Origin: Alphaproteobacteria bacterium
GTDB lineage: Bacteria; Pseudomonadota; Alphaproteobacteria; ATCC43930; CGMCC-115725
Reading direction: 5' to 3'
DNA: 64,000 nucleotides
NCBI GenBank assembly: GCA_028871455.1
Contig: JAGWNF010000001.1
Span: 108,349-172,348 of the forward strand
Shown: piece by piece, positions 1 through 64,000 of the stretch
Numbering within the stretch: position 1 is the stretch's first letter
Layout: the number at the start of each line of letters is the position of its first letter
Notes under the pieces: generated by a model
Told to the model about the DNA's origin: nothing
The model's database searches: none
The model's input: only the letters and a program-made list of their open reading frames with translations
Translations under genes and position numbers: made by a program

Positions 1-1
1 G

Positions 2-292
2 GCGGTGCCGCATTGGGCGCTGGTCGACGGCAATGTAACGCCGCCCCTGCCCTGCCGGACGCGCGCGGTGGTGCGCGGCGACGGCTTGTCGCTGTCGATC
101 GCGGCGGCATCGATCATCGCCAAGGTGACGCGCGACCGGCTGATGCGGGCGCTGGCGCATCGCTATCCGGGCTACGGCTGGGAAACCAATGTCGGCTATG
201 CGACCGAGGAGCACCGCGCGGGATTGCTGGCGCTCGGACCGACCCGGCATCACCGCATGTCCTTCGCGCCGTTGCAGCTCAGTCTCGATTTC

Positions 293-319
<27 letters not shown>
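2..319 (+). CDS. rnhB: Ribonuclease HII, C-terminal part (gene starts before the window)
   Basis: RNase HII cuts the RNA strand of RNA-DNA hybrids and starts removal of misincorporated ribonucleotides. Only the last 105 codons are visible. They contain the family block [13 protein letters not shown], whose Asp belongs to the metal-binding active site, then YGWETNVGY and [12 protein letters not shown], which are typical of the RNase HII C-terminus. The frame is open to the left edge, so the gene is cut by the window and is not itself truncated. It stands directly before ccrM, an order seen in other alphaproteobacteria. A GANTC site (293-297) lies inside its last codons. Confidence 0.93.
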
Positions 320-2602
<2,283 letters not shown>

Positions 2603-2637
2603 GCTCTATCCTGACACGGCCGCAAGGAGGTGGCGAG

Positions 2638-3147
2638 GTGGCCGGTAAGGCAAGCGACGCCGAATCACGGCGCGGTGCGATGCGCGCCCTGGCGGCGGAC
2701 GTGCCGCACATCGTCAAGCCAGCGCTCGGCAAGCGCGGTTTCGTCGAGGGCCAGCTCGTAGCCCAATGGGCAGACGTCGTGGGCTCCGAACTCGCGCTGC
2801 GCCTGCTGCCCGAGAAGCTGACATTTCCGCCCGGCCGGCGGAGCGACGGCACGCTGCGGCTGCGCGTCGCGCCCGGATTTGCGCTCGAAGTGCAGCACCG
2901 CGAGCCGCAGATTCTCGAACGTCTCAACGCCTTTTTCGGCTATCACGCGTTGACGCGGCTCGTGCTGGTGCAGGGCCCCTTGCCCACCGATCGCGCGACG
3001 GCCCGGCGTTGTCAGCGGGACCTTGCCGCCACCGAGCGAGCCGCCCTAGAGGAACGAGTCGCCGGCATCGCCGACACCGACCTGCGCCACGCATTGACGC
3101 GACTCGGCGAGGCCGTGATCGGCACCGCCGGCGATAAAGTTCGTTGA
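2638..3147 (+). CDS. DUF721 (DciA-like) domain protein
   Basis: This is a small basic protein of 169 aa from the DUF721 family; the related DciA proteins load the replicative helicase DnaB. The core runs from VEGQLVAQWADVVG through LRLRVAPGFALEVQHREPQILERLNAFFG, matching the family pattern of an amphipathic W-x-x-I/V-V-G segment followed by a beta-rich KH-like fold. The start is GTG 2638, set by a perfect AAGGAGG at 2624-2630; longer frames back to 2551 would run into mutY. It lies between mutY and a DsbA-like gene, a common alphaproteobacterial order. A DciA-like role is inferred from family membership only. Confidence 0.8.
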   Translation: MAGKASDAESRRGAMRALAADVPHIVKPALGKRGFVEGQLVAQWADVVGSELALRLLPEKLTFPPGRRSDGTLRLRVAPGFALEVQHREPQILERLNAFFGYHALTRLVLVQGPLPTDRATARRCQRDLAATERAALEERVAGIADTDLRHALTRLGEAVIGTAGDKVR

Positions 3148-3234
3148 GCTTTTTCACGAGTCGACGGCGGCGCGTTGCTTGAACTGGCGCCGCTCTGGCC
3201 CTAGCATCGGCCCCGTTTTAATTTGGAGTTGTTC

Positions 3235-3957
3235 ATGCGCTTGACTCGGCTGATCTGCGCTGCCGTGATCGCGATGGGCGCAGTCTATGTTGCGGCAGTA
3301 CCAGCGCGTGCCGCCAGCGTACCGACGCTGGAGCCCGGCGATCACATCCTCGGCAAGCAAAACGCGCCGATCACGATCTTCGAATACGCCTCGCTGACCT
3401 GCCCGCATTGCGCGGCGTTTGCGAACGATACCCTGCCGAAGCTCAAGAAAGACTGGATCGACACCGGCAAAGCCAAGCTGGTCTATCGCGACTTTCCGCT
3501 CGACCAGTCCGCCGCCGTCGCCGCCACCGTCGCGCGCTGCTTTCCGGCGGACCGCTATTTTCCCTTTATCGAAACGCTGTTCGCGACCCAGCAGCAGTGG
3601 GCCTATCGCGACGAAGCCTCGACCAAGACCGCGCTGGTGCGGATCGCCCGGTTGGGCGGCATGAGCCAGCAACAGTTCGACGCCTGCATCAGCAATCAGA
3701 CGATCTCGGACGCGGTGCTCAATTCGCGGCTCGTCGCGGAGAAGCAATACGGCATCGAATCGACACCGACCTTCTTCATCAACGGCACCAAGGTGGAAGG
3801 CGATTATCCTTATGACGAATTCGTCAAATATCTGGATGCCAAGAGCGGCGAAGCGGCGCCCGATGCAAGCGGTTCCGCGTATGCCGGCAATGCCCCGCAC
3901 CGTGGCCTGATGACCATCGTCCGGTCCTGGTTGGGTTCGATTATGTCGCGCATCTAG
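3235..3957 (+). CDS. DsbA-family thiol:disulfide oxidoreductase, periplasmic
   Basis: This is a thioredoxin-fold protein with a CPHC active site (Cys56-Pro57-His58-Cys59), the DsbA dipeptide, so it probably oxidises cysteines of exported proteins. A signal peptide covers about residues 1-26, with a hydrophobic core ICAAVIAMGAVYVAAV and cleavage near ARA-AS. The cis-Pro loop is at ESTPTFFING. Length after cleavage is about 214 aa. ATG 3235 is preferred because TTGGAG lies about seven bases upstream; TTG 3223 would add four residues. It sits 13 bp before smc, as in many alphaproteobacteria. It belongs to the DSBA/Com1-like branch, so a role as isomerase or in cytochrome maturation is not excluded. 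Confidence 0.88.
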   Translation: MRLTRLICAAVIAMGAVYVAAVPARAASVPTLEPGDHILGKQNAPITIFEYASLTCPHCAAFANDTLPKLKKDWIDTGKAKLVYRDFPLDQSAAVAATVARCFPADRYFPFIETLFATQQQWAYRDEASTKTALVRIARLGGMSQQQFDACISNQTISDAVLNSRLVAEKQYGIESTPTFFINGTKVEGDYPYDEFVKYLDAKSGEAAPDASGSAYAGNAPHRGLMTIVRSWLGSIMSRI

Positions 3958-3970
3958 CCTTAGACCGATC

Positions 3971-6900
3971 GTGCATTTCGCCAAGCTCCGGCTCTCCGGC
4001 TTCAAATCCTTCGTCGACCCGACCGAACTCGTCATCGAGCCGGGTATGACCGGCATCGTCGGACCGAACGGCTGCGGCAAATCAAACATTCTCGACGCGA
4101 TGCGCTGGGTCATGGGCGAGACTTCGGCCAAGCGCCTGCGCGGCAGCGAAATGGACGATGTCATCTTCTCAGGCACCAGCGCACGACCGGCGCGCAACGT
4201 CGCCGAGGTGATGCTCCATCTCGACAATACGGTGCACGACGCGCCGCAGCCCTATCAGGCCCATAACGAGATCCAAATCCTGCGACGGATCGAGCGGGGC
4301 ATCGGCTCCGATTACCGCATCAATGACCACGAGGTGCGCGCGCGCGACGTGCAGCTGCTGTTCGCCGACGTCGCGACCGGCGCCAATTCGAGCGCCATCC
4401 TGAGCCAGGGCCGCATCGGCGCCATCATCAGCGCCAAGCCCGCCGACCGCCGGATGCTGCTGGAAGAGGCCGCGGGCATTGCCGGCCTACACTCGCGCCG
4501 CCACGAGGCCGAGCTGCGCCTCAAGGCCGCCGAAACCAATCTGGCGCGCCTCGACGACGTATTGCGCACGCTCGAGGCGCAGCTCGAAGGCCTCAAGAAG
4601 CAGGCCCGCCAGGCCCAGCGCTATCGTCGTCTGTCGGACTGGATCCGCCGCGCCGAGGCGACCGTGCTGCATCTGCGTTACGTCGCGGCAACTAGCGATC
4701 TCAATGCGGCGGAAGAGCGGCTGCGCGCCGCCGAACGCGTCGTCGCCGAGCGCACGACGGCGGCAGCGGCGGCGAACCGGTTGCGCGAAGCGGCCGCCGC
4801 CGACCTGCCACCGCTGCGTCAGAACGAGGCGGTTGCCTCGGCCGAGCTGCAACGCCTGACTCTGGCGCGTCAGGCGCTCGACGACGAAGAGCGCCGTATC
4901 ATGGCGGCACGCCAATCGGCCGAAGCGCGGCTCGAACAGCTGGCCGCCGACCTGAAACGCGAAGATGAGCTGGGTGCCGACGCCCGCGCCGCCCTGGCGC
5001 GGCTCGGCGAGGAGCGCCAGTCGCTCGTCGCGGCGCAGCAGGACGAACAGGCGGCGCAGGCGAAAGTCGCCGATGATCTGGCCCGCGCCGCCGCGGCGGT
5101 TGAGGCGCTCGACGCGCAGCTCACTGCGCTGACCGAGCGCGTTGCGGCCGAAGACGCGCGGCGTGCCGCGCTCTCGACGCGGATCACGGAAACGCAGGAG
5201 CGCCAGGCGCGGCTCAAGGATCGCGAGGATGAAATCGCGCGCCAGCGCGCCGCGCTTGAAGGCGAGGCCGGTGCTGGCGGCGTCGGCCCCGAGACCCTGG
5301 CAGCGCTCAAGGCGGCCGAAGGCGCGACCGAGGAAAGCCGCGCCGCGCTCGCGACCACCGAACAGGCGTTGGCGGAGGCACAAAAGGCCGAAGCCGAAGC
5401 GCGCGTCCCGCTCCAAACCGCTGAGATGAACCGCGCCAAGCTCAAGGCGGAGGGTGAGGCGCTCGAGGCGCTGCTCGCCAAGCCGGCGCAAGACAAGTGG
5501 CCGCCGGTGGTCGATGCCATCCAGGTAGCGCAAGGCTTCGAGGGGGCGCTTGGCGCGGCGCTCGGCGACGATCTCACGATGCCGACCGACGCCGCCGCGC
5601 CGGCACACTGGTTCGGCCTGCCCGATTACGCCGATGTGCCGCCGCTGCCAGCCGGCGTCGACCGGCTTTCGGCGCATGTCACAGCACCGTCAGCGCTGGC
5701 GCGGCGCCTCAACCAGATCGGGGTGGTGGCGACCGCCGCCGAGGGCGAACGGCTGCAGCCGGGGTTGCGTCCGGGCCAGCGCCTCGTCAGTCGCGACGGC
5801 GGCTTGTGGCGCTGGGACGGTTTCCGTCGCCTGCCCGGCGCACCGGCGGCCGCGACGCTGCGGCTCGAGCAGCGCCGTCGTCTGACCGAGCTTTCCCGCG
5901 AGCTGCGGGACGCCGAGGCCGAGCTGACAGCGCAGCGTGCAGCGCTCGATACGGCGCAGCGCCATCGCGCCGAGCGCACCGAAGCCGACCGCCAAGCGCG
6001 CCAGCGCGCTCGCGAAGCGCTCGATGCCCTGGCGGACATCCGCAACCACGAGGCCGAGTTGGCGCGCGCCGCCGCGGCCGTGGTATCGCGCCGCGCCGCG
6101 CTTGAAGAGGCGGTCCAACGGCTGCGGCTCGACCGCGGCGAGGCCGAGGCCGAAGCCGACACGGCCCGTGCCGCACTTGCGGCGCTGCCCGAGTCGGCGA
6201 AGGGCCGTGACGAGATTCAGGCCGCACGCGGCGCTCTGGCCGAGAAGCGCGCGCTGCAGCAGGCGCACCAGGGCGAGCATGATCGCCTGCTGCGCGAAGC
6301 GGCCGGGCGCACCGAACGGCTGGCCACGATCGGCGTCGAGCTGAACTCGTGGGAGCAGCGCGCCGAGGCCGCTGCGCGTCAGCGCCAGACGCTCGAGTGG
6401 CGCCGCGGCGAGCTTCACGCCGAGATCGAATCGTTGGCCAAGCGGCCGCAGGAAATCGCCGCCGAGCGCGACAAGCTGGCCGAAACCATCGCGGCATCGA
6501 CGGCGCGCCGCAATCAGGCGGCCGACGCGCTCGCCGCCAGCGAGGGCAAGCTCGCCGAAACCGACAAGGCCGCGCGCGCGGCCGAGGCCGCCGCAGGCGA
6601 GGCACGCGAAGAACGCGTGCGCGCCGAGGGCGGCCGCGACCAGTCGGTGCTCGCGCGCAAGACGATCGCCGACGCCATCGCCGAAAAGCTGCAAGCCACG
6701 CCCGACCAGGTTCTGGCCGCCGCCGGCATCGAAGCCGACGAGGAGCTGCCCGAGATCGGCGCAGCGACGACGCGGCTCGAGCGCCTGTTGCGCGAGCGCG
6801 AGAACATGGGGCCGGTCAACCTAGTCGCCGAACAGGAATCGCGCGAGATCGAGGAACGGCTCAACGGCCTCAATCGCGAGCGCGAGGATTTGACCGGCGC

Positions 6901-7438
6901 GATCGCCAAGCTGCGCCAGGGCATCGCCGCGCTCAACCGCGAGGGCCGCGAGCGCCTGCTCGCCGCCTTCACGCAGGTAAACGATCATTTCGGCAAGCTG
7001 TTCGCGCGGTTATTTGGTGGTGGCAACGCTCATCTGCGGCTCGATCCCGGCGAAGACGACGATCCGCTCCAAGCGGGCCTCGAGATCATGGCGAGCCCGC
7101 CGGGCAAGCGGTTGCAGAACCTGACTCTGCTCTCGGGTGGCGAGCAGGCACTCACTGCGCTGGCGCTGCTGTTCGCCGTCTTCCTCACTAATCCAGCGCC
7201 GATCTGTGTGCTGGACGAGGTCGATGCGCCGCTTGACGACGCGAATGTGGATCGCTTCTGCCGGCTGGTGGCCGAGATCGCGCAAAACGCCGAAACCCGC
7301 TTCCTGATCATCACCCACCATCGGCTGACGATGGCGCGGGTCGACCGGCTTTACGGCGTGACCATGGGCGAAAAGGGCGTGTCGCAGCTGGTTTCCGTTG
7401 ATCTCCAAGGCGTCGAGCAGCTTCGTCGCACCGCCTGA
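3971..7438 (+). CDS. smc: Chromosome segregation ATPase SMC
   Basis: SMC forms the bacterial condensin that compacts and segregates the chromosome with ScpA and ScpB. The N-terminal head has Walker A GPNGCGKS (residues 31-38). Two long Ala/Glu/Arg-rich coiled-coil arms surround a hinge at roughly residues 510-625. The C-terminal head has the signature LLSGGEQALTALALLFA near 1053 and Walker B VLDEVDAPLDD near 1079. The 1155 aa length is typical of alphaproteobacteria. The GTG start gives MHFAKLRLSGFKSF, the canonical SMC N-terminus. The very low complexity of the arms produces long false reading frames on both strands. Confidence 0.97.
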   Translation: MHFAKLRLSGFKSFVDPTELVIEPGMTGIVGPNGCGKSNILDAMRWVMGETSAKRLRGSEMDDVIFSGTSARPARNVAEVMLHLDNTVHDAPQPYQAHNEIQILRRIERGIGSDYRINDHEVRARDVQLLFADVATGANSSAILSQGRIGAIISAKPADRRMLLEEAAGIAGLHSRRHEAELRLKAAETNLARLDDVLRTLEAQLEGLKKQARQAQRYRRLSDWIRRAEATVLHLRYVAATSDLNAAEERLRAAERVVAERTTAAAAANRLREAAAADLPPLRQNEAVASAELQRLTLARQALDDEERRIMAARQSAEARLEQLAADLKREDELGADARAALARLGEERQSLVAAQQDEQAAQAKVADDLARAAAAVEALDAQLTALTERVAAEDARRAALSTRITETQERQARLKDREDEIARQRAALEGEAGAGGVGPETLAALKAAEGATEESRAALATTEQALAEAQKAEAEARVPLQTAEMNRAKLKAEGEALEALLAKPAQDKWPPVVDAIQVAQGFEGALGAALGDDLTMPTDAAAPAHWFGLPDYADVPPLPAGVDRLSAHVTAPSALARRLNQIGVVATAAEGERLQPGLRPGQRLVSRDGGLWRWDGFRRLPGAPAAATLRLEQRRRLTELSRELRDAEAELTAQRAALDTAQRHRAERTEADRQARQRAREALDALADIRNHEAELARAAAAVVSRRAALEEAVQRLRLDRGEAEAEADTARAALAALPESAKGRDEIQAARGALAEKRALQQAHQGEHDRLLREAAGRTERLATIGVELNSWEQRAEAAARQRQTLEWRRGELHAEIESLAKRPQEIAAERDKLAETIAASTARRNQAADALAASEGKLAETDKAARAAEAAAGEAREERVRAEGGRDQSVLARKTIADAIAEKLQATPDQVLAAAGIEADEELPEIGAATTRLERLLRERENMGPVNLVAEQESREIEERLNGLNREREDLTGAIAKLRQGIAALNREGRERLLAAFTQVNDHFGKLFARLFGGGNAHLRLDPGEDDDPLQAGLEIMASPPGKRLQNLTLLSGGEQALTALALLFAVFLTNPAPICVLDEVDAPLDDANVDRFCRLVAEIAQNAETRFLIITHHRLTMARVDRLYGVTMGEKGVSQLVSVDLQGVEQLRRTA

Positions 7439-7456
7439 TTCGGTGCCTTCCCGCGC

Positions 7457-7485
7457 TTGACTCGGCTATCCCTGCCGTTTAGAAG
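7457..7485 (+). promoter_or_regulatory. Candidate sigma-70 promoter of the atp F0 operon
   Basis: TTGACT (7457-7462) and TAGAAG (7480-7485) are 17 bp apart, matching the -35 and -10 consensus at five and four of six positions. Transcription would start near 7492, leaving a leader of about 200 nt before atpI. The -35 overlaps a GANTC site (GACTC 7459-7463), so methylation could affect it. This is pattern matching only. Confidence 0.4.
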
Positions 7486-7563
7486 TTGCGCGCCTTTCCG
7501 GTGGGGGCGGATCGCAAACATCCGCGCTGTGGGGGAACCTCTCGGGCATTCCGGACGGTTGGG

Positions 7564-7668
7564 ATGGGCGAACGCGAGGCGCGTGGAAGCCTCAAGGATT
7601 TGGGTGAGCGCCTGGCCAGGCTGCAACCAACTCGGATTTGCATATTCCGGAACCTTGGGACGGATTGA
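7564..7668 (+). CDS. Short upstream ORF with an AtpI-like N-terminal helix
   Basis: This is a 34-codon frame from ATG 7564; a GTG at 7486 would extend it to 60 codons. It contains GSLKDLGERLARLQ, which resembles the amphipathic stretch that opens alphaproteobacterial AtpI proteins. The true atpI downstream has its own version, SFDQRLEAARRR. The frame ends 21 bp before the atpI start. It may be a leader peptide, a remnant of a partly duplicated or shifted atpI start, or chance. There is no convincing ribosome binding site, so translation is unproven. Confidence 0.3.
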   Translation: MGEREARGSLKDLGERLARLQPTRICIFRNLGTD

Positions 7669-7689
7669 AGAGCAAACTTGCAGCTAATC

Positions 7690-7998
7690 ATGAGCAAGGG
7701 GCGGGGTACGCTGCATAATAACCACGGATCCTTCGACCAGCGGCTGGAAGCGGCGCGCCGCCGCGCCGGACTGGATCAGAACGGCGAGAATTCGCAGCCG
7801 ACAGAGGCCAATCCGCTCAGCCTCGCGATGCAACTCGGGGCTGAAATGGTTGCCGCACTCGTGGTCGCCGTTGCGATCGGCTACGGGTTGGACCGGCTGC
7901 TCCATACCACGCCATGGTTCATGATTGGCTTCGTTCCGATCGGGGCCGCGGCTGGCGTCCTCAATCTGCTTCGGGCGATGCGAACGACGAAGAATTGA
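7690..7998 (+). CDS. atpI: ATP synthase accessory subunit I
   Basis: AtpI is a small membrane protein that helps assemble the c-ring. The protein is 102 aa from ATG 7690, with a charged N-terminal helix, then two hydrophobic segments: LGAEMVAALVVAVAIGYGLDRLL and WFMIGFVPIGAAAGVLNLL. The GYGLD and PWF-x-x-G-F motifs are characteristic of the AtpI/AtpZ family. TTG 7678 would add four residues and is less likely. It is first in the F0 operon, 13 bp before atpB. Confidence 0.85.
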   Translation: MSKGRGTLHNNHGSFDQRLEAARRRAGLDQNGENSQPTEANPLSLAMQLGAEMVAALVVAVAIGYGLDRLLHTTPWFMIGFVPIGAAAGVLNLLRAMRTTKN

Positions 7999-8011
7999 TG
8001 CTGGAGACACG

Positions 8012-8764
8012 ATGGGGAACGAATCGATCGACGCGCTCGGCCAGTTCAAACTCACCACCGGGCTTGGTGCGTTCGGCCGCGCGTTCGAGTTCACGAATTC
8101 GAACGAAATGATGCTATTCGGCTCGGCCATCGTGGTCGCGCTCTACGTCGTCGCGCTCCGTCGTCGCGCGCTCGTGCCGGGCCGGTTACAGGGGCTTGCC
8201 GAGATGACCTATGAGTTCGTCCACCAGATGGTGATCGACACGATGGGGCCGGAAGGTGCCCGCTTTTTTCCCTTCGTGTTCACGCTATTCGCATTCATCC
8301 TGGTCGGCAACATACTCGGCCTGTTTCCATATTTTTTCGCGTTCACGAGCCACATCGCCATCACCGGCGCGCTCGCTGTCTTCGTTTTCCTGCTTTCGAC
8401 CGCCGTCGGCTTTTGGTACCACGGGATCGGCTTCCTGAAGTTCTTCTCGCCGCCGGGTGTTCCTGGCTGGCTTCTACCGCTGCTAATCCCGATCGAGATC
8501 ATATCGTATATGTCTCGACCGATTTCGCTCTCGGTTCGGCTGTTCGCGAACATCACCGCCGGCCACGTTATGTGGGAAGTGTTCGCTGGCTTCATGCTGC
8601 TTCTCGTCGCCAGCATGGGAGCGGTCGGCGCCATGGCGTCGATCATCCCGCTTGGCCTGAATATCGCGCTGACGGCCCTCGAGTTCCTGGTCGCCGTTTT
8701 GCAGGCTTATGTCTTCGCCATTCTGACCTGTCTTTACCTACACGACGCAATCCACATGCACTGA
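8012..8764 (+). CDS. atpB: F0F1 ATP synthase subunit a
   Basis: Subunit a forms the two proton half-channels of F0. The essential Arg176 sits in SVRLFANITAGH, and the C-terminal helix has the usual ALEFLVAVLQAYVFAILTCLYL. There are several membrane segments, including FFPFVFTLFAFILVGNILGLFPY. The 250 aa length is standard. ATG 8012 is chosen because GGAGA lies four bases upstream and the family begins with a short segment such as GNESIDALGQF; the reading frame extends back to 7925 into atpI without similarity. Confidence 0.97.
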   Translation: MGNESIDALGQFKLTTGLGAFGRAFEFTNSNEMMLFGSAIVVALYVVALRRRALVPGRLQGLAEMTYEFVHQMVIDTMGPEGARFFPFVFTLFAFILVGNILGLFPYFFAFTSHIAITGALAVFVFLLSTAVGFWYHGIGFLKFFSPPGVPGWLLPLLIPIEIISYMSRPISLSVRLFANITAGHVMWEVFAGFMLLLVASMGAVGAMASIIPLGLNIALTALEFLVAVLQAYVFAILTCLYLHDAIHMH

Positions 8765-8833
8765 CATTCGATCGAGGATTGCGCCGTCAAGTTCACCGTT
8801 CACAAGTTCGCCAAATCGAAAAGGATCTCTACT

Positions 8834-9070
8834 ATGGATATCAATACTGCCCTACTTGCCCGTGACCTCGGTGCCGGTCTGGCAACCATCGGCGTCGCCG
8901 GTGCCGGCGTCGGCATCGGCAATCTTTTCGGTTCGTTCGTGACTGCGGTTGGCCGCAACCCTGCGGTCCGCGACCGGGTGTTCCGCGATGTGCTGCTGGG
9001 GTTTGCACTGACCGAAGCGGTCGCGTTGTACGCCCTGGTGATCGCGTTGATCATCCTGTTCGCCACCTGA
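8834..9070 (+). CDS. atpE: F0F1 ATP synthase subunit c
   Basis: This is the proteolipid hairpin whose oligomer is the proton-driven rotor. It has 78 aa with two hydrophobic helices and a polar loop VGRNPAVRD. The ion-binding carboxylate is Glu61 in GFALTEAVALYAL. The N-terminal helix has GAGVGIGN, the Gly-rich packing motif; only proton-type residues are visible, with no sodium-binding signature. GGATCT precedes ATG by a few bases. The atpB-atpE gap is 69 bp. Confidence 0.96.
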   Translation: MDINTALLARDLGAGLATIGVAGAGVGIGNLFGSFVTAVGRNPAVRDRVFRDVLLGFALTEAVALYALVIALIILFAT

Positions 9071-9104
9071 TCACCACCGCCGCGTTGTCATCTGGCGTAC
9101 CACG

Positions 9105-9680
9105 ATGCGCTTCTCACGATCAGCCACGGTAACCGGACTCACGGTCGCGTTATCGGCCGCGTTTTCGACGGTTGCAGCGGCGGAGGGCGAGATGCCCCAG
9201 ATGAATTTCGCCAACCCGCTCACCTTTGCACAGGTGGTCTGGATGGCGGCGATCATGATCGTGCTATACGTCCTGATGGCGCGCTGGGCGCTTCCGCGGA
9301 TCGGCACGGTGATCGAGAATCGCAAGCGGCGCATTGACGATGATCTCGATGCCGCCATGCAGGCCCGCACCGAGGCGAATCGAGTTATCGCGGAACTCGA
9401 ACGGGCTATCCGTGAAGCCCACGCCGAAGGACGAGCCGCGATCGCTGGTGCGATGAACGATGCCAAGGACAAGGCGCGGATCGAAGAGGATGCGCTGAAA
9501 GCCCGTCTTGAAGCGGACTTGGCCCACGCGAAAGAAGAAATCGAGCAAACGCGGCGTGCGGCCGTTGCGGTCATTCGCCCGGTAGCGGACGACGTGGTGC
9601 GCACGCTGGTCGAGAGGTTGACCGGTCGACCGGCGGAACGGGCCGCAATTGATCGGGCTTTGGACGCCGTTCAACGATAG
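9105..9680 (+). CDS. atpF2: F0F1 ATP synthase subunit b'
   Basis: This is the first of two peripheral-stalk b-type subunits, the b' form found in photosynthetic bacteria, many alphaproteobacteria and plastids. The 191 aa protein has a hydrophobic Ala-rich N-terminus, then a membrane segment TFAQVVWMAAIMIVLYVLMARWALP. The RIGTVIENRKRRIDDDLDAA hinge and a long charged coiled coil follow. It would pair with the next gene product to form a b-b' heterodimer bridging F0 to F1. The ten extra N-terminal residues make its exact start slightly uncertain. Confidence 0.92.
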   Translation: MRFSRSATVTGLTVALSAAFSTVAAAEGEMPQMNFANPLTFAQVVWMAAIMIVLYVLMARWALPRIGTVIENRKRRIDDDLDAAMQARTEANRVIAELERAIREAHAEGRAAIAGAMNDAKDKARIEEDALKARLEADLAHAKEEIEQTRRAAVAVIRPVADDVVRTLVERLTGRPAERAAIDRALDAVQR

Positions 9681-9689
9681 GAGCCGGAC

Positions 9690-10196
9690 ATGGAATACGC
9701 CGCGCTTCACGGGATTATCTGGAGTAAGGGCACCTTCTGGGTCGCGGTGGCCGTACTGATCTTCCTCGGTCTCGCAGGACGGAAGATCGTTGGGGCCATC
9801 GTCAAAATGCTCGATGACCGAAGCCTGGAGATTCGTCGCCAGATCGATGAGGCAACCCGCCTGCGGGCCGAGGCCGAGGCCGCATTAAAGGACGCCGGGA
9901 CGCGCAAGAACGCTGCTCTAGCTCAGACGCGTGAGATGCTCGTCGCGGCTTCACGCGATGCCGAACGACTTGCTGCCAAACTGATCTCCGATGCCCATGC
10001 CGTTGCAAAACGTCGGGAACAGATGGTCACGGAACAAATTGCCGCGGCGCGCAATGCCGCTCTCGAAGAGATTCAGCGACAAGCAGCTGCGCTCGCGTGC
10101 CGGGCGACGGAAATTGTCCTGCGGCAAATGATCGACGTCGACCAGGGCAAGCGGCTCATCGATTCGGCCATCGCCGACCTCCCGGAAGCGCTTTAA
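9690..10196 (+). CDS. atpF: F0F1 ATP synthase subunit b
   Basis: This is the second stalk subunit, 168 aa. It has one N-terminal membrane segment, FWVAVAVLIFLGLAGRKIVGAIVKML, then LDDRSLEIRRQIDEATRLRAEAEAAL and a continuous charged coiled coil. Its stator role follows from the family. GGAGC lies upstream of ATG 9690, nine bases after the b' stop. F1 genes (atpHAGDC) are not in the window, which matches the usual split F0/F1 arrangement of alphaproteobacteria. Confidence 0.94.
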   Translation: MEYAALHGIIWSKGTFWVAVAVLIFLGLAGRKIVGAIVKMLDDRSLEIRRQIDEATRLRAEAEAALKDAGTRKNAALAQTREMLVAASRDAERLAAKLISDAHAVAKRREQMVTEQIAAARNAALEEIQRQAAALACRATEIVLRQMIDVDQGKRLIDSAIADLPEAL

Positions 10197-10278
10197 CGCC
10201 GCGCGGCTCGTTAGGCTCGAACGTTCCGACGGTCTCCGCCCAATAGACGAAAATCGGCTCGGGCTTGGGCAGCGCCCC

Positions 10279-11412
10279 TTATTCTCCGCTCGGGAATGCC
10301 GCCTGTTCCGGCGCGATATAGGCCGCACCCAGTGATTGCGCCACAGCCGGGTGTGTGATCCGGCCTGCCTCGATATTAAGGCCTGCCATCAAATTGCGGT
10401 TTTCAGCCAACGCACGCTTCCAGCCTTTTTGCGCCAGCGCCAGAACATAGGGCAGCGTCGCGTTGTTGAGCGCAAAAGTCGAAGTGCGCGCGACCGCGCC
10501 CGGCATGTTGGTAACACAATAGTGGATGACGCCGTCTTCGATATAGGTCGGATCGGCATGCGTCGTCGGCCGGCTGGTTTCGCAGCAGCCCCCCTGATCG
10601 ATCGAGATGTCGACGATCACCGAACCGGGTCGCATGCGCCTTACCATGTCGCGTGTCACCAGCTTGGGTGTCGCCGCTCCGGGCACCAGGGCGGCGCCGA
10701 TCACGAGATCGGCGGCAATCACCTCGCGCTCGATATTGTCCACGGTCGAAAACAACGTATGGAGCTGCGAGCCGAATTGCAGATCGAGGGCATAAAGCCG
10801 CGCGAGCTGTTTGTCGATTACGGTGACGTGTGCCTCCATGCCCATGGCCACACGCGCCGCGTTGGTGCCGGCAATGCCGCCGCCGAGCACGACGACCCGC
10901 GCCGCCGCCACGCCCGGCACCCCGCCCAGCAGGATTCCGGCGCCGCCCTGTTCCTTTTCCAGACAATGCGCGCCGACCTGCACCGCCATTCGGCCGGCGA
11001 CCTCGCTCATTGGCGCGAGTAGCGGCAATCCGCCGCGTTCGTCGGTTACGGTCTCGTAGGCTATGCAGGTGGCGCTGGAGCGCAATAGGCTTTCGGTCTG
11101 CTTTCGGTCGGCGGCGAGATGAAGGTATGTGAACAGCACTTGGCCGCGGCGCAGGAGCGCGATCTCTCTCGGCTGCGGCTCCTTCACTTTGACGATCAGC
11201 GCCGCGTTTGCGAAAACCTCGGCGGCCGTAGGCGCAATCGTCGCGCCGGCACGGCGATAGGCCTCGTCGTCGAAGCCGATTCCCGTGCCGGCACCGCTTT
11301 CGACGACGACCGTCTGTCCGTGATGGACGAGCTCGCGGACACTGCCCGGTACCAGGCCGACGCGGTATTCGTGCGTCTTGATCTCTTTCGGCACGCCGAC
11401 CAGCATCGTCAT
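10279..11412 (-). CDS. ald: Alanine dehydrogenase
   Basis: This NAD-dependent enzyme interconverts L-alanine and pyruvate plus ammonium. The N-terminal MLVGVPKEIKTHEYRVGL is the family start. Catalytic Lys77 (in IVKVKEPQ) and His98 (in LFTYLHLAAD) are present, as is the Rossmann motif GGGIAGTNAA. The C-terminal region PGAVARTSTFALNNATLPYVLALA is typical. Starting at ATG 11412, with GGAG upstream in a good position, gives 377 aa. The frame extends to 11466 but overlaps the divergent PCuAC gene. It could feed ammonium and pyruvate metabolism; no operon partner is visible. Confidence 0.95.
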   Translation of the reverse strand: MTMLVGVPKEIKTHEYRVGLVPGSVRELVHHGQTVVVESGAGTGIGFDDEAYRRAGATIAPTAAEVFANAALIVKVKEPQPREIALLRRGQVLFTYLHLAADRKQTESLLRSSATCIAYETVTDERGGLPLLAPMSEVAGRMAVQVGAHCLEKEQGGAGILLGGVPGVAAARVVVLGGGIAGTNAARVAMGMEAHVTVIDKQLARLYALDLQFGSQLHTLFSTVDNIEREVIAADLVIGAALVPGAATPKLVTRDMVRRMRPGSVIVDISIDQGGCCETSRPTTHADPTYIEDGVIHYCVTNMPGAVARTSTFALNNATLPYVLALAQKGWKRALAENRNLMAGLNIEAGRITHPAVAQSLGAAYIAPEQAAFPSGE

Positions 11413-11438
11413 CCCTGCTCCGATTCGGTGAATCGCCG

Positions 11439-11888
11439 ATGAATCGCCGCCACCTGCTCCTCGCACCGCTCGCGCTGTTGCTTTCGTCGATCGACGCGTC
11501 GCGCGCCCGCGCCCGTTCGTACAAGCTCGGCGTTATCGAGATCAGTCATCCCTGGGCCAAGCCACCGACCGGCGACGTCGCGGCCGTCTTTATGGCGCTC
11601 GCCAATACCGGGGACAAGCCCGATCGGCTAACCGCTGCGTCCACGCCGATCGCCGATACCGTTCTGTTCCAAGACAGCGGCAACCGTCCAGTCGCCGCCT
11701 TCGATCTGCAGCCGAAACAGCCTCTGGCGCTGCGGCCCGGCAGCCGCCGCATCGTACTGCAGGGCGTGAAGCAGAAGCTGGCCATCGATGACGTATTTCC
11801 GCTGACGCTGCGTTTCGCCGGCGCCGGCGGCGTCACGGTCTTGGTGCAGGTCGAGCGCGGACCGGTGACGCCGGCGTCGGCTCATTGA
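11439..11888 (+). CDS. PCu(A)C-fold periplasmic protein lacking the copper ligands
   Basis: The 149 aa protein has a signal sequence (about residues 1-25) and a PCuAC/DUF461 cupredoxin-like domain: [60 protein letters not shown]. Canonical members bind Cu(I) through a His-x-Met after the ASSP-type loop, a Met-x-Met and a His-x-Met-containing GGYHIMLMGLK segment. Here these are FQD (77-79), VAA (85-87) and SRRIVLQG (102-109), so nearly all His and Met ligands are gone. The fold assignment is secure; a copper delivery role is doubtful. Its 3' end overlaps the converging flavoprotein gene by 56 bp. Confidence 0.75.
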
Positions 11889-12987
11889 CCAGTGCGCCGA
11901 CGAAATCGGCGATCGCCAGCGCACTGGTCAAGCCGGGCGACTCGATACCGAACAGGTTGACCAAGCCGGGAACACCGTGGCGCTCCGGTCCGTCGACGCG
12001 GAAATCGGCAGCCGGCTCGTCGGGCGCGCTGATCTTCGGTCGGATTCCAGCATAGCCGGGCTGCAGTGCGCCATCAGGTAGTGCCGGCCAGTATTTGCGG
12101 ATCGCGGCGTAGAACCGTGCGCCGCGCTGAGGATCGACGGTGTAATCGATGGCATCGATCCATTCGGTATCGGGGCCGAAGCGTCCCTGGCCGGCGAGAT
12201 CCGGCGTGTAATGGATACCGAGACCGGCATGCTCAGGCACCGGATAGACTGGCCGGCGGAACGGTGCACGGCCCGACAGCGTGAAATAGACGCCACGGCA
12301 GAAATAATCGTGCGGGATGCTCGCCGGCGGTACGCCCTCGATCCGCCGTGCCACGCCCGGCGCATAGAGACCCCCAGCATTGATCAAGGCCTCGCACTCG
12401 AGCGTCATCGTCTCGTCGCCGGCGATCGTGAGTGTGAAACCGCCGCCATCCCGCACGCGGCCGGACGCGACCTCGCACCGCAGCGCCACCATCGCGCCAT
12501 GCGCTTCGGCCTCGCCTTGGAGGCTCAGCATCAAAGCGTGACTGTCGATCAGCCCGGTCGAGGGCGAATGGAACGCCGCCACGCAGAAGACTTCGGGCTC
12601 CATCGCCTTTGCCGCAGCGGCGTCCAGCAGCTCGAGATCGTCGACGCCGTTTGCGCGCGCCCGCGCCATGACTTTCGCCAGCATAGACACTTCGCTCTCG
12701 TCGGTCGCCACGACCAGCTTGCCGATGCGTTTGGTCGCGACACCGCGCGCCGCGCAGTACTCGTAAAGCCGCCGGCGGCCGGCGATACAGAACTGCGCCT
12801 TGAGGCTGTTCGTCGGATAATAGAGTCCAGCGTGGACGATCTCGCTATTGCGCGACGAGGTGTGTGCGCCGATATGGCGCTCTTTCTCGACGACTAGCAC
12901 GCTACGGCCGCTCAATGCCAGCACGCGTGCTACCGCCAAGCCGATGACGCCGGCGCCAATCACCACGCATTCAACAGATTCACGCAT
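11833..12987 (-). CDS. FAD-dependent oxidoreductase, L-2-hydroxyglutarate oxidase-like
   Basis: This is a flavoprotein of the DAO superfamily, 384 aa from ATG 12987. The dinucleotide-binding [10 protein letters not shown] is at residues 11-20. [41 protein letters not shown] and [19 protein letters not shown] are hallmarks of the LhgO / L2HGDH branch that oxidises L-2-hydroxyglutarate to 2-oxoglutarate. Substrate identity is inferred from these motifs; a related hydroxyacid or amino acid is possible. The frame is open to 13356 without similarity. It is divergent from the EamA transporter gene. Confidence 0.85.
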
Positions 12988-13071
12988 GCAGCTTCTCGCA
13001 TGGCCATCATGCCGCGATTGACGGGATGACGCGAGAGCGACTATCTCCAGCGTCGGTTTCTGGGAGCCGCC

Positions 13072-14019
13072 ATGCCCGCCGCGCCCGTGCACAGCCGTCC
13101 GGCCAGCCGGTTCGACGCGCTTTATCCCTATCTGCTGTTGATGCTGTGCAACCTCTTTTGGTCCGGCAACTGGGTGCTCGGCCGCGCTGCGCACGGCGTA
13201 GTGCCGCCAGTGGCGCTCACCTTCGGCCGCTGGGCAATTTCGGCGATCTGTCTCGCACCGCTGGCATTGCCGCGGCTCAGGAACAAAGGCACGGTGCTCC
13301 GGCGCCACTGGCGGCTGATCGCCGCGCTCGGCTTCTTCGGCGTCGCCTTCTTCCAAATCGCCGTCTATACCGGTTTGCGCTACACCACGGCGATCAACGC
13401 GGTGATCATGAACGCCGCTGCGCCCCTCTACATCATTGCCATCTCCTGGTTGCTCGATGGCGAGACCGTGACGCCACGACAGCTCGTGGGGATGCTGCTG
13501 TCATTTTGCGGCATTATCGTCATCATCTCGCACGGCACCTTCGCGCAGCTGCTCCATCTGCGATTCAACATCGGCGACCTAATCATCCTGCTCACCATGC
13601 CGGCCTGGGGCCTGTATTGCGTCCTGCTGAGCCGCACGCCCAAGTCGCTCGACACGCTGGGCCTGCTCTTTGCCGTCAATGTCGCCGGCCTGGTGATGAC
13701 GACACCAGCGCTGGCGGTCGAGGCCATCTTCATTCGCGTGCCGCAGGCGACGCCGCTGGCCGCTGCAGCGGTGCTCTATACCGGCGTTTTCGCCTCGTTT
13801 CTGGCCTATATCTGCTGGAACCGGGGCGTCGAGCTGGTGGGTGCGAACCGCGCCGGCTTCACCTCGCATCTGCTGCCGGTCTTCGCCACGGTGCTCGCCG
13901 TGTTCACGCTCGGCGAGGCGCTCCACGTCTACCATGTGGTTGGTATCGCGGTGGTGCTATTCGGCGTCTGGTTGGCGACGAGTGCGCGGCGCAAGCCCAT
14001 TGTCGCGCCGATGGACTAG
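13072..14019 (+). CDS. EamA/DMT family permease
   Basis: This is a ten-helix drug/metabolite transporter of 315 aa made of two EamA repeats. The first starts at [18 protein letters not shown] and the second at [22 protein letters not shown]. The C-terminal [27 protein letters not shown] is the conserved EamA repeat end. GGAG stands eight bases before ATG 13072. Members export amino acids or other small metabolites; the substrate cannot be read from sequence. It lies back to back with the flavoprotein gene and converges on the oxoprolinase gene. Confidence 0.88.
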
Positions 14020-14034
14020 GGCAACCGGCCGGGG

Positions 14035-17000
14035 CTAGGCGCTGCCGTAGCCGCCGCCACCCGGCGTCTCGAGCACGAAAACGTCGCCCGGCGCGACATC
14101 GATCACCTGGGTGCCGTCGAATTCCTCGCGCGTGCCGTTGGCGCGCTCGATCCAGTTGCGCGCCACTGCACCCGGCGATCCGCCGGCAAGGCCGAACGGC
14201 GCGACGCGTCGGCGATCGCCGAGAATGGCCGCCATCATCGCTTCGCGGAATCGAATGCGCCGCACCGCCCCGTCGCCGCCGCGCCATTTTCCGGCGCCGC
14301 CGGAATTTTCGCGGATGGCAAAGCTTTCGAGCAGTACCGGAAAGCGCCATTCCAACACTTCCGGGTCTGTCAGGCGCGAATTCGTCATGTGGGTATGGAC
14401 CGCCGCGGTGCCGTCGAATCCCGGACCGGCGCCGGAGCCGCCACAGACCGTCTCGTAATACTGATAGCGTGCGTTGCCGAAGGTGAAATTGTTCATCGTG
14501 CCCTGCGACGCCGCCATCGCATCGAGCGCGGCGTAGAGCGTGTCGGTGATGCACTGCGAGGTCTCGACGTTGCCGGCAACCACCGCCGCGGGATAACGCG
14601 GGCTCAGCATCGAGCCGGCCGGAATGCGAATCTCGATCGGCACCAGGCAGCCGGCGTTCATCGGTATGTCGGATTCGACTAGCGTGCGGAAGACGTAGAG
14701 CACCGCCGCTTTGCACACCGCCTCCGGCGCGTTGAAGTTGGTCGGCAGCTGCGGGCTGGTGCCGGCGAAATCGACGACGGCGCGACGCGCCGCGTGGTCG
14801 ATCGTGACACGAGCCCGGATCACCGCGCCGGAATCCATCTCGCAGGCGTAATCACCGTCCTTCAGCCGACCCAGCACGCGCCTGACCGCTTCGGCGGCGT
14901 TGTCCTGAACGTGCGCCATATAGGCTTCGACCGCGTCGCGGCCGAAATGCCGAACCATGCGATGCAGTTCCTGCGTGCCTTTTTCGCAGGCGGCAATCTG
15001 CGCCTTGAAGTCGCCGATGTTCTGGTCGGGATTGCGCGCAGGATAGGGGCCGCTGGCAAGCAAGACACGCGTCTCCGCTTCGCGGAAGTGGCCGGCATCG
15101 ACCAGCAAAAAATTGTCGATCAGCACGCCTTCTTCTTCGATGGTGCGGCTCATGGGTGGCATCGAGCCGGGCGTTATGCCGCCGATATCCGCCTGATGGC
15201 CGCGCGACGCGACATAGAACAGCACCGGCCCCTCGCCCCGCTTATCGTCCTCGGCGAAGACCGGCGTAATCACCGTTACGTCCGGCAGATGGGTGCCACC
15301 GTTATAGGGCGCATTGAGGACATAGACGTCGCATGGCTTCATGCCGCGACCGTCAGCTTTCTGTCCGCGCGCGGCGATGACGCTCGCGATGCTCTCGCCC
15401 ATCGAGCCGAGATGTACCGGCATATGCGGCGCGTTAGCGATCAGGGCGCCGCTGCGGTCGAATAGCGCGCAGGAGAAATCGAGCCGCTCCTTGATGTTGA
15501 TCGAATAAGCGGTATTCCGGAGCGCGATGCCCATCTGCTCGGCAATCGACATGAACAGGTTGTTGAAAACCTCAAGCATCACTGGATCGACCTCGGTGCC
15601 GATCGCCACCGCACGCGGCCGCGGCACGACCCGCTCCAGGATCAAATAGCAATGCGCGTCCATGCGCGCGCGCCAACCCGGCTCGACCACCGTGGTAGCG
15701 GTATCTTCGACGACGATCGCGGGACCATCGATCACGTGGCCGGGCGCCAGCGCCGCACGCGCGTAAACCGGCGCGGCCCAGGTCTTTCCGGCGGTAAAAA
15801 CGCCGACGTGGTCGAGCGGAGCCGGCAGCGCGCCTGCCGCCGCGGGATAGACGCGATCGTCGGCACGACCAACGACGCCGATCGCCTCCACGCCGAGAGT
15901 TTCGACGACCAGTGGCTTGCCTTCGATGATAAAGCCGTAACGCTGCTTGTGTGCGGTGGAAAAATTCTCCTGCAGCCGTTCGACGTCATCGTAATCGACC
16001 ACCAGCGGCACATCGGTGCCTTCGTATTTCACGTGTGCCTTGCGCAGGACGACGATGTCTTCCGCGGCGATGCCCTGGGCGGCGAGTTCGGCCTTGGCGG
16101 CATCGATCAGCCGGCTGAGCACGGCATCGAACTCAGCCATCGCCGGCAGCGCGAGCCGCACCTCGACCGCCTGTTCCTTGAGGCTGCGGAGATCGGCCAA
16201 ACCCATGCCATAGGCCGACAGCACGCCGGCGAAGGGATGGATATAGATGCGCATCATGCCGAGCGCGTCCGCCACCTGGCAGGCATGCTGACCGCCGGCG
16301 CCGCCGAAACAGCACAGCGTGTATTCAGTCATGTCGTGGCCGCGCTCGATCGAAATTTTCTTGATCGCGTTAGCCATATTCTCGACGGCGATCTTGATGA
16401 AGCCGTCGGCGACTTCTACCAGCGTACGACGATGGCCCATCGCGCGCGCGACCGTCTCTGCGAGTGCCGTGAACTCGCGCTCGACGACGTCACGATCGAG
16501 CGGCTGGTCGCCGCGCGGACCGAAGACGTACGGAAAGAAGCGCGGTTGGATCTTACCGAGAATCACGTTGCAGTCGGTGACGGTTAGCGGACCGCCGTGG
16601 CGATAGCACGCCGGACCCGGTATGGCGCCAGCGGAATCCGGCCCGACACGAAAACGCGCGCCGTCGAAGGAGCAGATCGAGCCGCCGCCAGCCGCCACTG
16701 TGTTGATCTGCATCATCGGTGCGCGCAGGCGGACGCCCGCCACCAGAGTCTCGAAGCTGCGCTCGTACTCGCCGGCATAGTGCGAGACATCGGTCGACGT
16801 GCCGCCCATGTCGAAGGCGATGATCTTGCCGAAGCCGCCGATCTCGGCGGTGCGCGCGGCACCGACAATGCCGCCTGCCGGACCCGACAGGATCGCGTCC
16901 TTACCGTGGAAGCGATGGGCGTCGATCAGGCCGCCGTTCGATTGCATGAAAAACAGCCGCACGCCCTGGAGCTCCGTGGCGACCTGATCGACATAACGTC

Positions 17001-17655
17001 GCAGGATCGGCGAGAGATAGGCGTCGACGACCGTCGTATCCCCGCGGCTTACCAGCTTCATCAGCGGACTGATTGCGTGGCTTGCGGAGACCTGGTCGAA
17101 GCCGACGCGACGCGCGAGGTCCGCGACGAGACGTTCGTGCGCCGGATAGCGATAGCCGTGCATGAAGACGATGGCGGCGCTGCGACAACCGGCGTCATAG
17201 GCCGCTCGGAGTGCGACCTCAGCAGTCGCGAGATCGGGAACGCACAGCACTTCGCCTTCGGCCGTCACGCGCTCGTCGATTTCGACGACGCGCTCGTAGA
17301 CCAGGTCCGGCAAGACGATGTGGCGCTCGAACAACTTGGGCCGGTTCTGGTAGCCGATACGCAGCGCGTCGCGAAATCCCTTGGTGACGACGAGGACGGT
17401 GCGCTCGCCCTTGCGTTCGAGCAGCGCATTGGTCGCGACCGTCGTGCCCATCTTGACCGAATCGATGACGTCGCTGGGCAGCTGCGTCGTCGGCATGACA
17501 CCCAGCAGCTCGCGAATGCCGGCCACCGCCGCGTCACGATAGCGGTCGGGGTTCTCGGACAGCAGCTTCTTAGTGACGAGCGTTCCGTCGGGCTGCCGTG
17601 CGACTATGTCGGTGAAGGTACCGCCGCGATCGATCCAGAATTGCCAACCCGGCAT
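14035..17655 (-). CDS. Fused HyuA-HyuB hydantoinase / 5-oxoprolinase
   Basis: ATP-dependent amidohydrolase of about 1206 aa with both halves in one chain, like eukaryotic 5-oxoprolinase. The HyuA half (to about residue 680) starts [21 protein letters not shown] with the actin-like phosphate loop, followed by [17 protein letters not shown] and [11 protein letters not shown]. The HyuB half starts near [20 protein letters not shown] and has [30 protein letters not shown] and the C-terminal [11 protein letters not shown] 17655 gives the usual short family N-terminus; ATG 17691 would overlap the small gene upstream. It opens 5-oxoproline, hydantoins or a similar lactam. The bacterial two-gene form is also common. 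Confidence 0.9.
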
Positions 17656-17668
17656 CGGGGCGCGGTGT

Positions 17669-17812
17669 TTAGTGCGCGGATCCGTGACCATGATGACCGT
17701 GCGACGCGTTGTCGGCGGTCTGTCCCGCGTCACGGCCGGGAATGGCCGCAAGGCAAAGCGCGACCACGGCGCTGCCGAGAACGAAGAACAACACGCCGAT
17801 CGCGAAGGACAT
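17669..17812 (-). CDS. Unrecognised 47-residue membrane protein with a His-rich tail
   Basis: I do not recognise this gene. It begins [20 protein letters not shown], a single membrane segment or uncleaved signal, continues [16 protein letters not shown] and ends [11 protein letters not shown], with five His in the last eleven residues. GGGAG lies about six bases before ATG, a good ribosome binding site. It ends 13 bp before the oxoprolinase start, so the two are probably co-transcribed, and it is divergent from the amidase gene. The tail would face the periplasm if the N-terminus stays inside; metal binding is a guess from the His residues. Confidence 0.5.
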
Positions 17813-17881
17813 GGCTCTCTCCCTTGTTACGGAGATCATGGCTGCTGCGAGGCCTTTCCGCTAGGCTCTCGCACACCGCCT

Positions 17882-18580
17882 ATGCGCATCGTCGACCAGC
17901 TTTCGCCCAACCACGATGCCCGTATGGGCGCGATCGACATGCTGATCCTCCACTACACTGGGATGCTCGACTGCGCCGCGGCGTTGGCGCGGCTGACCGA
18001 CCCGTCGGCCAAGGTGAGCGCCCATTACCTGATCGGCGAGGACGGCGCGGTGTTCCGGCTCGTGCCAGAAGAACGCCGGGCCTGGCACGCGGGCGTGTCG
18101 TATTGGGCCGGCCGTCGCGACATCAATGACCTGTCGATCGGCATCGAGTTGGTCAATCCCGGGCACGAGTTCGGTTATCACGATTTTCCGCCGCCGCAGA
18201 TGGAGGCGCTCGTCGCGCTCGCCATCGACATCCGGCAGCGGCATCGTATTCCAGACCGGTGCGTGCTGGGTCATTCCGATGTCGCCATCGGCCGCAAGCA
18301 GGATCCGGGCGAGCGCTTCGACTGGCGTTGGTTGGCGCGTCGCGGTATCGGCCTGTGGCCGGATTTCGGCGGCGGGTCGACGCGTTCGGGCAGCATCGCC
18401 GAACTGCAACGCGATCTCGCGAAGTTCGGCTACGACTGTCCCCAGACCGGCATCGCCGACGAGGCGACCCGCGCCGCAGTGCGCGCGTTCCAGCTGCATT
18501 TCCGGCCGGACCGCTGCGACGGCACGGCTGACGACGAGACCCGACGCCGCGCCGCGGTGCTCGCGGCCACAGTCGTTTGA
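17882..18580 (+). CDS. N-acetylmuramoyl-L-alanine amidase, AmpD-like, with peptidoglycan-binding domain
   Basis: Zn amidase of the Amidase_2/PGRP fold, 232 aa. Zinc ligands fit the AmpD pattern: His24 in LILHYTGM, and His131 and Asp141 in GHSDVAIGRKQDPG, ten residues apart as in AmpD. A C-terminal peptidoglycan-binding domain (about residues 170-230: IAELQRDLAKFGYDCPQTGIADEATRAAVRAFQLHF) suggests it acts on wall or large muropeptides. No clear signal peptide is seen, so cytoplasmic recycling of anhydro-muropeptides is the default. ATG 17882 gives MRIVDQLSPNHDAR; the frame extends upstream into the reverse-strand genes. Confidence 0.88.
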   Translation: MRIVDQLSPNHDARMGAIDMLILHYTGMLDCAAALARLTDPSAKVSAHYLIGEDGAVFRLVPEERRAWHAGVSYWAGRRDINDLSIGIELVNPGHEFGYHDFPPPQMEALVALAIDIRQRHRIPDRCVLGHSDVAIGRKQDPGERFDWRWLARRGIGLWPDFGGGSTRSGSIAELQRDLAKFGYDCPQTGIADEATRAAVRAFQLHFRPDRCDGTADDETRRRAAVLAATVV

Positions 18581-18610
18581 CTTCGGCCGCGCCAACCCAT
18601 CTTATGCCTG

Positions 18611-19005
18611 TGCCAGACGGCCGGATGGCCGCTCCCCGTCGTAAGGCGGGGGGAGGAAAGTCCGGGCTCCACGGAAACGCGGTGCCGGGTAACGCCCGGC
18701 GGGGGCGACCCCAGGGAAAGTGCCACAGAAACACACCGCCTAAGCCCTTCGGGGCCGGCAAGGGTGAAATGGTGCGGTAAGAGCGCACCGCGCCGCCGGT
18801 AACGGCGGTGGCAGGGCAAACCACACCGGGAGCAAGACCAAGTAGGGACGGCATGCCCTGTAAGTCCTTGGATTTACATGGCAAGGCGGGTTTCCGAGGC
18901 CGCCGTCCGGGTCGGTCGCGTGAGGCGTCCGGCGACGGGCGTCCCAGATGAATGGCCATCCCCCGCGTCAGCGGGGACAGAACCCGGCTTACAGGCTGTC
19001 TGGCA
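18611..19005 (+). ncRNA. rnpB: RNase P RNA, class A
   Basis: This is the catalytic RNA that trims tRNA 5' leaders. The universally conserved region GAGGAAAGTCCGGGCTCC is at 18653-18670. The region ACAGAACCCGGCTTACAG is near the 3' end (18977-18994). The ends pair as helix P1: TGCCAGAC at 18611-18618 with GTCTGGCA at 18998-19005, which sets the borders. Length is about 395 nt, normal for bacterial class A. It is placed between an amidase gene and mraZ. No protein coding is implied by frames crossing it. Confidence 0.95.
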
Positions 19006-19008
19006 TTT

Positions 19009-19023
19009 CCCTCCCTCCCTCCC
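19009..19023 (-). repeat. G-quadruplex motif directly behind rnpB
   Basis: The + strand has four CCC runs separated by single T (19009-19011, 19013-19015, 19017-19019, 19021-19023). The minus strand, which is the template for rnpB, therefore reads GGG four times with single-A loops, a textbook parallel G-quadruplex motif. It starts four bases after the mature 3' end of rnpB, where no hairpin-plus-T terminator is visible. Confidence 0.5.
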
Positions 19024-19298
19024 TCTCTTCTTTACGGCTAAAGTTCATATTATGTTCCTATCTTCGCAAGTAGTCGTCCCGCGCATTCTGGAACAGGCTA
19101 AATCGATTACCGGGCCTTCGCCTAAATTGACCTTCAAACGGCGGCTAACTTACGGATTTATAGGGAAAATCATTTGACCACCCATTTAATCCCATGCTAT
19201 CCCATACAGTCCCATAAACGAGCCTGCGCCGCCGCTTTGCAGGTCTCCGGGACGTCGGCGCCAAACGGGCGCAGGGGCGCCGTTTCGGGAGCGAAGCG
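19024..19298 (+). promoter_or_regulatory. Leader of the dcw cluster with four MraZ boxes
   Basis: This gap is clearly richer in A and T than its surroundings. CCCAT occurs at 19181, 19191, 19201 and 19211, an exact 10-nt period. Read on the minus strand this is four TGGGN boxes (three TGGGA, one TGGGT) with 5-nt spacers, the arrangement bound by MraZ in other bacteria. TTGACC at 19174-19179 is a possible -35 just before the array; a second TTGACC is at 19127-19132. No convincing -10 stands out. The array ends 84 bp before mraZ and should mediate autorepression of the cluster. Confidence 0.65.
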
Positions 19299-19751
19299 TT
19301 GGCGGTTTTTCTGTCGACCTACGTCAACAAGATCGACCGCAAGGGAAGGGTTTCGGTCCCGGCGGCGTTTCGCGCCGCGCTGACGCCGGTCAGCACGAAG
19401 GGCATCGTCGCCTACCGCGCGGTGAAGCTCGCGGCGATCGAGGGCGGCGGTCTCGATCGCGCCGAGGATCTCTCGCGTCGCATTGATCGGCTGCCCGAGC
19501 TGTCGGACGAACGCGACGCGCTATCGGCGATCCTGGGTGAGCTGCGGCCGCTCGATTTCGACGGCGAAGGCCGCATCGTCCTGCCCACCGACCTCGTGCG
19601 TCACGCCACCCTTTCCGACGCTGCGGTCTTCGTCGGCTGCGGTCCGACGTTCCAGATCTGGGAACCCGAGCGGTTCCGGCGTCACCAGGAAGAAATGCGC
19701 GCGCGCATCCGCGAGCGCGGCCTAACGCTGCCGCCGGGCGAGACGCCATGA
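19299..19751 (+). CDS. mraZ: Transcriptional regulator MraZ
   Basis: MraZ is an AbrB-like DNA-binding protein that forms rings and represses its own dcw operon. The 150 aa protein has two SpoVT/AbrB-like repeats: [21 protein letters not shown] near the N-terminus and [20 protein letters not shown] in the middle, each with the D-x-x-G-R-hydrophobic motif. Translation starts at TTG 19299, supported by GGGAG at 19287-19291 and the standard start [15 protein letters not shown]. It is first in the cluster, and its stop overlaps the rsmH start (ATGA). Confidence 0.95.
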
Positions 19752-20689
19752 CGACTCATGTCCCCGTGCTACTCGCCGAGGTGGTCGCCGCGTTGCGGCC
19801 GCGCGACGGCGCACTCTATCTCGACGGCACTTTCGGCGCCGGCGGCTACAGTCGCGCGCTGCTCGACGCCGCCGTCTGTCGCGTCGTCGCTTTCGACCGC
19901 GATCCGACGGCGATCCGCGCCGGCGCCGCGCTCGCCACCGCCGCGAACGGCCGCCTGATTCTGATCGAAGGCTGGTTTTCCGAGATGGAAACGCTGCTGA
20001 AGCCGCTCGGTGTCGACGCGGTCTTCGGCATCGCGCTCGACCTCGGCGTCTCGTCGATGCAGCTCGACGATGCCACGCGCGGCTTCTCGTTCCGCGTCGA
20101 CGGACCGCTCGACATGCGCATGTCGCAGGACGGCGAAAGCGCCGCCGATCTGGTCAATCGTCTATCCGAGGCCGAGCTCACTCAGGTCATCCGCGATTAC
20201 GGCGAGGAGCGCTTCGCCCGTCGGGTCGCGCGCGCCATTCTCGCCACCCGCAAGACCGCCCCGATCACCCGTACCGGCGAGCTCGCGGCGCTGGTGCGAC
20301 GCTCGGTTCCGGACTCCGGCACGATCGATGCAGCGACGCGCACCTTTCAGGCGCTGCGTATCGCCGTCAACGACGAGCTCGGCGAACTTGATCGCGGCCT
20401 GCTCGCCGCCGAGCGGCTGCTGGCGCCCGGGGGTCGTCTCGCCGTGATCTCGTTTCATTCGCTCGAGGATCGCCGCGTGAAATCGTTCCTGCGCGGCCGC
20501 TCAGGCCACGCGCCGCGCGGCACACGCCACTTGCCGGCGATGTGCGAACGCGCGCCGAGCTTCCGGCTGCTAACGACCAAGCCCGTAACGCCATCCGAAG
20601 TCGAGATCGCGCGCAATCCGCGGGCGCGTTCGGCCCGGCTGCGTGCCGCCGAGCGCACCGATGCGCCGGCCTGGGACGTGGCTGCATGA
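19748..20689 (+). CDS. rsmH: 16S rRNA m4C1402 methyltransferase RsmH (MraW)
   Basis: It methylates N4 of C1402 in 16S rRNA using SAM. The 313 aa protein opens [13 protein letters not shown], with the SAM loop [11 protein letters not shown] (residues 26-36). [20 protein letters not shown], the inserted helical domain and [17 protein letters not shown] follow, all family hallmarks. The C-terminal [14 protein letters not shown] is also typical. ATGA overlaps link it to mraZ and ftsL. Confidence 0.97.
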
Positions 20690-21036
20690 TCATCCGGCTG
20701 AGCACCATTTTCTGGACGCTGGCGGTGGTGATCGCCGGCTATGCCATGTTCCAGGTCAAGTTTCAGGTCATCCGGCTCGACGACGAGCTGATCCACCTCA
20801 ACCGGCAGATCACCGCGACGCGTGAAGAGACCCGCGTGCTCAAGGCCGAATGGACGCTGCTCAACGACCCGCAGCGGCTGGATCGTCTGAACAGCGCGTT
20901 CCTCAAGCTGCAGCCGGTCGCGCCGGCACAGATCGTCACGCCGGCGCAACTTGACCAGTTGCCGATGCGTAATGCGTCGGCTGTGGCCGCGTCGATCGCG
21001 CCGCCGCAGGTCGCGAGCGCGCGGGAATCGCAATGA
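20686..21036 (+). CDS. ftsL: Cell division protein FtsL
   Basis: This bitopic divisome protein forms the FtsQLB complex and activates FtsWI. The 116 aa protein has an N-terminal membrane helix (about residues 5-23, [20 protein letters not shown]). A short coiled coil with [28 protein letters not shown] and a [10 protein letters not shown] segment typical of alphaproteobacterial FtsL follow. The frame extends back into rsmH; ATG 20686 is set by the ATGA overlap and the membrane helix position. FtsL proteins are weakly conserved, so position between rsmH and ftsI carries much of the call. Confidence 0.88.
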
Positions 21037-22778
21037 AGCGTCCCAACGACATGCGCGACGATCCGTGTCGGCCGCGTCATTTTCGGCCGCAGGCTAGCGC
21101 ACCCGTGCCGCCCGAAGGGCCGGCGCAAGATGCGATCGAGCTGAGCCACACGCGGCTGCTGATCGCCGGCGCGCTGTTCCTGCTGGCGTTCGCGGTGATC
21201 GGCGCACGCCTCGTCGAGGTCGCCGGTTTCAAGACCGGCGACGTACACCTCGCGCGCGGTCATGCCGCCGCCCGGATGGTGATTACGCGGGCCAACATCG
21301 TCGATCGCAACGGCGTTCTGCTGGCGACGACACTCGAAGTGCCGTCGCTCTTCGCCGATCCAAAGCTGATCGCCGACAAGCGGGATACTGCGCGCAAGCT
21401 GGCTGCGATTCTGCCCGAATTGGCCGAAAGCGAGATTTATGCCCGGCTCAACACCGACAAGAGCTTCGTCTGGCTCGATCGGCGTCTCACGCCGCAGCAG
21501 GAGAACGCCGTCAATCAGCTCGGTATTCCCGGCCTCCGGTTCCAGAGCGAGGGCAAGCGCGTCTATCCCGAAGGCAGCCTCACCGCGCATGCCGTCGGTT
21601 ACGTCGGCATCGATGATAACGGCCTCGCCGGCATCGAACGAAGCTTCGACCAGGAATTGAAGCGCCACACCCAGCCGGTTCAGCTGTCGCTCGACATACG
21701 GCTGCAATACATCCTGCACCGCGAACTCGAGCGTCAGTTCGACGAGTTCAAGGCGATCGGCGCCGCCGGGCTGATCATGAATGTGCGCAACGGCGAGGTG
21801 CTGGCGCTCGACTCACTGCCGGATTTCAACCCGGCCGATCCGGGTAGCGCGACGCCGGCGGAGCTCTTCAATCGCGTCAGTCTCGGCACCTACGAGATGG
21901 GCTCGGTGCTCAAGATCTTTAACACGGCGATGGTGCTCGACGACGGCGTCGCGACGATGGGCACGACCTTCGACGCGACCAAGCCGCTGCAAGTCGGCCG
22001 TTTCGTCATTCACGACTATGAGCCGAAGAAGCGCTGGCTCAGCCTGCCCGAAATCTTCGAGTACTCGTCCAACATCGGGTCAGCGCGCATGGCGGCCGAG
22101 GCCGGTGCCGATCGCCAGCGCGCGTTCCTGGCGAAGCTCGACCTGCTGCATCCGCCGGCGTTCGAACTGCCCGAAGGCACGCCGCTCTATCCGACTCCGT
22201 GGCGGCCGATCAACGTCATGACCATCGCCTTTGGCCATGGCATCAGCATCAGCCCGCTCCAACTGGCGGCGGGGGCCAGCGCTATCGTCAACGGCGGCGT
22301 CTACTATCCGCCGACCATCATCAAGCGGCCGGAAGATGTTCCGGCCGATGGCCACCGCGTAGTTTCGGCGACGACTTCCGACGAGATGCGGCGACTCATG
22401 CGGCTGGTGGTCGAAGGCGGTACCGGCAGGCTGGCGGCTGGCTCGGGCTACGACATCGGCGGCAAGACCGGCACCGCGGAAAAAGACGCCGACGGCCGGT
22501 ATGAGACCCACAAGCTACTGTCCTCGTTCCTCGGCGTCTTCCCGATTGACCAGCCGCAGTTCCTGGTCCTGGTCATGCTCGACGAGCCGCATGGCGACGC
22601 TCACACCGGCGGCTTCGCCACCGGCGGCATGGTCGCGGCACCGGCGGTCAAGCGCATCGTCATGCGCATGGCGCCGATCGTTGGAATTCCTCCGGTAGAC
22701 CAAAATTCGCCCGAAAATCGCCGTTCTCTGATGGTCGGCTTGCCCAACCCGCAGGGACGGAAGCTTGCGGCTAACTGA
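21033..22778 (+). CDS. ftsI: Septal peptidoglycan transpeptidase FtsI (PBP3)
   Basis: Class B penicillin-binding protein that cross-links septal wall with FtsW. The 581 aa protein has a signal anchor (about residues 39-60, LLIAGALFLLAFAVIGARLVEV), a pedestal domain and a transpeptidase domain. Active-site motifs are S291-x-x-K294 (GSVLK), S345-S-N347 and K478-T-G-T. The acylation motif reads SVLK instead of the common STFK, which still keeps the catalytic Ser and Lys. It overlaps ftsL by ATGA and murE by 14 nt. Confidence 0.97.
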   Translation: MKRPNDMRDDPCRPRHFRPQASAPVPPEGPAQDAIELSHTRLLIAGALFLLAFAVIGARLVEVAGFKTGDVHLARGHAAARMVITRANIVDRNGVLLATTLEVPSLFADPKLIADKRDTARKLAAILPELAESEIYARLNTDKSFVWLDRRLTPQQENAVNQLGIPGLRFQSEGKRVYPEGSLTAHAVGYVGIDDNGLAGIERSFDQELKRHTQPVQLSLDIRLQYILHRELERQFDEFKAIGAAGLIMNVRNGEVLALDSLPDFNPADPGSATPAELFNRVSLGTYEMGSVLKIFNTAMVLDDGVATMGTTFDATKPLQVGRFVIHDYEPKKRWLSLPEIFEYSSNIGSARMAAEAGADRQRAFLAKLDLLHPPAFELPEGTPLYPTPWRPINVMTIAFGHGISISPLQLAAGASAIVNGGVYYPPTIIKRPEDVPADGHRVVSATTSDEMRRLMRLVVEGGTGRLAAGSGYDIGGKTGTAEKDADGRYETHKLLSSFLGVFPIDQPQFLVLVMLDEPHGDAHTGGFATGGMVAAPAVKRIVMRMAPIVGIPPVDQNSPENRRSLMVGLPNPQGRKLAAN

Positions 22779-24237
22779 CATCATGGATGGCGGATCGCGC
22801 CCGCGCAGGTTCGCGCCGTCGATGGGCGATCCCGAGATTCTTGGCCTGACGTCTGACTCCCGCGAAGTGAAACCCGGTTATCTCTTCGCCGCCTTGCCCG
22901 GCGTCCGCGATAACGGCCGGCGTCATGTCGACGATGCGCTCGCGCGCGGCGCCGTCGCCATACTCACTGATGACGCGCCGCTCGAGCGACCGATCGGCGT
23001 GCCCGTCATCGCCGATCCCAAACCCCGCCGTCGCTTGGCGCGGATGGCGGCGCGGTTCTACGCGCCGCAGCCGGCGACCATCGCCGCCGTCACCGGCACC
23101 AACGGCAAGACCTCGGTCGTGGTCTTCACGCGTCAGATCTGGGCGGCGCAGGGACTGAAGGCGGCGAGCCTCGGTACCATCGGTTTGGTCGCGCCGGGGA
23201 TGGTGCAGCCGGGAGCCCTCACCACACCGGATCCAGTCAAGCTGCATGCGTTGCTGCGCGACCTGACGCGCGCTGGCATCGAGCACGTCGCGCTCGAAGC
23301 GTCGTCGCACGGCCTCGACCAATATCGGCTCGACGGCCTCACGCTTGCCGCCGCGGCCTTCACCAATCTGACTCGCGATCATCTCGACTACCACGGCGAC
23401 ATAGCACACTACTTCGCCGCCAAGCGCCGGCTGTTCGCCGAACTGCTGCCCGCCTCGGCCAGCGCCGTCATCAACACCGACGACGAGTACGGCCGCATCC
23501 TCATCGGCGTGGCGAAGGCGCGCGGCCAGCACGTCATCACCTATGGCACCGCGGACGATGCCGAGCTGCGGCTGATCTCGGCGTCGCCGGCCGCGCGCGG
23601 CCTGTCGGTCAACATCGCCGTCCGTGGCGAGCGACATCGGCTCGATCTGCCGTTGCTCGGAACTTTCCAGGCGATGAACGCGCTCGCCGCGGTCGGCCTC
23701 GCCATCGCGACCGGCACGCCGGCGGCGGACGCGCTCGGCGTCCTACCGCGGCTCGAAGGCGTGCCCGGCCGCATGGAGCTGGCGGCGACGCATCCCGCCG
23801 GCGCGTCGCTGATCGTCGATTACGCCCATACCCCCGACGCGCTCGAGACCGCGCTCAAGGCGCTGCGCCCGCACGCCGCCAAGCGGCTCGTCGTCGTGTT
23901 CGGCTGCGGCGGCGACCGCGATGCTGGCAAGCGGCCGCAAATGGGCGCCATCGCGGCGCGGCTGGCCGACATCGTCATCGTCACCGACGACAATCCGCGG
24001 TTCGAGGAACCAGCCATCATTCGACGCGCCATTCTCGCCGCCTGCCCCGGCGGCCGCGAGATCGGCGACCGCCGCGCTGCGATCCGCACCGCGGCAAAGC
24101 TGCTCGAACCAGGCGATGTCTTGCTGATCGCCGGCAAGGGCCATGAAGCCGGCCAGATCGTCGGCGCACGGACCCTGCCGTTCGACGACCGGATCGAGGC
24201 GCAAGCGGCGGTCCGTCTGCCGGGAGGCGGCGCATGA
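22765..24237 (+). CDS. murE: UDP-MurNAc-tripeptide ligase MurE (meso-DAP adding)
   Basis: It adds the third stem residue to UDP-MurNAc-L-Ala-D-Glu. The ATP loop GTNGKTS has Lys115. The pocket motif D409-N-P-R412 is diagnostic of enzymes that select meso-diaminopimelate rather than lysine. Length is 490 aa. TTG 22765 yields the usual MRLTDI start and overlaps ftsI by 14 nt, with GGGACGG upstream; ATG 22783 is possible. The murE stop overlaps the murF start. Confidence 0.96.
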   Translation: MRLTDIMDGGSRPRRFAPSMGDPEILGLTSDSREVKPGYLFAALPGVRDNGRRHVDDALARGAVAILTDDAPLERPIGVPVIADPKPRRRLARMAARFYAPQPATIAAVTGTNGKTSVVVFTRQIWAAQGLKAASLGTIGLVAPGMVQPGALTTPDPVKLHALLRDLTRAGIEHVALEASSHGLDQYRLDGLTLAAAAFTNLTRDHLDYHGDIAHYFAAKRRLFAELLPASASAVINTDDEYGRILIGVAKARGQHVITYGTADDAELRLISASPAARGLSVNIAVRGERHRLDLPLLGTFQAMNALAAVGLAIATGTPAADALGVLPRLEGVPGRMELAATHPAGASLIVDYAHTPDALETALKALRPHAAKRLVVVFGCGGDRDAGKRPQMGAIAARLADIVIVTDDNPRFEEPAIIRRAILAACPGGREIGDRRAAIRTAAKLLEPGDVLLIAGKGHEAGQIVGARTLPFDDRIEAQAAVRLPGGGA

Positions 24238-25634
24238 GCGCGCTCTGGACGGCAGCCGAGGCCGCCGGCGCCACCGGTGGCATGAACACCGCCGACTGGA
24301 CCACGCAAGGCGTGTCGATCGACAGCCGCTCTCTCCTGCCCGGCGACCTCTTTGTCGCCCTCAAGGGACCGAAATTTGATGGCCACGAGTTCGTCCTCGC
24401 CGCCTTCGACAAGGGCGCGGCCGCCGCGATGGTCAGCCGGCAAATGCCCGACGCTGCCATGCCGCTGCTGATGGTCGCCGACACGCAGACCGGGCTCGAA
24501 GATCTCGGTCGCGCCGCGCGCGCTCGAACCGCCGCCAAGATCATCGGCGTCACCGGCAGCGTTGGCAAGACCGGCACCAAGGAAGCGCTGCGTCACGCGC
24601 TCGAGCGTCAGGGTCCGACGCACGCCTCGACCGGCAGCCTCAACAATCAGTGGGGCGTGCCGTTATCGCTGGCTCGTATGCCGCGCGAGACCGCCTACGG
24701 CGTGTTCGAGATGGGCATGAATCATCCGGGCGAGATCGACGCGTTGACGCGACTGGTCCGGCCGGATGTCGCCGTGATTACCACCGTCGAGCCGGCGCAT
24801 CTCGGATTCTTTCCGTCGGTCGAGGCGATCGCCGACGCCAAGGCGGAAATCTTCAACGGCATGGAGCCGCGCGGTTGTGCCGTGCTCAATCGCGACAATC
24901 CGCATTTCGATCGTCTCGCCGAGCGGGCGACGGCCGCCGGTGTTGGCCGCATCGTCGATTTCGGCGCGCAGGCGGCAGCAGCGGTTCATCTGATCGATTG
25001 CCATCTCCACGCTAGCGCCAGCGCCGTTACGGCTTCGGTGCAGGGCGAAATCGTCGACTATTGCCTGGCGCTGCCCGGTCGGCATTGGGTGATGAATAGC
25101 CTTGCGGTCCTGGCAGCGGTCAAGGCTGCTGGGGGCGACGTCGGCACCGCCGCCGCCGCTATGGCGACGCTCGAGCCGATGGCCGGACGCGGTCTAAGGC
25201 GCAAGATCGCCGCGGCCAGCGGCGATGCCCTGTTGATCGACGAGAGCTACAACGCCAGCCCAGCGTCAATGCGCGCGGCAATCGCGGTGCTCGGCGCGGC
25301 GCAACCCGAAAGAGGCGGCCGCCGGATCGCCGTGCTCGGCGACATGCTCGAATTGGGCGCCGACGCCGCCAACCTGCATGCCGAACTGGCCGGGCCACTG
25401 CACGACGCCGGCGTTGATCTGGTCTTCACCGTCGGCGCCTCCATGTGGGCGCTGCACGAGGCTCTGCCGACACGGCGTCGTGGCGGTCACGCGGCGACCG
25501 CGACCGAGATAGCCGAAACTGTCGCCAGCCGGCTTCGGCGCGGCGATGTCGTCATGGTCAAAGGCTCCTACGGCAGCCGAATGCGCGACGTGATCGCGCG
25601 CCTGTCGACTGCAGCCGAACCGGCGAGGCATTGA
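24234..25634 (+). CDS. murF: UDP-MurNAc-pentapeptide synthetase MurF
   Basis: It adds D-Ala-D-Ala to the tripeptide precursor in the cytoplasm. The 466 aa protein has the N-terminal VSIDSRSLLPGDLFVALKGPKFDGHEF and ATP loop GSVGKTGTK (Lys112). ASTGSLNNQWGVPLSL, EMGMNHPGEID and the C-terminal DESYNASPASMRAAI, all MurF signatures, follow. It starts inside the murE stop (ATGA) and ends 3 bp before mraY. Confidence 0.97.
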   Translation: MSALWTAAEAAGATGGMNTADWTTQGVSIDSRSLLPGDLFVALKGPKFDGHEFVLAAFDKGAAAAMVSRQMPDAAMPLLMVADTQTGLEDLGRAARARTAAKIIGVTGSVGKTGTKEALRHALERQGPTHASTGSLNNQWGVPLSLARMPRETAYGVFEMGMNHPGEIDALTRLVRPDVAVITTVEPAHLGFFPSVEAIADAKAEIFNGMEPRGCAVLNRDNPHFDRLAERATAAGVGRIVDFGAQAAAAVHLIDCHLHASASAVTASVQGEIVDYCLALPGRHWVMNSLAVLAAVKAAGGDVGTAAAAMATLEPMAGRGLRRKIAAASGDALLIDESYNASPASMRAAIAVLGAAQPERGGRRIAVLGDMLELGADAANLHAELAGPLHDAGVDLVFTVGASMWALHEALPTRRRGGHAATATEIAETVASRLRRGDVVMVKGSYGSRMRDVIARLSTAAEPARH

Positions 25635-25637
25635 GCA

Positions 25638-26726
25638 ATGCTCTACCTGCTGTTCGCCCCCCTCGCCGACCGGTTCGTGGCGTTCAACCTGTTCCGCTAC
25701 ATCACGTTCCGCTCGGGCGGCGCAGTGGTGACGGCGCTGATCATCAGCTTCATCTGCGGACCGTCCATCATCGCCTGGTTGCGCTCCAAACAGGCGGGGG
25801 GCCAGCCGATCCGCAGCGACGGCCCGGAAAGCCACCTCCTGACCAAAAAGGGCACGCCCACGATGGGCGGTTTCCTGATCCTGCTGGCAATCACCGGCTC
25901 GACGCTGCTCTGGGCCGATCTGGCCAATGCCTATATCTGGGTGACGCTGTTCGTCACTGCCGGTTTCGGCGCCGTCGGATTTGTCGACGATTATCGCAAA
26001 CTCACGCGCCGCTCGCACAAGGGTCTTTCCAGCCGCGCCAAATTCCTGATCGAGCTGACGATCAGCGCCGTCGGTGCTTATGCCGTCACGCTGATCACGC
26101 ATCCGCCGCTCGGCACGTCGCTAGCCGTGCCGTTCTTCAAGGGCGTACTGCCCGATCTCGGCTGGTTCTTCCTCGTCTTCGCCGCGTTCGTGATCACCGG
26201 CGCCTCCAACGCGGTCAACCTGACCGACGGGCTCGACGGCCTTGCCATCGTTCCGGCGATGATCGCCGGCGGCTGCTTCGCGCTGATCTCTTACCTCGTC
26301 GGCAATGTGATCTTCGCCAATTACCTTCAGTTGTGGCACGTCGCCGGTGCCGGCGAGCTTACCGTGTTCTGCGGCTCGCTGGTCGGCGCCGCACTCGGCT
26401 TCCTCTGGTTCAACGCGCCGCCGGCGATGGTCTTCATGGGCGACACCGGATCGCTCGCGATCGGCGCAGCTCTCGGCGTCGTTGCCGTGATCACCAAGCA
26501 CGAACTCGTGCTCGTGATCATCGGCGGCCTGTTCGTGCTCGAGACGGTTTCGGTGATCGTCCAAGTGGTGAGCTTCAAGCTGACCGGCCGGCGCGTCTTC
26601 CGCATGGCGCCGCTGCACCACCATTTCGAACAGAAGGGCTGGCAGGAACCGACCATCGTCATCCGCTTCTGGATCATCGCCTCGATCCTCGCGATCGCGG
26701 GCCTATCGACCCTCAAGCTGCGGTGA
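25638..26726 (+). CDS. mraY: Phospho-MurNAc-pentapeptide translocase MraY
   Basis: This integral membrane enzyme moves phospho-MurNAc-pentapeptide onto undecaprenyl phosphate to make lipid I. The 362 aa protein has about ten membrane helices. Catalytic motifs are GFVDDYRKL (paired Asp), [13 protein letters not shown] and the His-rich [11 protein letters not shown], in the canonical order. The [13 protein letters not shown] block after the first helices is also standard. It acts after MurF and before MurG. Confidence 0.97.
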
Positions 26727-26730
26727 GGCG

Positions 26731-28113
26731 ATGATCGAGGTCGCGCAATTCCGCAATCAGACGATCGCCGTGCTCGGCCTGGCGCGCTCGGGTCTCGCCG
26801 CCGCTGTCGCGCTCAAGAGTGGCGGCGCCAAGGTCGTCGCTTGGGACGACGCGCCGGGCCGCCGCACCGAGGCGAGCCGCGCCGGTTTCGACCTGGTTGA
26901 TCTCGCCGCCGATCTCGCGGGCGCCAAGGCGCTCGTGTTGTCGCCCGGTATTCCGCACACCTTTCCGCAGCCGCATCCCGCGGCGGCGCGCGCCAAGGCG
27001 GCCGGCGTACCGATCATCGGCGACATTGAGCTGCTCGCCTTGGCGCAGAAGGCGGCGCGCTTCGCCGGCGTCTCCGGCACCAACGGCAAGTCGACAACCA
27101 CGGCGCTCATCGGCCATATCCTCGCCGAGTCGGGACGCAAGGTGGCGGTCGGCGGCAATCTCGGCGTGCCGGCGCTGCGACTCGAAGCCCTCGGTGCCGA
27201 CGGCATCTATGTCCTTGAGCTCAGCTCCTACCAGCTCGAGCTCACGCACAGCCTGGTGCTCGACGTGGCGGTGCTGCTCAACATCACGCCCGATCATCTC
27301 GACCGTCACGGTGGCATGGACGGTTATGTCGCCGCCAAGCAGCGCCTGTTCCGCGGCCAGGCTGCCCGGCATACGGCGGTCGTCGGCGTCGACGACGATA
27401 TCTGCCGCGGCATCTGCACCGCGCTGGTGAACGCGAACCGGCAGCGCGTGATCCCGATCTCGGGCAATCGCGCCGTCGAGCGCGGCGTCTATGTCGCAAA
27501 CGGCATGCTCGTCGACGATCTCGACGCCACGGCGCGGCCGGTGCTCTCGATGACCGAAGCGCCGCGGCTGCCCGGCATGCACAACAGCCAGAACGCCGCT
27601 GCAGCCTATGCCGCCGCGCGCGCGCTGGGCTGCGAGCCGGACGCGATCGTCCGGGCGATCCTGACGTTCCCGGGCCTGGCGCACCGCCAGGAGCTGATCG
27701 CGACGATCGACGGCATCCGTTACGTCAACGACTCCAAGGCAACCAATGCCGACGCCGCCGAGAAAGCCCTGATCTGCTACGACGACATCTACTGGATCGC
27801 CGGCGGACGCGCGAAGGAGGACGGCATTGATGCGCTGGCGCCGTTGTTCCCGCGCATCCGGCACGCGTTCCTGATCGGCGAGGCGGCTGATCGCTTCGCG
27901 CGCACCCTCGATGGCCGGGTCGCTCACGAGACATCGGGCACGCTCGATGCGGCGGTCGCCGCCGCGCGTCATGCCGCGCTCAACGACCGCCGGCGCGGCG
28001 CCGTCGTGCTGCTGTCGCCGGCCTGCGCCTCGTTCGACCAGTTCCGCGATTTCGAGGATCGCGGCGACCACTTCCGTCGGCTGGTGGAAAAGCTGCCCGG
28101 GAGGCGCGCGTGA
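26731..28113 (+). CDS. murD: UDP-MurNAc-L-alanine:D-glutamate ligase MurD
   Basis: It adds D-glutamate to UDP-MurNAc-L-Ala. The 460 aa protein has an N-terminal UDP-binding domain (IAVLGLARSGLAAAVAL), ATP loop SGTNGKSTTT with Lys120, ELSSYQLELT, NITPDHLDRHG and the C-terminal VNDSKATNADAAEKAL and LLSPACASFDQF. All Mur ligase invariants are visible. GTG of ftsW overlaps its stop by four bases. Confidence 0.97.
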   Translation: MIEVAQFRNQTIAVLGLARSGLAAAVALKSGGAKVVAWDDAPGRRTEASRAGFDLVDLAADLAGAKALVLSPGIPHTFPQPHPAAARAKAAGVPIIGDIELLALAQKAARFAGVSGTNGKSTTTALIGHILAESGRKVAVGGNLGVPALRLEALGADGIYVLELSSYQLELTHSLVLDVAVLLNITPDHLDRHGGMDGYVAAKQRLFRGQAARHTAVVGVDDDICRGICTALVNANRQRVIPISGNRAVERGVYVANGMLVDDLDATARPVLSMTEAPRLPGMHNSQNAAAAYAAARALGCEPDAIVRAILTFPGLAHRQELIATIDGIRYVNDSKATNADAAEKALICYDDIYWIAGGRAKEDGIDALAPLFPRIRHAFLIGEAADRFARTLDGRVAHETSGTLDAAVAAARHAALNDRRRGAVVLLSPACASFDQFRDFEDRGDHFRRLVEKLPGRRA

Positions 28114-29228
28114 ACTTCGCCCGCACCGATCGCAGCGCGGTGGCGCAATGGTGGTGGACAGTCGACCGCTGGAGCCTCGCCGCCTTGGCCGGTCTGATCG
28201 CGTTCGGATCGCTGCTGGTCATGACCGCGAGCCCGTCGGTGGCCATCCACATGCACGACCCGCGGCTCCATTTCATCATCCGTTATTTCGCGGTGCTGCC
28301 GGTCTCGATGGCCGTGATGTTCGTGGTGTCGTTGCAAAATCCGCGCGCGATACGTCGCATCGCGGTGGTGGGTTTCGCGGTTTCGCTGCTGTTGCTGGCC
28401 GCCACGCCGTTCGTCGGCGTCGAGATCCTCGGCGCCCGCCGCTGGATCGAAGTCGGTGGCTTTTCGCTTCAACCGTCGGAGTTCGTCAAGCCGTGCTTTG
28501 CGGTGATCTGCGCCTGGCTCTTCGCCAAGTCGCGCGAGCAGCCGGACTTCCCTGGCCAATGGATCGCCGTCGGACTCTTCGGTGTCATCTTGATTCTGCT
28601 GATCGGTCAGCCCGATCTCGGCATGTCGGTGGTGGTCTCGGCGGTCTGGTTTACCCAGCTCTTCCTCGCCGGATTGCGGATCGCGCAGGCGGCAATAGTG
28701 CTGGGCCTCGGCGCTGGCGGCCTCGTCGCGACCTATTTCACGCTGCCGCACGTCACCAGCCGCGTCGACCGGTTCTTCGACCCGGCAAGCGGCGATTCGT
28801 ATCAGGTCGACCGCGCCATGGACGCCTTCGTCCACGGCGGCCTGTGGGGCGTCGGCCCGGGCGAAGGCACGATCAAGCAGTCGCTGCCTGACGCGCATGC
28901 CGACTTCGTCTTCGCCGTCGCCGGCGAGGAACTCGGCCTCTTCGTCTGCCTGATCATCGTCGGACTGTTCGCCTTCATCGTGCTGCGCGGTTTCACGCGG
29001 CTGCTGCAAGAGAACAACCTGGCAGTCGTGCTCGGCGCGACCGGCCTTCTTGTCCAGTTCGGCCTGCAAGCCGTGATCAACATGGCGTCGACGCTCCATC
29101 TGATGCCGACCAAGGGCATGACGCTGCCGTTTCTGTCCTATGGCGGCTCGTCGATGCTGGCGCTCGGTCTCGGCATGGGCATGGCCCTGGCGCTGACGCG
29201 CCGACGCTACGGCGGAGAGCCGACATGA
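28110..29228 (+). CDS. ftsW: Septal peptidoglycan glycosyltransferase FtsW
   Basis: SEDS-family polymerase that works with FtsI at the septum. The 372 aa protein has about ten membrane segments. The SEDS blocks GARRWIEVGGFSLQPSEFVK, GQPDLGMSVV, DSYQVDRAMDAFVHGGLWGVGPGEG, FAVAGEELG and the C-terminal LPFLSYGGSSMLALGLGMGM are present. Start is GTG 28110 in a GTGA overlap with murD. RodA is excluded by location and by the FtsW-type loop. Confidence 0.96.
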   Translation: MNFARTDRSAVAQWWWTVDRWSLAALAGLIAFGSLLVMTASPSVAIHMHDPRLHFIIRYFAVLPVSMAVMFVVSLQNPRAIRRIAVVGFAVSLLLLAATPFVGVEILGARRWIEVGGFSLQPSEFVKPCFAVICAWLFAKSREQPDFPGQWIAVGLFGVILILLIGQPDLGMSVVVSAVWFTQLFLAGLRIAQAAIVLGLGAGGLVATYFTLPHVTSRVDRFFDPASGDSYQVDRAMDAFVHGGLWGVGPGEGTIKQSLPDAHADFVFAVAGEELGLFVCLIIVGLFAFIVLRGFTRLLQENNLAVVLGATGLLVQFGLQAVINMASTLHLMPTKGMTLPFLSYGGSSMLALGLGMGMALALTRRRYGGEPT

Positions 29229-30319
29229 GCGCGCTGATCGTGCTCGCCGCCGGCGGTACCGGCGGCCACATGTTCCCCGCCGAAGCGCTCGCCGGCGAAC
29301 TGGTCGGACGCGGCGTGAAGGTGGCATTGGTCACGGACCGGCGCGGCCAAGCCTTCGAGAGCCGGTTGCCAGGCGTCGCCCTGCATCGCATCCGCGCCGG
29401 CCGGCCGGGCCCCGGCCTCGCGAGCCGGGTGCTGGCGCTCTGCGAGATCGCGCTCGGTCTGTTGGCGGCGCGCCGGATCCTGCGCGCGCTGGCGCCGGCC
29501 GCGGCAGTCGGCTTCGGCGGCTATCCATCGGTGCCGACCATGATGGCCGCCTCGCGTCTCGGCGTGCCGACCGTGATCCACGAGCAGAACGCCCGGCTCG
29601 GTCGCGCCAATCGGTGGCTCGTGCCGCGGATGAAACGTATTGCGACCTCGTTCACGCAAGTCGACGGCCTCGCCGACATTGCGCGCACACGCATCGTCGA
29701 GACCGGCAACCCGGTGCGACCGGCCGTCGCGGCGGAGCGCGGGGCGCCCTATGCGGCGCCGACCGACGGGCCGATCAGTTTGCTGATTATCGGCGGCAGC
29801 CAGGGCGCGCGGATCCTCAGCGCCGTCGTGCCGGCGGCGCTGGCCCTGTTGCCCTCCGGGCTCAAGGCGCGCCTCGCGGTCGCGCAGCAGGCGCGACCGG
29901 AGGACCTCGAGGCGGTCAAGCACACTCATGAGACGAACGGCATTCATGCCGAAGTTGCCAGCTTCTTCACCGACGTGCCGGCGCGCATGCGACGCGCCCA
30001 CCTGGTGATTTCGCGCTCCGGCGCCTCGAGCGTCGCCGAACTCTGCGTCATCGGCCGGCCGGCGATTCTGGTGCCCTATCGCTACGCCGCCGACGATCAT
30101 CAGACCGCCAATGCCGAGGCGCTGGCCGCGGTCGGTGCCGGCTGGACGATGAGCGAGCCGAACTTCACGCCTGAGACCTTGGCGCAACGTCTCGTGACGC
30201 TGTTCGCACAACCGCAGTCGCTCGCTGCAGCGGCTGCCGCCGCGCAGCATCTCGGCCGGCCCGATGCGGCGCGACGGCTGGCCGACCTTGTGATCGAAAC
30301 CGCGGGAGGCGCGCGATGA
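29225..30319 (+). CDS. murG: UDP-GlcNAc:lipid I transferase MurG
   Basis: This peripheral membrane GT-B enzyme makes lipid II. The 364 aa protein has the Gly-rich [10 protein letters not shown] (residues 10-19), [25 protein letters not shown], the acceptor and donor domain hinge [12 protein letters not shown], and [23 protein letters not shown] near the C-terminus. ATGA overlaps tie it to ftsW and murC. Confidence 0.97.
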
Positions 30320-31740
30320 GAGCGCTGCCTCTTGACATCGGCATCATCCATTTCACCGGCATCGGCGGCATCGGCATGAGCGGCATCGCCGAGATCCTGA
30401 AGAATCTCGGCTACGAGGTGCAGGGCAGCGATCTCGCCGACAACGCCAACGTCAAGCGGCTGCGTAGCCTCGGCATACGTATCTTCATCGGCCATCGCGC
30501 CGAGAATCTCGGCGCCGCCAACGTCGTCGTCGTATCGTCGGCGGTGAAGCCCGACAACCCGGAGGTCGTCGAGGCGCGCTCGCGCCTCGTCCCGGTCGTG
30601 CGTCGCGCCGAGATGCTTGCCGAGTTGATGCGACTCAAATGGGCCATCGCCGTCGCCGGCACCCACGGCAAGACGACCACGACCTCGCTCATCGGTACCC
30701 TGCTCGAGACTGCTGGCCTCGATCCGACGGTCATCAACGGCGGCATCATCAACGCCTACGGCACCAATGCGCGTCTTGGCGCCGGCGCCTGGATGGTGGT
30801 CGAGGCCGACGAAAGCGACGGCACTTTCGTCAAGCTGCCGTCGACCGTCGCCGTCGTCACTAACATCGACCCCGAGCACCTCGACTATTACGGCTCGGTC
30901 GAGGCGCTGCATCAGGGGTTCGAAAGCTTCGTCGCCGCCATCCCGTTCTACGGCGTCGCCGTGCTCTGCATCGATCATCCGGTGGTGCAAGGCCTGATTC
31001 CGAAGCTGACGGATCGCCGTATCGTCACCTACGGCTTCAATCCGCAGGCCGATATCCGCGCCGAGGCGGTCACACTCGGTGCCGACGGCGCGCATTTCGA
31101 CGCTATCGCCACCGACCGCCGCGACGGCAGCAGCCGGACGATCGCGCGTCTGCATCTGCCCATGTTCGGCCAGCACAACGTGCAGAATGCGCTCGCCGCG
31201 GTTGCGGTCGCGCGCGAGCTGAAGTTGTCGGACGACGTGGTGCATCGCGCCTTCGCCAGCTTCAAGGGCGTCAAGCGCCGCTTCACCAAGACCGGCGAGT
31301 GGAACGGGGTCACCGTCATCGACGACTACGGCCACCATCCCGTCGAGATCGCAGCAGTGCTGCGCGCAGCGCGCGGCGCGACTCAGGGCAGCGTCATCGC
31401 CGTGGTGCAGCCGCACCGCTACACGCGATTGAAGAACCTGTTCGAGGAATTCTGCACTTGCTTCAACGACGCCGACACGGTGTTGGTCGCCGACGTCTAT
31501 CCGGCGGGCGAGGCGCCGATCCCCGGCATCGACCGCGACGCGCTGGTGGCCGGCCTCAAGGCGCATGGCCACCGCGACGTGCAGCCCCTCGCCTCCGCCG
31601 ATGCGCTGCCAGCAGTCGTCCGCGAGCTGGCGAAGCCCGGCGACTTCGTGGTTTGCCTCGGCGCCGGGTCGATCACTGCCTGGGCCAACGCTCTACCCGA
31701 CGATCTGGCGGCGCTCACGCCGCAAAGGAAGCGCCGATGA
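30316..31740 (+). CDS. murC: UDP-MurNAc:L-alanine ligase MurC
   Basis: It adds the first stem residue, L-alanine. The 474 aa protein opens with the Rossmann-like [17 protein letters not shown], has ATP loop [10 protein letters not shown] (Lys119), [28 protein letters not shown] and [18 protein letters not shown]. These are standard MurC invariants. It starts within the murG stop and ends within the murB start. Confidence 0.97.
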
Positions 31741-32678
31741 TGGCTGTGCGGCGCGACCGTCCGCCCCGTTTGATCGAGCGCCTGCCGCGCGTGCGCGGCC
31801 GGCTCACCGAAAACGCGCCGCTGGCGCAGATGACCTGGTTCCGAGTCGGCGGCCCGGCCGAAGTCATGTTCCGGCCCGCCGATCCCGACGATCTCGCCGA
31901 ATTCCTCGCCGGCAAGCCGAAGGACGTGCCGGTGACCGTGATGGGCGTCGCGTCCAACCTGCTGATCCGAGACGGCGGCGTGCCCGGTGTGGTAGTGCGG
32001 CTGGGCCGCGGTTTTGTCGAGATCGCCGCATCGGACGACGAAATCACCGCCGGCGCCGGTGCCCTTGATCTTAACGTGGCGCTTGCGGCCTGCCAGGCGG
32101 GCATCGCCGACCTCGAATTCCTCTCGGGCATTCCGGGCACGGTCGGCGGCGGTCTGCGGATGAACGCCGGCGCCTATGGTCGCGAATTCAAGGACGTGCT
32201 GCGCGAGGCGACTGCATTCGACGGCGAGGGCAGCCGACACGACCTCGATCCTGGCGAAATGGACTTGTCATACCGGCAGTGCGGCGTACCTGCGGACTGG
32301 ATCTTCGTCTCGGCGCGGCTCAAGGGCCGACGCGATGATCCGGCGGCGATCGGCGCCCGCATGGCCGAGATTCAGGCCCAACGCGAGGCGACCCAACCGA
32401 TCTGGGCGCGCACCGGTGGCTCGACTTTCGCCAATCCGCTCGGCCACAAGGCCTGGGAGCTGATCGACCGCGCCGGTTGCCGTGGCCTGACGCGCGGCGG
32501 CGCCATGGTCTCGGAGAAGCACACCAATTTCCTGATCAACACCGGCACCGCGACCGGCGCCGACCTCGAAGGCCTTGGCGAAGAGGTGCGTCGGCGGGTC
32601 AAGGAAAAGACCGGCATCGAACTCGAATGGGAGATCAAGCGGATCGGTGTGCCGCAGCCGAGCAGGAGCACGCGATGA
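31737..32678 (+). CDS. murB: UDP-N-acetylenolpyruvoylglucosamine reductase MurB
   Basis: FAD enzyme that reduces the enolpyruvyl group to make UDP-MurNAc. The 313 aa protein has the FAD-binding block [58 protein letters not shown] and the catalytic region [23 protein letters not shown]. The lack of the Tyr-loop insertion and the short form fit a type II MurB. ATGATG at 31737 offers two adjacent starts. Confidence 0.96.
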
Positions 32679-33601
32679 ACGGCGCGATACGTTCCATCGC
32701 TGTACTGATGGGCGGCTGGACTGCCGAGCGCGAAGTCTCGCTGGTCAGCGGCCGCGAATGCGCCACCACGCTCGCGTCGCTTGGCTACGAGGTGCGCAGT
32801 ATCGACGTCACGCGCGACCTCGGCGCGCTGGTGCGGGCGTTGACGCCGGCACCCGACGTCGTTTTCAACGCGCTGCACGGCCGTGGCGGCGAGGATGGCA
32901 CTGTGCAGGGCGTGCTCGAATTCCTGCGCGTGCCCTATACGCATTCCGGCGTGCTCGCCTCGGCCGTGGCGATGGACAAGCCGACTGCGCGCAGCGTTTT
33001 CGCCGCCGCCGGTCTGCCGCTGGCCGACGGCCGGATTGCGACCCGTGCCGAGATCGCCGCCGGCGACGTCTTGCCGCGGCCCTACGTGGTCAAGCCCGTC
33101 AACGAGGGCTCGAGTGTCAGCGTGCGCATCGTGCAGCGGTCTGACAATTCCTGGGCGGCCGAGGCCAAGGCATGGCATTACGATCTTGCCCTGGTGGAGC
33201 GTTACGTGCCCGGTCGCGAGATCACCGTCGCGGTCATGGGCGATCGTGCGCTGGGCGCGCTCGAAATCCAACCGGCCAAGGGCTTCTACGACTACGACGC
33301 GAAATACGCACCGGGCGGCTCTGCGCACCTCATGCCGGCACCGATTCATCCGCGCGCCTACGAGGAAGCGCTCGCCATCGGCCTTGCGGCACACAAGGCA
33401 CTCGGTTGCCGCGGCGTCAGCCGTGCCGATTTGCGTTACGACGATACCGCGGGCGAGCCCGGCAAGCTGGTGCTGCTCGAGGTCAACACGCAGCCGGGCA
33501 TGACGCCGACATCGCTGGTGCCGGACATCGCGCGCCACGCGGGCATCGATTTCCCGGCGCTGGTGCGCTGGATGGTGGAGAACGCGGCATGCGATTTCTG
33601 A
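32675..33601 (+). CDS. ddl: D-alanine:D-alanine ligase
   Basis: ATP-grasp ligase producing D-Ala-D-Ala for MurF. The 308 aa protein opens AVLMGGWTAEREVSLVSG and has NALHGRGGEDGTVQGVLE, YTHSGVLASAVAMDK, VVKPVNEGSSVSV and LLEVNTQPGMTPTSL, the metal and nucleotide binding end. There is no sign of a D-Lac or D-Ser type binding loop. It overlaps ftsQ by 13 nt. Confidence 0.97.
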   Translation: MNGAIRSIAVLMGGWTAEREVSLVSGRECATTLASLGYEVRSIDVTRDLGALVRALTPAPDVVFNALHGRGGEDGTVQGVLEFLRVPYTHSGVLASAVAMDKPTARSVFAAAGLPLADGRIATRAEIAAGDVLPRPYVVKPVNEGSSVSVRIVQRSDNSWAAEAKAWHYDLALVERYVPGREITVAVMGDRALGALEIQPAKGFYDYDAKYAPGGSAHLMPAPIHPRAYEEALAIGLAAHKALGCRGVSRADLRYDDTAGEPGKLVLLEVNTQPGMTPTSLVPDIARHAGIDFPALVRWMVENAACDF

Positions 33602-34434
33602 GCCGCCGCGCCGCCGCGCCGCCGCGCCGGCGACCCTTTCCGATCGCGGCAACCGCGGTGAGCGTCGGCGTCGTATTGGCGAGCGCGTCTGCGGCCGGCG
33701 GCTATTGGCTGTGGCGCGACGGGGTCGTGATCCGTACCGCGAGCGCGATCGACGCGCGACTCCTCGCCATCGGCGACCGTCACGGTCTGGCGCTCGAAAA
33801 CGTCGATGTTGTTGGCCGCCGGCGACAAAGCGTCGCCTCGATCCTCCAGGCCCTCGGCGTGCAGCGTGGCATGCCGATGTTCGACATCGATCTCGCCACG
33901 GCCAGAAGGCGACTCGAGATGTTGCCGTGGATCCGCAGCGCCGATGTCGAGCGCCAGTTGCCCGATACGTTGTTCGTCCGCCTCACCGAGCGCGAGCCGT
34001 TCGCCTTCTGGCAGCGCGGCGACACGTTGTCGTTGATCGACCGCGATGGGACCGTGATTCAGACCGACAATGTCGCGCAATACGGGCCGCGGCTGGTGCT
34101 CGTCGGTGACGATGCGCCTGCCCAGGCCGCCGGTCTGGTCGATATGCTGGCGACCGAACCGGCGCTGGCGCGGCGGGTCACCGCCGCCGTCCGCTTCGGC
34201 GACCACCGTTGGACGCTGCATTTCGATACCGGCGTCGAGGCCGCGCTGCCCGAGACCGGCGCGCCGGCCGCCTGGCAGCGGCTGGCCAGCCTCGAAGGCC
34301 GGGATCACATCCTCGAACGCAATATCGTCGCGGTCGACCTTCGTCTGCCCGATCGCCTGATCGTGCGCCTGGCGCCTACGGATGCGGCGAAGCGCGCCGG
34401 CAGCCGCGTCGGCAACAAGGGGCGCAGCTCATGA
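33589..34434 (+). CDS. ftsQ: Cell division protein FtsQ
   Basis: Bitopic divisome scaffold. The 281 aa protein has an Arg-rich cytoplasmic N-terminus (SRRAAAPPRRRP). A membrane helix (about residues 16-40) and a POTRA domain with ALENVDVVGRRRQSVASILQALGV and MLPWIRSADVERQLPDTLFVRLTEREPFAFWQ follow. The beta domain DRDGTVIQTDN and VDLRLPDRLIVRL completes the family layout. ATG 33589 lies inside the last codons of ddl; the frame extends further back without similarity. Confidence 0.94.
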   Translation: MRFLSRRAAAPPRRRPFPIAATAVSVGVVLASASAAGGYWLWRDGVVIRTASAIDARLLAIGDRHGLALENVDVVGRRRQSVASILQALGVQRGMPMFDIDLATARRRLEMLPWIRSADVERQLPDTLFVRLTEREPFAFWQRGDTLSLIDRDGTVIQTDNVAQYGPRLVLVGDDAPAQAAGLVDMLATEPALARRVTAAVRFGDHRWTLHFDTGVEAALPETGAPAAWQRLASLEGRDHILERNIVAVDLRLPDRLIVRLAPTDAAKRAGSRVGNKGRSS

Positions 34435-35687
34435 GCAGCAAGAAGCTCAACGGCCGCGCCCGCGGCGGCGCCATCGGCGTACTCGATATCGGCACCACGA
34501 AGATGTGCTGCTTCATCGCACGGCGCGATACGCCACTGCCGCGCATCGTCGGCATCGGCCACCACATTTCCCGTGGCATCAAGAATGGCGTGATCGCCGA
34601 CATCGAGGCCGCCAGCCAGGCGATCCTTACGACTGTCCACGCAGCCGAACAGATGGCCGACGAACATCTGGCGGAGGTCGTGGTGAATCTATCCGGCGGC
34701 TTCTCAGCCTCGCGGATGGTCAAGACCGAAATCAATCTCAACGGCCGTGAAGTCTCGGACGCCAATATGCGGCGCGTGCTCGAGCACGGCTTTCGCATCA
34801 AGGAGCCGGCGGAACGCGCAGTGATCCATTCGGTGCCGGTCGGCTTCGCCATCGATGGCGGCCGGCCGGTACGCGATCCGCGCGGCATGTATGGCCACAA
34901 GCTGGCGGTCAACATGCACGTCGTCACCGCTGAATCGGCCGCGGTGCGCAATGTCGCCAACTGCCTTGGCCGCTGTCGCCTCGAGATCGCCGCTGTGGTC
35001 GCCAGCCCCTATGCCTCCGGTCTGGCGACATTAGTCGACGACGAAAGCGAACTCGGCGTCACCGTCATCGACATGGGCGGCGGCACCACCACAATCGGCG
35101 TGTTCTTCGACGGCAATCTGGTCTTCGCCGATAGCATTCCAGTCGGCGGCAATCACGTCACCAATGATATCGCCCGCGGCCTCACGACGCCCATCGCACA
35201 TGCCGAGCGGATGAAGGCGCTCTACGGCAGCGCCATTCCCTCGGCGGCAGACGAGCGCGAAACCATCACCGTGCCGCTCGTCGGCGAGGAAGAGGAGCAC
35301 GCCAACCACGTGCCCAAATCGCTTCTCGTCGGCATCATCTCGCCGCGACTCGAGGAGACCTTCGAGTTGGTGCGCGACCGCCTCGAACACTCAGGCTTCG
35401 ACAAGATTGCCAGCCGCCGCATCGTGCTGACCGGCGGCGCCAGCCAGCTGCCGGGCACCCGCGAGCTGGCCGCACTCATCCTCGACAAGCAAATGCGCAT
35501 CGGCCGTCCGCTGCGCGTCGAGGGTCTAGCGGAATCGACCGCCGGACCCGCTTTCGCGACCGCTGTCGGACTCATCCATTTCGCTCTTGCCGAGCACGCC
35601 GAGCCGCAGCGACGCGGCCGGTTGGGCGCGGAGGAGCCAAGCGGCCTGTTTGGCCGAATCGGGGGCTGGCTACGTGAAAACCTTTGA
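34431..35687 (+). CDS. ftsA: Cell division actin-like ATPase FtsA
   Basis: It tethers FtsZ to the membrane. The 418 aa protein has GVLDIGTTKMCCFIA (phosphate 1), the SHS2/1C insertion with VVVNLSGGFSASRM, TVIDMGGGTTTIGVFFDG (phosphate 2) and IVLTGGASQLPGTRELA (adenosine). The C-terminal amphipathic membrane anchor is FGRIGGWLRENL. It overlaps ftsQ by ATGA. Two GANTC sites fall in its last codons and stop region (35656-35660, 35686-35690), 73 to 107 bp before ftsZ. Confidence 0.96.
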   Translation: MSSKKLNGRARGGAIGVLDIGTTKMCCFIARRDTPLPRIVGIGHHISRGIKNGVIADIEAASQAILTTVHAAEQMADEHLAEVVVNLSGGFSASRMVKTEINLNGREVSDANMRRVLEHGFRIKEPAERAVIHSVPVGFAIDGGRPVRDPRGMYGHKLAVNMHVVTAESAAVRNVANCLGRCRLEIAAVVASPYASGLATLVDDESELGVTVIDMGGGTTTIGVFFDGNLVFADSIPVGGNHVTNDIARGLTTPIAHAERMKALYGSAIPSAADERETITVPLVGEEEEHANHVPKSLLVGIISPRLEETFELVRDRLEHSGFDKIASRRIVLTGGASQLPGTRELAALILDKQMRIGRPLRVEGLAESTAGPAFATAVGLIHFALAEHAEPQRRGRLGAEEPSGLFGRIGGWLRENL

Positions 35688-35762
35688 ATCGAACACCGAC
35701 GACCCGTCCTTCGCCAGGCGGGTAGGCGGCAACCCATTTCTGGCGACGCTCTGGAGGGAAGT

Positions 35763-37394
35763 ATGACGTTGAACCTGAAGGTACCCACCGAAGAGCTGGA
35801 GCTGCGGCCCCGGCTCACCGTGATCGGCGTCGGCGGCGCCGGCGGCAATGCCGTCAACAACATGATCCGCTCGAATCTCGTCGGATGCGAGTTCATCGCG
35901 TGCAATACCGACGCTCAGGCGATGAAGCAGTCGCTGGCCGAGCGCCGCATTCAGCTCGGCATCACCGTGACCCGCGGACTCGGTGCCGGATCGCGGCCGG
36001 ATGTCGGCCAGATCGCGGCAGAAGAGGCGCTGGACGAGATCATGATGGCGCTCGAAGGCTCCAACATGGTTTTCATCACCGCCGGCATGGGCGGCGGCAC
36101 CGGCACCGGCGCGGCGCCGGTGATCGCCCGCGCCGCACGCGAGGCCGGCATCCTTACCGTCGGCGTCGTCACCAAGCCCTTCCATTTCGAGGGCACCCAC
36201 CGGATGAAGACGGCGGAAAAGGGCATCGAGGAGATGACCAAGTACGTCGACACGCTGCTCATCATCCCCAATCAGAATCTGTTCCGGGTCGCCAACGAGC
36301 GCACCACCTTCGCCGACGCGTTCAAGATGGCGGACGATGTGCTGCACGCGGGCGTGCGCGGCGTGACCGATCTGATGGTGATGCCGGGCCTGATCAATCT
36401 CGATTTCGCCGACATCCGCGCGGTGATGAGCGAGATGGGCAAGGCGATGATGGGTACGGGCGAGGCTGAGGGCGACCGTCGCGCGATCGACGCCGCCGAG
36501 GCTGCGATCTCGAATCCGCTGCTCGAGGACGTGTCGATGAAGGGGGCGCGCGGGGTCCTGATCAACATTACCGGCGGACCCGACATGACGCTCTACGAGG
36601 TTGATGAGGCGGCCAATCGCATCCGCGAGGAGGTCGATCCCGACGCCAACATCATCTTCGGCTCGACCTTCGACGAGAAACTTGCCGGCCGCATGCGAAT
36701 CTCTGTGGTGGCGACCGGCATCGACGCCGACCAGATGGAGCATCCGAAGCCGCTCGAAGTGGTGCAAAAGGAACGGGCGGCGCGCGACGCGGCAAGTCAC
36801 GCTGCCCGTCCGGCATCTGCACCACCCGCGACGCCGGTCTCGCCCATGCCCTATGTGGTGCAACCGGCCGCCGTGGGACCGGTGCTGGCGCCCGAGCCAG
36901 AGCCGGAGCCCGACTTCGCCGAGCCAATCGCGGCTACGGCCGAGCCGGTCACGCCGCGCGTCGACGTCATCGAGCAGCAGGCGCTCAGTCGCGGCACCTT
37001 TATGCCACAGCGGCAGCCGGTCGAGCCGGTGATGGTGCGTCCGGCGGCGATGCGTCCGACACCGGCGCCGAACGCCTTCGCCGATGCGGCAATTGCCAAT
37101 GGCGGCCGCCAACCGCAACGGCCAACGCCGCAGCCGCGGCGGACGCCGAGCCTGTTCGAGCGCGTCACTAATGCGGGCCGCTTGCTCCATCCGGCCGACG
37201 AGCCGGCAACGGCGAGGCCGGTGGCCGAAGCGGCTCCGATGTCGCGGCCGCAACCCGCGCCGTCGCCGGTTGCGGCTCCGCCGGCCCAGCCCACACTGGT
37301 GACGACGCGGCCCGAACCGGCGGCCGAGCGGCCGCGGGCGAAGGACGAGGATCTGCTGGAAATTCCCGCGTTCCTCCGCCGGCAGGCGAATTAA
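35763..37394 (+). CDS. ftsZ: Cell division tubulin FtsZ
   Basis: GTPase that builds the Z ring. The 543 aa protein has the tubulin signature GGGTGTG at residues 110-116, NTDAQAM and the T7 loop [14 protein letters not shown] long Pro/Ala/Glu-rich linker (about residues 325-520) ends in the conserved tail [13 protein letters not shown] that binds FtsA and other partners. Long linkers are usual in alphaproteobacteria. GGAGGGA precedes ATG by four bases. Confidence 0.98.
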
Positions 37395-37401
37395 GCGATT
37401 C

Positions 37402-37454
37402 GCGCGGTTCGCGGACGCCAGAGGCCGGCGTCCGCGAGCCGGCGCGAACCGCGC
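37402..37454 (+). terminator. Hairpin between ftsZ and lpxC, likely terminator or attenuator
   Basis: An 11-bp perfect stem TCGCGGACGCC (37409-37419) / GGCGTCCGCGA (37427-37437) with a 7-nt loop sits just after ftsZ. A flanking repeat, GCGCGGTTCG (37402-37411) and CGAACCGCGC (37445-37454), could form an alternative outer stem. A TTTTT follows about 20 bp later, too far for a classic intrinsic terminator, so Rho or RNA processing may be involved. It marks the end of the dcw operon proper. Confidence 0.5.
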
Positions 37455-37571
37455 ATGCCGTTTAAGTCGATGATTTTTCTAGAGAATGTCCGTCACAATC
37501 TGAAATAAAGAGTGATTTGCCGCGCTGCAAGGCGGTCGGTAACCGTTGGTTCGTTAAGGAGTTCGCGGGGG

Positions 37572-38462
37572 ATGGCTCAGACTTTTGGCATGCAGAAGAC
37601 GCTCAAGGCGCCGATCCATTGTCGCGGCATTGGTCTGCATTCAGGTGCGCGCATCGAGATGGTGCTGCGGCCAGCGGCGCCCGACACGGGAATCCGATTT
37701 TATCGTGGCGATTTGAACACTGAGATCGCGGCCGACTGGCGTAACGCTGTCGAGTCGCCTCTCTGCACGACCTTGGCCAACGCAAAAGGCGTGTCGGTCG
37801 GCACGGTCGAACATCTGATGGCCGCATTGTCCGGCCTCGAGGTCGACAACACCTTGATCGAACTTGACGGGCCGGAGGTTCCGGTCATGGACGGCAGCGC
37901 CTCGCCCTTCGTTTTCCTCATCGAATGCGCCGGCCTCACGGTGCAGGACGCGCCGCGGCGCGTCATCCGCGTACTTAAGCCAATTTCCGTCGGGACGCCG
38001 GGTAAGTCAGCCGCGCTCGTGCCGGATGACCATTTCTCGGTGACCTTTGCGATCGATTTCGCGTCGAGCGCCATCCGCCGGCAGGAGCTGACGCTGTCGC
38101 CTTGTCCCGCGACCTTCAAGCACGAGCTCAGTGCCGCGCGCACTTTCGGCTTCCTCGACGAGGTCGAGCGCATGCGCGAAGCCGGCTTGGCTCGCGGCGG
38201 CTCGCTCGAGAACGCGGTTGTGGTCGCCGGCGACCGCGTGCTGAACGAGGAAGGCCTGCGCTACGTCGATGAGTTCGTACGTCACAAGATGCTTGATGCG
38301 ATCGGCGATCTCTATCTCGCCGGCGCCCCCTTGCTCGGCCATTTCCACGGCACCCGGTCGGGTCATTCACTCAACCGGCAGCTCCTGACGGCTTTGTTCG
38401 CGGACCGCTCGGCTTGGTGTTACGCTGGCGCTGAACCGACGCCGGAAGCGGCCGTGGCCTGA
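37572..38462 (+). CDS. lpxC: UDP-3-O-acyl-GlcNAc deacetylase LpxC
   Basis: Zn enzyme for the committed step of lipid A synthesis. The 296 aa protein has zinc ligands His81 (VGTVEHLMAAL), His238 and Asp242 (HKMLDAIGD), and the general acid/base His265 in HGTRSGHS. These nearly match the classical residue numbers. ATG 37572 gives the usual short MAQTFGMQKTLKAPIHCRGIG start; TAAGGAG lies about ten bases upstream. It has its own leader of about 120 bp after the ftsZ hairpin. Confidence 0.97.
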   Translation: MAQTFGMQKTLKAPIHCRGIGLHSGARIEMVLRPAAPDTGIRFYRGDLNTEIAADWRNAVESPLCTTLANAKGVSVGTVEHLMAALSGLEVDNTLIELDGPEVPVMDGSASPFVFLIECAGLTVQDAPRRVIRVLKPISVGTPGKSAALVPDDHFSVTFAIDFASSAIRRQELTLSPCPATFKHELSAARTFGFLDEVERMREAGLARGGSLENAVVVAGDRVLNEEGLRYVDEFVRHKMLDAIGDLYLAGAPLLGHFHGTRSGHSLNRQLLTALFADRSAWCYAGAEPTPEAAVA

Positions 38463-38541
38463 GCCCGACTCGGCTTAAAGCCTAGCTGTTTCCGACGCTG
38501 TAGTTTTCCTGTTAAGGCCCCCCGTGCTATAAGACCGGGCC

Positions 38542-39414
38542 GTGGAGTCCCTCAGCCATTTCATCCGGATACCGGCAAGCGGGCGCGCCGCCGCGCTGGC
38601 GAGCGGCTTGCTGCTCGTGCTCGTCCTCGCCGGCTGCGCCAGCACCAAGAAGGAAACCTACGTCGAGCGGCCGGTCGACGTGCTCTACAACAACGCCATG
38701 AATTTGATGAACCAGGAGAACTACGCCAAGGCCGCCGATGCGTTCGACGAGGTCGAGCAACAGCATCCCTACTCGGTGTGGGCGACGCGCGCGCAGCTGA
38801 TGTCGGCCTATGCGCTGTACCAGGCCAACCGTTATGACGATTCGATCGTCGCCGCCGACCGCTACATCCAGCTCCATCCCGGTAACCGCGACGTCGCCTA
38901 CGCCTATTACCTGAAGGCACTCGACTATTACGTCCAAATCGAGGACGTCGGCCGCGACCAGAAGACCACCGAGCAGGCGCTACAGGCCTTGCAGGAAGTG
39001 GTGCGGCGCTTCCCCAACACCGCCTATGCCCGCGATGCGCGTCTCAAGATCGATCTCGCGCGCGACCATCTTGCCGGCAAGGAGATGGCGGTCGGCCGCT
39101 GGTACGAAAAACAGGGCTATTACCTTGCGGCGCTCAATCGCTTCAAAACGGTGGTCGACAAGTATCAGACTACCACCCACGTGCCCGAGGCGCTCGAGCG
39201 CCTGACAGAATGTTACCTGGCGCTTGGCCTCAAGGACGAGGCGCGCCGCACCGCCGCGGTGCTCGGCTACAACTATCCCGGCAGCTCGTGGTACACCGCG
39301 ACCTATACGCTGGTCACGGGCAAGGAAGTGGCCGAGAACACCAAGGCACCGCCGCTGTCCAACAGCAAAGAGAACGAGGGCTGGTTCAGCAAGATGCTCG
39401 GCTTCGTCTTCTAG
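38542..39414 (+). CDS. bamD: Outer membrane assembly lipoprotein BamD
   Basis: BamD is the essential TPR lipoprotein of the Bam complex that inserts outer membrane proteins. The 290 aa protein has a signal peptide with lipobox LAGC (Cys32), then ERPVDVLYNNAMNLMNQENYAKAADAFDEVEQQHPYS, and repeated TPR-like units including RRFPNTAYARDARLKIDLARDHLAGKEMAVGRWYEKQGYY. GTG 38542 is the only start that fits the signal peptide. A TATAAG-like element lies only about 10 bp upstream, and no Shine-Dalgarno is evident. Confidence 0.95.
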   Translation: MESLSHFIRIPASGRAAALASGLLLVLVLAGCASTKKETYVERPVDVLYNNAMNLMNQENYAKAADAFDEVEQQHPYSVWATRAQLMSAYALYQANRYDDSIVAADRYIQLHPGNRDVAYAYYLKALDYYVQIEDVGRDQKTTEQALQALQEVVRRFPNTAYARDARLKIDLARDHLAGKEMAVGRWYEKQGYYLAALNRFKTVVDKYQTTTHVPEALERLTECYLALGLKDEARRTAAVLGYNYPGSSWYTATYTLVTGKEVAENTKAPPLSNSKENEGWFSKMLGFVF

Positions 39415-39478
39415 ACGAATCGAATCGAACCCGGCCCCGCTGGCCTCGGCCGGAAGGCGGCGATATCATTTCGCGGTC

Positions 39479-43248
<3,770 letters not shown>

Positions 43249-43254
43249 GTGCGC

Positions 43255-44023
43255 TCAGACCACGACGCGCATCTTCTCGCGCTCAGGCTTCTTCTCGGCA
43301 AAGCCGGACACCATCGGTAGCGAGCCCCACATGTCGAGGGCATAGCGCTCGAACGGGAACTGGCGCGGCCGGTACGTTGCCTCGTCCTCGGGCATGATGT
43401 GCTTCACGCCGACCGAGTACTCGAACACCATTCCGTCAGGCCCCTCGAAATAGACCATCATCGCGCCCGACAGCGGATGGCGGCCGGGGCCAAAGACGAT
43501 GTTGATGCCACGCTCCTTGAGGAAATATCAGGAGCGCATCACGTCGTCGATATCCTCGACCTGGTGGTTGATGTGCTGAATGCCCGGCCGCGTCGTCGGG
43601 AACAGCACCACTGAGTGATGCGCGGTGTGGATACGGAAGAGCGGCGTGTCACCGAGCCAGTCCGAGACGCGCGCGTTGAACACCGTCGTCCAGAACTTCT
43701 CGTCGCGCTTGGGATCGGTGGTGTTGAGGCCAATATGGCTGAAATGGGTGATGCTGACGTCGCGGCCGGGGAAAAAGCGCACGCCAGTGTTGTAAGGCCG
43801 TGCCAGGATCTCGATCTTGTTGCCGGTGGGATCCTGGGTGGCGATGAATGCCTTGACCCGACGCTGGTCGCATTCGTCCTTGGTGCCGGGACGCGCCTGG
43901 TAGCCCGCGTGCGTGAGTTCGGCGCCGACCTTATCGAGATCGTCCGGATGCTTGAGCTCGAGGCCGATGGTATGGTCGGTCGGATCGCCTTCGAAATAGG
44001 CCAACGTGCCACGGCTCTCAACC
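43255..44023 (-). pseudogene. Decayed VOC-family (extradiol dioxygenase-like) gene
   Basis: Two adjoining pieces in one frame add up to a two-domain vicinal-oxygen-chelate protein resembling 2,3-dihydroxybiphenyl dioxygenases. Likely metal ligands remain: His in ITHFSHIGLN, His in GIQHINHQ and Glu in MVFEYSVG. A TGA at 43528-43530 interrupts the frame between DDVMRS and YFLKERGINIVFGPG, and similarity continues straight across it. The start is also missing: the readable part begins at the stop codon of the upstream aminopeptidase gene, so roughly the first 50-60 residues of a normal protein are absent. Two independent lesions argue for a pseudogene rather than a read error. Confidence 0.75.
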
Positions 44024-45850
44024 GGCGGATAGCGGCCGCGTCGCCGCCTCCAGCCAGCCGGCAGTTTCCTGATCGACCATAGGCTTGAGCTCCTGCCGCA
44101 CCCGGGCATGGTAGGCGTCGATCCAGGCGGTCTCGATCGCATCGAGCAGCTTGGGCTCGATCAGCGCCCGGTCCAAGGGCGCGAGCGTCAGAGTCTCGAA
44201 TCCTAGCATCGCCTTGCCATTGCCTTTCGCCCCGTCCGCGGGCGTCACCGCGATCAGGTTCTCAATGCGGATGCCATAGGCGCCGGTTTTGTAGTAGCCG
44301 GGCTCGTCCGAGACGATCATGCCAGGCAGCAGCGGCTGTGCGTTCGGCAGCTTGGAGATGCGCTGCGGCCCTTCATGCACGCCGAGATAAGAGCCGACGC
44401 CGTGGCCGGTGCCATGGTCGTAATCGAGGCCGGCATCCCACAGCGGCTTGCGCGCCAACGCGTCAAGCTGCGAGCCGGTGGTGCCTTGCGGGAACCGGCA
44501 CGAGGCCAGCGCAATATGACCCTTGAGCACGCGGGTGAAGCTTTCGCGCATCTCGCGTGAAGGCCGGCCGATCGCAATGGTGCGGGTCACGTCGGTGGTA
44601 CCGTCGAGATATTGCGCCCCCGAATCGACGAGATAGAGGCTGCCGGACTCGAGCTGGCGCTCGGTTTCGCGCGCGGCGCGATAATGCACCACCGCGCCAT
44701 TGGCGCCGGCGCCGGAGATCGTCGGGAAGCTCAGTCCCTTGAAATGCTTGCCACTGGCCCGGAACTGCTCCAGCCGGTCGGAGGCGGCTATCTCGGTAAG
44801 TTTGCCGGTCACGGCCTCGATCGCGAGCCAGGCGAGAAAGCGGCTGAGCGCCGCGCCATCGCGCCGATGCGCGCACCGCGTGCCTTCGAGCTCGACCGCG
44901 TTCTTGCAGGCTTTGGGCAGTTGGCAGGGGTCGGCGCCGCGCTGGATGCTCGCGCCGGCCTGCGCCAAGCGATCGAAAATCCACGACGCGCCGGTAAGCG
45001 GATCGGCCAGCACGCGCGCCTTGCCACGGCCGAGCACGTCGAGCGCCGCCCCGAGCTCCGCCGGCTCGGCGCAGCGTACCGCATGGCCGAGATGCCGGAA
45101 TAGCTCCGGCGACGTCTTGCGGCGATCAATGAACAGATCGACCGAAGCGTCCGTACGTAGGATGGCGAAGGACAGCGGCAGCGGCGAATAGGTCACGTCG
45201 CCGCCGCGGATATTGAGCAGCCAAGCGATAGAATCGGGCGCGGTCAACACCGCAGCGTCGAGCTTATCGGCCGCGAGTCGCTGCGCCAGCTCGCGGCGCT
45301 TGTCCTCGCTGCTTTTACCGGCGAATTGCAGCGGATGCGGCACCACGGGCGCCAGCGGCGGCGGCGGCCGGTCGCGCCAAATGACGTCGATGGGATTTGA
45401 GGCAAGCGGTACGAGTTTGCCGCCAGCGCGTCCGCACGCGGCGCGATAACGCTCGACATCGCCCGGCGTCAGCAGCCACGGATCGTAGCCGAGCGTCTCG
45501 CCGGACCGGAGATGCGCGGCAATCCAGTCGGTCGCCGGCTGTTCGACCAGATGACGGCGCTCATAGAGCTTGCCGTCGATCTGCGCTTTCGCCTGGAGCG
45601 TATAGCGGCCGTCGACGAAGATCGCCGCGCGCTCGCGCAGCACGACGGCGAGGCCGGCAGAGCCGGTGAAGCTCGTGAGCCACGCCAGCCGCTCGGCCGA
45701 CGGTGGCACGTATTCCCCTTGGTGCTCGTCGGCGCGCGGTACGATGAAGCCGGCGGCGCCCTGACGGCCGAGCTCAGCGCGCAGTCGCGCCAACTTCTCG
45801 GCGCTGCTTTCCTTGGCTGGCATCTCGCCGCTGATATGGCGCGCGTCCAT
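44018..45850 (-). CDS. Xaa-Pro aminopeptidase, M24B family
   Basis: It removes N-terminal residues preceding proline. The 610 aa protein has two N-terminal creatinase-like domains and a C-terminal pita-bread catalytic domain. Metal ligands are Asp in LVDSGAQYLDG and Asp in TTDVTRT, His in HGTGHGVGSYLGVHEGP, Glu in IVSDEPGYY and Glu in GIRIENL. The three-domain form matches the long aminopeptidase P group. ATG 45850 is chosen; ATG 45823 is an alternative, and the frame opens to 45907. The end WLEAATRPL is the usual family C-terminus, so the adjoining dioxygenase remnant does not truncate it. Confidence 0.92.
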   Translation of the reverse strand: MDARHISGEMPAKESSAEKLARLRAELGRQGAAGFIVPRADEHQGEYVPPSAERLAWLTSFTGSAGLAVVLRERAAIFVDGRYTLQAKAQIDGKLYERRHLVEQPATDWIAAHLRSGETLGYDPWLLTPGDVERYRAACGRAGGKLVPLASNPIDVIWRDRPPPPLAPVVPHPLQFAGKSSEDKRRELAQRLAADKLDAAVLTAPDSIAWLLNIRGGDVTYSPLPLSFAILRTDASVDLFIDRRKTSPELFRHLGHAVRCAEPAELGAALDVLGRGKARVLADPLTGASWIFDRLAQAGASIQRGADPCQLPKACKNAVELEGTRCAHRRDGAALSRFLAWLAIEAVTGKLTEIAASDRLEQFRASGKHFKGLSFPTISGAGANGAVVHYRAARETERQLESGSLYLVDSGAQYLDGTTDVTRTIAIGRPSREMRESFTRVLKGHIALASCRFPQGTTGSQLDALARKPLWDAGLDYDHGTGHGVGSYLGVHEGPQRISKLPNAQPLLPGMIVSDEPGYYKTGAYGIRIENLIAVTPADGAKGNGKAMLGFETLTLAPLDRALIEPKLLDAIETAWIDAYHARVRQELKPMVDQETAGWLEAATRPLSAG

Positions 45851-45991
45851 CCGGCGGAGAATAGCAAATTGGCCTGCGCTGCACGCCGCAGTGCATCCAC
45901 CCGTCAAATCGCAGCCTCAGGCACCCAGCTTGGCCAAATTAACCCTGCCGACCAGTCCCGCGATGCGCTGGCGTGGTGCCTGGTATACCAA

Positions 45992-46053
45992 TATTGCACT
46001 GCACAATAGGTCAGTAAGCATTATCTTTTTTGTGGTGCAATAAGCCTGCACTG
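45992..46053 (+). promoter_or_regulatory. Repeated TGCA elements before the DUF1127 gene
   Basis: TATTGCACTGCACAATA (45992-46008) is a dyad with arms TATTG and CAATA. An inverted half-site TGCAATA follows at 46036-46042, and TGCACTG occurs at 45995-46001 and again at 46047-46053. The stretch is AT-rich between GC-rich genes and includes TCTTTTTT. It looks like an operator overlapping a promoter; the regulator is unknown. Confidence 0.35.
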
Positions 46054-46066
46054 GAAGGATTTAGCC

Positions 46067-46285
46067 ATGTCGAGCCTTGTCGCCCAAGCTTTCCACGCTC
46101 TGGCCGAGCGCTATGCCAACTGGCGCGAGCGCCAGCAGGCCTATGCCGAGCTCACCCAGCTCGACGACCGCTCGCTCGCGGACATCGGCATCAGCCGGGC
46201 CGAGATCCCTTACGTGCTGAGCCAACCGCGTCCGTCGCGCGCGCCGATTTGGGCGCGCTCGGGCCGGCATTCGCACGCGCACTGA
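46067..46285 (+). CDS. DUF1127 small protein
   Basis: The 72 aa Arg-rich protein contains the DUF1127 core RQQAYAELTQLDDRSLADIGISRAEIPYVL, typical of the many short alphaproteobacterial DUF1127 proteins. Some members in Agrobacterium and Rhodobacter affect phosphate or carbon metabolism and RNA turnover. The tail ends SGRHSHAH. GGAAGGA lies about nine bases before ATG 46067. It has its own upstream AT-rich control region and is followed by hairpins. Confidence 0.85.
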   Translation: MSSLVAQAFHALAERYANWRERQQAYAELTQLDDRSLADIGISRAEIPYVLSQPRPSRAPIWARSGRHSHAH

Positions 46286-46296
46286 GCGCGTTATAG

Positions 46297-46344
46297 CCGC
46301 CGCGGCTCGGATATCGCGGCGGTTGGTGCCCCGATGATCGGGGC
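46297..46344 (+). repeat. Two tandem hairpins behind the DUF1127 gene
   Basis: CCGCCGCG (46297-46304) pairs with CGCGGCGG (46315-46322) across a 10-nt loop. GCCCCGA (46328-46334) pairs with TCGGGGC (46338-46344) across TGA. They begin 11 bp after the DUF1127 stop and abut the GTG start of the next small ORF. They could terminate the DUF1127 transcript or fold as part of a 3'-derived small RNA. Confidence 0.45.
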
Positions 46345-46488
46345 GTGAAGAACGTTAAATGGGGTTTGGTCATGCTGCTCACCGGAGTACTTTTCCTGGC
46401 GCTCGTCGTTGGAGTTGCCGGCCTGGCGTTCGATAGCGTTGCCGACGGCTCCGAAGAGGACCGCAAGGGGTCGCCGCACCGACGGTAA
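46345..46488 (+). CDS. Small single-span membrane protein, unrecognised
   Basis: I do not recognise this 47 aa frame. From GTG 46345 it reads KNVKWGLVMLLTGVLFLALV, one clear membrane helix, then VGVAGLAFDSVADGSEEDRKGSPHRR, a charged tail. ATG 46372 would give 38 aa and cut the helix only slightly; GGGG lies before both. It lies between the DUF1127 gene and the CDF gene on the same strand. Coding is plausible because the helix-plus-charged-tail layout is coherent, but there is no family support. Confidence 0.4.
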   Translation: MKNVKWGLVMLLTGVLFLALVVGVAGLAFDSVADGSEEDRKGSPHRR

Positions 46489-46492
46489 TCAA

Positions 46493-46532
46493 GGGCCATA
46501 GCGGCCCCTCGCCTTGCCTCCGAATCGGAGGC
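46493..46532 (+). repeat. Two hairpins before the CDF transporter gene
   Basis: GGGCC (46493-46497) pairs with GGCCC (46503-46507). GCCTCCGA (46516-46523) and TCGGAGGC (46525-46532) are perfect complements around one base, and a GANTC site (GAATC 46522-46526) is at the centre. The right arm contains GGAGG, the only good ribosome binding sequence before the CDF start at 46544, so folding could hide it. Confidence 0.4.
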
Positions 46533-46543
46533 AGATTAGGGCG

Positions 46544-47467
46544 ATGGGGTCCGCGCATATCCCACATCGTCACGCGCATCACGGCGCCGCAGGCCACGCG
46601 GCGCCGTTTGCGTTGGCGCTCGCGCTCAATCTTGCTTTTGTTGGCGCCGAGACCGCCTACGGCCTGATCGGCGGGTCGATGGCGCTGCTCGCCGATGCCG
46701 GCCACAATTTTGGCGACGCCATGGGCTTGGCCGCCGCCTTCGTCGCCGCGCGATTGGCGCGGCGCGAGCCCAGTCACCGCTTCACCTATGGCCTCGGCAG
46801 CTCGTCGATCCTGGCGGCATTGCTCAACGCCATCATCCTCCTGATCGCGGTCGGCGCCATTGCCACCGAAGCGATTCAGCGTCTGATTGCGCCGACGCCC
46901 GTCGCCGGCGGCACGGTGATCGCCGTGGCGCTGGCCGGCGTCATCGTCAACGGCGCCGTCGCGCTACTGCTGTCGCGAGCCGGCCATCGCCATGATCTCA
47001 ACGTCAAGAGCGCGCTGGCGCACGCGTTAGGTGATGCTGGCGTCAGCTTGGGCGTCGCGGCTTCCGGCGCGGTCGTCGTGGCGACCGGTTGGCTCTGGCT
47101 CGATCCGGCGGTCAGCCTGATCATCGCCGCCGTCATCGTCGCCGGCACCTGGCGGCTGCTGCGGCGCAGCCTCGCCATGGCGCTTCACGCCGTGCCGCAT
47201 GAGATCGATCCGGCCGCGGTGCGCGCCCAGCTCGCGGCGATGCCCGGCGTCGCCGCCGTGCACGATCTCCATATCTGGCCGATGAGCACGACCGAGACGG
47301 CATTGACCGTCCATCTCGTCATGCCGGACGGCCATCCGGGCGACGCCGCGCTGGCCCGGCTCATCGGCGAGCTCGACCGACGCTTCGCCATCGGCCACGC
47401 CACCGTCCAGATCGAGACCGGCGACGGCGAGCTGGTCTGTCCGCTGGTATCGGAGCGCGTGGTCTAG
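46544..47467 (+). CDS. Cation diffusion facilitator metal exporter
   Basis: CDF family, proton-coupled export of Zn or similar divalent metals. The 307 aa protein has a His-rich N-terminus (HIPHRHAHHGAAGH), six membrane helices and a cytoplasmic C-terminal ferredoxin-like domain. Metal site residues appear in ADAGHNFGDAMG (helix 2) and AHALGDAGVS (helix 5), the H-x-x-x-D pattern of Zn/Cd transporters. The helix 4-5 loop is not unusually His-rich. ATG 46544 is preferred to TTG 46514. It ends tail-to-tail with uppP through a CTAG shared by both stops. Confidence 0.9.
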   Translation: MGSAHIPHRHAHHGAAGHAAPFALALALNLAFVGAETAYGLIGGSMALLADAGHNFGDAMGLAAAFVAARLARREPSHRFTYGLGSSSILAALLNAIILLIAVGAIATEAIQRLIAPTPVAGGTVIAVALAGVIVNGAVALLLSRAGHRHDLNVKSALAHALGDAGVSLGVAASGAVVVATGWLWLDPAVSLIIAAVIVAGTWRLLRRSLAMALHAVPHEIDPAAVRAQLAAMPGVAAVHDLHIWPMSTTETALTVHLVMPDGHPGDAALARLIGELDRRFAIGHATVQIETGDGELVCPLVSERVV

Positions 47468-48300
47468 AGCACGAAGAGCAGAAGTGCGAGTGAGACCGCG
47501 CCGAATGTCCAGCAGTACCAGGCGAAGGGATCGAGCGCTTCGAAGTCGTGCCGTTTGAAGTAATGCATCAGGAAGGCGACGCTGAGGAAAGCGGTCACAC
47601 CCGCCACCGCGCCCGCCAGCCAGGCCACCGGACCGAAACTGCCTCCGGAATGGAGCAGCTTCGGCACCTCGAGCACGGCGGCGCCGAGGATGATCGGTGT
47701 CGCGATTAGGAACGAGAAGCGCGCCGAATCCTCGTGATGGAGGCCCGACAGCAGGCCGCCCACCATGGTCGCGCCCGAGCGCGAAATGCCGGGAACGAGC
47801 GCGGTCGACTGCCAGAGGCCGATGATGACCGCATCGCGCCAGCGCATGGCTTCGAGCTTGCGCACCGAGCGACCGGCGCGGCGCAGCCGCTCGCCGAAGA
47901 ACAAGAGGCAGCCGTTGACGATCAGGAACACCGAGGCAACGACCGGCGTGCCGAACAGATCGCGGAAGAACTTCTCCAGCGCGAAACCCAAAATCACCGC
48001 CGGGATGGTCGCGACCACGATCAAGCCCAGGAGGCGCAGCCGGCCGGCGCGCTCCCCGCGCGGCGCGATGCCGAAGACGGCCAGCGCCAGACCGATCCAG
48101 TCGCGCCAGAAATAGAGGAGCAGCGCCGCCGCCGTGCCGACGTGCAGCACGACCAGGAACGGCAGGAATTGCGGCGCATGCTGATCGATGTCCCAGCCGA
48201 AAAGGTGCGGCAGGACTACCGCATGACCCAGGCTCGACACCGGGAACAGCTCGGTCAAACCTTGTAAGACGGCCATGACGAGGGCTTGCAGAAATGTCAT
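47464..48300 (-). CDS. uppP: Undecaprenyl-diphosphatase UppP (BacA)
   Basis: It recycles the wall carrier undecaprenyl pyrophosphate to the monophosphate. The 278 aa integral membrane protein has the two inverted-repeat motifs QGLTELFPVSSLGHAVVLPH and VPGISRSGATMVGGLLSGL, which carry the catalytic Glu, Ser and Arg. ATG 48300 gives the standard MTFLQALVMAVLQGL start. It lies 13 bp behind prmA on the same strand. LFPVSSLGH varies from the common FLPVSSTGH but keeps the key residues. Confidence 0.94.
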   Translation of the reverse strand: MTFLQALVMAVLQGLTELFPVSSLGHAVVLPHLFGWDIDQHAPQFLPFLVVLHVGTAAALLLYFWRDWIGLALAVFGIAPRGERAGRLRLLGLIVVATIPAVILGFALEKFFRDLFGTPVVASVFLIVNGCLLFFGERLRRAGRSVRKLEAMRWRDAVIIGLWQSTALVPGISRSGATMVGGLLSGLHHEDSARFSFLIATPIILGAAVLEVPKLLHSGGSFGPVAWLAGAVAGVTAFLSVAFLMHYFKRHDFEALDPFAWYCWTFGAVSLALLLFVL

Positions 48301-48313
48301 CGGAGCTCGCTTC

Positions 48314-49216
48314 TCAAGTTTGCAGAACGGGGAAATTGGCCGGCACGTGGTGGCCACGGGTCAGAATCAGCGTCCGCCAGCCGCCGACGTCGATCCGCGC
48401 GGCCAGGCGCAGACCGGCGGCGCGATGCGCGCTCAGCACCAGCGCTTCCTGGCGCGGCAGCAGGCCGGCGAGGATGGCGACGCCGCGCGCGGCGAGAACG
48501 CGGCCAAGATCGCGCGCCAGCAACGCCAGCGGTCGCGCCAGGATATTGGCCAGTACCAGATCGAACGGCGCGTGGCGCCGGATCGCACGCCGGCGATAGG
48601 TATCGGCGCGTACGACGCGCACCGCCGGCACAACACCGTTGCGAGCGGTGTTGATACCGGCAACGCGCACCGCCTCGCCTTCTATATCGGCCGCCAGCAC
48701 GCAGCGCCCGAAGCGCTTGGCGGCGGCAATGGCGAGAATGCCCGTGCCGGTGCCCATGTCGAGGATCCGCCGCGGTCGGTCTAGGCGCGACAGCGCCAAC
48801 AGGCAGCCCCTGGTCGAACCGTGCTCGCCGGTGCCGAAAGCAGTCGCTGCATCGATCAGCAGCGGCACGGCGCCGGCCGGCGCGCGACCGGCGAAATTGC
48901 CGCCGTGCACGAAGAACCGACCGACGCGAAAAGGTGCGAAGCTTGCCTGGTTCTCGCCGAGCCAGTCGCGCGCCGGCAGGCGTTCGAGCGCAATGGTCGG
49001 CGGCTCGCCGCGGCCGCTCCAAGCCAACATCAATCGCGCTTCGATGGCGCCGCGCGCCGGCGGTTCGAGGGCCAAGCCATCGACCTGCCAAAGCCCACCC
49101 GTCTGCTCGAACACGCTGACCGCACCGCAGGCATCGTCCAGCGCCGACGCGGCGGCGGCGGCGCTGTCGGCATCGGGAGCTTGGATACTCACCCGCCAGA
49201 TCGCGCCCGCGCTCAC
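48314..49216 (-). CDS. prmA: Ribosomal protein L11 methyltransferase PrmA
   Basis: SAM enzyme that trimethylates L11. The 300 aa protein has the N-terminal substrate-binding domain (WRVSIQAPDADSAAAAASAL), FGTGEHGSTRGCLLAL, SAM loop LDMGTGTGILAIAAAK and LVLANILARPL, the family pattern. GTG 49216 overlaps the uvrD stop by four bases, giving translational coupling. Confidence 0.93.
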   Translation of the reverse strand: MSAGAIWRVSIQAPDADSAAAAASALDDACGAVSVFEQTGGLWQVDGLALEPPARGAIEARLMLAWSGRGEPPTIALERLPARDWLGENQASFAPFRVGRFFVHGGNFAGRAPAGAVPLLIDAATAFGTGEHGSTRGCLLALSRLDRPRRILDMGTGTGILAIAAAKRFGRCVLAADIEGEAVRVAGINTARNGVVPAVRVVRADTYRRRAIRRHAPFDLVLANILARPLALLARDLGRVLAARGVAILAGLLPRQEALVLSAHRAAGLRLAARIDVGGWRTLILTRGHHVPANFPVLQT

Positions 49217-51462
49217 GCCTTCTCCACGAAGCTGTCCATCACCATCTTGTCGCCGGCCTGGTCGAAGGCGATCGACAACTTCCCCCCCTCCGCCGTCCGC
49301 ACGGTGCCGAGACCGAATTTGCGATGGAAAACGCGGTCGCCGGCCGCGAACTTGACCCCCGCATTAGGCGGCGGCGGTGTGACATCCTGGTGACGTGTCT
49401 GCATCAACAGCCGCGCCAGCTCCGGCCGGCGGCGGAGCAGCGGCGTCGGTTGCCAGTCCTCCTCGAGGCCGGGCGCCAGTCCGGCAGCGCGCGGGTGCAG
49501 GCCCGGCTCGGCGTTCATCTCGGTATGGTCCTGCGGCAGGTCGGCGATGAAGCGCGATGGCAGCGTCGTCTGCCATTGGCCGTGAATTCGCCGATTCGCG
49601 GCATAGGAGACATAGGCTCGCTGCCGCGCCCGCGTCAGGCCGACATAGGCGAGGCGCCGCTCCTCCTCGAGGCCCTTCATGCCATGCTCGTCGAGCGAGC
49701 GTTGATTCGGGAACAGGCCTTCTTCCCAGCCCGGCAAGAAAACGACGTCGAATTCGAGGCCCTTGGCGCTGTGCACCGTCATCAGACTGACCATATCGCC
49801 GCCGCTCTGCCCGGCATTCTCCATAACCAGGCTGACGTGATCGAGAAAACCGGCGAGATTCTCGAACTCGTCCATCGCCGCGACCAGCTCCTTCAGGTTC
49901 TCGAGCCGGCCGGGCGCGTCGGGCGATTTATCGGCTTGCCACATCGCGGTGTAGCCGGACTCATCCAAGACGATTTGAGCGAGTTCCGTATGCGGTACCG
50001 CCTGCGCCAGGCCGCGCCAGCGCGCCAAGTCGGTCAGGAATCCACCGAGTGACTTGCGCGCCGCCGGCTTGAGCTCGTCGGTGGCGATCAGCCGCGCCGC
50101 CGCCTCGCCGAGCGAGATGCGCGCGCTGCGGGCCAGATGATGCAGCGCCTGCAGCGTCTGCGTGCCGATGCCGCGGCGCGGCGTGTTGACGACGCGCTCG
50201 AAGGCGAAATCGTCGGCCGGCTGATGCACCAGCCGGAGATAGGCGAGCGCGTCACGGATTTCTTGTCGCTCGTAGAACCGCGGGCCGCCGACGACGCGAT
50301 AAGCGAGGCCCATGTTGATGAAGCGTTCCTCGAACTCGCGCGTCTGGAAGCCGGCGCGGACCAGGATGGCGACCTGCGACAACCGTTCGCCCTTGCGCTG
50401 GAGCGATTCGATCTCATCACCGATCCAGCGCGCCTCCTCCTCGCCGTCCCAGACGCCGCGCAACAGCACACGCTCGCCCTCGTTGGCGGTCGTCCACAGC
50501 GTCTTGCCCAGGCGGCCGGCATTCTTGGCGATCAGCGCCGACGCGGCGGCCAGGATGTGCGGCGTCGAACGGTAATTCTGCTCCAGCCGGACGATCTGCG
50601 CGCCGGGGAAGTCCTTCTCGAAACGCAGGATGTTGCCGATCTCGGCACCGCGCCAGGAATAGATCGACTGGTCGTCGTCGCCGACGCAGCACAGATTCTT
50701 GTATTTCTGCGCCAGCAGTCGCAGCCACAAATACTGCGCGACGTTGGTGTCCTGGTACTCATCGACCAGGATATAGCGGAAGCGCTCCTGGTATTCGGCG
50801 GCGATCTCCGGACGCATCTGGAAGATCGTCAGGTTGTGCAGCAGCAAGTCGCCGAAATCCGCGGCGTTCACCGTCTGTAGCCGCTCTTGGTACTGGCGAT
50901 AGATCTTGAGCGCGCGACCGTCGGCGAGATTGCCTGGATCCGTCACCTTGTCGGGCGCGAGGCCGCGGTCTTTCCAGCGCTCGATCGCACCGAGAATAGC
51001 CCGTGCCGGCCAGCGCTTCTCGTCGACGCCTTCGGCGGCCGCAACCTGCTTCACCAGGCGAAGCTGGTCGTCGGTGTCGAGAATGGTGAAGTTGGGCCTG
51101 AGACCGACAACCTCAGCGTGGCGGCGCAGAATGCGCACCGCGATGGCGTGGAACGTGCCGAGCCACAATCCCTCGGCCGCCTGGCCGATCAGCCGCTCGA
51201 GCCGCTCGCGCATCTCCAGCGCCGCCTTGTTGGTGAAGGTGACGGCGACGATCTGCGACGGCCAGGCGCGCCGCGTGGCAAGGATGTGAGCAAGGCGCGC
51301 GGTTAGCACCCGGGTCTTGCCGGTGCCCGCGCCGGCCAGCACCAGCACCGGCCCGTCGACGGCCTCGACGGCGCGCCGCTGGGCGTCGTTCAGTTCGGCG
51401 AGATAGGGCGGCGGCGGAGTAGCGGATACGGGCGCAACAGGCGCCGAGTCGGTCTCAGGCAT
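49213..51462 (-). CDS. uvrD: UvrD/PcrA-type superfamily 1 DNA helicase
   Basis: 3'-5' helicase of repair and transcription-conflict resolution. The 749 aa protein has Walker A AGAGTGKT (Lys49), GTFHAIAVRILR, DEYQDTN, VGDDDQSIYSWRGA, QNYRS, VSLMTVHSAKGLEFDVVFLPGWEEGLFPNQ and VGLTRARQ, the full set of SF1A motifs. The C-terminal GDRVFHRKFGLGTVRTAEGGKLSIAFD is the Tudor-like domain that binds RNA polymerase. A DHA2 exporter gene lies upstream on the same strand. Confidence 0.97.
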   Translation of the reverse strand: MPETDSAPVAPVSATPPPPYLAELNDAQRRAVEAVDGPVLVLAGAGTGKTRVLTARLAHILATRRAWPSQIVAVTFTNKAALEMRERLERLIGQAAEGLWLGTFHAIAVRILRRHAEVVGLRPNFTILDTDDQLRLVKQVAAAEGVDEKRWPARAILGAIERWKDRGLAPDKVTDPGNLADGRALKIYRQYQERLQTVNAADFGDLLLHNLTIFQMRPEIAAEYQERFRYILVDEYQDTNVAQYLWLRLLAQKYKNLCCVGDDDQSIYSWRGAEIGNILRFEKDFPGAQIVRLEQNYRSTPHILAAASALIAKNAGRLGKTLWTTANEGERVLLRGVWDGEEEARWIGDEIESLQRKGERLSQVAILVRAGFQTREFEERFINMGLAYRVVGGPRFYERQEIRDALAYLRLVHQPADDFAFERVVNTPRRGIGTQTLQALHHLARSARISLGEAAARLIATDELKPAARKSLGGFLTDLARWRGLAQAVPHTELAQIVLDESGYTAMWQADKSPDAPGRLENLKELVAAMDEFENLAGFLDHVSLVMENAGQSGGDMVSLMTVHSAKGLEFDVVFLPGWEEGLFPNQRSLDEHGMKGLEEERRLAYVGLTRARQRAYVSYAANRRIHGQWQTTLPSRFIADLPQDHTEMNAEPGLHPRAAGLAPGLEEDWQPTPLLRRRPELARLLMQTRHQDVTPPPPNAGVKFAAGDRVFHRKFGLGTVRTAEGGKLSIAFDQAGDKMVMDSFVEKA

Positions 51463-51533
51463 GGCGTTCTATAGCACGGGAGCGCGCCCGGGAGATAAGC
51501 ACCGCGGCGACCGTTTGCGAGTCGGTCTCAGGC
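51445..51533 (-). repeat. 16-bp direct repeat flanking the uvrD-exporter gap
   Basis: CGAGTCGGTCTCAGGC occurs at 51445-51460, inside the first codons of uvrD, and again at 51518-51533, where it contains the stop codon of the exporter gene. The copies are 73 bp apart, identical and in the same orientation. Confidence 0.6.
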
Positions 51534-52955
51534 GCTGCTCGGCTCGACGTCGGTGACCTCGGCTGGTCGGCGATGGCCGCTGATCTCGGCGCCCGCCGCC
51601 GGATGAAGCCGCGCGAAGAAGATCACCGAAACCAGCGACAGCAGGCCGGCGAGCACGAACGCCGCGCGGAAATCGAAGATGGTCAACGCGCCGCTCCAGT
51701 GCCGGGCGATCTGCAGCATGAGCGCGCCCAGCGCGACGCCGAGGCCGTTCGACAGCTGCTGCATCATGCTGGCGGCACTGGTCGCGCCGCTCACCCGGCT
51801 GCCGCCGATCTCGGCATAGGCGACGGCGTTGAGGCTCGTATATTGCAGCGAGCGAAAGAAGCCGCCGAGCAGCAGCACGCCGAGAATGACGGCATAGGGC
51901 GTCGTCGGTCCGAACAGTGCGCACAGCATTATCGAGACGCCGCTGACGATGCCGTTGCCGACCAGCACCCGGCGGAAGCCGAAACGGCGCAGGATCGGTC
52001 GCGCCGTCATCTTCATGGTGAACGATCCCATCGCCGCGGCGCAAGTCAGCAGGCCCGAGGTGAACGCAGTCACGCCGAAACCGACCTGGAGCATGATCGG
52101 CAGCAGGAAGGGCAGCCCGCCGACGCCGATGCGGAAGATCGAGCCGCCGACGATGCTCGTGAAATAGGTGGGAACCCGAAGCAGCGAGAGATCGATCAGC
52201 GGATGCGGATGGCGCAGCGCGTGCCAGACGGTGACTGCGCCGAGCACGGCGCTGCCGGCCAGGATCACGGCGATCACATCCGCCTCGACCAGCGGCCGGC
52301 CGATCAAATCGAGGCCGTAAACCAGGCCGGCGAGCGCGCCACCGCTCGAGATGAAACCGAACCAGTCGAGTGCCGGCGTCTGCTCTTCGCGCGTATTGTC
52401 GATCAGCAGCGTCACCAGAGCAATACCGAGCACGCCAATCGGCACGTTGAGGAAGAAGATCCAGCGCCAGCTGGCGTAGGTGGTGATGAAGCCGCCGATC
52501 GGCGGGCCGAGCACCGGACCGAGCAGCGCCGGCACGGTGAGATAGGCCATGGCGCGGACCAGCTCGGGCTTCGAGACGCTGCGCAGCAGGATGAGCCGGC
52601 CGACCGGCACCATCATGGCGCCGCCCATGCCCTGGACGATGCGCGCCGCCGCCAGCTCGAAGAGGTTGTTCGTGAGACCGCACAGCACCGAGCCGAGGGT
52701 GAACACGGCGATCGCGGCACGGAACACCGTGCGCGCGCCGAAGCGGTCGGCGACCCAGCCGCTGACCGGAATGAAGATGGCGAGGCTGATCATGTAGACC
52801 GTGACGCCGAGACTCAGGCGCGCCGGCGTATCGCCGAACGCCGTCGCCATGGTCGGCAGCGCGGTGGTGATCACCGTGCCGTCGAGGTTTTCCATGAACA
52901 GGCCGCAGGCGACGATGAGCGCGACGACCATCGGCCGGGTGACGAATCCGAACAT
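51528..52955 (-). CDS. DHA2-family (EmrB/QacA) multidrug efflux transporter
   Basis: Major facilitator proton antiporter of the 14-helix type. The 475 aa protein opens LIVACGLFMENLDGTVITTALPTMA, the DHA2 D1 motif. GWVADRFGARTVFRAA (motif A), RIVQGMGGAMMVPVGRL (motif B) and LGPVLGPPIGGFITTYASWRWIFFLNVPIG (motif C) follow. Substrates cannot be read. No EmrA-type adaptor is nearby, so it may work alone. Divergent from the methyltransferase-glycosyltransferase gene, 80 bp apart. Confidence 0.9.
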   Translation of the reverse strand: MFGFVTRPMVVALIVACGLFMENLDGTVITTALPTMATAFGDTPARLSLGVTVYMISLAIFIPVSGWVADRFGARTVFRAAIAVFTLGSVLCGLTNNLFELAAARIVQGMGGAMMVPVGRLILLRSVSKPELVRAMAYLTVPALLGPVLGPPIGGFITTYASWRWIFFLNVPIGVLGIALVTLLIDNTREEQTPALDWFGFISSGGALAGLVYGLDLIGRPLVEADVIAVILAGSAVLGAVTVWHALRHPHPLIDLSLLRVPTYFTSIVGGSIFRIGVGGLPFLLPIMLQVGFGVTAFTSGLLTCAAAMGSFTMKMTARPILRRFGFRRVLVGNGIVSGVSIMLCALFGPTTPYAVILGVLLLGGFFRSLQYTSLNAVAYAEIGGSRVSGATSAASMMQQLSNGLGVALGALMLQIARHWSGALTIFDFRAAFVLAGLLSLVSVIFFARLHPAAGAEISGHRRPAEVTDVEPSSA

Positions 52956-53035
52956 GCGCCCGCGATGCTACCCGACCGCCGTAATGAACGCCGCCGGTCT
53001 TTGCGGATACCGGCCATTCGCCACAGGTCTGTGGC

Positions 53036-54535
53036 ATGGCCGGCGCAACTCACGTATATCTCGCGGCGCCCATGCCGGAAGACGCCACCCCCGCCGCCGC
53101 GCGGCCCCTTTCACCGCGTAAACAGCGCCTGCGCGATCTGTCCGACCGCTGGGCGCCGGAGCGCGACGCCTTCGCCGCCAAGAATCGGGCATTCCACGAC
53201 GACGACCGCCGCTATCTTGCGTTCCTTATTCCCGAAGGCCTGCGCGTGCTTGAGATCGGCTGCGGCACTGGCGGGCTGCTCGCGGCACTGAGGCCGACGA
53301 AGGGCGTCGGCGTCGACATCTCCGAGGCGATGATCGCACGCGCCCGGACGGCGCATCCGGAACTCGACTTCGTGGTCGGCGACATCGAGGACGCGGCAAC
53401 GATCGCCCGGCTCGACGGTCCGTTCGACGCAATCGTCATCGCCGACGCGATCGGCATGCTCGACGATTGCCAGGCGATGTTCGAGAGCCTGAAACCGCTT
53501 TGCCGACCGGATACGCGTCTGGTCGTCGCTTATCACAACTATCTCTGGGAACCGGTACTGCGCCTCGCCGAGCTGATGAAGTTGCGCATGCCGGAGCCGC
53601 TGACCAACTGGCTGCGGCCGGCCGACATCGCCAATCTGCTCGAGCTGGCGAATTTCGAGCCGGTGCGGATGGAATGGCGGCAGTTGATCCCCAAGCGGTT
53701 GTTCGGCATCGGCACGCTGATCAATCGCTTCATCGCGACGCTGCCGCTCATCCGCAAGCTCTGTCTGCGGCACTACCTCGTCGCACGACCGCGGCCGGCC
53801 GGCGAGCGCGAGACTCTGTCGGCCAGCGTCGTCGTCCCCTGCCGCAACGAGCGCGGCAATGTCCAGGCGATCGTCGCGCGCATTCCGCAGTTCTGCGACG
53901 ATCTTGAGATCGTCTTCGTCGAAGGCGGCAGCAGCGACGGCACCTGGGACGAAATCGTGCGCGTCAAGACCGCCAACCCGGATCGCGACATCAAGCTCTT
54001 CAAGCAGGACGGCCGAGGCAAGGGCGACGCGGTGCGCAAGGGCTTCGCGACCGCGCGCGGCGACGTGCTGATGATCCTCGATGCGGACCTGGCGGTGGCG
54101 CCCGAAGAGCTGCCGAAATTCTATGCCCTTCTGGCCACCGGCCGCGGCGAATTCATCAATGGCACGCGGCTGGTCTATCCGCTGGAGCGCGATTCGATGC
54201 GGCTGCTGAACCGCATCGGTAATCATACGTTCTCGGCGCTGTTCAGCTGGCTGCTCAACCAGCGTTTCACCGACACGCTGTGCGGCACCAAGGCGCTCCG
54301 CCGGCGGCATTACGAGCGCATCGCGCAGGGCCGCGCCTATTTCGGCGACTTCGACCCCTTCGGCGATTTCGACCTGATTTTCGGCGCGGCGAAGCTATCG
54401 CTGAAAGTGATCGAGGTGCCGATCCGCTACGCTGCCCGCACCTACGGCGAGACCAATATCTCCCGGTTCCGGCACGGTTGGCTGCTCTTGCGCATGGTCG
54501 GTTTCGCCTTCTGGAAGCTCAAGGCACTCCCCTAA
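53036..54535 (+). CDS. SAM methyltransferase - family 2 glycosyltransferase fusion
   Basis: The 499 aa protein joins two enzymes. Residues about 30-250 are a class I methyltransferase with EIGCGTG at 73-79 and GVDISEAMIARA. Residues about 260-499 are a GT2 domain: ASVVVPCRNERGNVQAIV, VEGGSSDGTWDEI, a DXD at ILDADLA (near 347) and DTLCGTKALRR, as in dolichol-phosphate-mannose-synthase-like enzymes acting on polyprenyl phosphate. No membrane helices follow the GT domain. It may modify a lipid-linked sugar in envelope glycan synthesis; this is inferred. ATG 53072 is an alternative start. Confidence 0.82.
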   Translation: MAGATHVYLAAPMPEDATPAAARPLSPRKQRLRDLSDRWAPERDAFAAKNRAFHDDDRRYLAFLIPEGLRVLEIGCGTGGLLAALRPTKGVGVDISEAMIARARTAHPELDFVVGDIEDAATIARLDGPFDAIVIADAIGMLDDCQAMFESLKPLCRPDTRLVVAYHNYLWEPVLRLAELMKLRMPEPLTNWLRPADIANLLELANFEPVRMEWRQLIPKRLFGIGTLINRFIATLPLIRKLCLRHYLVARPRPAGERETLSASVVVPCRNERGNVQAIVARIPQFCDDLEIVFVEGGSSDGTWDEIVRVKTANPDRDIKLFKQDGRGKGDAVRKGFATARGDVLMILDADLAVAPEELPKFYALLATGRGEFINGTRLVYPLERDSMRLLNRIGNHTFSALFSWLLNQRFTDTLCGTKALRRRHYERIAQGRAYFGDFDPFGDFDLIFGAAKLSLKVIEVPIRYAARTYGETNISRFRHGWLLLRMVGFAFWKLKALP

Positions 54536-54705
54536 AGGCCCGGAAAGCCGGCGATTGGCCGGTCGCACCGTGGTCGCAGGAACACACTCTTTTGCAATGT
54601 GCGGCGGTGCCGGCGGCCGACCTTCCGTGCGATGTCGGCTTTGCCCTATAGAATGAAACCGCCCGGCGCACCGGCCTTTGCGGCGCGCCTCGCCTGTCCG
54701 GGTTC

Positions 54706-55965
54706 ATGCACGACGCCGTCATCATTCTGGTTTTTCTGCTGGCCTATGTCGGCATAGCGGCCGGCCGCCTGCCCTGGCTGTCGGTGGATCGGACCGGCAT
54801 CGCCCTCCTGGGCGTGGTGGCGCTGCTGGCGAGCCAGCAGGTCACACTCGACGAGCTTGGCTCCAGCATCGACGCGCCGACGCTGGTGCTGCTGTTCGGC
54901 CTGATGATCATTTCGGCCCAGTTCGTCGCCTCCGGCTTCTTCGAGATCTGCTGCGACTGGCTGATGGCGCAAAGCGACGAACCCGTCGTGCTGCTCGGCC
55001 TCACGGTCGCGGTGTGCGGCGCGCTTTCGGCGTTCTTGGTCAACGACCTTGTCGCCTTTACCATGGCGCCTCTGCTGATCGCCGGCGCCCAGGCGCGCAA
55101 TCTCGACCCGCGGCCGTTCCTGATCGCGCTGATCGGCGCCAGCAACGCCGGCTCGGCCGCGACCTTCATCGGCAATCCGCAGAACATCCTGATCGGCCAG
55201 ATGGGCGGCTTGAGCTTCCACGAGTTCCTGATCGCCTGTCTCGTACCGGCACTCGTCGGGCTCGGTTGCGTCTACGGCGTCGTCTGGTTCATGTGGCGCG
55301 ACCGCATCAGCACCACCGAGCTGGCGGCAAGTCGAGTCGTTGCCGACTTGCCGCGTCACCCGCACGATCGCAACCAGACGATCAAGGGCCTGATCGCCCT
55401 GGGCGCCATGCTGATCCTGTTCGCCACGCCGCTACCGCGCGAGATCGGCGGCATGCTGATCGCCGCGGTGCTATTGTCGAACCGCAAGTTCACCAGCCGC
55501 ACCATGATCGCGGCAGTGGATTGGCCGCTCCTGCTGCTGTTCCTCTCGCTGTTCGCGATTACGGGCACGCTCGCCGATACCGGCCTTCCCTACTCGGCCC
55601 TGTCGTGGCTTCAGTCGGTCGGCCTCGGCCCCGACAGCCTGATCGTGCTGACGCCGCTGACGCTGGTGATGAGCAATATCATCGGCGCCGTACCGTGGGT
55701 GATGTTCCTGATGCAGATCTGGCCGAGCCCGCCGGCGGGGGAGCTTTACGGCCTGGCGCTGATTACGTCACTGGCGAGCAATTTGCTGCTGCTGGGCTCG
55801 GTCGCCAGCGTCATCGTCGTCGAGCGCGCCAAGGGACTAGGCATCCGCCTGTCGAACGCCGAGTATGCCCGCGCCGCCGTGCCCTTCACACTGCTGTCGC
55901 TGGTATTTGCGATACTGTGGTTGAAGTGGACCGGCGCAATGACGTGGCTGCCGATCGGCGGCTAG
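54706..55965 (+). CDS. ArsB/SLC13-like anion or ion transporter
   Basis: The 419 aa protein has about eleven membrane helices of the ion transporter superfamily. The signature loop SNAGSAATFIGNPQNILIGQ matches the GNPQN motif of the ArsB, NhaD and SLC13 families. A second related loop is near LTLVMSNIIGAVPWVM. No arsR, arsC or ars genes are nearby, so arsenite export is not supported by context; an anion or sodium antiport role is equally possible. Its stop overlaps the metH stop on the other strand by CTAG. Confidence 0.82.
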   Translation: MHDAVIILVFLLAYVGIAAGRLPWLSVDRTGIALLGVVALLASQQVTLDELGSSIDAPTLVLLFGLMIISAQFVASGFFEICCDWLMAQSDEPVVLLGLTVAVCGALSAFLVNDLVAFTMAPLLIAGAQARNLDPRPFLIALIGASNAGSAATFIGNPQNILIGQMGGLSFHEFLIACLVPALVGLGCVYGVVWFMWRDRISTTELAASRVVADLPRHPHDRNQTIKGLIALGAMLILFATPLPREIGGMLIAAVLLSNRKFTSRTMIAAVDWPLLLLFLSLFAITGTLADTGLPYSALSWLQSVGLGPDSLIVLTPLTLVMSNIIGAVPWVMFLMQIWPSPPAGELYGLALITSLASNLLLLGSVASVIVVERAKGLGIRLSNAEYARAAVPFTLLSLVFAILWLKWTGAMTWLPIGG

Positions 55966-58900
55966 ACCGAGAAGTACTTGGCCTGCGGATGGAGGACGAC
56001 GATGGCCGAGGTCGACTGCTCGGGATCGAGCTGGTCCTCCTCGGTGAGGCTGACGCCGATTTCCTGCGCCCGTAACAGCGACAGCAGTTGACGCTGCTGT
56101 GCTAGGTCGGGACAGGCGGGATAGCCGAAGGAATAGCGGCTGCCGCGGTATTCCTGGCGCAACAGTCCCTCGATGTCGCGCGCCTCCTCGCCGGCGAAGC
56201 CAAGCTCGGCGCGGACGCGCTGGTGCAGGTATTCCGCCAGTGCCTCGGCCATCTCGACCGACAATCCGTGCAGGTAGAGGTAGTCCTTGTAGCGGTTGTC
56301 GGCGAACCATTGCCGCGCGACCTCCGACGCGCCGCTGCCCATGGTGACGACTTGCAGCGCGACGACGTCGCGCTCGTTGGCGGTGATATCGCGGAAGAAA
56401 TCGGCGATGCACAACCCGCCCGGCTTGCTCTGGCGCGGGAACGAGAATCGCGCGACCTCGTTGGCGCTTTCGGGGTCGTAGAGCACCAGCTCGTCGCCCG
56501 CGGCAGCGCATGGCCAATAGCCGTAGGCCGCCTGCGGCACCAGGATGTTCTCCTGCGCCACGCGCTCGAGCAGCTGGTTCAGCACCGGCCGCAGCTCCTG
56601 CCGCGCCCAAGCCTTGAACTCGCCGAGCGTGCGGCCCTGCTTCCGGAAACCCCAGTGGAATTGATAGAGCATGCGCTCGTTGAGATAGGGCACCACGGTC
56701 TTAAGCGGCACGCGTGCGATGGTGCGCGGTCCCCAGAAAGGCGGCCGCGGCACGGGCACGCCGCGCGCGAGCTCGGCTCGGCGCAGCCGGATCTCCTCGA
56801 GCTCGACCGGCCGCAACGGTCGCGGCTCGGCGGCGCGGCCGAGCCGGCGTGATTGGTTCACTGGCTTGTCCTTGGTCTTCTCGCGCTGCTCCGCGACCGT
56901 GTTGACGAAGGTGCCGTTGACGACGTTGTTCATCAGCGCCAGGCCCTCGAAGGCGTCGCGCGCATAGGCGACCGTGCCGCCGGCATAGGCCTTGGCGCAA
57001 TCCTCCTCGACGTAGCGCCGGGTGAGTGCCGCGCCGCCCAGGATCACGGGCAGGCCGATGCCGCGGCGGGTCATCTCTTCGAGATTTTCGCGCATGACCA
57101 CGGTCGACTTCACCAGCAGGCCGGACATGCCAACGGCGTCGGCGCTGTGGCTTTCGGCGGCCTCGAGGATCGAATTCAGCGGCTGCTTGATGCCGAGATT
57201 GATCACCTTGAAGCCGTTGTTGGTGAGCAGGATGTCGACCAGGTTCTTGCCGATGTCGTGGACGTCGCCCTTCACCGTGGCCAGCACGATGGTGCCCTTC
57301 TCGGCACCCTCGATGCGCTCCATATGCGGCTCGAGATGGGCGACGGCCGCCTTCATCGTCTCGGCCGACTGGAGCACGAAGGGCAGCTGCATCTTGCCGG
57401 CGCCGAACAGATCGCCGACCGTCTTCATGCCAGCGAGCAGGATGTTGTTGATGATGTTGAGCGGCCCCATGCGCTGGAGCGCCGCGTCGAGATCGGCTTC
57501 GAGGCCCGAACGGTCGCCGTCGACGATGCGGGCCTTGAGCCGCTCCTCGAGCGAGACCGGCTGAACCTTCTTTTCCGCCTTGGCCGCGGCGCGGTTTTCG
57601 TACAGCGCGATGAACGCGTGCAGCGGATCATAACCCGGCCGCCGCCGGTCGTAGATCAGGTCGAGTGCGGTCTTGGCCTCGTTCTCGGGAATTTTGTGGG
57701 ACGGCACGATCTTGGAGACGTGCAGGATCGCGCCGGTCATGCCGCGCTTCAGCGCCTCCTCGAGGAAGACTGAATTGAGCACGCTGCGCGCCGCAGGGCC
57801 GAGGCCGAACGATATGTTCGACAGGCCGAGGATGATCTGGCACTCGGGCAGGTTCTTGGCGATGGCCTCGATAGCGTCGAGCGTCTCGAGGCCGAGGCGC
57901 CGATCGTCCGCGTTGCCGGTGCAGATAGTGAAGGTCAGCGGATCGAACAGCAGGTCAGACGGCGGCAGGCCGAGCTTGTTGCTGGCCAGATCGTTGATGC
58001 GCTGCGCAATTGCGAACTTGCGCGGCGCCTCCTTGGCCATGCCTTCCTCGTCGATGGTGAGGGCGATGCAGGCCGCGCCAAATCGCTTTGCGAGGCGGAC
58101 TTTCTTTTCGAGTGTCGCCTCACCGTCCTCGAGATTGATCGAGTTGATGACCGGCTTGCCGCCGTAGAGCTTGAGCGCGGCTTCGAGGACCGGAAACTCG
58201 GTGGAATCGATCGCCAGCGGCGCGTTGACGCCTTTGGCCAGCTTGGTGATCGCGGCGCTCATGTCGGCGACTTCGTCGCGGCCGACGAAGGCCGTGCACA
58301 GGTCGAGTGCGTGCGAACCGTCCTTGACCTGGGCGCGCGCCATCTCGACCGCACCGTCCCAGTCGCCGCGCTCCTGCAGCTCGCGGAAACGCTTCGAGCC
58401 GTTGGCGTTGCAGCGCTCGCCGATCGACAGATAGGCGTTCTCCTGCCGCAGCGGGACCTGGCTGTAGAGCGAGGCGACGGACGGCGTCCACGACGCCTGC
58501 CGCGCCTTGGGCCGCGGCCGCAGACCACCATCCGCCAACTCGCGCAGCGTCGCGTCGAGCGCCGCAATGTGTGCCGTCTCCGTGCCGCAACAACCACCGA
58601 CCAGATTGGCGCCGTCCTCGCGCACGAAACGCGCGATCCACGGCGCGAATTCGGTCGCGGTCAGCGGATAGTGCGTCTTGCCGTCGAGCAGCTCGGGCAG
58701 GCCGGCGTTGGGCTGGACCGACAGCAACGCGGTCCAGTTCTCGGACAGCCAGCGGAGATGCTCCGACATCTCCCGCGGACCGGTGCCGCAGTTGAGACCG
58801 ATCAGCGGCACATCGAGCGCCTGGATGATCGTCGCCGCAGCGGCAATGTCCGGACCGACCAGCAGCGTGCCCGTCGTCTCGACAGTGACCTGGACGAAGA

Positions 58901-59456
58901 TCGGCACGTCGCGACGGGCCTCGGCGCCCGCGCGCTTCGCGGCGTTGACCGCGGCCTTGATCTGCAACGGATCCTGGCAGGTTTCGGCCAGGATGACGTC
59001 GACCCCGCCGGCGACCAGGCCCGAAGCCTGGATCGTCAGCGCATCCTCCAACGTCTGGTAGTCGATGTGACCGAGCGACGGCAGGCGCGTGCCCGGACCG
59101 ATCGAGCCGATGACGAAACGGTCGCGGCCGTCGCCGGCGCATTCGGCGACCGCTTCGCGCGCAATCTCGGCGGAGCGTCGGTTGATCGCAAAAGCCTGGT
59201 CGGCAAGGCCGAATTCGCCGAGCGTGATCGGCGAACCGCCAAACGAGTTGGTCTGCACGACATCGGCGCCGGCGCGGAAATGGCCGAGATGGATCGCACG
59301 GATGACATCGGCACGGCTCTGATTGAGCACTTCGATGCAGTTCTCCTTGCCGAGAAAATCGCGCTCAAGATCGAGGTTGCGCTCGTGCACGGCGGTGCCC
59401 ATGGCGCCGTCGCACAGCAGCACCCGATCGCGCATCACGTCGAGAATATGCGCCAT
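55962..59456 (-). CDS. metH: Cobalamin-dependent methionine synthase MetH
   Basis: It transfers methyl from 5-methyl-THF to homocysteine through cobalamin. The 1164 aa protein has all four modules. The homocysteine domain carries DGAMGTAV, LNCGTGP and GGCCGTE with the zinc Cys. The folate domain carries IGERCNANGSKRF, and the cobalamin domain carries DVHDIGKNLVDI with the axial His. The reactivation domain ends in the SAM-binding RYSFGYPACPDL. It lies 3 bp behind metF on the same strand. No cobalamin riboswitch is visible upstream. Confidence 0.97.
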   Translation of the reverse strand: MAHILDVMRDRVLLCDGAMGTAVHERNLDLERDFLGKENCIEVLNQSRADVIRAIHLGHFRAGADVVQTNSFGGSPITLGEFGLADQAFAINRRSAEIAREAVAECAGDGRDRFVIGSIGPGTRLPSLGHIDYQTLEDALTIQASGLVAGGVDVILAETCQDPLQIKAAVNAAKRAGAEARRDVPIFVQVTVETTGTLLVGPDIAAAATIIQALDVPLIGLNCGTGPREMSEHLRWLSENWTALLSVQPNAGLPELLDGKTHYPLTATEFAPWIARFVREDGANLVGGCCGTETAHIAALDATLRELADGGLRPRPKARQASWTPSVASLYSQVPLRQENAYLSIGERCNANGSKRFRELQERGDWDGAVEMARAQVKDGSHALDLCTAFVGRDEVADMSAAITKLAKGVNAPLAIDSTEFPVLEAALKLYGGKPVINSINLEDGEATLEKKVRLAKRFGAACIALTIDEEGMAKEAPRKFAIAQRINDLASNKLGLPPSDLLFDPLTFTICTGNADDRRLGLETLDAIEAIAKNLPECQIILGLSNISFGLGPAARSVLNSVFLEEALKRGMTGAILHVSKIVPSHKIPENEAKTALDLIYDRRRPGYDPLHAFIALYENRAAAKAEKKVQPVSLEERLKARIVDGDRSGLEADLDAALQRMGPLNIINNILLAGMKTVGDLFGAGKMQLPFVLQSAETMKAAVAHLEPHMERIEGAEKGTIVLATVKGDVHDIGKNLVDILLTNNGFKVINLGIKQPLNSILEAAESHSADAVGMSGLLVKSTVVMRENLEEMTRRGIGLPVILGGAALTRRYVEEDCAKAYAGGTVAYARDAFEGLALMNNVVNGTFVNTVAEQREKTKDKPVNQSRRLGRAAEPRPLRPVELEEIRLRRAELARGVPVPRPPFWGPRTIARVPLKTVVPYLNERMLYQFHWGFRKQGRTLGEFKAWARQELRPVLNQLLERVAQENILVPQAAYGYWPCAAAGDELVLYDPESANEVARFSFPRQSKPGGLCIADFFRDITANERDVVALQVVTMGSGASEVARQWFADNRYKDYLYLHGLSVEMAEALAEYLHQRVRAELGFAGEEARDIEGLLRQEYRGSRYSFGYPACPDLAQQRQLLSLLRAQEIGVSLTEEDQLDPEQSTSAIVVLHPQAKYFSV

Positions 59457-59459
59457 GAT

Positions 59460-60626
<1,167 letters not shown>

Positions 60627-61265
60627 ATGCCCGCACTCTCTCGCCGTTCTCTATCTGTATCTGTCCTCGCCTTGGCAACGGCCATCATGGTCTGGACCGC
60701 TCCGGTTCGGGCCGCTCCAGCCGACCCAGCCACCTTCGTCAACGGGTTGGTCCAGCAGGCTCTGGGTGTCCTGCGCGACCCGCAGATGCCCGACGCGCAG
60801 CGCGAGCAGCGCTTCAGCACGTTGCTGCACACGGGCTTCGACATTCCGCGCATCGCTCGCTTCGTGCTCGGTCGCTACTGGCTCAGTGCCACCGATCAGG
60901 AGCGCAGCCAGTTCAGCCAGCTGTTCTCGGACTGGGTCGTGCGGACTTATTCCGCTCGCTTCAAGCAATACAGCGGCGAGATCATCAAAGTGGACGGCTC
61001 GCGACAGGAAAGCCCGACTAGCTATGTAGTCACAAGTCAGCTCATCCACACCAATGGTGCGCCGCCGGCCACGATCTACTGGCACGTGCGCGACAACGCC
61101 GGCGACCTGAAGATCGTCGATGTCGAGGTCGAAGGCGTGAGCATGGCGCTCACCGAACGCGCCGAGATCGCCTCAGTGATCGAGCGCAGCGGCGGTTCGA
61201 TCGCCAGCCTGAACAAGACGCTGCAGCAGCGCCTCGGCGTCGGGCCCCAGGCGCGAACCCAGTAA
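60627..61265 (+). CDS. mlaC: MlaC-like phospholipid-binding periplasmic protein
   Basis: The Ttg2D/MlaC family shuttles phospholipids between the membranes. The 212 aa protein has a signal peptide (about residues 1-29, cleavage near VRA-APAD) and the MlaC core: FDIPRIARFVLGRYWLSATDQERSQFSQLFSDWVVRTYSARF, INK-type strands and WHVRDNAGDLKIVDVEVEGVSMALTERAEIASVI. The other mla genes are not adjacent; solitary mlaC genes also occur near hopanoid export genes, which I do not see here. ATG 60627 follows GGGGGGA; the frame extends far upstream as a shadow of metH/metF. Confidence 0.9.
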   Translation: MPALSRRSLSVSVLALATAIMVWTAPVRAAPADPATFVNGLVQQALGVLRDPQMPDAQREQRFSTLLHTGFDIPRIARFVLGRYWLSATDQERSQFSQLFSDWVVRTYSARFKQYSGEIIKVDGSRQESPTSYVVTSQLIHTNGAPPATIYWHVRDNAGDLKIVDVEVEGVSMALTERAEIASVIERSGGSIASLNKTLQQRLGVGPQARTQ

Positions 61266-61270
61266 GCGCG

Positions 61271-62953
61271 TCAGCTGCGCGTCAACGGCTTGTAGCGGAT
61301 GCGGTGCGGCTGATCGGCGGCGGCACCAAGGCGTCGTTTCCGATCGACTTCGTAGTCCGCATAATTGCCCTCGAACCAGACGACCTGGCTCATACCCTCG
61401 AAGGCGAGGATATGGGTCGAGATGCGGTCGAGAAACCACCGATCATGGCTGATCACGACGGCACAGCCCGGAAATTCGAGCAACGCTTCCTCGAGCGCGC
61501 GCAGCGTGTCGACATCGAGATCGTTGGTCGGCTCGTCGAGCAGGATGACGTTGGCGCCTGCCTTGAGCATCTTGGCGAGGTGAACGCGGTTGCGCTCGCC
61601 ACCCGATAGCTGGCCGGTTTTTTTCTGCTGATCGGGTCCCCGGAAATTGAATAGCGCACAATAACCGCGCGCCGGCATCTTGCGCCGGCCGAGATCGATT
61701 TCGTCGGCGCCGCCCGAGATCTCCTCGAACACCGATTTGGCGGGATCGAGCGCGTCCCGGCTCTGGTCGACATAGCCGAGTTTCACCGTCTCGCCGAGCC
61801 GGACCGTGCCCGAGTCGGGCTTCTCCTGGCCGATGATCATGCGGAAGAGCGTGGTCTTGCCGGCGCCGTTCGGACCGATGACGCCGACGATGCCGCCGGG
61901 CGGCAGCCGAAACGACAGGTCCTCGATCAGCAGGTTTTCGCCATAGGTCTTCGTTAGATGGCTCGCGTCGATCACCGTCTCGCCGAGCCGTGGCCCCGGC
62001 GGCAGCACGATCTGAGCGGTCTCCGGCGCCTTCTCGCGGCTCTGCGCGACCAGGCTTTCGTAGGCCGAAAGCCGCGCTTTACTTTTCGTTTGACGAGCGC
62101 GCGGGCTCTGCTTCACCCATTCGAGTTCGCGTTCGAGCGTACGCTGGCGCGCCGCTTCTTGTCGGCCTTCCTGCTCCAGCCGCTTGCGCTTCTGCTCGAG
62201 CCAGCCGGAGTAGTTACCCTGGTAGGGAATCCCCTGGCCGCGATCGAGTTCGAGGATCCAACCCGCGACCTCGTCGAGGAAATAGCGGTCGTGCGTCACG
62301 GTGACGACCGTGCCCGGATATTCGGCGAGAAACCGCTGGAGCCAGGCGACCGACTCAGCATCGAGATGATTGGTTGGCTCGTCGAGTAGCAGCAGATCGG
62401 GCTTTTGCAACAGCAGGCGGCACAGCGCGACTCGCCGCCGCTCGCCGCCTGATAGCTTCGTGACATCGGCGTCGCCCGGGGGACACCGAAGCGCGTCCAT
62501 GGCGATCTCTACCATGCGCTCGAGTTCCCAGCCGTTGACGGCGTCGATTTTCTCCTGCAAATCGGCTTGCTCGGCGAGCAATTCATTCATCGCGTCGTCG
62601 GATAGGCTTTCGCCGAGCTTGGCGCTGACCGTTTCAAAGCGTTCGAGCAGCGTCTTGATCGTGCCGAGTCCCTCGGTCACGTTGCCGGCGACCGTCTTTT
62701 TGGGATCGAGTGCCGGCTCCTGCGGCAGATAGCCGGTGGTGACGCCCTCGGCCGCCCAGGCCTCGCCGGCAAAGTCATGGTCGAGGCCCGCCATGATGCG
62801 CAGGAGCGTCGACTTGCCGGCGCCGTTGGCGCCCAGCATCCCGATCTTGGCGCCGGGCAGGAACGACAGCCAAATGTCCTTCAGAATCTCGCGTCCGCCA
62901 GCATAGGTCTTGCTCAGACCCTTCATGACGTAGATGTACTGGTAGGCGGGCAT
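61271..62953 (-). CDS. ettA: Energy-dependent translational throttle protein EttA
   Basis: ABC-F ATPase that binds the ribosomal E site and gates elongation by the ATP/ADP ratio. The 560 aa protein has two ABC domains without membrane parts: GANGAGKST and GPNGAGKTT Walker A loops, two LSGGE signatures, and [15 protein letters not shown] and [15 protein letters not shown] Walker B regions. The arm and linker with [42 protein letters not shown] is the EttA type. ATG 62953 has GGAG six bases upstream and gives the usual [14 protein letters not shown] start. It converges on mlaC with 5 bp between the stops. Confidence 0.95.
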
Positions 62954-63102
62954 GCGGACTCCAACGGCGGGTGCGGACATACAACGTGCAGGGCGGCAAC
63001 CGGTTACGTGGCGCGACCGGCCGTCTAAATGCCGAGCGGACGACGGGTGGCGCCGGATCGAGTCCGGCCTGCCGATGAATCAGTCGGCAACCGTCCGATG
63101 GT

Positions 63103-63561
63103 TCAGAAGTGCATGAAGTGCTTGAACTCGATCAGCATCTGGGGCCAGAGAGCGAGCTGTTCGTCGATATTTTCGGTGGTGCCGCGCGAGATGCGCGCAT
63201 CCATTTCCGCCCAGATGATGTCGCCGGGCTTCCAGTAGACGCGCACGAAGCGTTTGGTCGTGTTCCATTGATTGATTCGCTCGGGAGTCGCGGTGTTGTT
63301 GGACCAGCCGGCAGCGAATTGGATATCGCGGCAGACGCCTTTCGCACACTCATAGAAATACACGTCGAAATTGACTTCAACCACCCGGCTGGAAATGATC
63401 GTCACGCCGTTGCTGTCCTTGCCGATCTTGGCGGGCAGGCCGCGCTTGGACATCAGGTTGGCCATTTCCTGGACGGATATGCCGGCCGGCCCGATCGGAG
63501 CGGCGATTGCCGGCACCGTGAACAGCAACACCGCGATGACGGAAGCAAAAAACTTCCCCAT
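63103..63561 (-). CDS. Secreted YbjN-domain protein
   Basis: The 152 aa protein has a clear signal peptide (about residues 1-21, VIAVLLFTVPAIA-AP). The YbjN-like fold carries ISVQEMANLMSKRGLPAKIGKDSNGVTII, FDVYFYECAKGVCRDIQFAAGW and INQWNTTKRFVRVYWKPGD, matching many alphaproteobacterial exported YbjN-domain proteins. Two Cys in ECAKGVC could form a disulfide outside the cytoplasm. Function is unknown; the fold resembles secretion chaperones. GAGGGGG precedes ATG by several bases. It lies between ettA and a tRNA gene. Confidence 0.75.
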   Translation of the reverse strand: MGKFFASVIAVLLFTVPAIAAPIGPAGISVQEMANLMSKRGLPAKIGKDSNGVTIISSRVVEVNFDVYFYECAKGVCRDIQFAAGWSNNTATPERINQWNTTKRFVRVYWKPGDIIWAEMDARISRGTTENIDEQLALWPQMLIEFKHFMHF

Positions 63562-63651
63562 TGGATACCCCCTCTTTTGGCCGAGGGCGATTGTCCACCG
63601 AGACCGTGGTGAAAATCAATTTGCCTTGTGACGGCGTCTACGGCCCGGGAA

Positions 63652-63727
63652 TGGTGGGCCCGGCAGGATTCGAACCTGCGACTACACCGTTATGAGCGGC
63701 GCGTTCTAACCGCTGAACTACGGGCCC
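63652..63727 (-). tRNA. tRNA-Ile (CAU anticodon, lysidine-modified type)
   Basis: The 76-nt cloverleaf includes an encoded CCA. The acceptor stem is GGGCCCG / CGGGCCC, the T arm carries GGTTCGAATCC, and the anticodon loop is CTCATAA with anticodon CAT. The loop flanked by CGCCG/CGGTG and the D arm TAGTTCAGCGGTTAGAAC resemble bacterial tRNA-Ile2 rather than initiator or elongator Met, so C34 is probably converted to lysidine by TilS to read AUA. It lies between rpoD and the YbjN-domain gene. Confidence 0.93.
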
Positions 63728-63761
63728 GCGCCAATCTAAGCGGCGAGCCCGAGTCCCGTCA

Positions 63762-64000
<239 letters not shown>

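What the first reader, a model, noticed from the sequence alone, without database searches (positions are those of the whole stretch)
17669..17812. New 47-residue membrane protein with a His-rich tail ahead of an oxoprolinase
A good Shine-Dalgarno, a single hydrophobic helix and a C-terminal [11 protein letters not shown] form a coherent small protein that automatic pipelines are likely to miss. It sits 13 bp before a large ATP-dependent lactamase, suggesting co-expression. It might be a metal-binding or regulatory membrane peptide, possibly supporting a metal-dependent step or transporter.
Basis: partly seen in the sequence, partly recalled or inferred. Interest (0 to 1): 0.5.

Follow-up and report, generated by a model that had tools for sequence, protein, structure and literature searches.

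The report
Lineage-restricted small membrane protein gene
The small predicted membrane protein is a real, conserved gene found in two bacterial genera, but it is not tied to the enzyme gene beside it and its job is unknown.

Summary
The 47-codon frame is present as described: minus strand, ATG at 17812, TAA at 17671-17669, 13 nt before the 5-oxoprolinase ATG. It is a real gene. Relatives occur in 7 of 39 family genomes searched: 3 of 4 of its own genus g1 and 4 of 4 of genus g7. They share one hydrophobic helix, a C-L-x-A-I-P-G edge, a strong Shine-Dalgarno and a short His/Gly tail. Third codon positions change in excess within g1 and over all seven. In the fourth g1 genome the contig begins inside the oxoprolinase, so it says nothing. 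Outside these genera nothing convincing was found.

The oxoprolinase link is local. In g7 the gene follows a pair of alpha/beta hydrolases, and 13 of 13 readable close oxoprolinase loci outside g1 lack it. So it is probably a stand-alone small inner-membrane protein, not an oxoprolinase partner. In g1 the shared oxoprolinase start has no Shine-Dalgarno in 3 of 3 genomes, so the small frame may also couple translation to oxoprolinase there (inferred). Metal binding is possible but unshown: tail His number runs from 2 to 5, and one His-Gly pair aligns in all. Ordinary overall: an orphan family of a known kind.

The parts
17669..17812 (-). small membrane protein gene, 47 aa: helix residues 2-22, C-L-x-A-I-P-G edge at 20-26, His/Gly-rich tail 37-47
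   Evidence: relatives; helix 2-22 in the AlphaFold2 model, block means of pLDDT 94 and 95 over residues 1-20, then 68, 53 and 59
17816..17823 (-). Shine-Dalgarno of the small gene (GGGAGAGA, a few bases before the ATG)
   Evidence: strong in all 7 relatives (-6.2 to -11.7 kcal/mol)
17813..17881 (.). 69-nt intergenic stretch to the divergent amidase gene, the same length in the three readable g1 genomes; presumably holds both promoters (inferred)
   Evidence: gap lengths from positions; alignment; the consensus promoter scan found none
14035..17655 (-). fused HyuA/HyuB 5-oxoprolinase, 1206 aa; start without a Shine-Dalgarno in g1
   Evidence: (PF05378, PF01968, PF19278, PF02538)
17656..17668 (-). 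13-nt gap between the small gene's stop and the oxoprolinase ATG
   Evidence: 16 nt in G035 and G036
17882..18580 (+). N-acetylmuramoyl-L-alanine amidase with a peptidoglycan-binding domain, divergent neighbour
   Evidence: PF01510, PF01471, residues 17882-18577 given

Best explanation
A real small membrane protein gene of a lineage-restricted family. Shown: the frame, its strong ribosome-binding site, its conservation, its codon-position bias and its occurrence in two unrelated gene neighbourhoods. Inferred: it is translated and inserts as a single helix in the inner membrane, with the short uncharged N-terminus inside and the His/Gly tail in the periplasm, and acts by helix-helix contact (the conserved C-L-x-A-I-P-G edge) on a membrane partner encoded elsewhere, not on the soluble oxoprolinase. 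Inferred second, cis role in genus g1 only: because the shared oxoprolinase start there has no Shine-Dalgarno and lies 13-16 nt behind the small gene's stop, ribosomes that finish the small frame probably re-initiate on the oxoprolinase, so the small gene sets its translation.
For: Relatives in 7 of 39 family genomes, at E 4.3e-24 to 2.4e-18 with the profile, with invariant M1 F3 L12 G13 A18 C20 L21 A23 I24 P25 G26 H43 G44. Third-position excess: 18 of 30 minimum changes in g1, 100 of 100,000 shuffles as high; all seven, 30 of 59, 122 of 100,000. pN/pS 0.24-0.28 within g1. Amino-acid identity of 0.665 over 26 codons was reached in 0 of 2000 neutral star-tree simulations. Strong Shine-Dalgarno 7 of 7. 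Two contexts: oxoprolinase in g1, alpha/beta hydrolase in g7. Confident helix 2-22. At the oxoprolinase start shared by g1 the duplex energy is +1.9, -1.7 and +0.7 kcal/mol; of 14 genomes outside g1 with a readable start, 13 have a candidate start at -2.9 or lower and 5 at -6.2 or lower.
Against: No expression data. The family is small (7 sequences) and narrow. Within g7 alone the codon bias is weaker (15 of 31, 3192 of 100,000), and one g7 pair has pN/pS 1.08. Openness alone says little: 763 of 2000 neutral simulations kept all seven open. For coupling: 9 of 14 oxoprolinases outside g1 also fall short of -6.2 (G013 +0.4), 2 of 4 cell-wall genes of this window have only -3.8 and -4.3, and the window's oxoprolinase has a further in-frame ATG at 17691, inside the small gene, at -2.4; so a missing Shine-Dalgarno does not prove coupling. 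The membrane partner is unidentified and the topology is only inferred.
Confidence: 0.6

Rival explanations
1. Metal-handling membrane peptide: the His/Gly tail binds Zn, Ni, Co or Cu in the periplasm and serves a transporter or metalloenzyme.
For: All 7 members end in a His/Gly-rich tail with 2 to 5 His; the tail is predicted flexible. The divergent g1 neighbour is an Amidase_2 protein, a family with zinc enzymes (recalled), and in G019 a gene that looks LigB-like, a type of iron dioxygenase, lies before the hydrolases (my reading of L028).
Against: Number and spacing of His vary; one His and its following Gly align in all. I saw no metal transporter directly beside the gene in the g1 and g7 loci read (by eye). 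No significant Pfam or NCBIfam match. The amidase is not beside the gene in g7.
Confidence: 0.2
2. Dedicated accessory or anchor of the oxoprolinase.
For: Adjacent, same strand, 13-16 nt gap in 3 of 3 readable g1 genomes.
Against: 4 of 4 g7 genomes carry the gene after an alpha/beta hydrolase instead; 13 of 13 readable close oxoprolinase loci outside g1 lack it.
Confidence: 0.06
3. Leader frame only: translation in g1 matters for coupling to oxoprolinase, the peptide itself does nothing.
For: No Shine-Dalgarno at the shared oxoprolinase start in g1 and a strong one at the small frame.
Against: Amino-acid sequence is conserved between g1 and g7, where the frame follows a hydrolase and leads into no oxoprolinase.
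Confidence: 0.06
4. Small hydrophobic toxin of the kind held silent by an RNA antitoxin.
For: Size and single helix only.
Against: Good ribosome-binding site directly before the gene, tight linkage to enzyme genes, one strong match per genome. No Rfam match here at gathering scores: the two in the window are RNase P and a tRNA.
Confidence: 0.03
5. Chance open frame.
For: Antisense and shifted frames are also long in this GC-rich DNA, and 763 of 2000 neutral simulations keep seven open frames.
Against: Conservation, codon-position bias and sense-frame identity 0.665 against 0.425-0.564 in the five other frames.
Confidence: 0.01

Closest known systems
Small single-pass bacterial membrane proteins of under 50 aa (YohP and others; starts of abstracts seen in the listing: PMC7549839, PMC12719787, PMC11539335)
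   Same: Size, one helix, no enzyme-like domain, function mostly unknown.
   Different: No sequence comparison with any of them was made; the C-L-x-A-I-P-G edge and the His/Gly tail are the marks of this set of seven.
CbtB, small cobalt-transport protein with a His-containing end (recalled, not fetched)
   Same: Recalled layout: one membrane helix, His motif near the C-terminus.
   Different: No such family among the Pfam or NCBIfam matches of the 7 members at E up to 10 (that these libraries hold a CbtB model is recalled); no cobalt transporter seen next to the gene.
CydX/YbgT-type small oxidase subunits (recalled)
   Same: Short single-helix protein of about 40 aa.
   Different: No such family among the matches (that a model is held is recalled); no oxidase genes seen beside it.

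Membership tests
Small single-pass membrane proteins (descriptive kind) | about 50 aa or less with one hydrophobic helix | tested here: met
   40-47 aa in 7 of 7; hydropathy peak 2.69 in the window; helix 2-22, with a second, low-confidence helix 29-35
Small single-pass membrane proteins (descriptive kind) | located in the membrane | not testable with these tools
   needs fractionation
CbtB | match to the family profile | tested here: not met
   no such family among matches up to E 10 for 7 members; the filters drop most matches above 0.1, and the presence of the model is recalled
CydX/YbgT | match to the family profile | tested here: not met
   with the same caveats
Oxoprolinase accessory | constant linkage to the oxoprolinase gene | tested here: not met
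   3 of 3 readable in g1, 0 of 13 readable outside g1, other context in 4 of 4 g7
Metal-binding peptide | binds metal through the tail | not testable with these tools
   His number 2 to 5; one H-G pair aligned in all
5-oxoprolinase (the neighbour) | Hydant_A_N, Hydantoinase_A, Hydant_A_C and Hydantoinase_B in one chain | tested here: met

The most novel reading that the evidence does not exclude
A lineage-specific small membrane protein whose gene moves between enzyme operons and, on arrival, can become their translational lead gene: in g1 the oxoprolinase has lost its own ribosome-binding site and depends on the small membrane protein's frame, so synthesis of a soluble enzyme is tied to synthesis of a membrane peptide.
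Probability: 0.2. Interest if true: 0.5.

Novelty: new member of a known kind. Interest (0 to 1): 0.3.

Why it matters
It adds an orphan family, verified by conservation, to the list of small membrane proteins and shows that proximity to an enzyme gene misleads about function: the gene keeps its sequence while its neighbours change. If the coupling idea holds, it gives a clean natural test of how a small frame takes over translation of the next gene.

Tried and rejected
Wider relatives. The profile gave only weak matches beyond the seven: 8 rows at E 0.0039-0.088 in 43 order genomes and 9 rows at E 5.6e-4 to 0.0094 in 385 class genomes. All 17 loci were read by eye. They are mostly pieces of longer frames or signal-peptide-like stretches, and none joins the helix to a His/Gly tail (for the four loci with an unusual length the script printed several candidate places). 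I dropped them. One of them, L060, is a short frame with a hydrophobic stretch but no His. Three weak rows (E 0.08-0.09) were dropped after reading them. Two rows in 398 phylum genomes (E 9.9e-5 and 3.2e-4) have a stop inside; I take them as out-of-frame readings of another gene. Caveat: at most 19 and 18 candidates per genome were scored, and both samples were drawn from larger groups, so misses are possible. Viral contigs gave 20 pattern matches, none a relative. Plasmids gave none. Phage records and metagenome contigs were not searched.

Promoter scan of 17600-17950 found nothing, which means little outside sigma-70 consensus. Trees of the oxoprolinase (19 rows) and the amidase (20 rows, chosen from the 32 genomes matched) leave the kinship of g1 and g7 open: g1+g7 as one clade is in 0% of 200 amidase bootstrap trees, but holding them together is not rejected (p-AU 0.176). 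So one origin with relocation, or transfer, cannot be told apart.

Weak library matches TIGR02611 (2 of 7, E 0.018), IncMemCPSIT0556 (1 of 7, E 0.11), Bap31 and Neurensin (1 of 7 each, E 0.12 and 0.21) were set aside as helix-composition matches. No PDB match. Literature: two searches. One search listed 15 of 125 papers; I saw titles and starts of abstracts, and none of the 15 names such a family. One search returned 0 papers. No paper was opened.

Full report
What was checked. The next gene starts at ATG 17655, 13 nt on, and encodes a 1206-residue fused HyuA/HyuB 5-oxoprolinase. On the other side, 69 nt away and divergent, is an N-acetylmuramoyl-L-alanine amidase. A longer reading of 56 residues from ATG 17839 exists. 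I prefer 17812 because the g7 relatives start at the equivalent Met with a Shine-Dalgarno just before it, directly after another gene's stop codon.

Is it more than chance? Of 319 frames of 30-80 residues in the window, 3 have a strongly hydrophobic 19-residue stretch (hydropathy 2.0 or more). Only this one also has three or more His in its last 15 residues; 20 simulated windows (10,482 such frames) gave none. That alone is modest evidence, since the features were picked after the fact. The conservation is decisive.

Relatives. A single-sequence search of the 39 family genomes held found 7 true members: the window's genome G000, two of its three genus-mates (G035, G036), and all four genomes of genus g7 (G017-G020). 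The profile gave all seven E 2.4e-18 or better and added no further convincing one (43 genomes of the order). The missing genus-mate G034 is uninformative: its oxoprolinase match begins at base 3 of a contig, at query residue 32, so the place of the small gene is off the contig, and its amidase was not found either.

Anatomy. Thirteen positions are invariant in the seven: M1, F3, L12, G13, A18, C20, L21, A23, I24, P25, G26, H43 and G44. The helix with its C-L-x-A-I-P-G edge is the constant core. The tail keeps its type (His, Gly, often Pro) but not its length or His number, which is 2 to 5 (read). AlphaFold2 gives a helix at 2-22 with high confidence (block means 94 and 95) and a tail with block means 53-68, in which a second helix at 29-35 is drawn with low confidence. 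No significant Pfam or NCBIfam relative and no PDB match. I infer N-in, tail-out from the absence of charge at the N-terminus and the acidic flank after the helix in g7; this is weak.

Selection. Over the 26 gap-free codons, pN/pS is 0.24, 0.27 and 0.28 for the three g1 pairs and lies between 0.11 and 1.08 for the others. Minimum changes fall at third positions in 18 of 30 cases in g1, 15 of 31 in g7 and 30 of 59 overall; shuffles of columns reach these in 100, 3192 and 122 of 100,000. Amino-acid identity is 0.665 in the sense frame and 0.425-0.564 in the five others; 0 of 2000 neutral star-tree simulations at the same nucleotide identity reach it. In the same simulations 763 of 2000 kept all seven frames open, so openness by itself is no argument. 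The star tree is a simplification and pairs share ancestry, so these numbers are guides.

Neighbourhoods. In g1 the small gene lies 69 nt from the amidase and 13-16 nt before the oxoprolinase in 3 of 3 readable genomes. In g7 it lies 11-16 nt after the second of two alpha/beta hydrolase genes in 4 of 4 (the hydrolase name is my reading of the sequence, no library search was made). The close oxoprolinase of those genomes is on another contig. Of 19 close oxoprolinase loci read, two lack the start (G034, G033) and one (G037) has almost no upstream DNA. Of the 16 others, 3 of 3 in g1 and 0 of 13 outside g1 have the small gene upstream. The script looked for hydrophobic frames (peak above 1.6) on the same strand within 1200 nt; outside g1 it listed four unrelated ones, of which a 40-residue frame in G016, 72 nt before the conserved motif, is the nearest in size and place but has no His tail. 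The whole-genome searches agree. The hydrolase itself was not found in the four g1 genomes at E 1e-60. Its orthologues in g2 and g8 have no such frame after them in 10 of 10 readable loci (2 of 12 could not be read; two unrelated hydrophobic frames were seen further down). The gene therefore keeps its sequence while its neighbours differ, which argues against a role specific to either enzyme. Whether it moved within a common lineage or was transferred is open, since trees do not resolve g1 and g7.

A cis role in g1. Duplex energy with the anti-Shine-Dalgarno is -6.2 to -11.7 kcal/mol before the small gene in 7 of 7 genomes (background 5% quantile -6.2). At the only start shared by the g1 oxoprolinases it is +1.9, -1.7 and +0.7 (background median -2.4); the window alone has a further in-frame ATG at 17691, inside the small gene, at -2.4. 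Outside g1, 14 genomes have a readable start: taking the best candidate start of each, 5 reach -6.2 (G020, G018, G037, G010, G015), 8 lie between -5.6 and -2.9, and G013 is at +0.4. Two of four cell-wall genes of the window checked the same way have only -3.8 and -4.3. With a stop-to-start gap of 13-16 nt, re-initiation by ribosomes leaving the small frame is a simple reading. This is inference.

Verdict. The finding is ordinary in kind, with one testable extra, translational coupling in g1.

Noticed in passing
window 46345-46485 (+): A second 47-residue small membrane-protein frame lies just before a gene that I read as a cation-diffusion-facilitator transporter (46514-47467, + strand, no library search made). 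It matches 2 places in G000 (its own and one more) and 2 in G036, and none in the other 37 family genomes at E 0.001.
   Followed up: partly
window 18613-19007 (+): Bacterial RNase P RNA, class A, 299 bits, between the amidase and the mra/fts cell-wall genes (cell-wall gene names by my reading).
   Followed up: no
L025, about 5165-5232: After the small gene in G020 there is a GC-rich inverted repeat (CCCGCGAAAGCGGG type) that looks like a dispersed intergenic repeat (read).
   Followed up: no
window 17842-17831 and 17866-17855: Two 12-base runs before the small gene (GCCATGATCTCC and GCCTAGCGGAAA on the minus strand) are unchanged in the three g1 genomes, although they lie outside the likely coding frames; they may belong to a promoter, an operator or a ribosome-binding site.
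   Followed up: no
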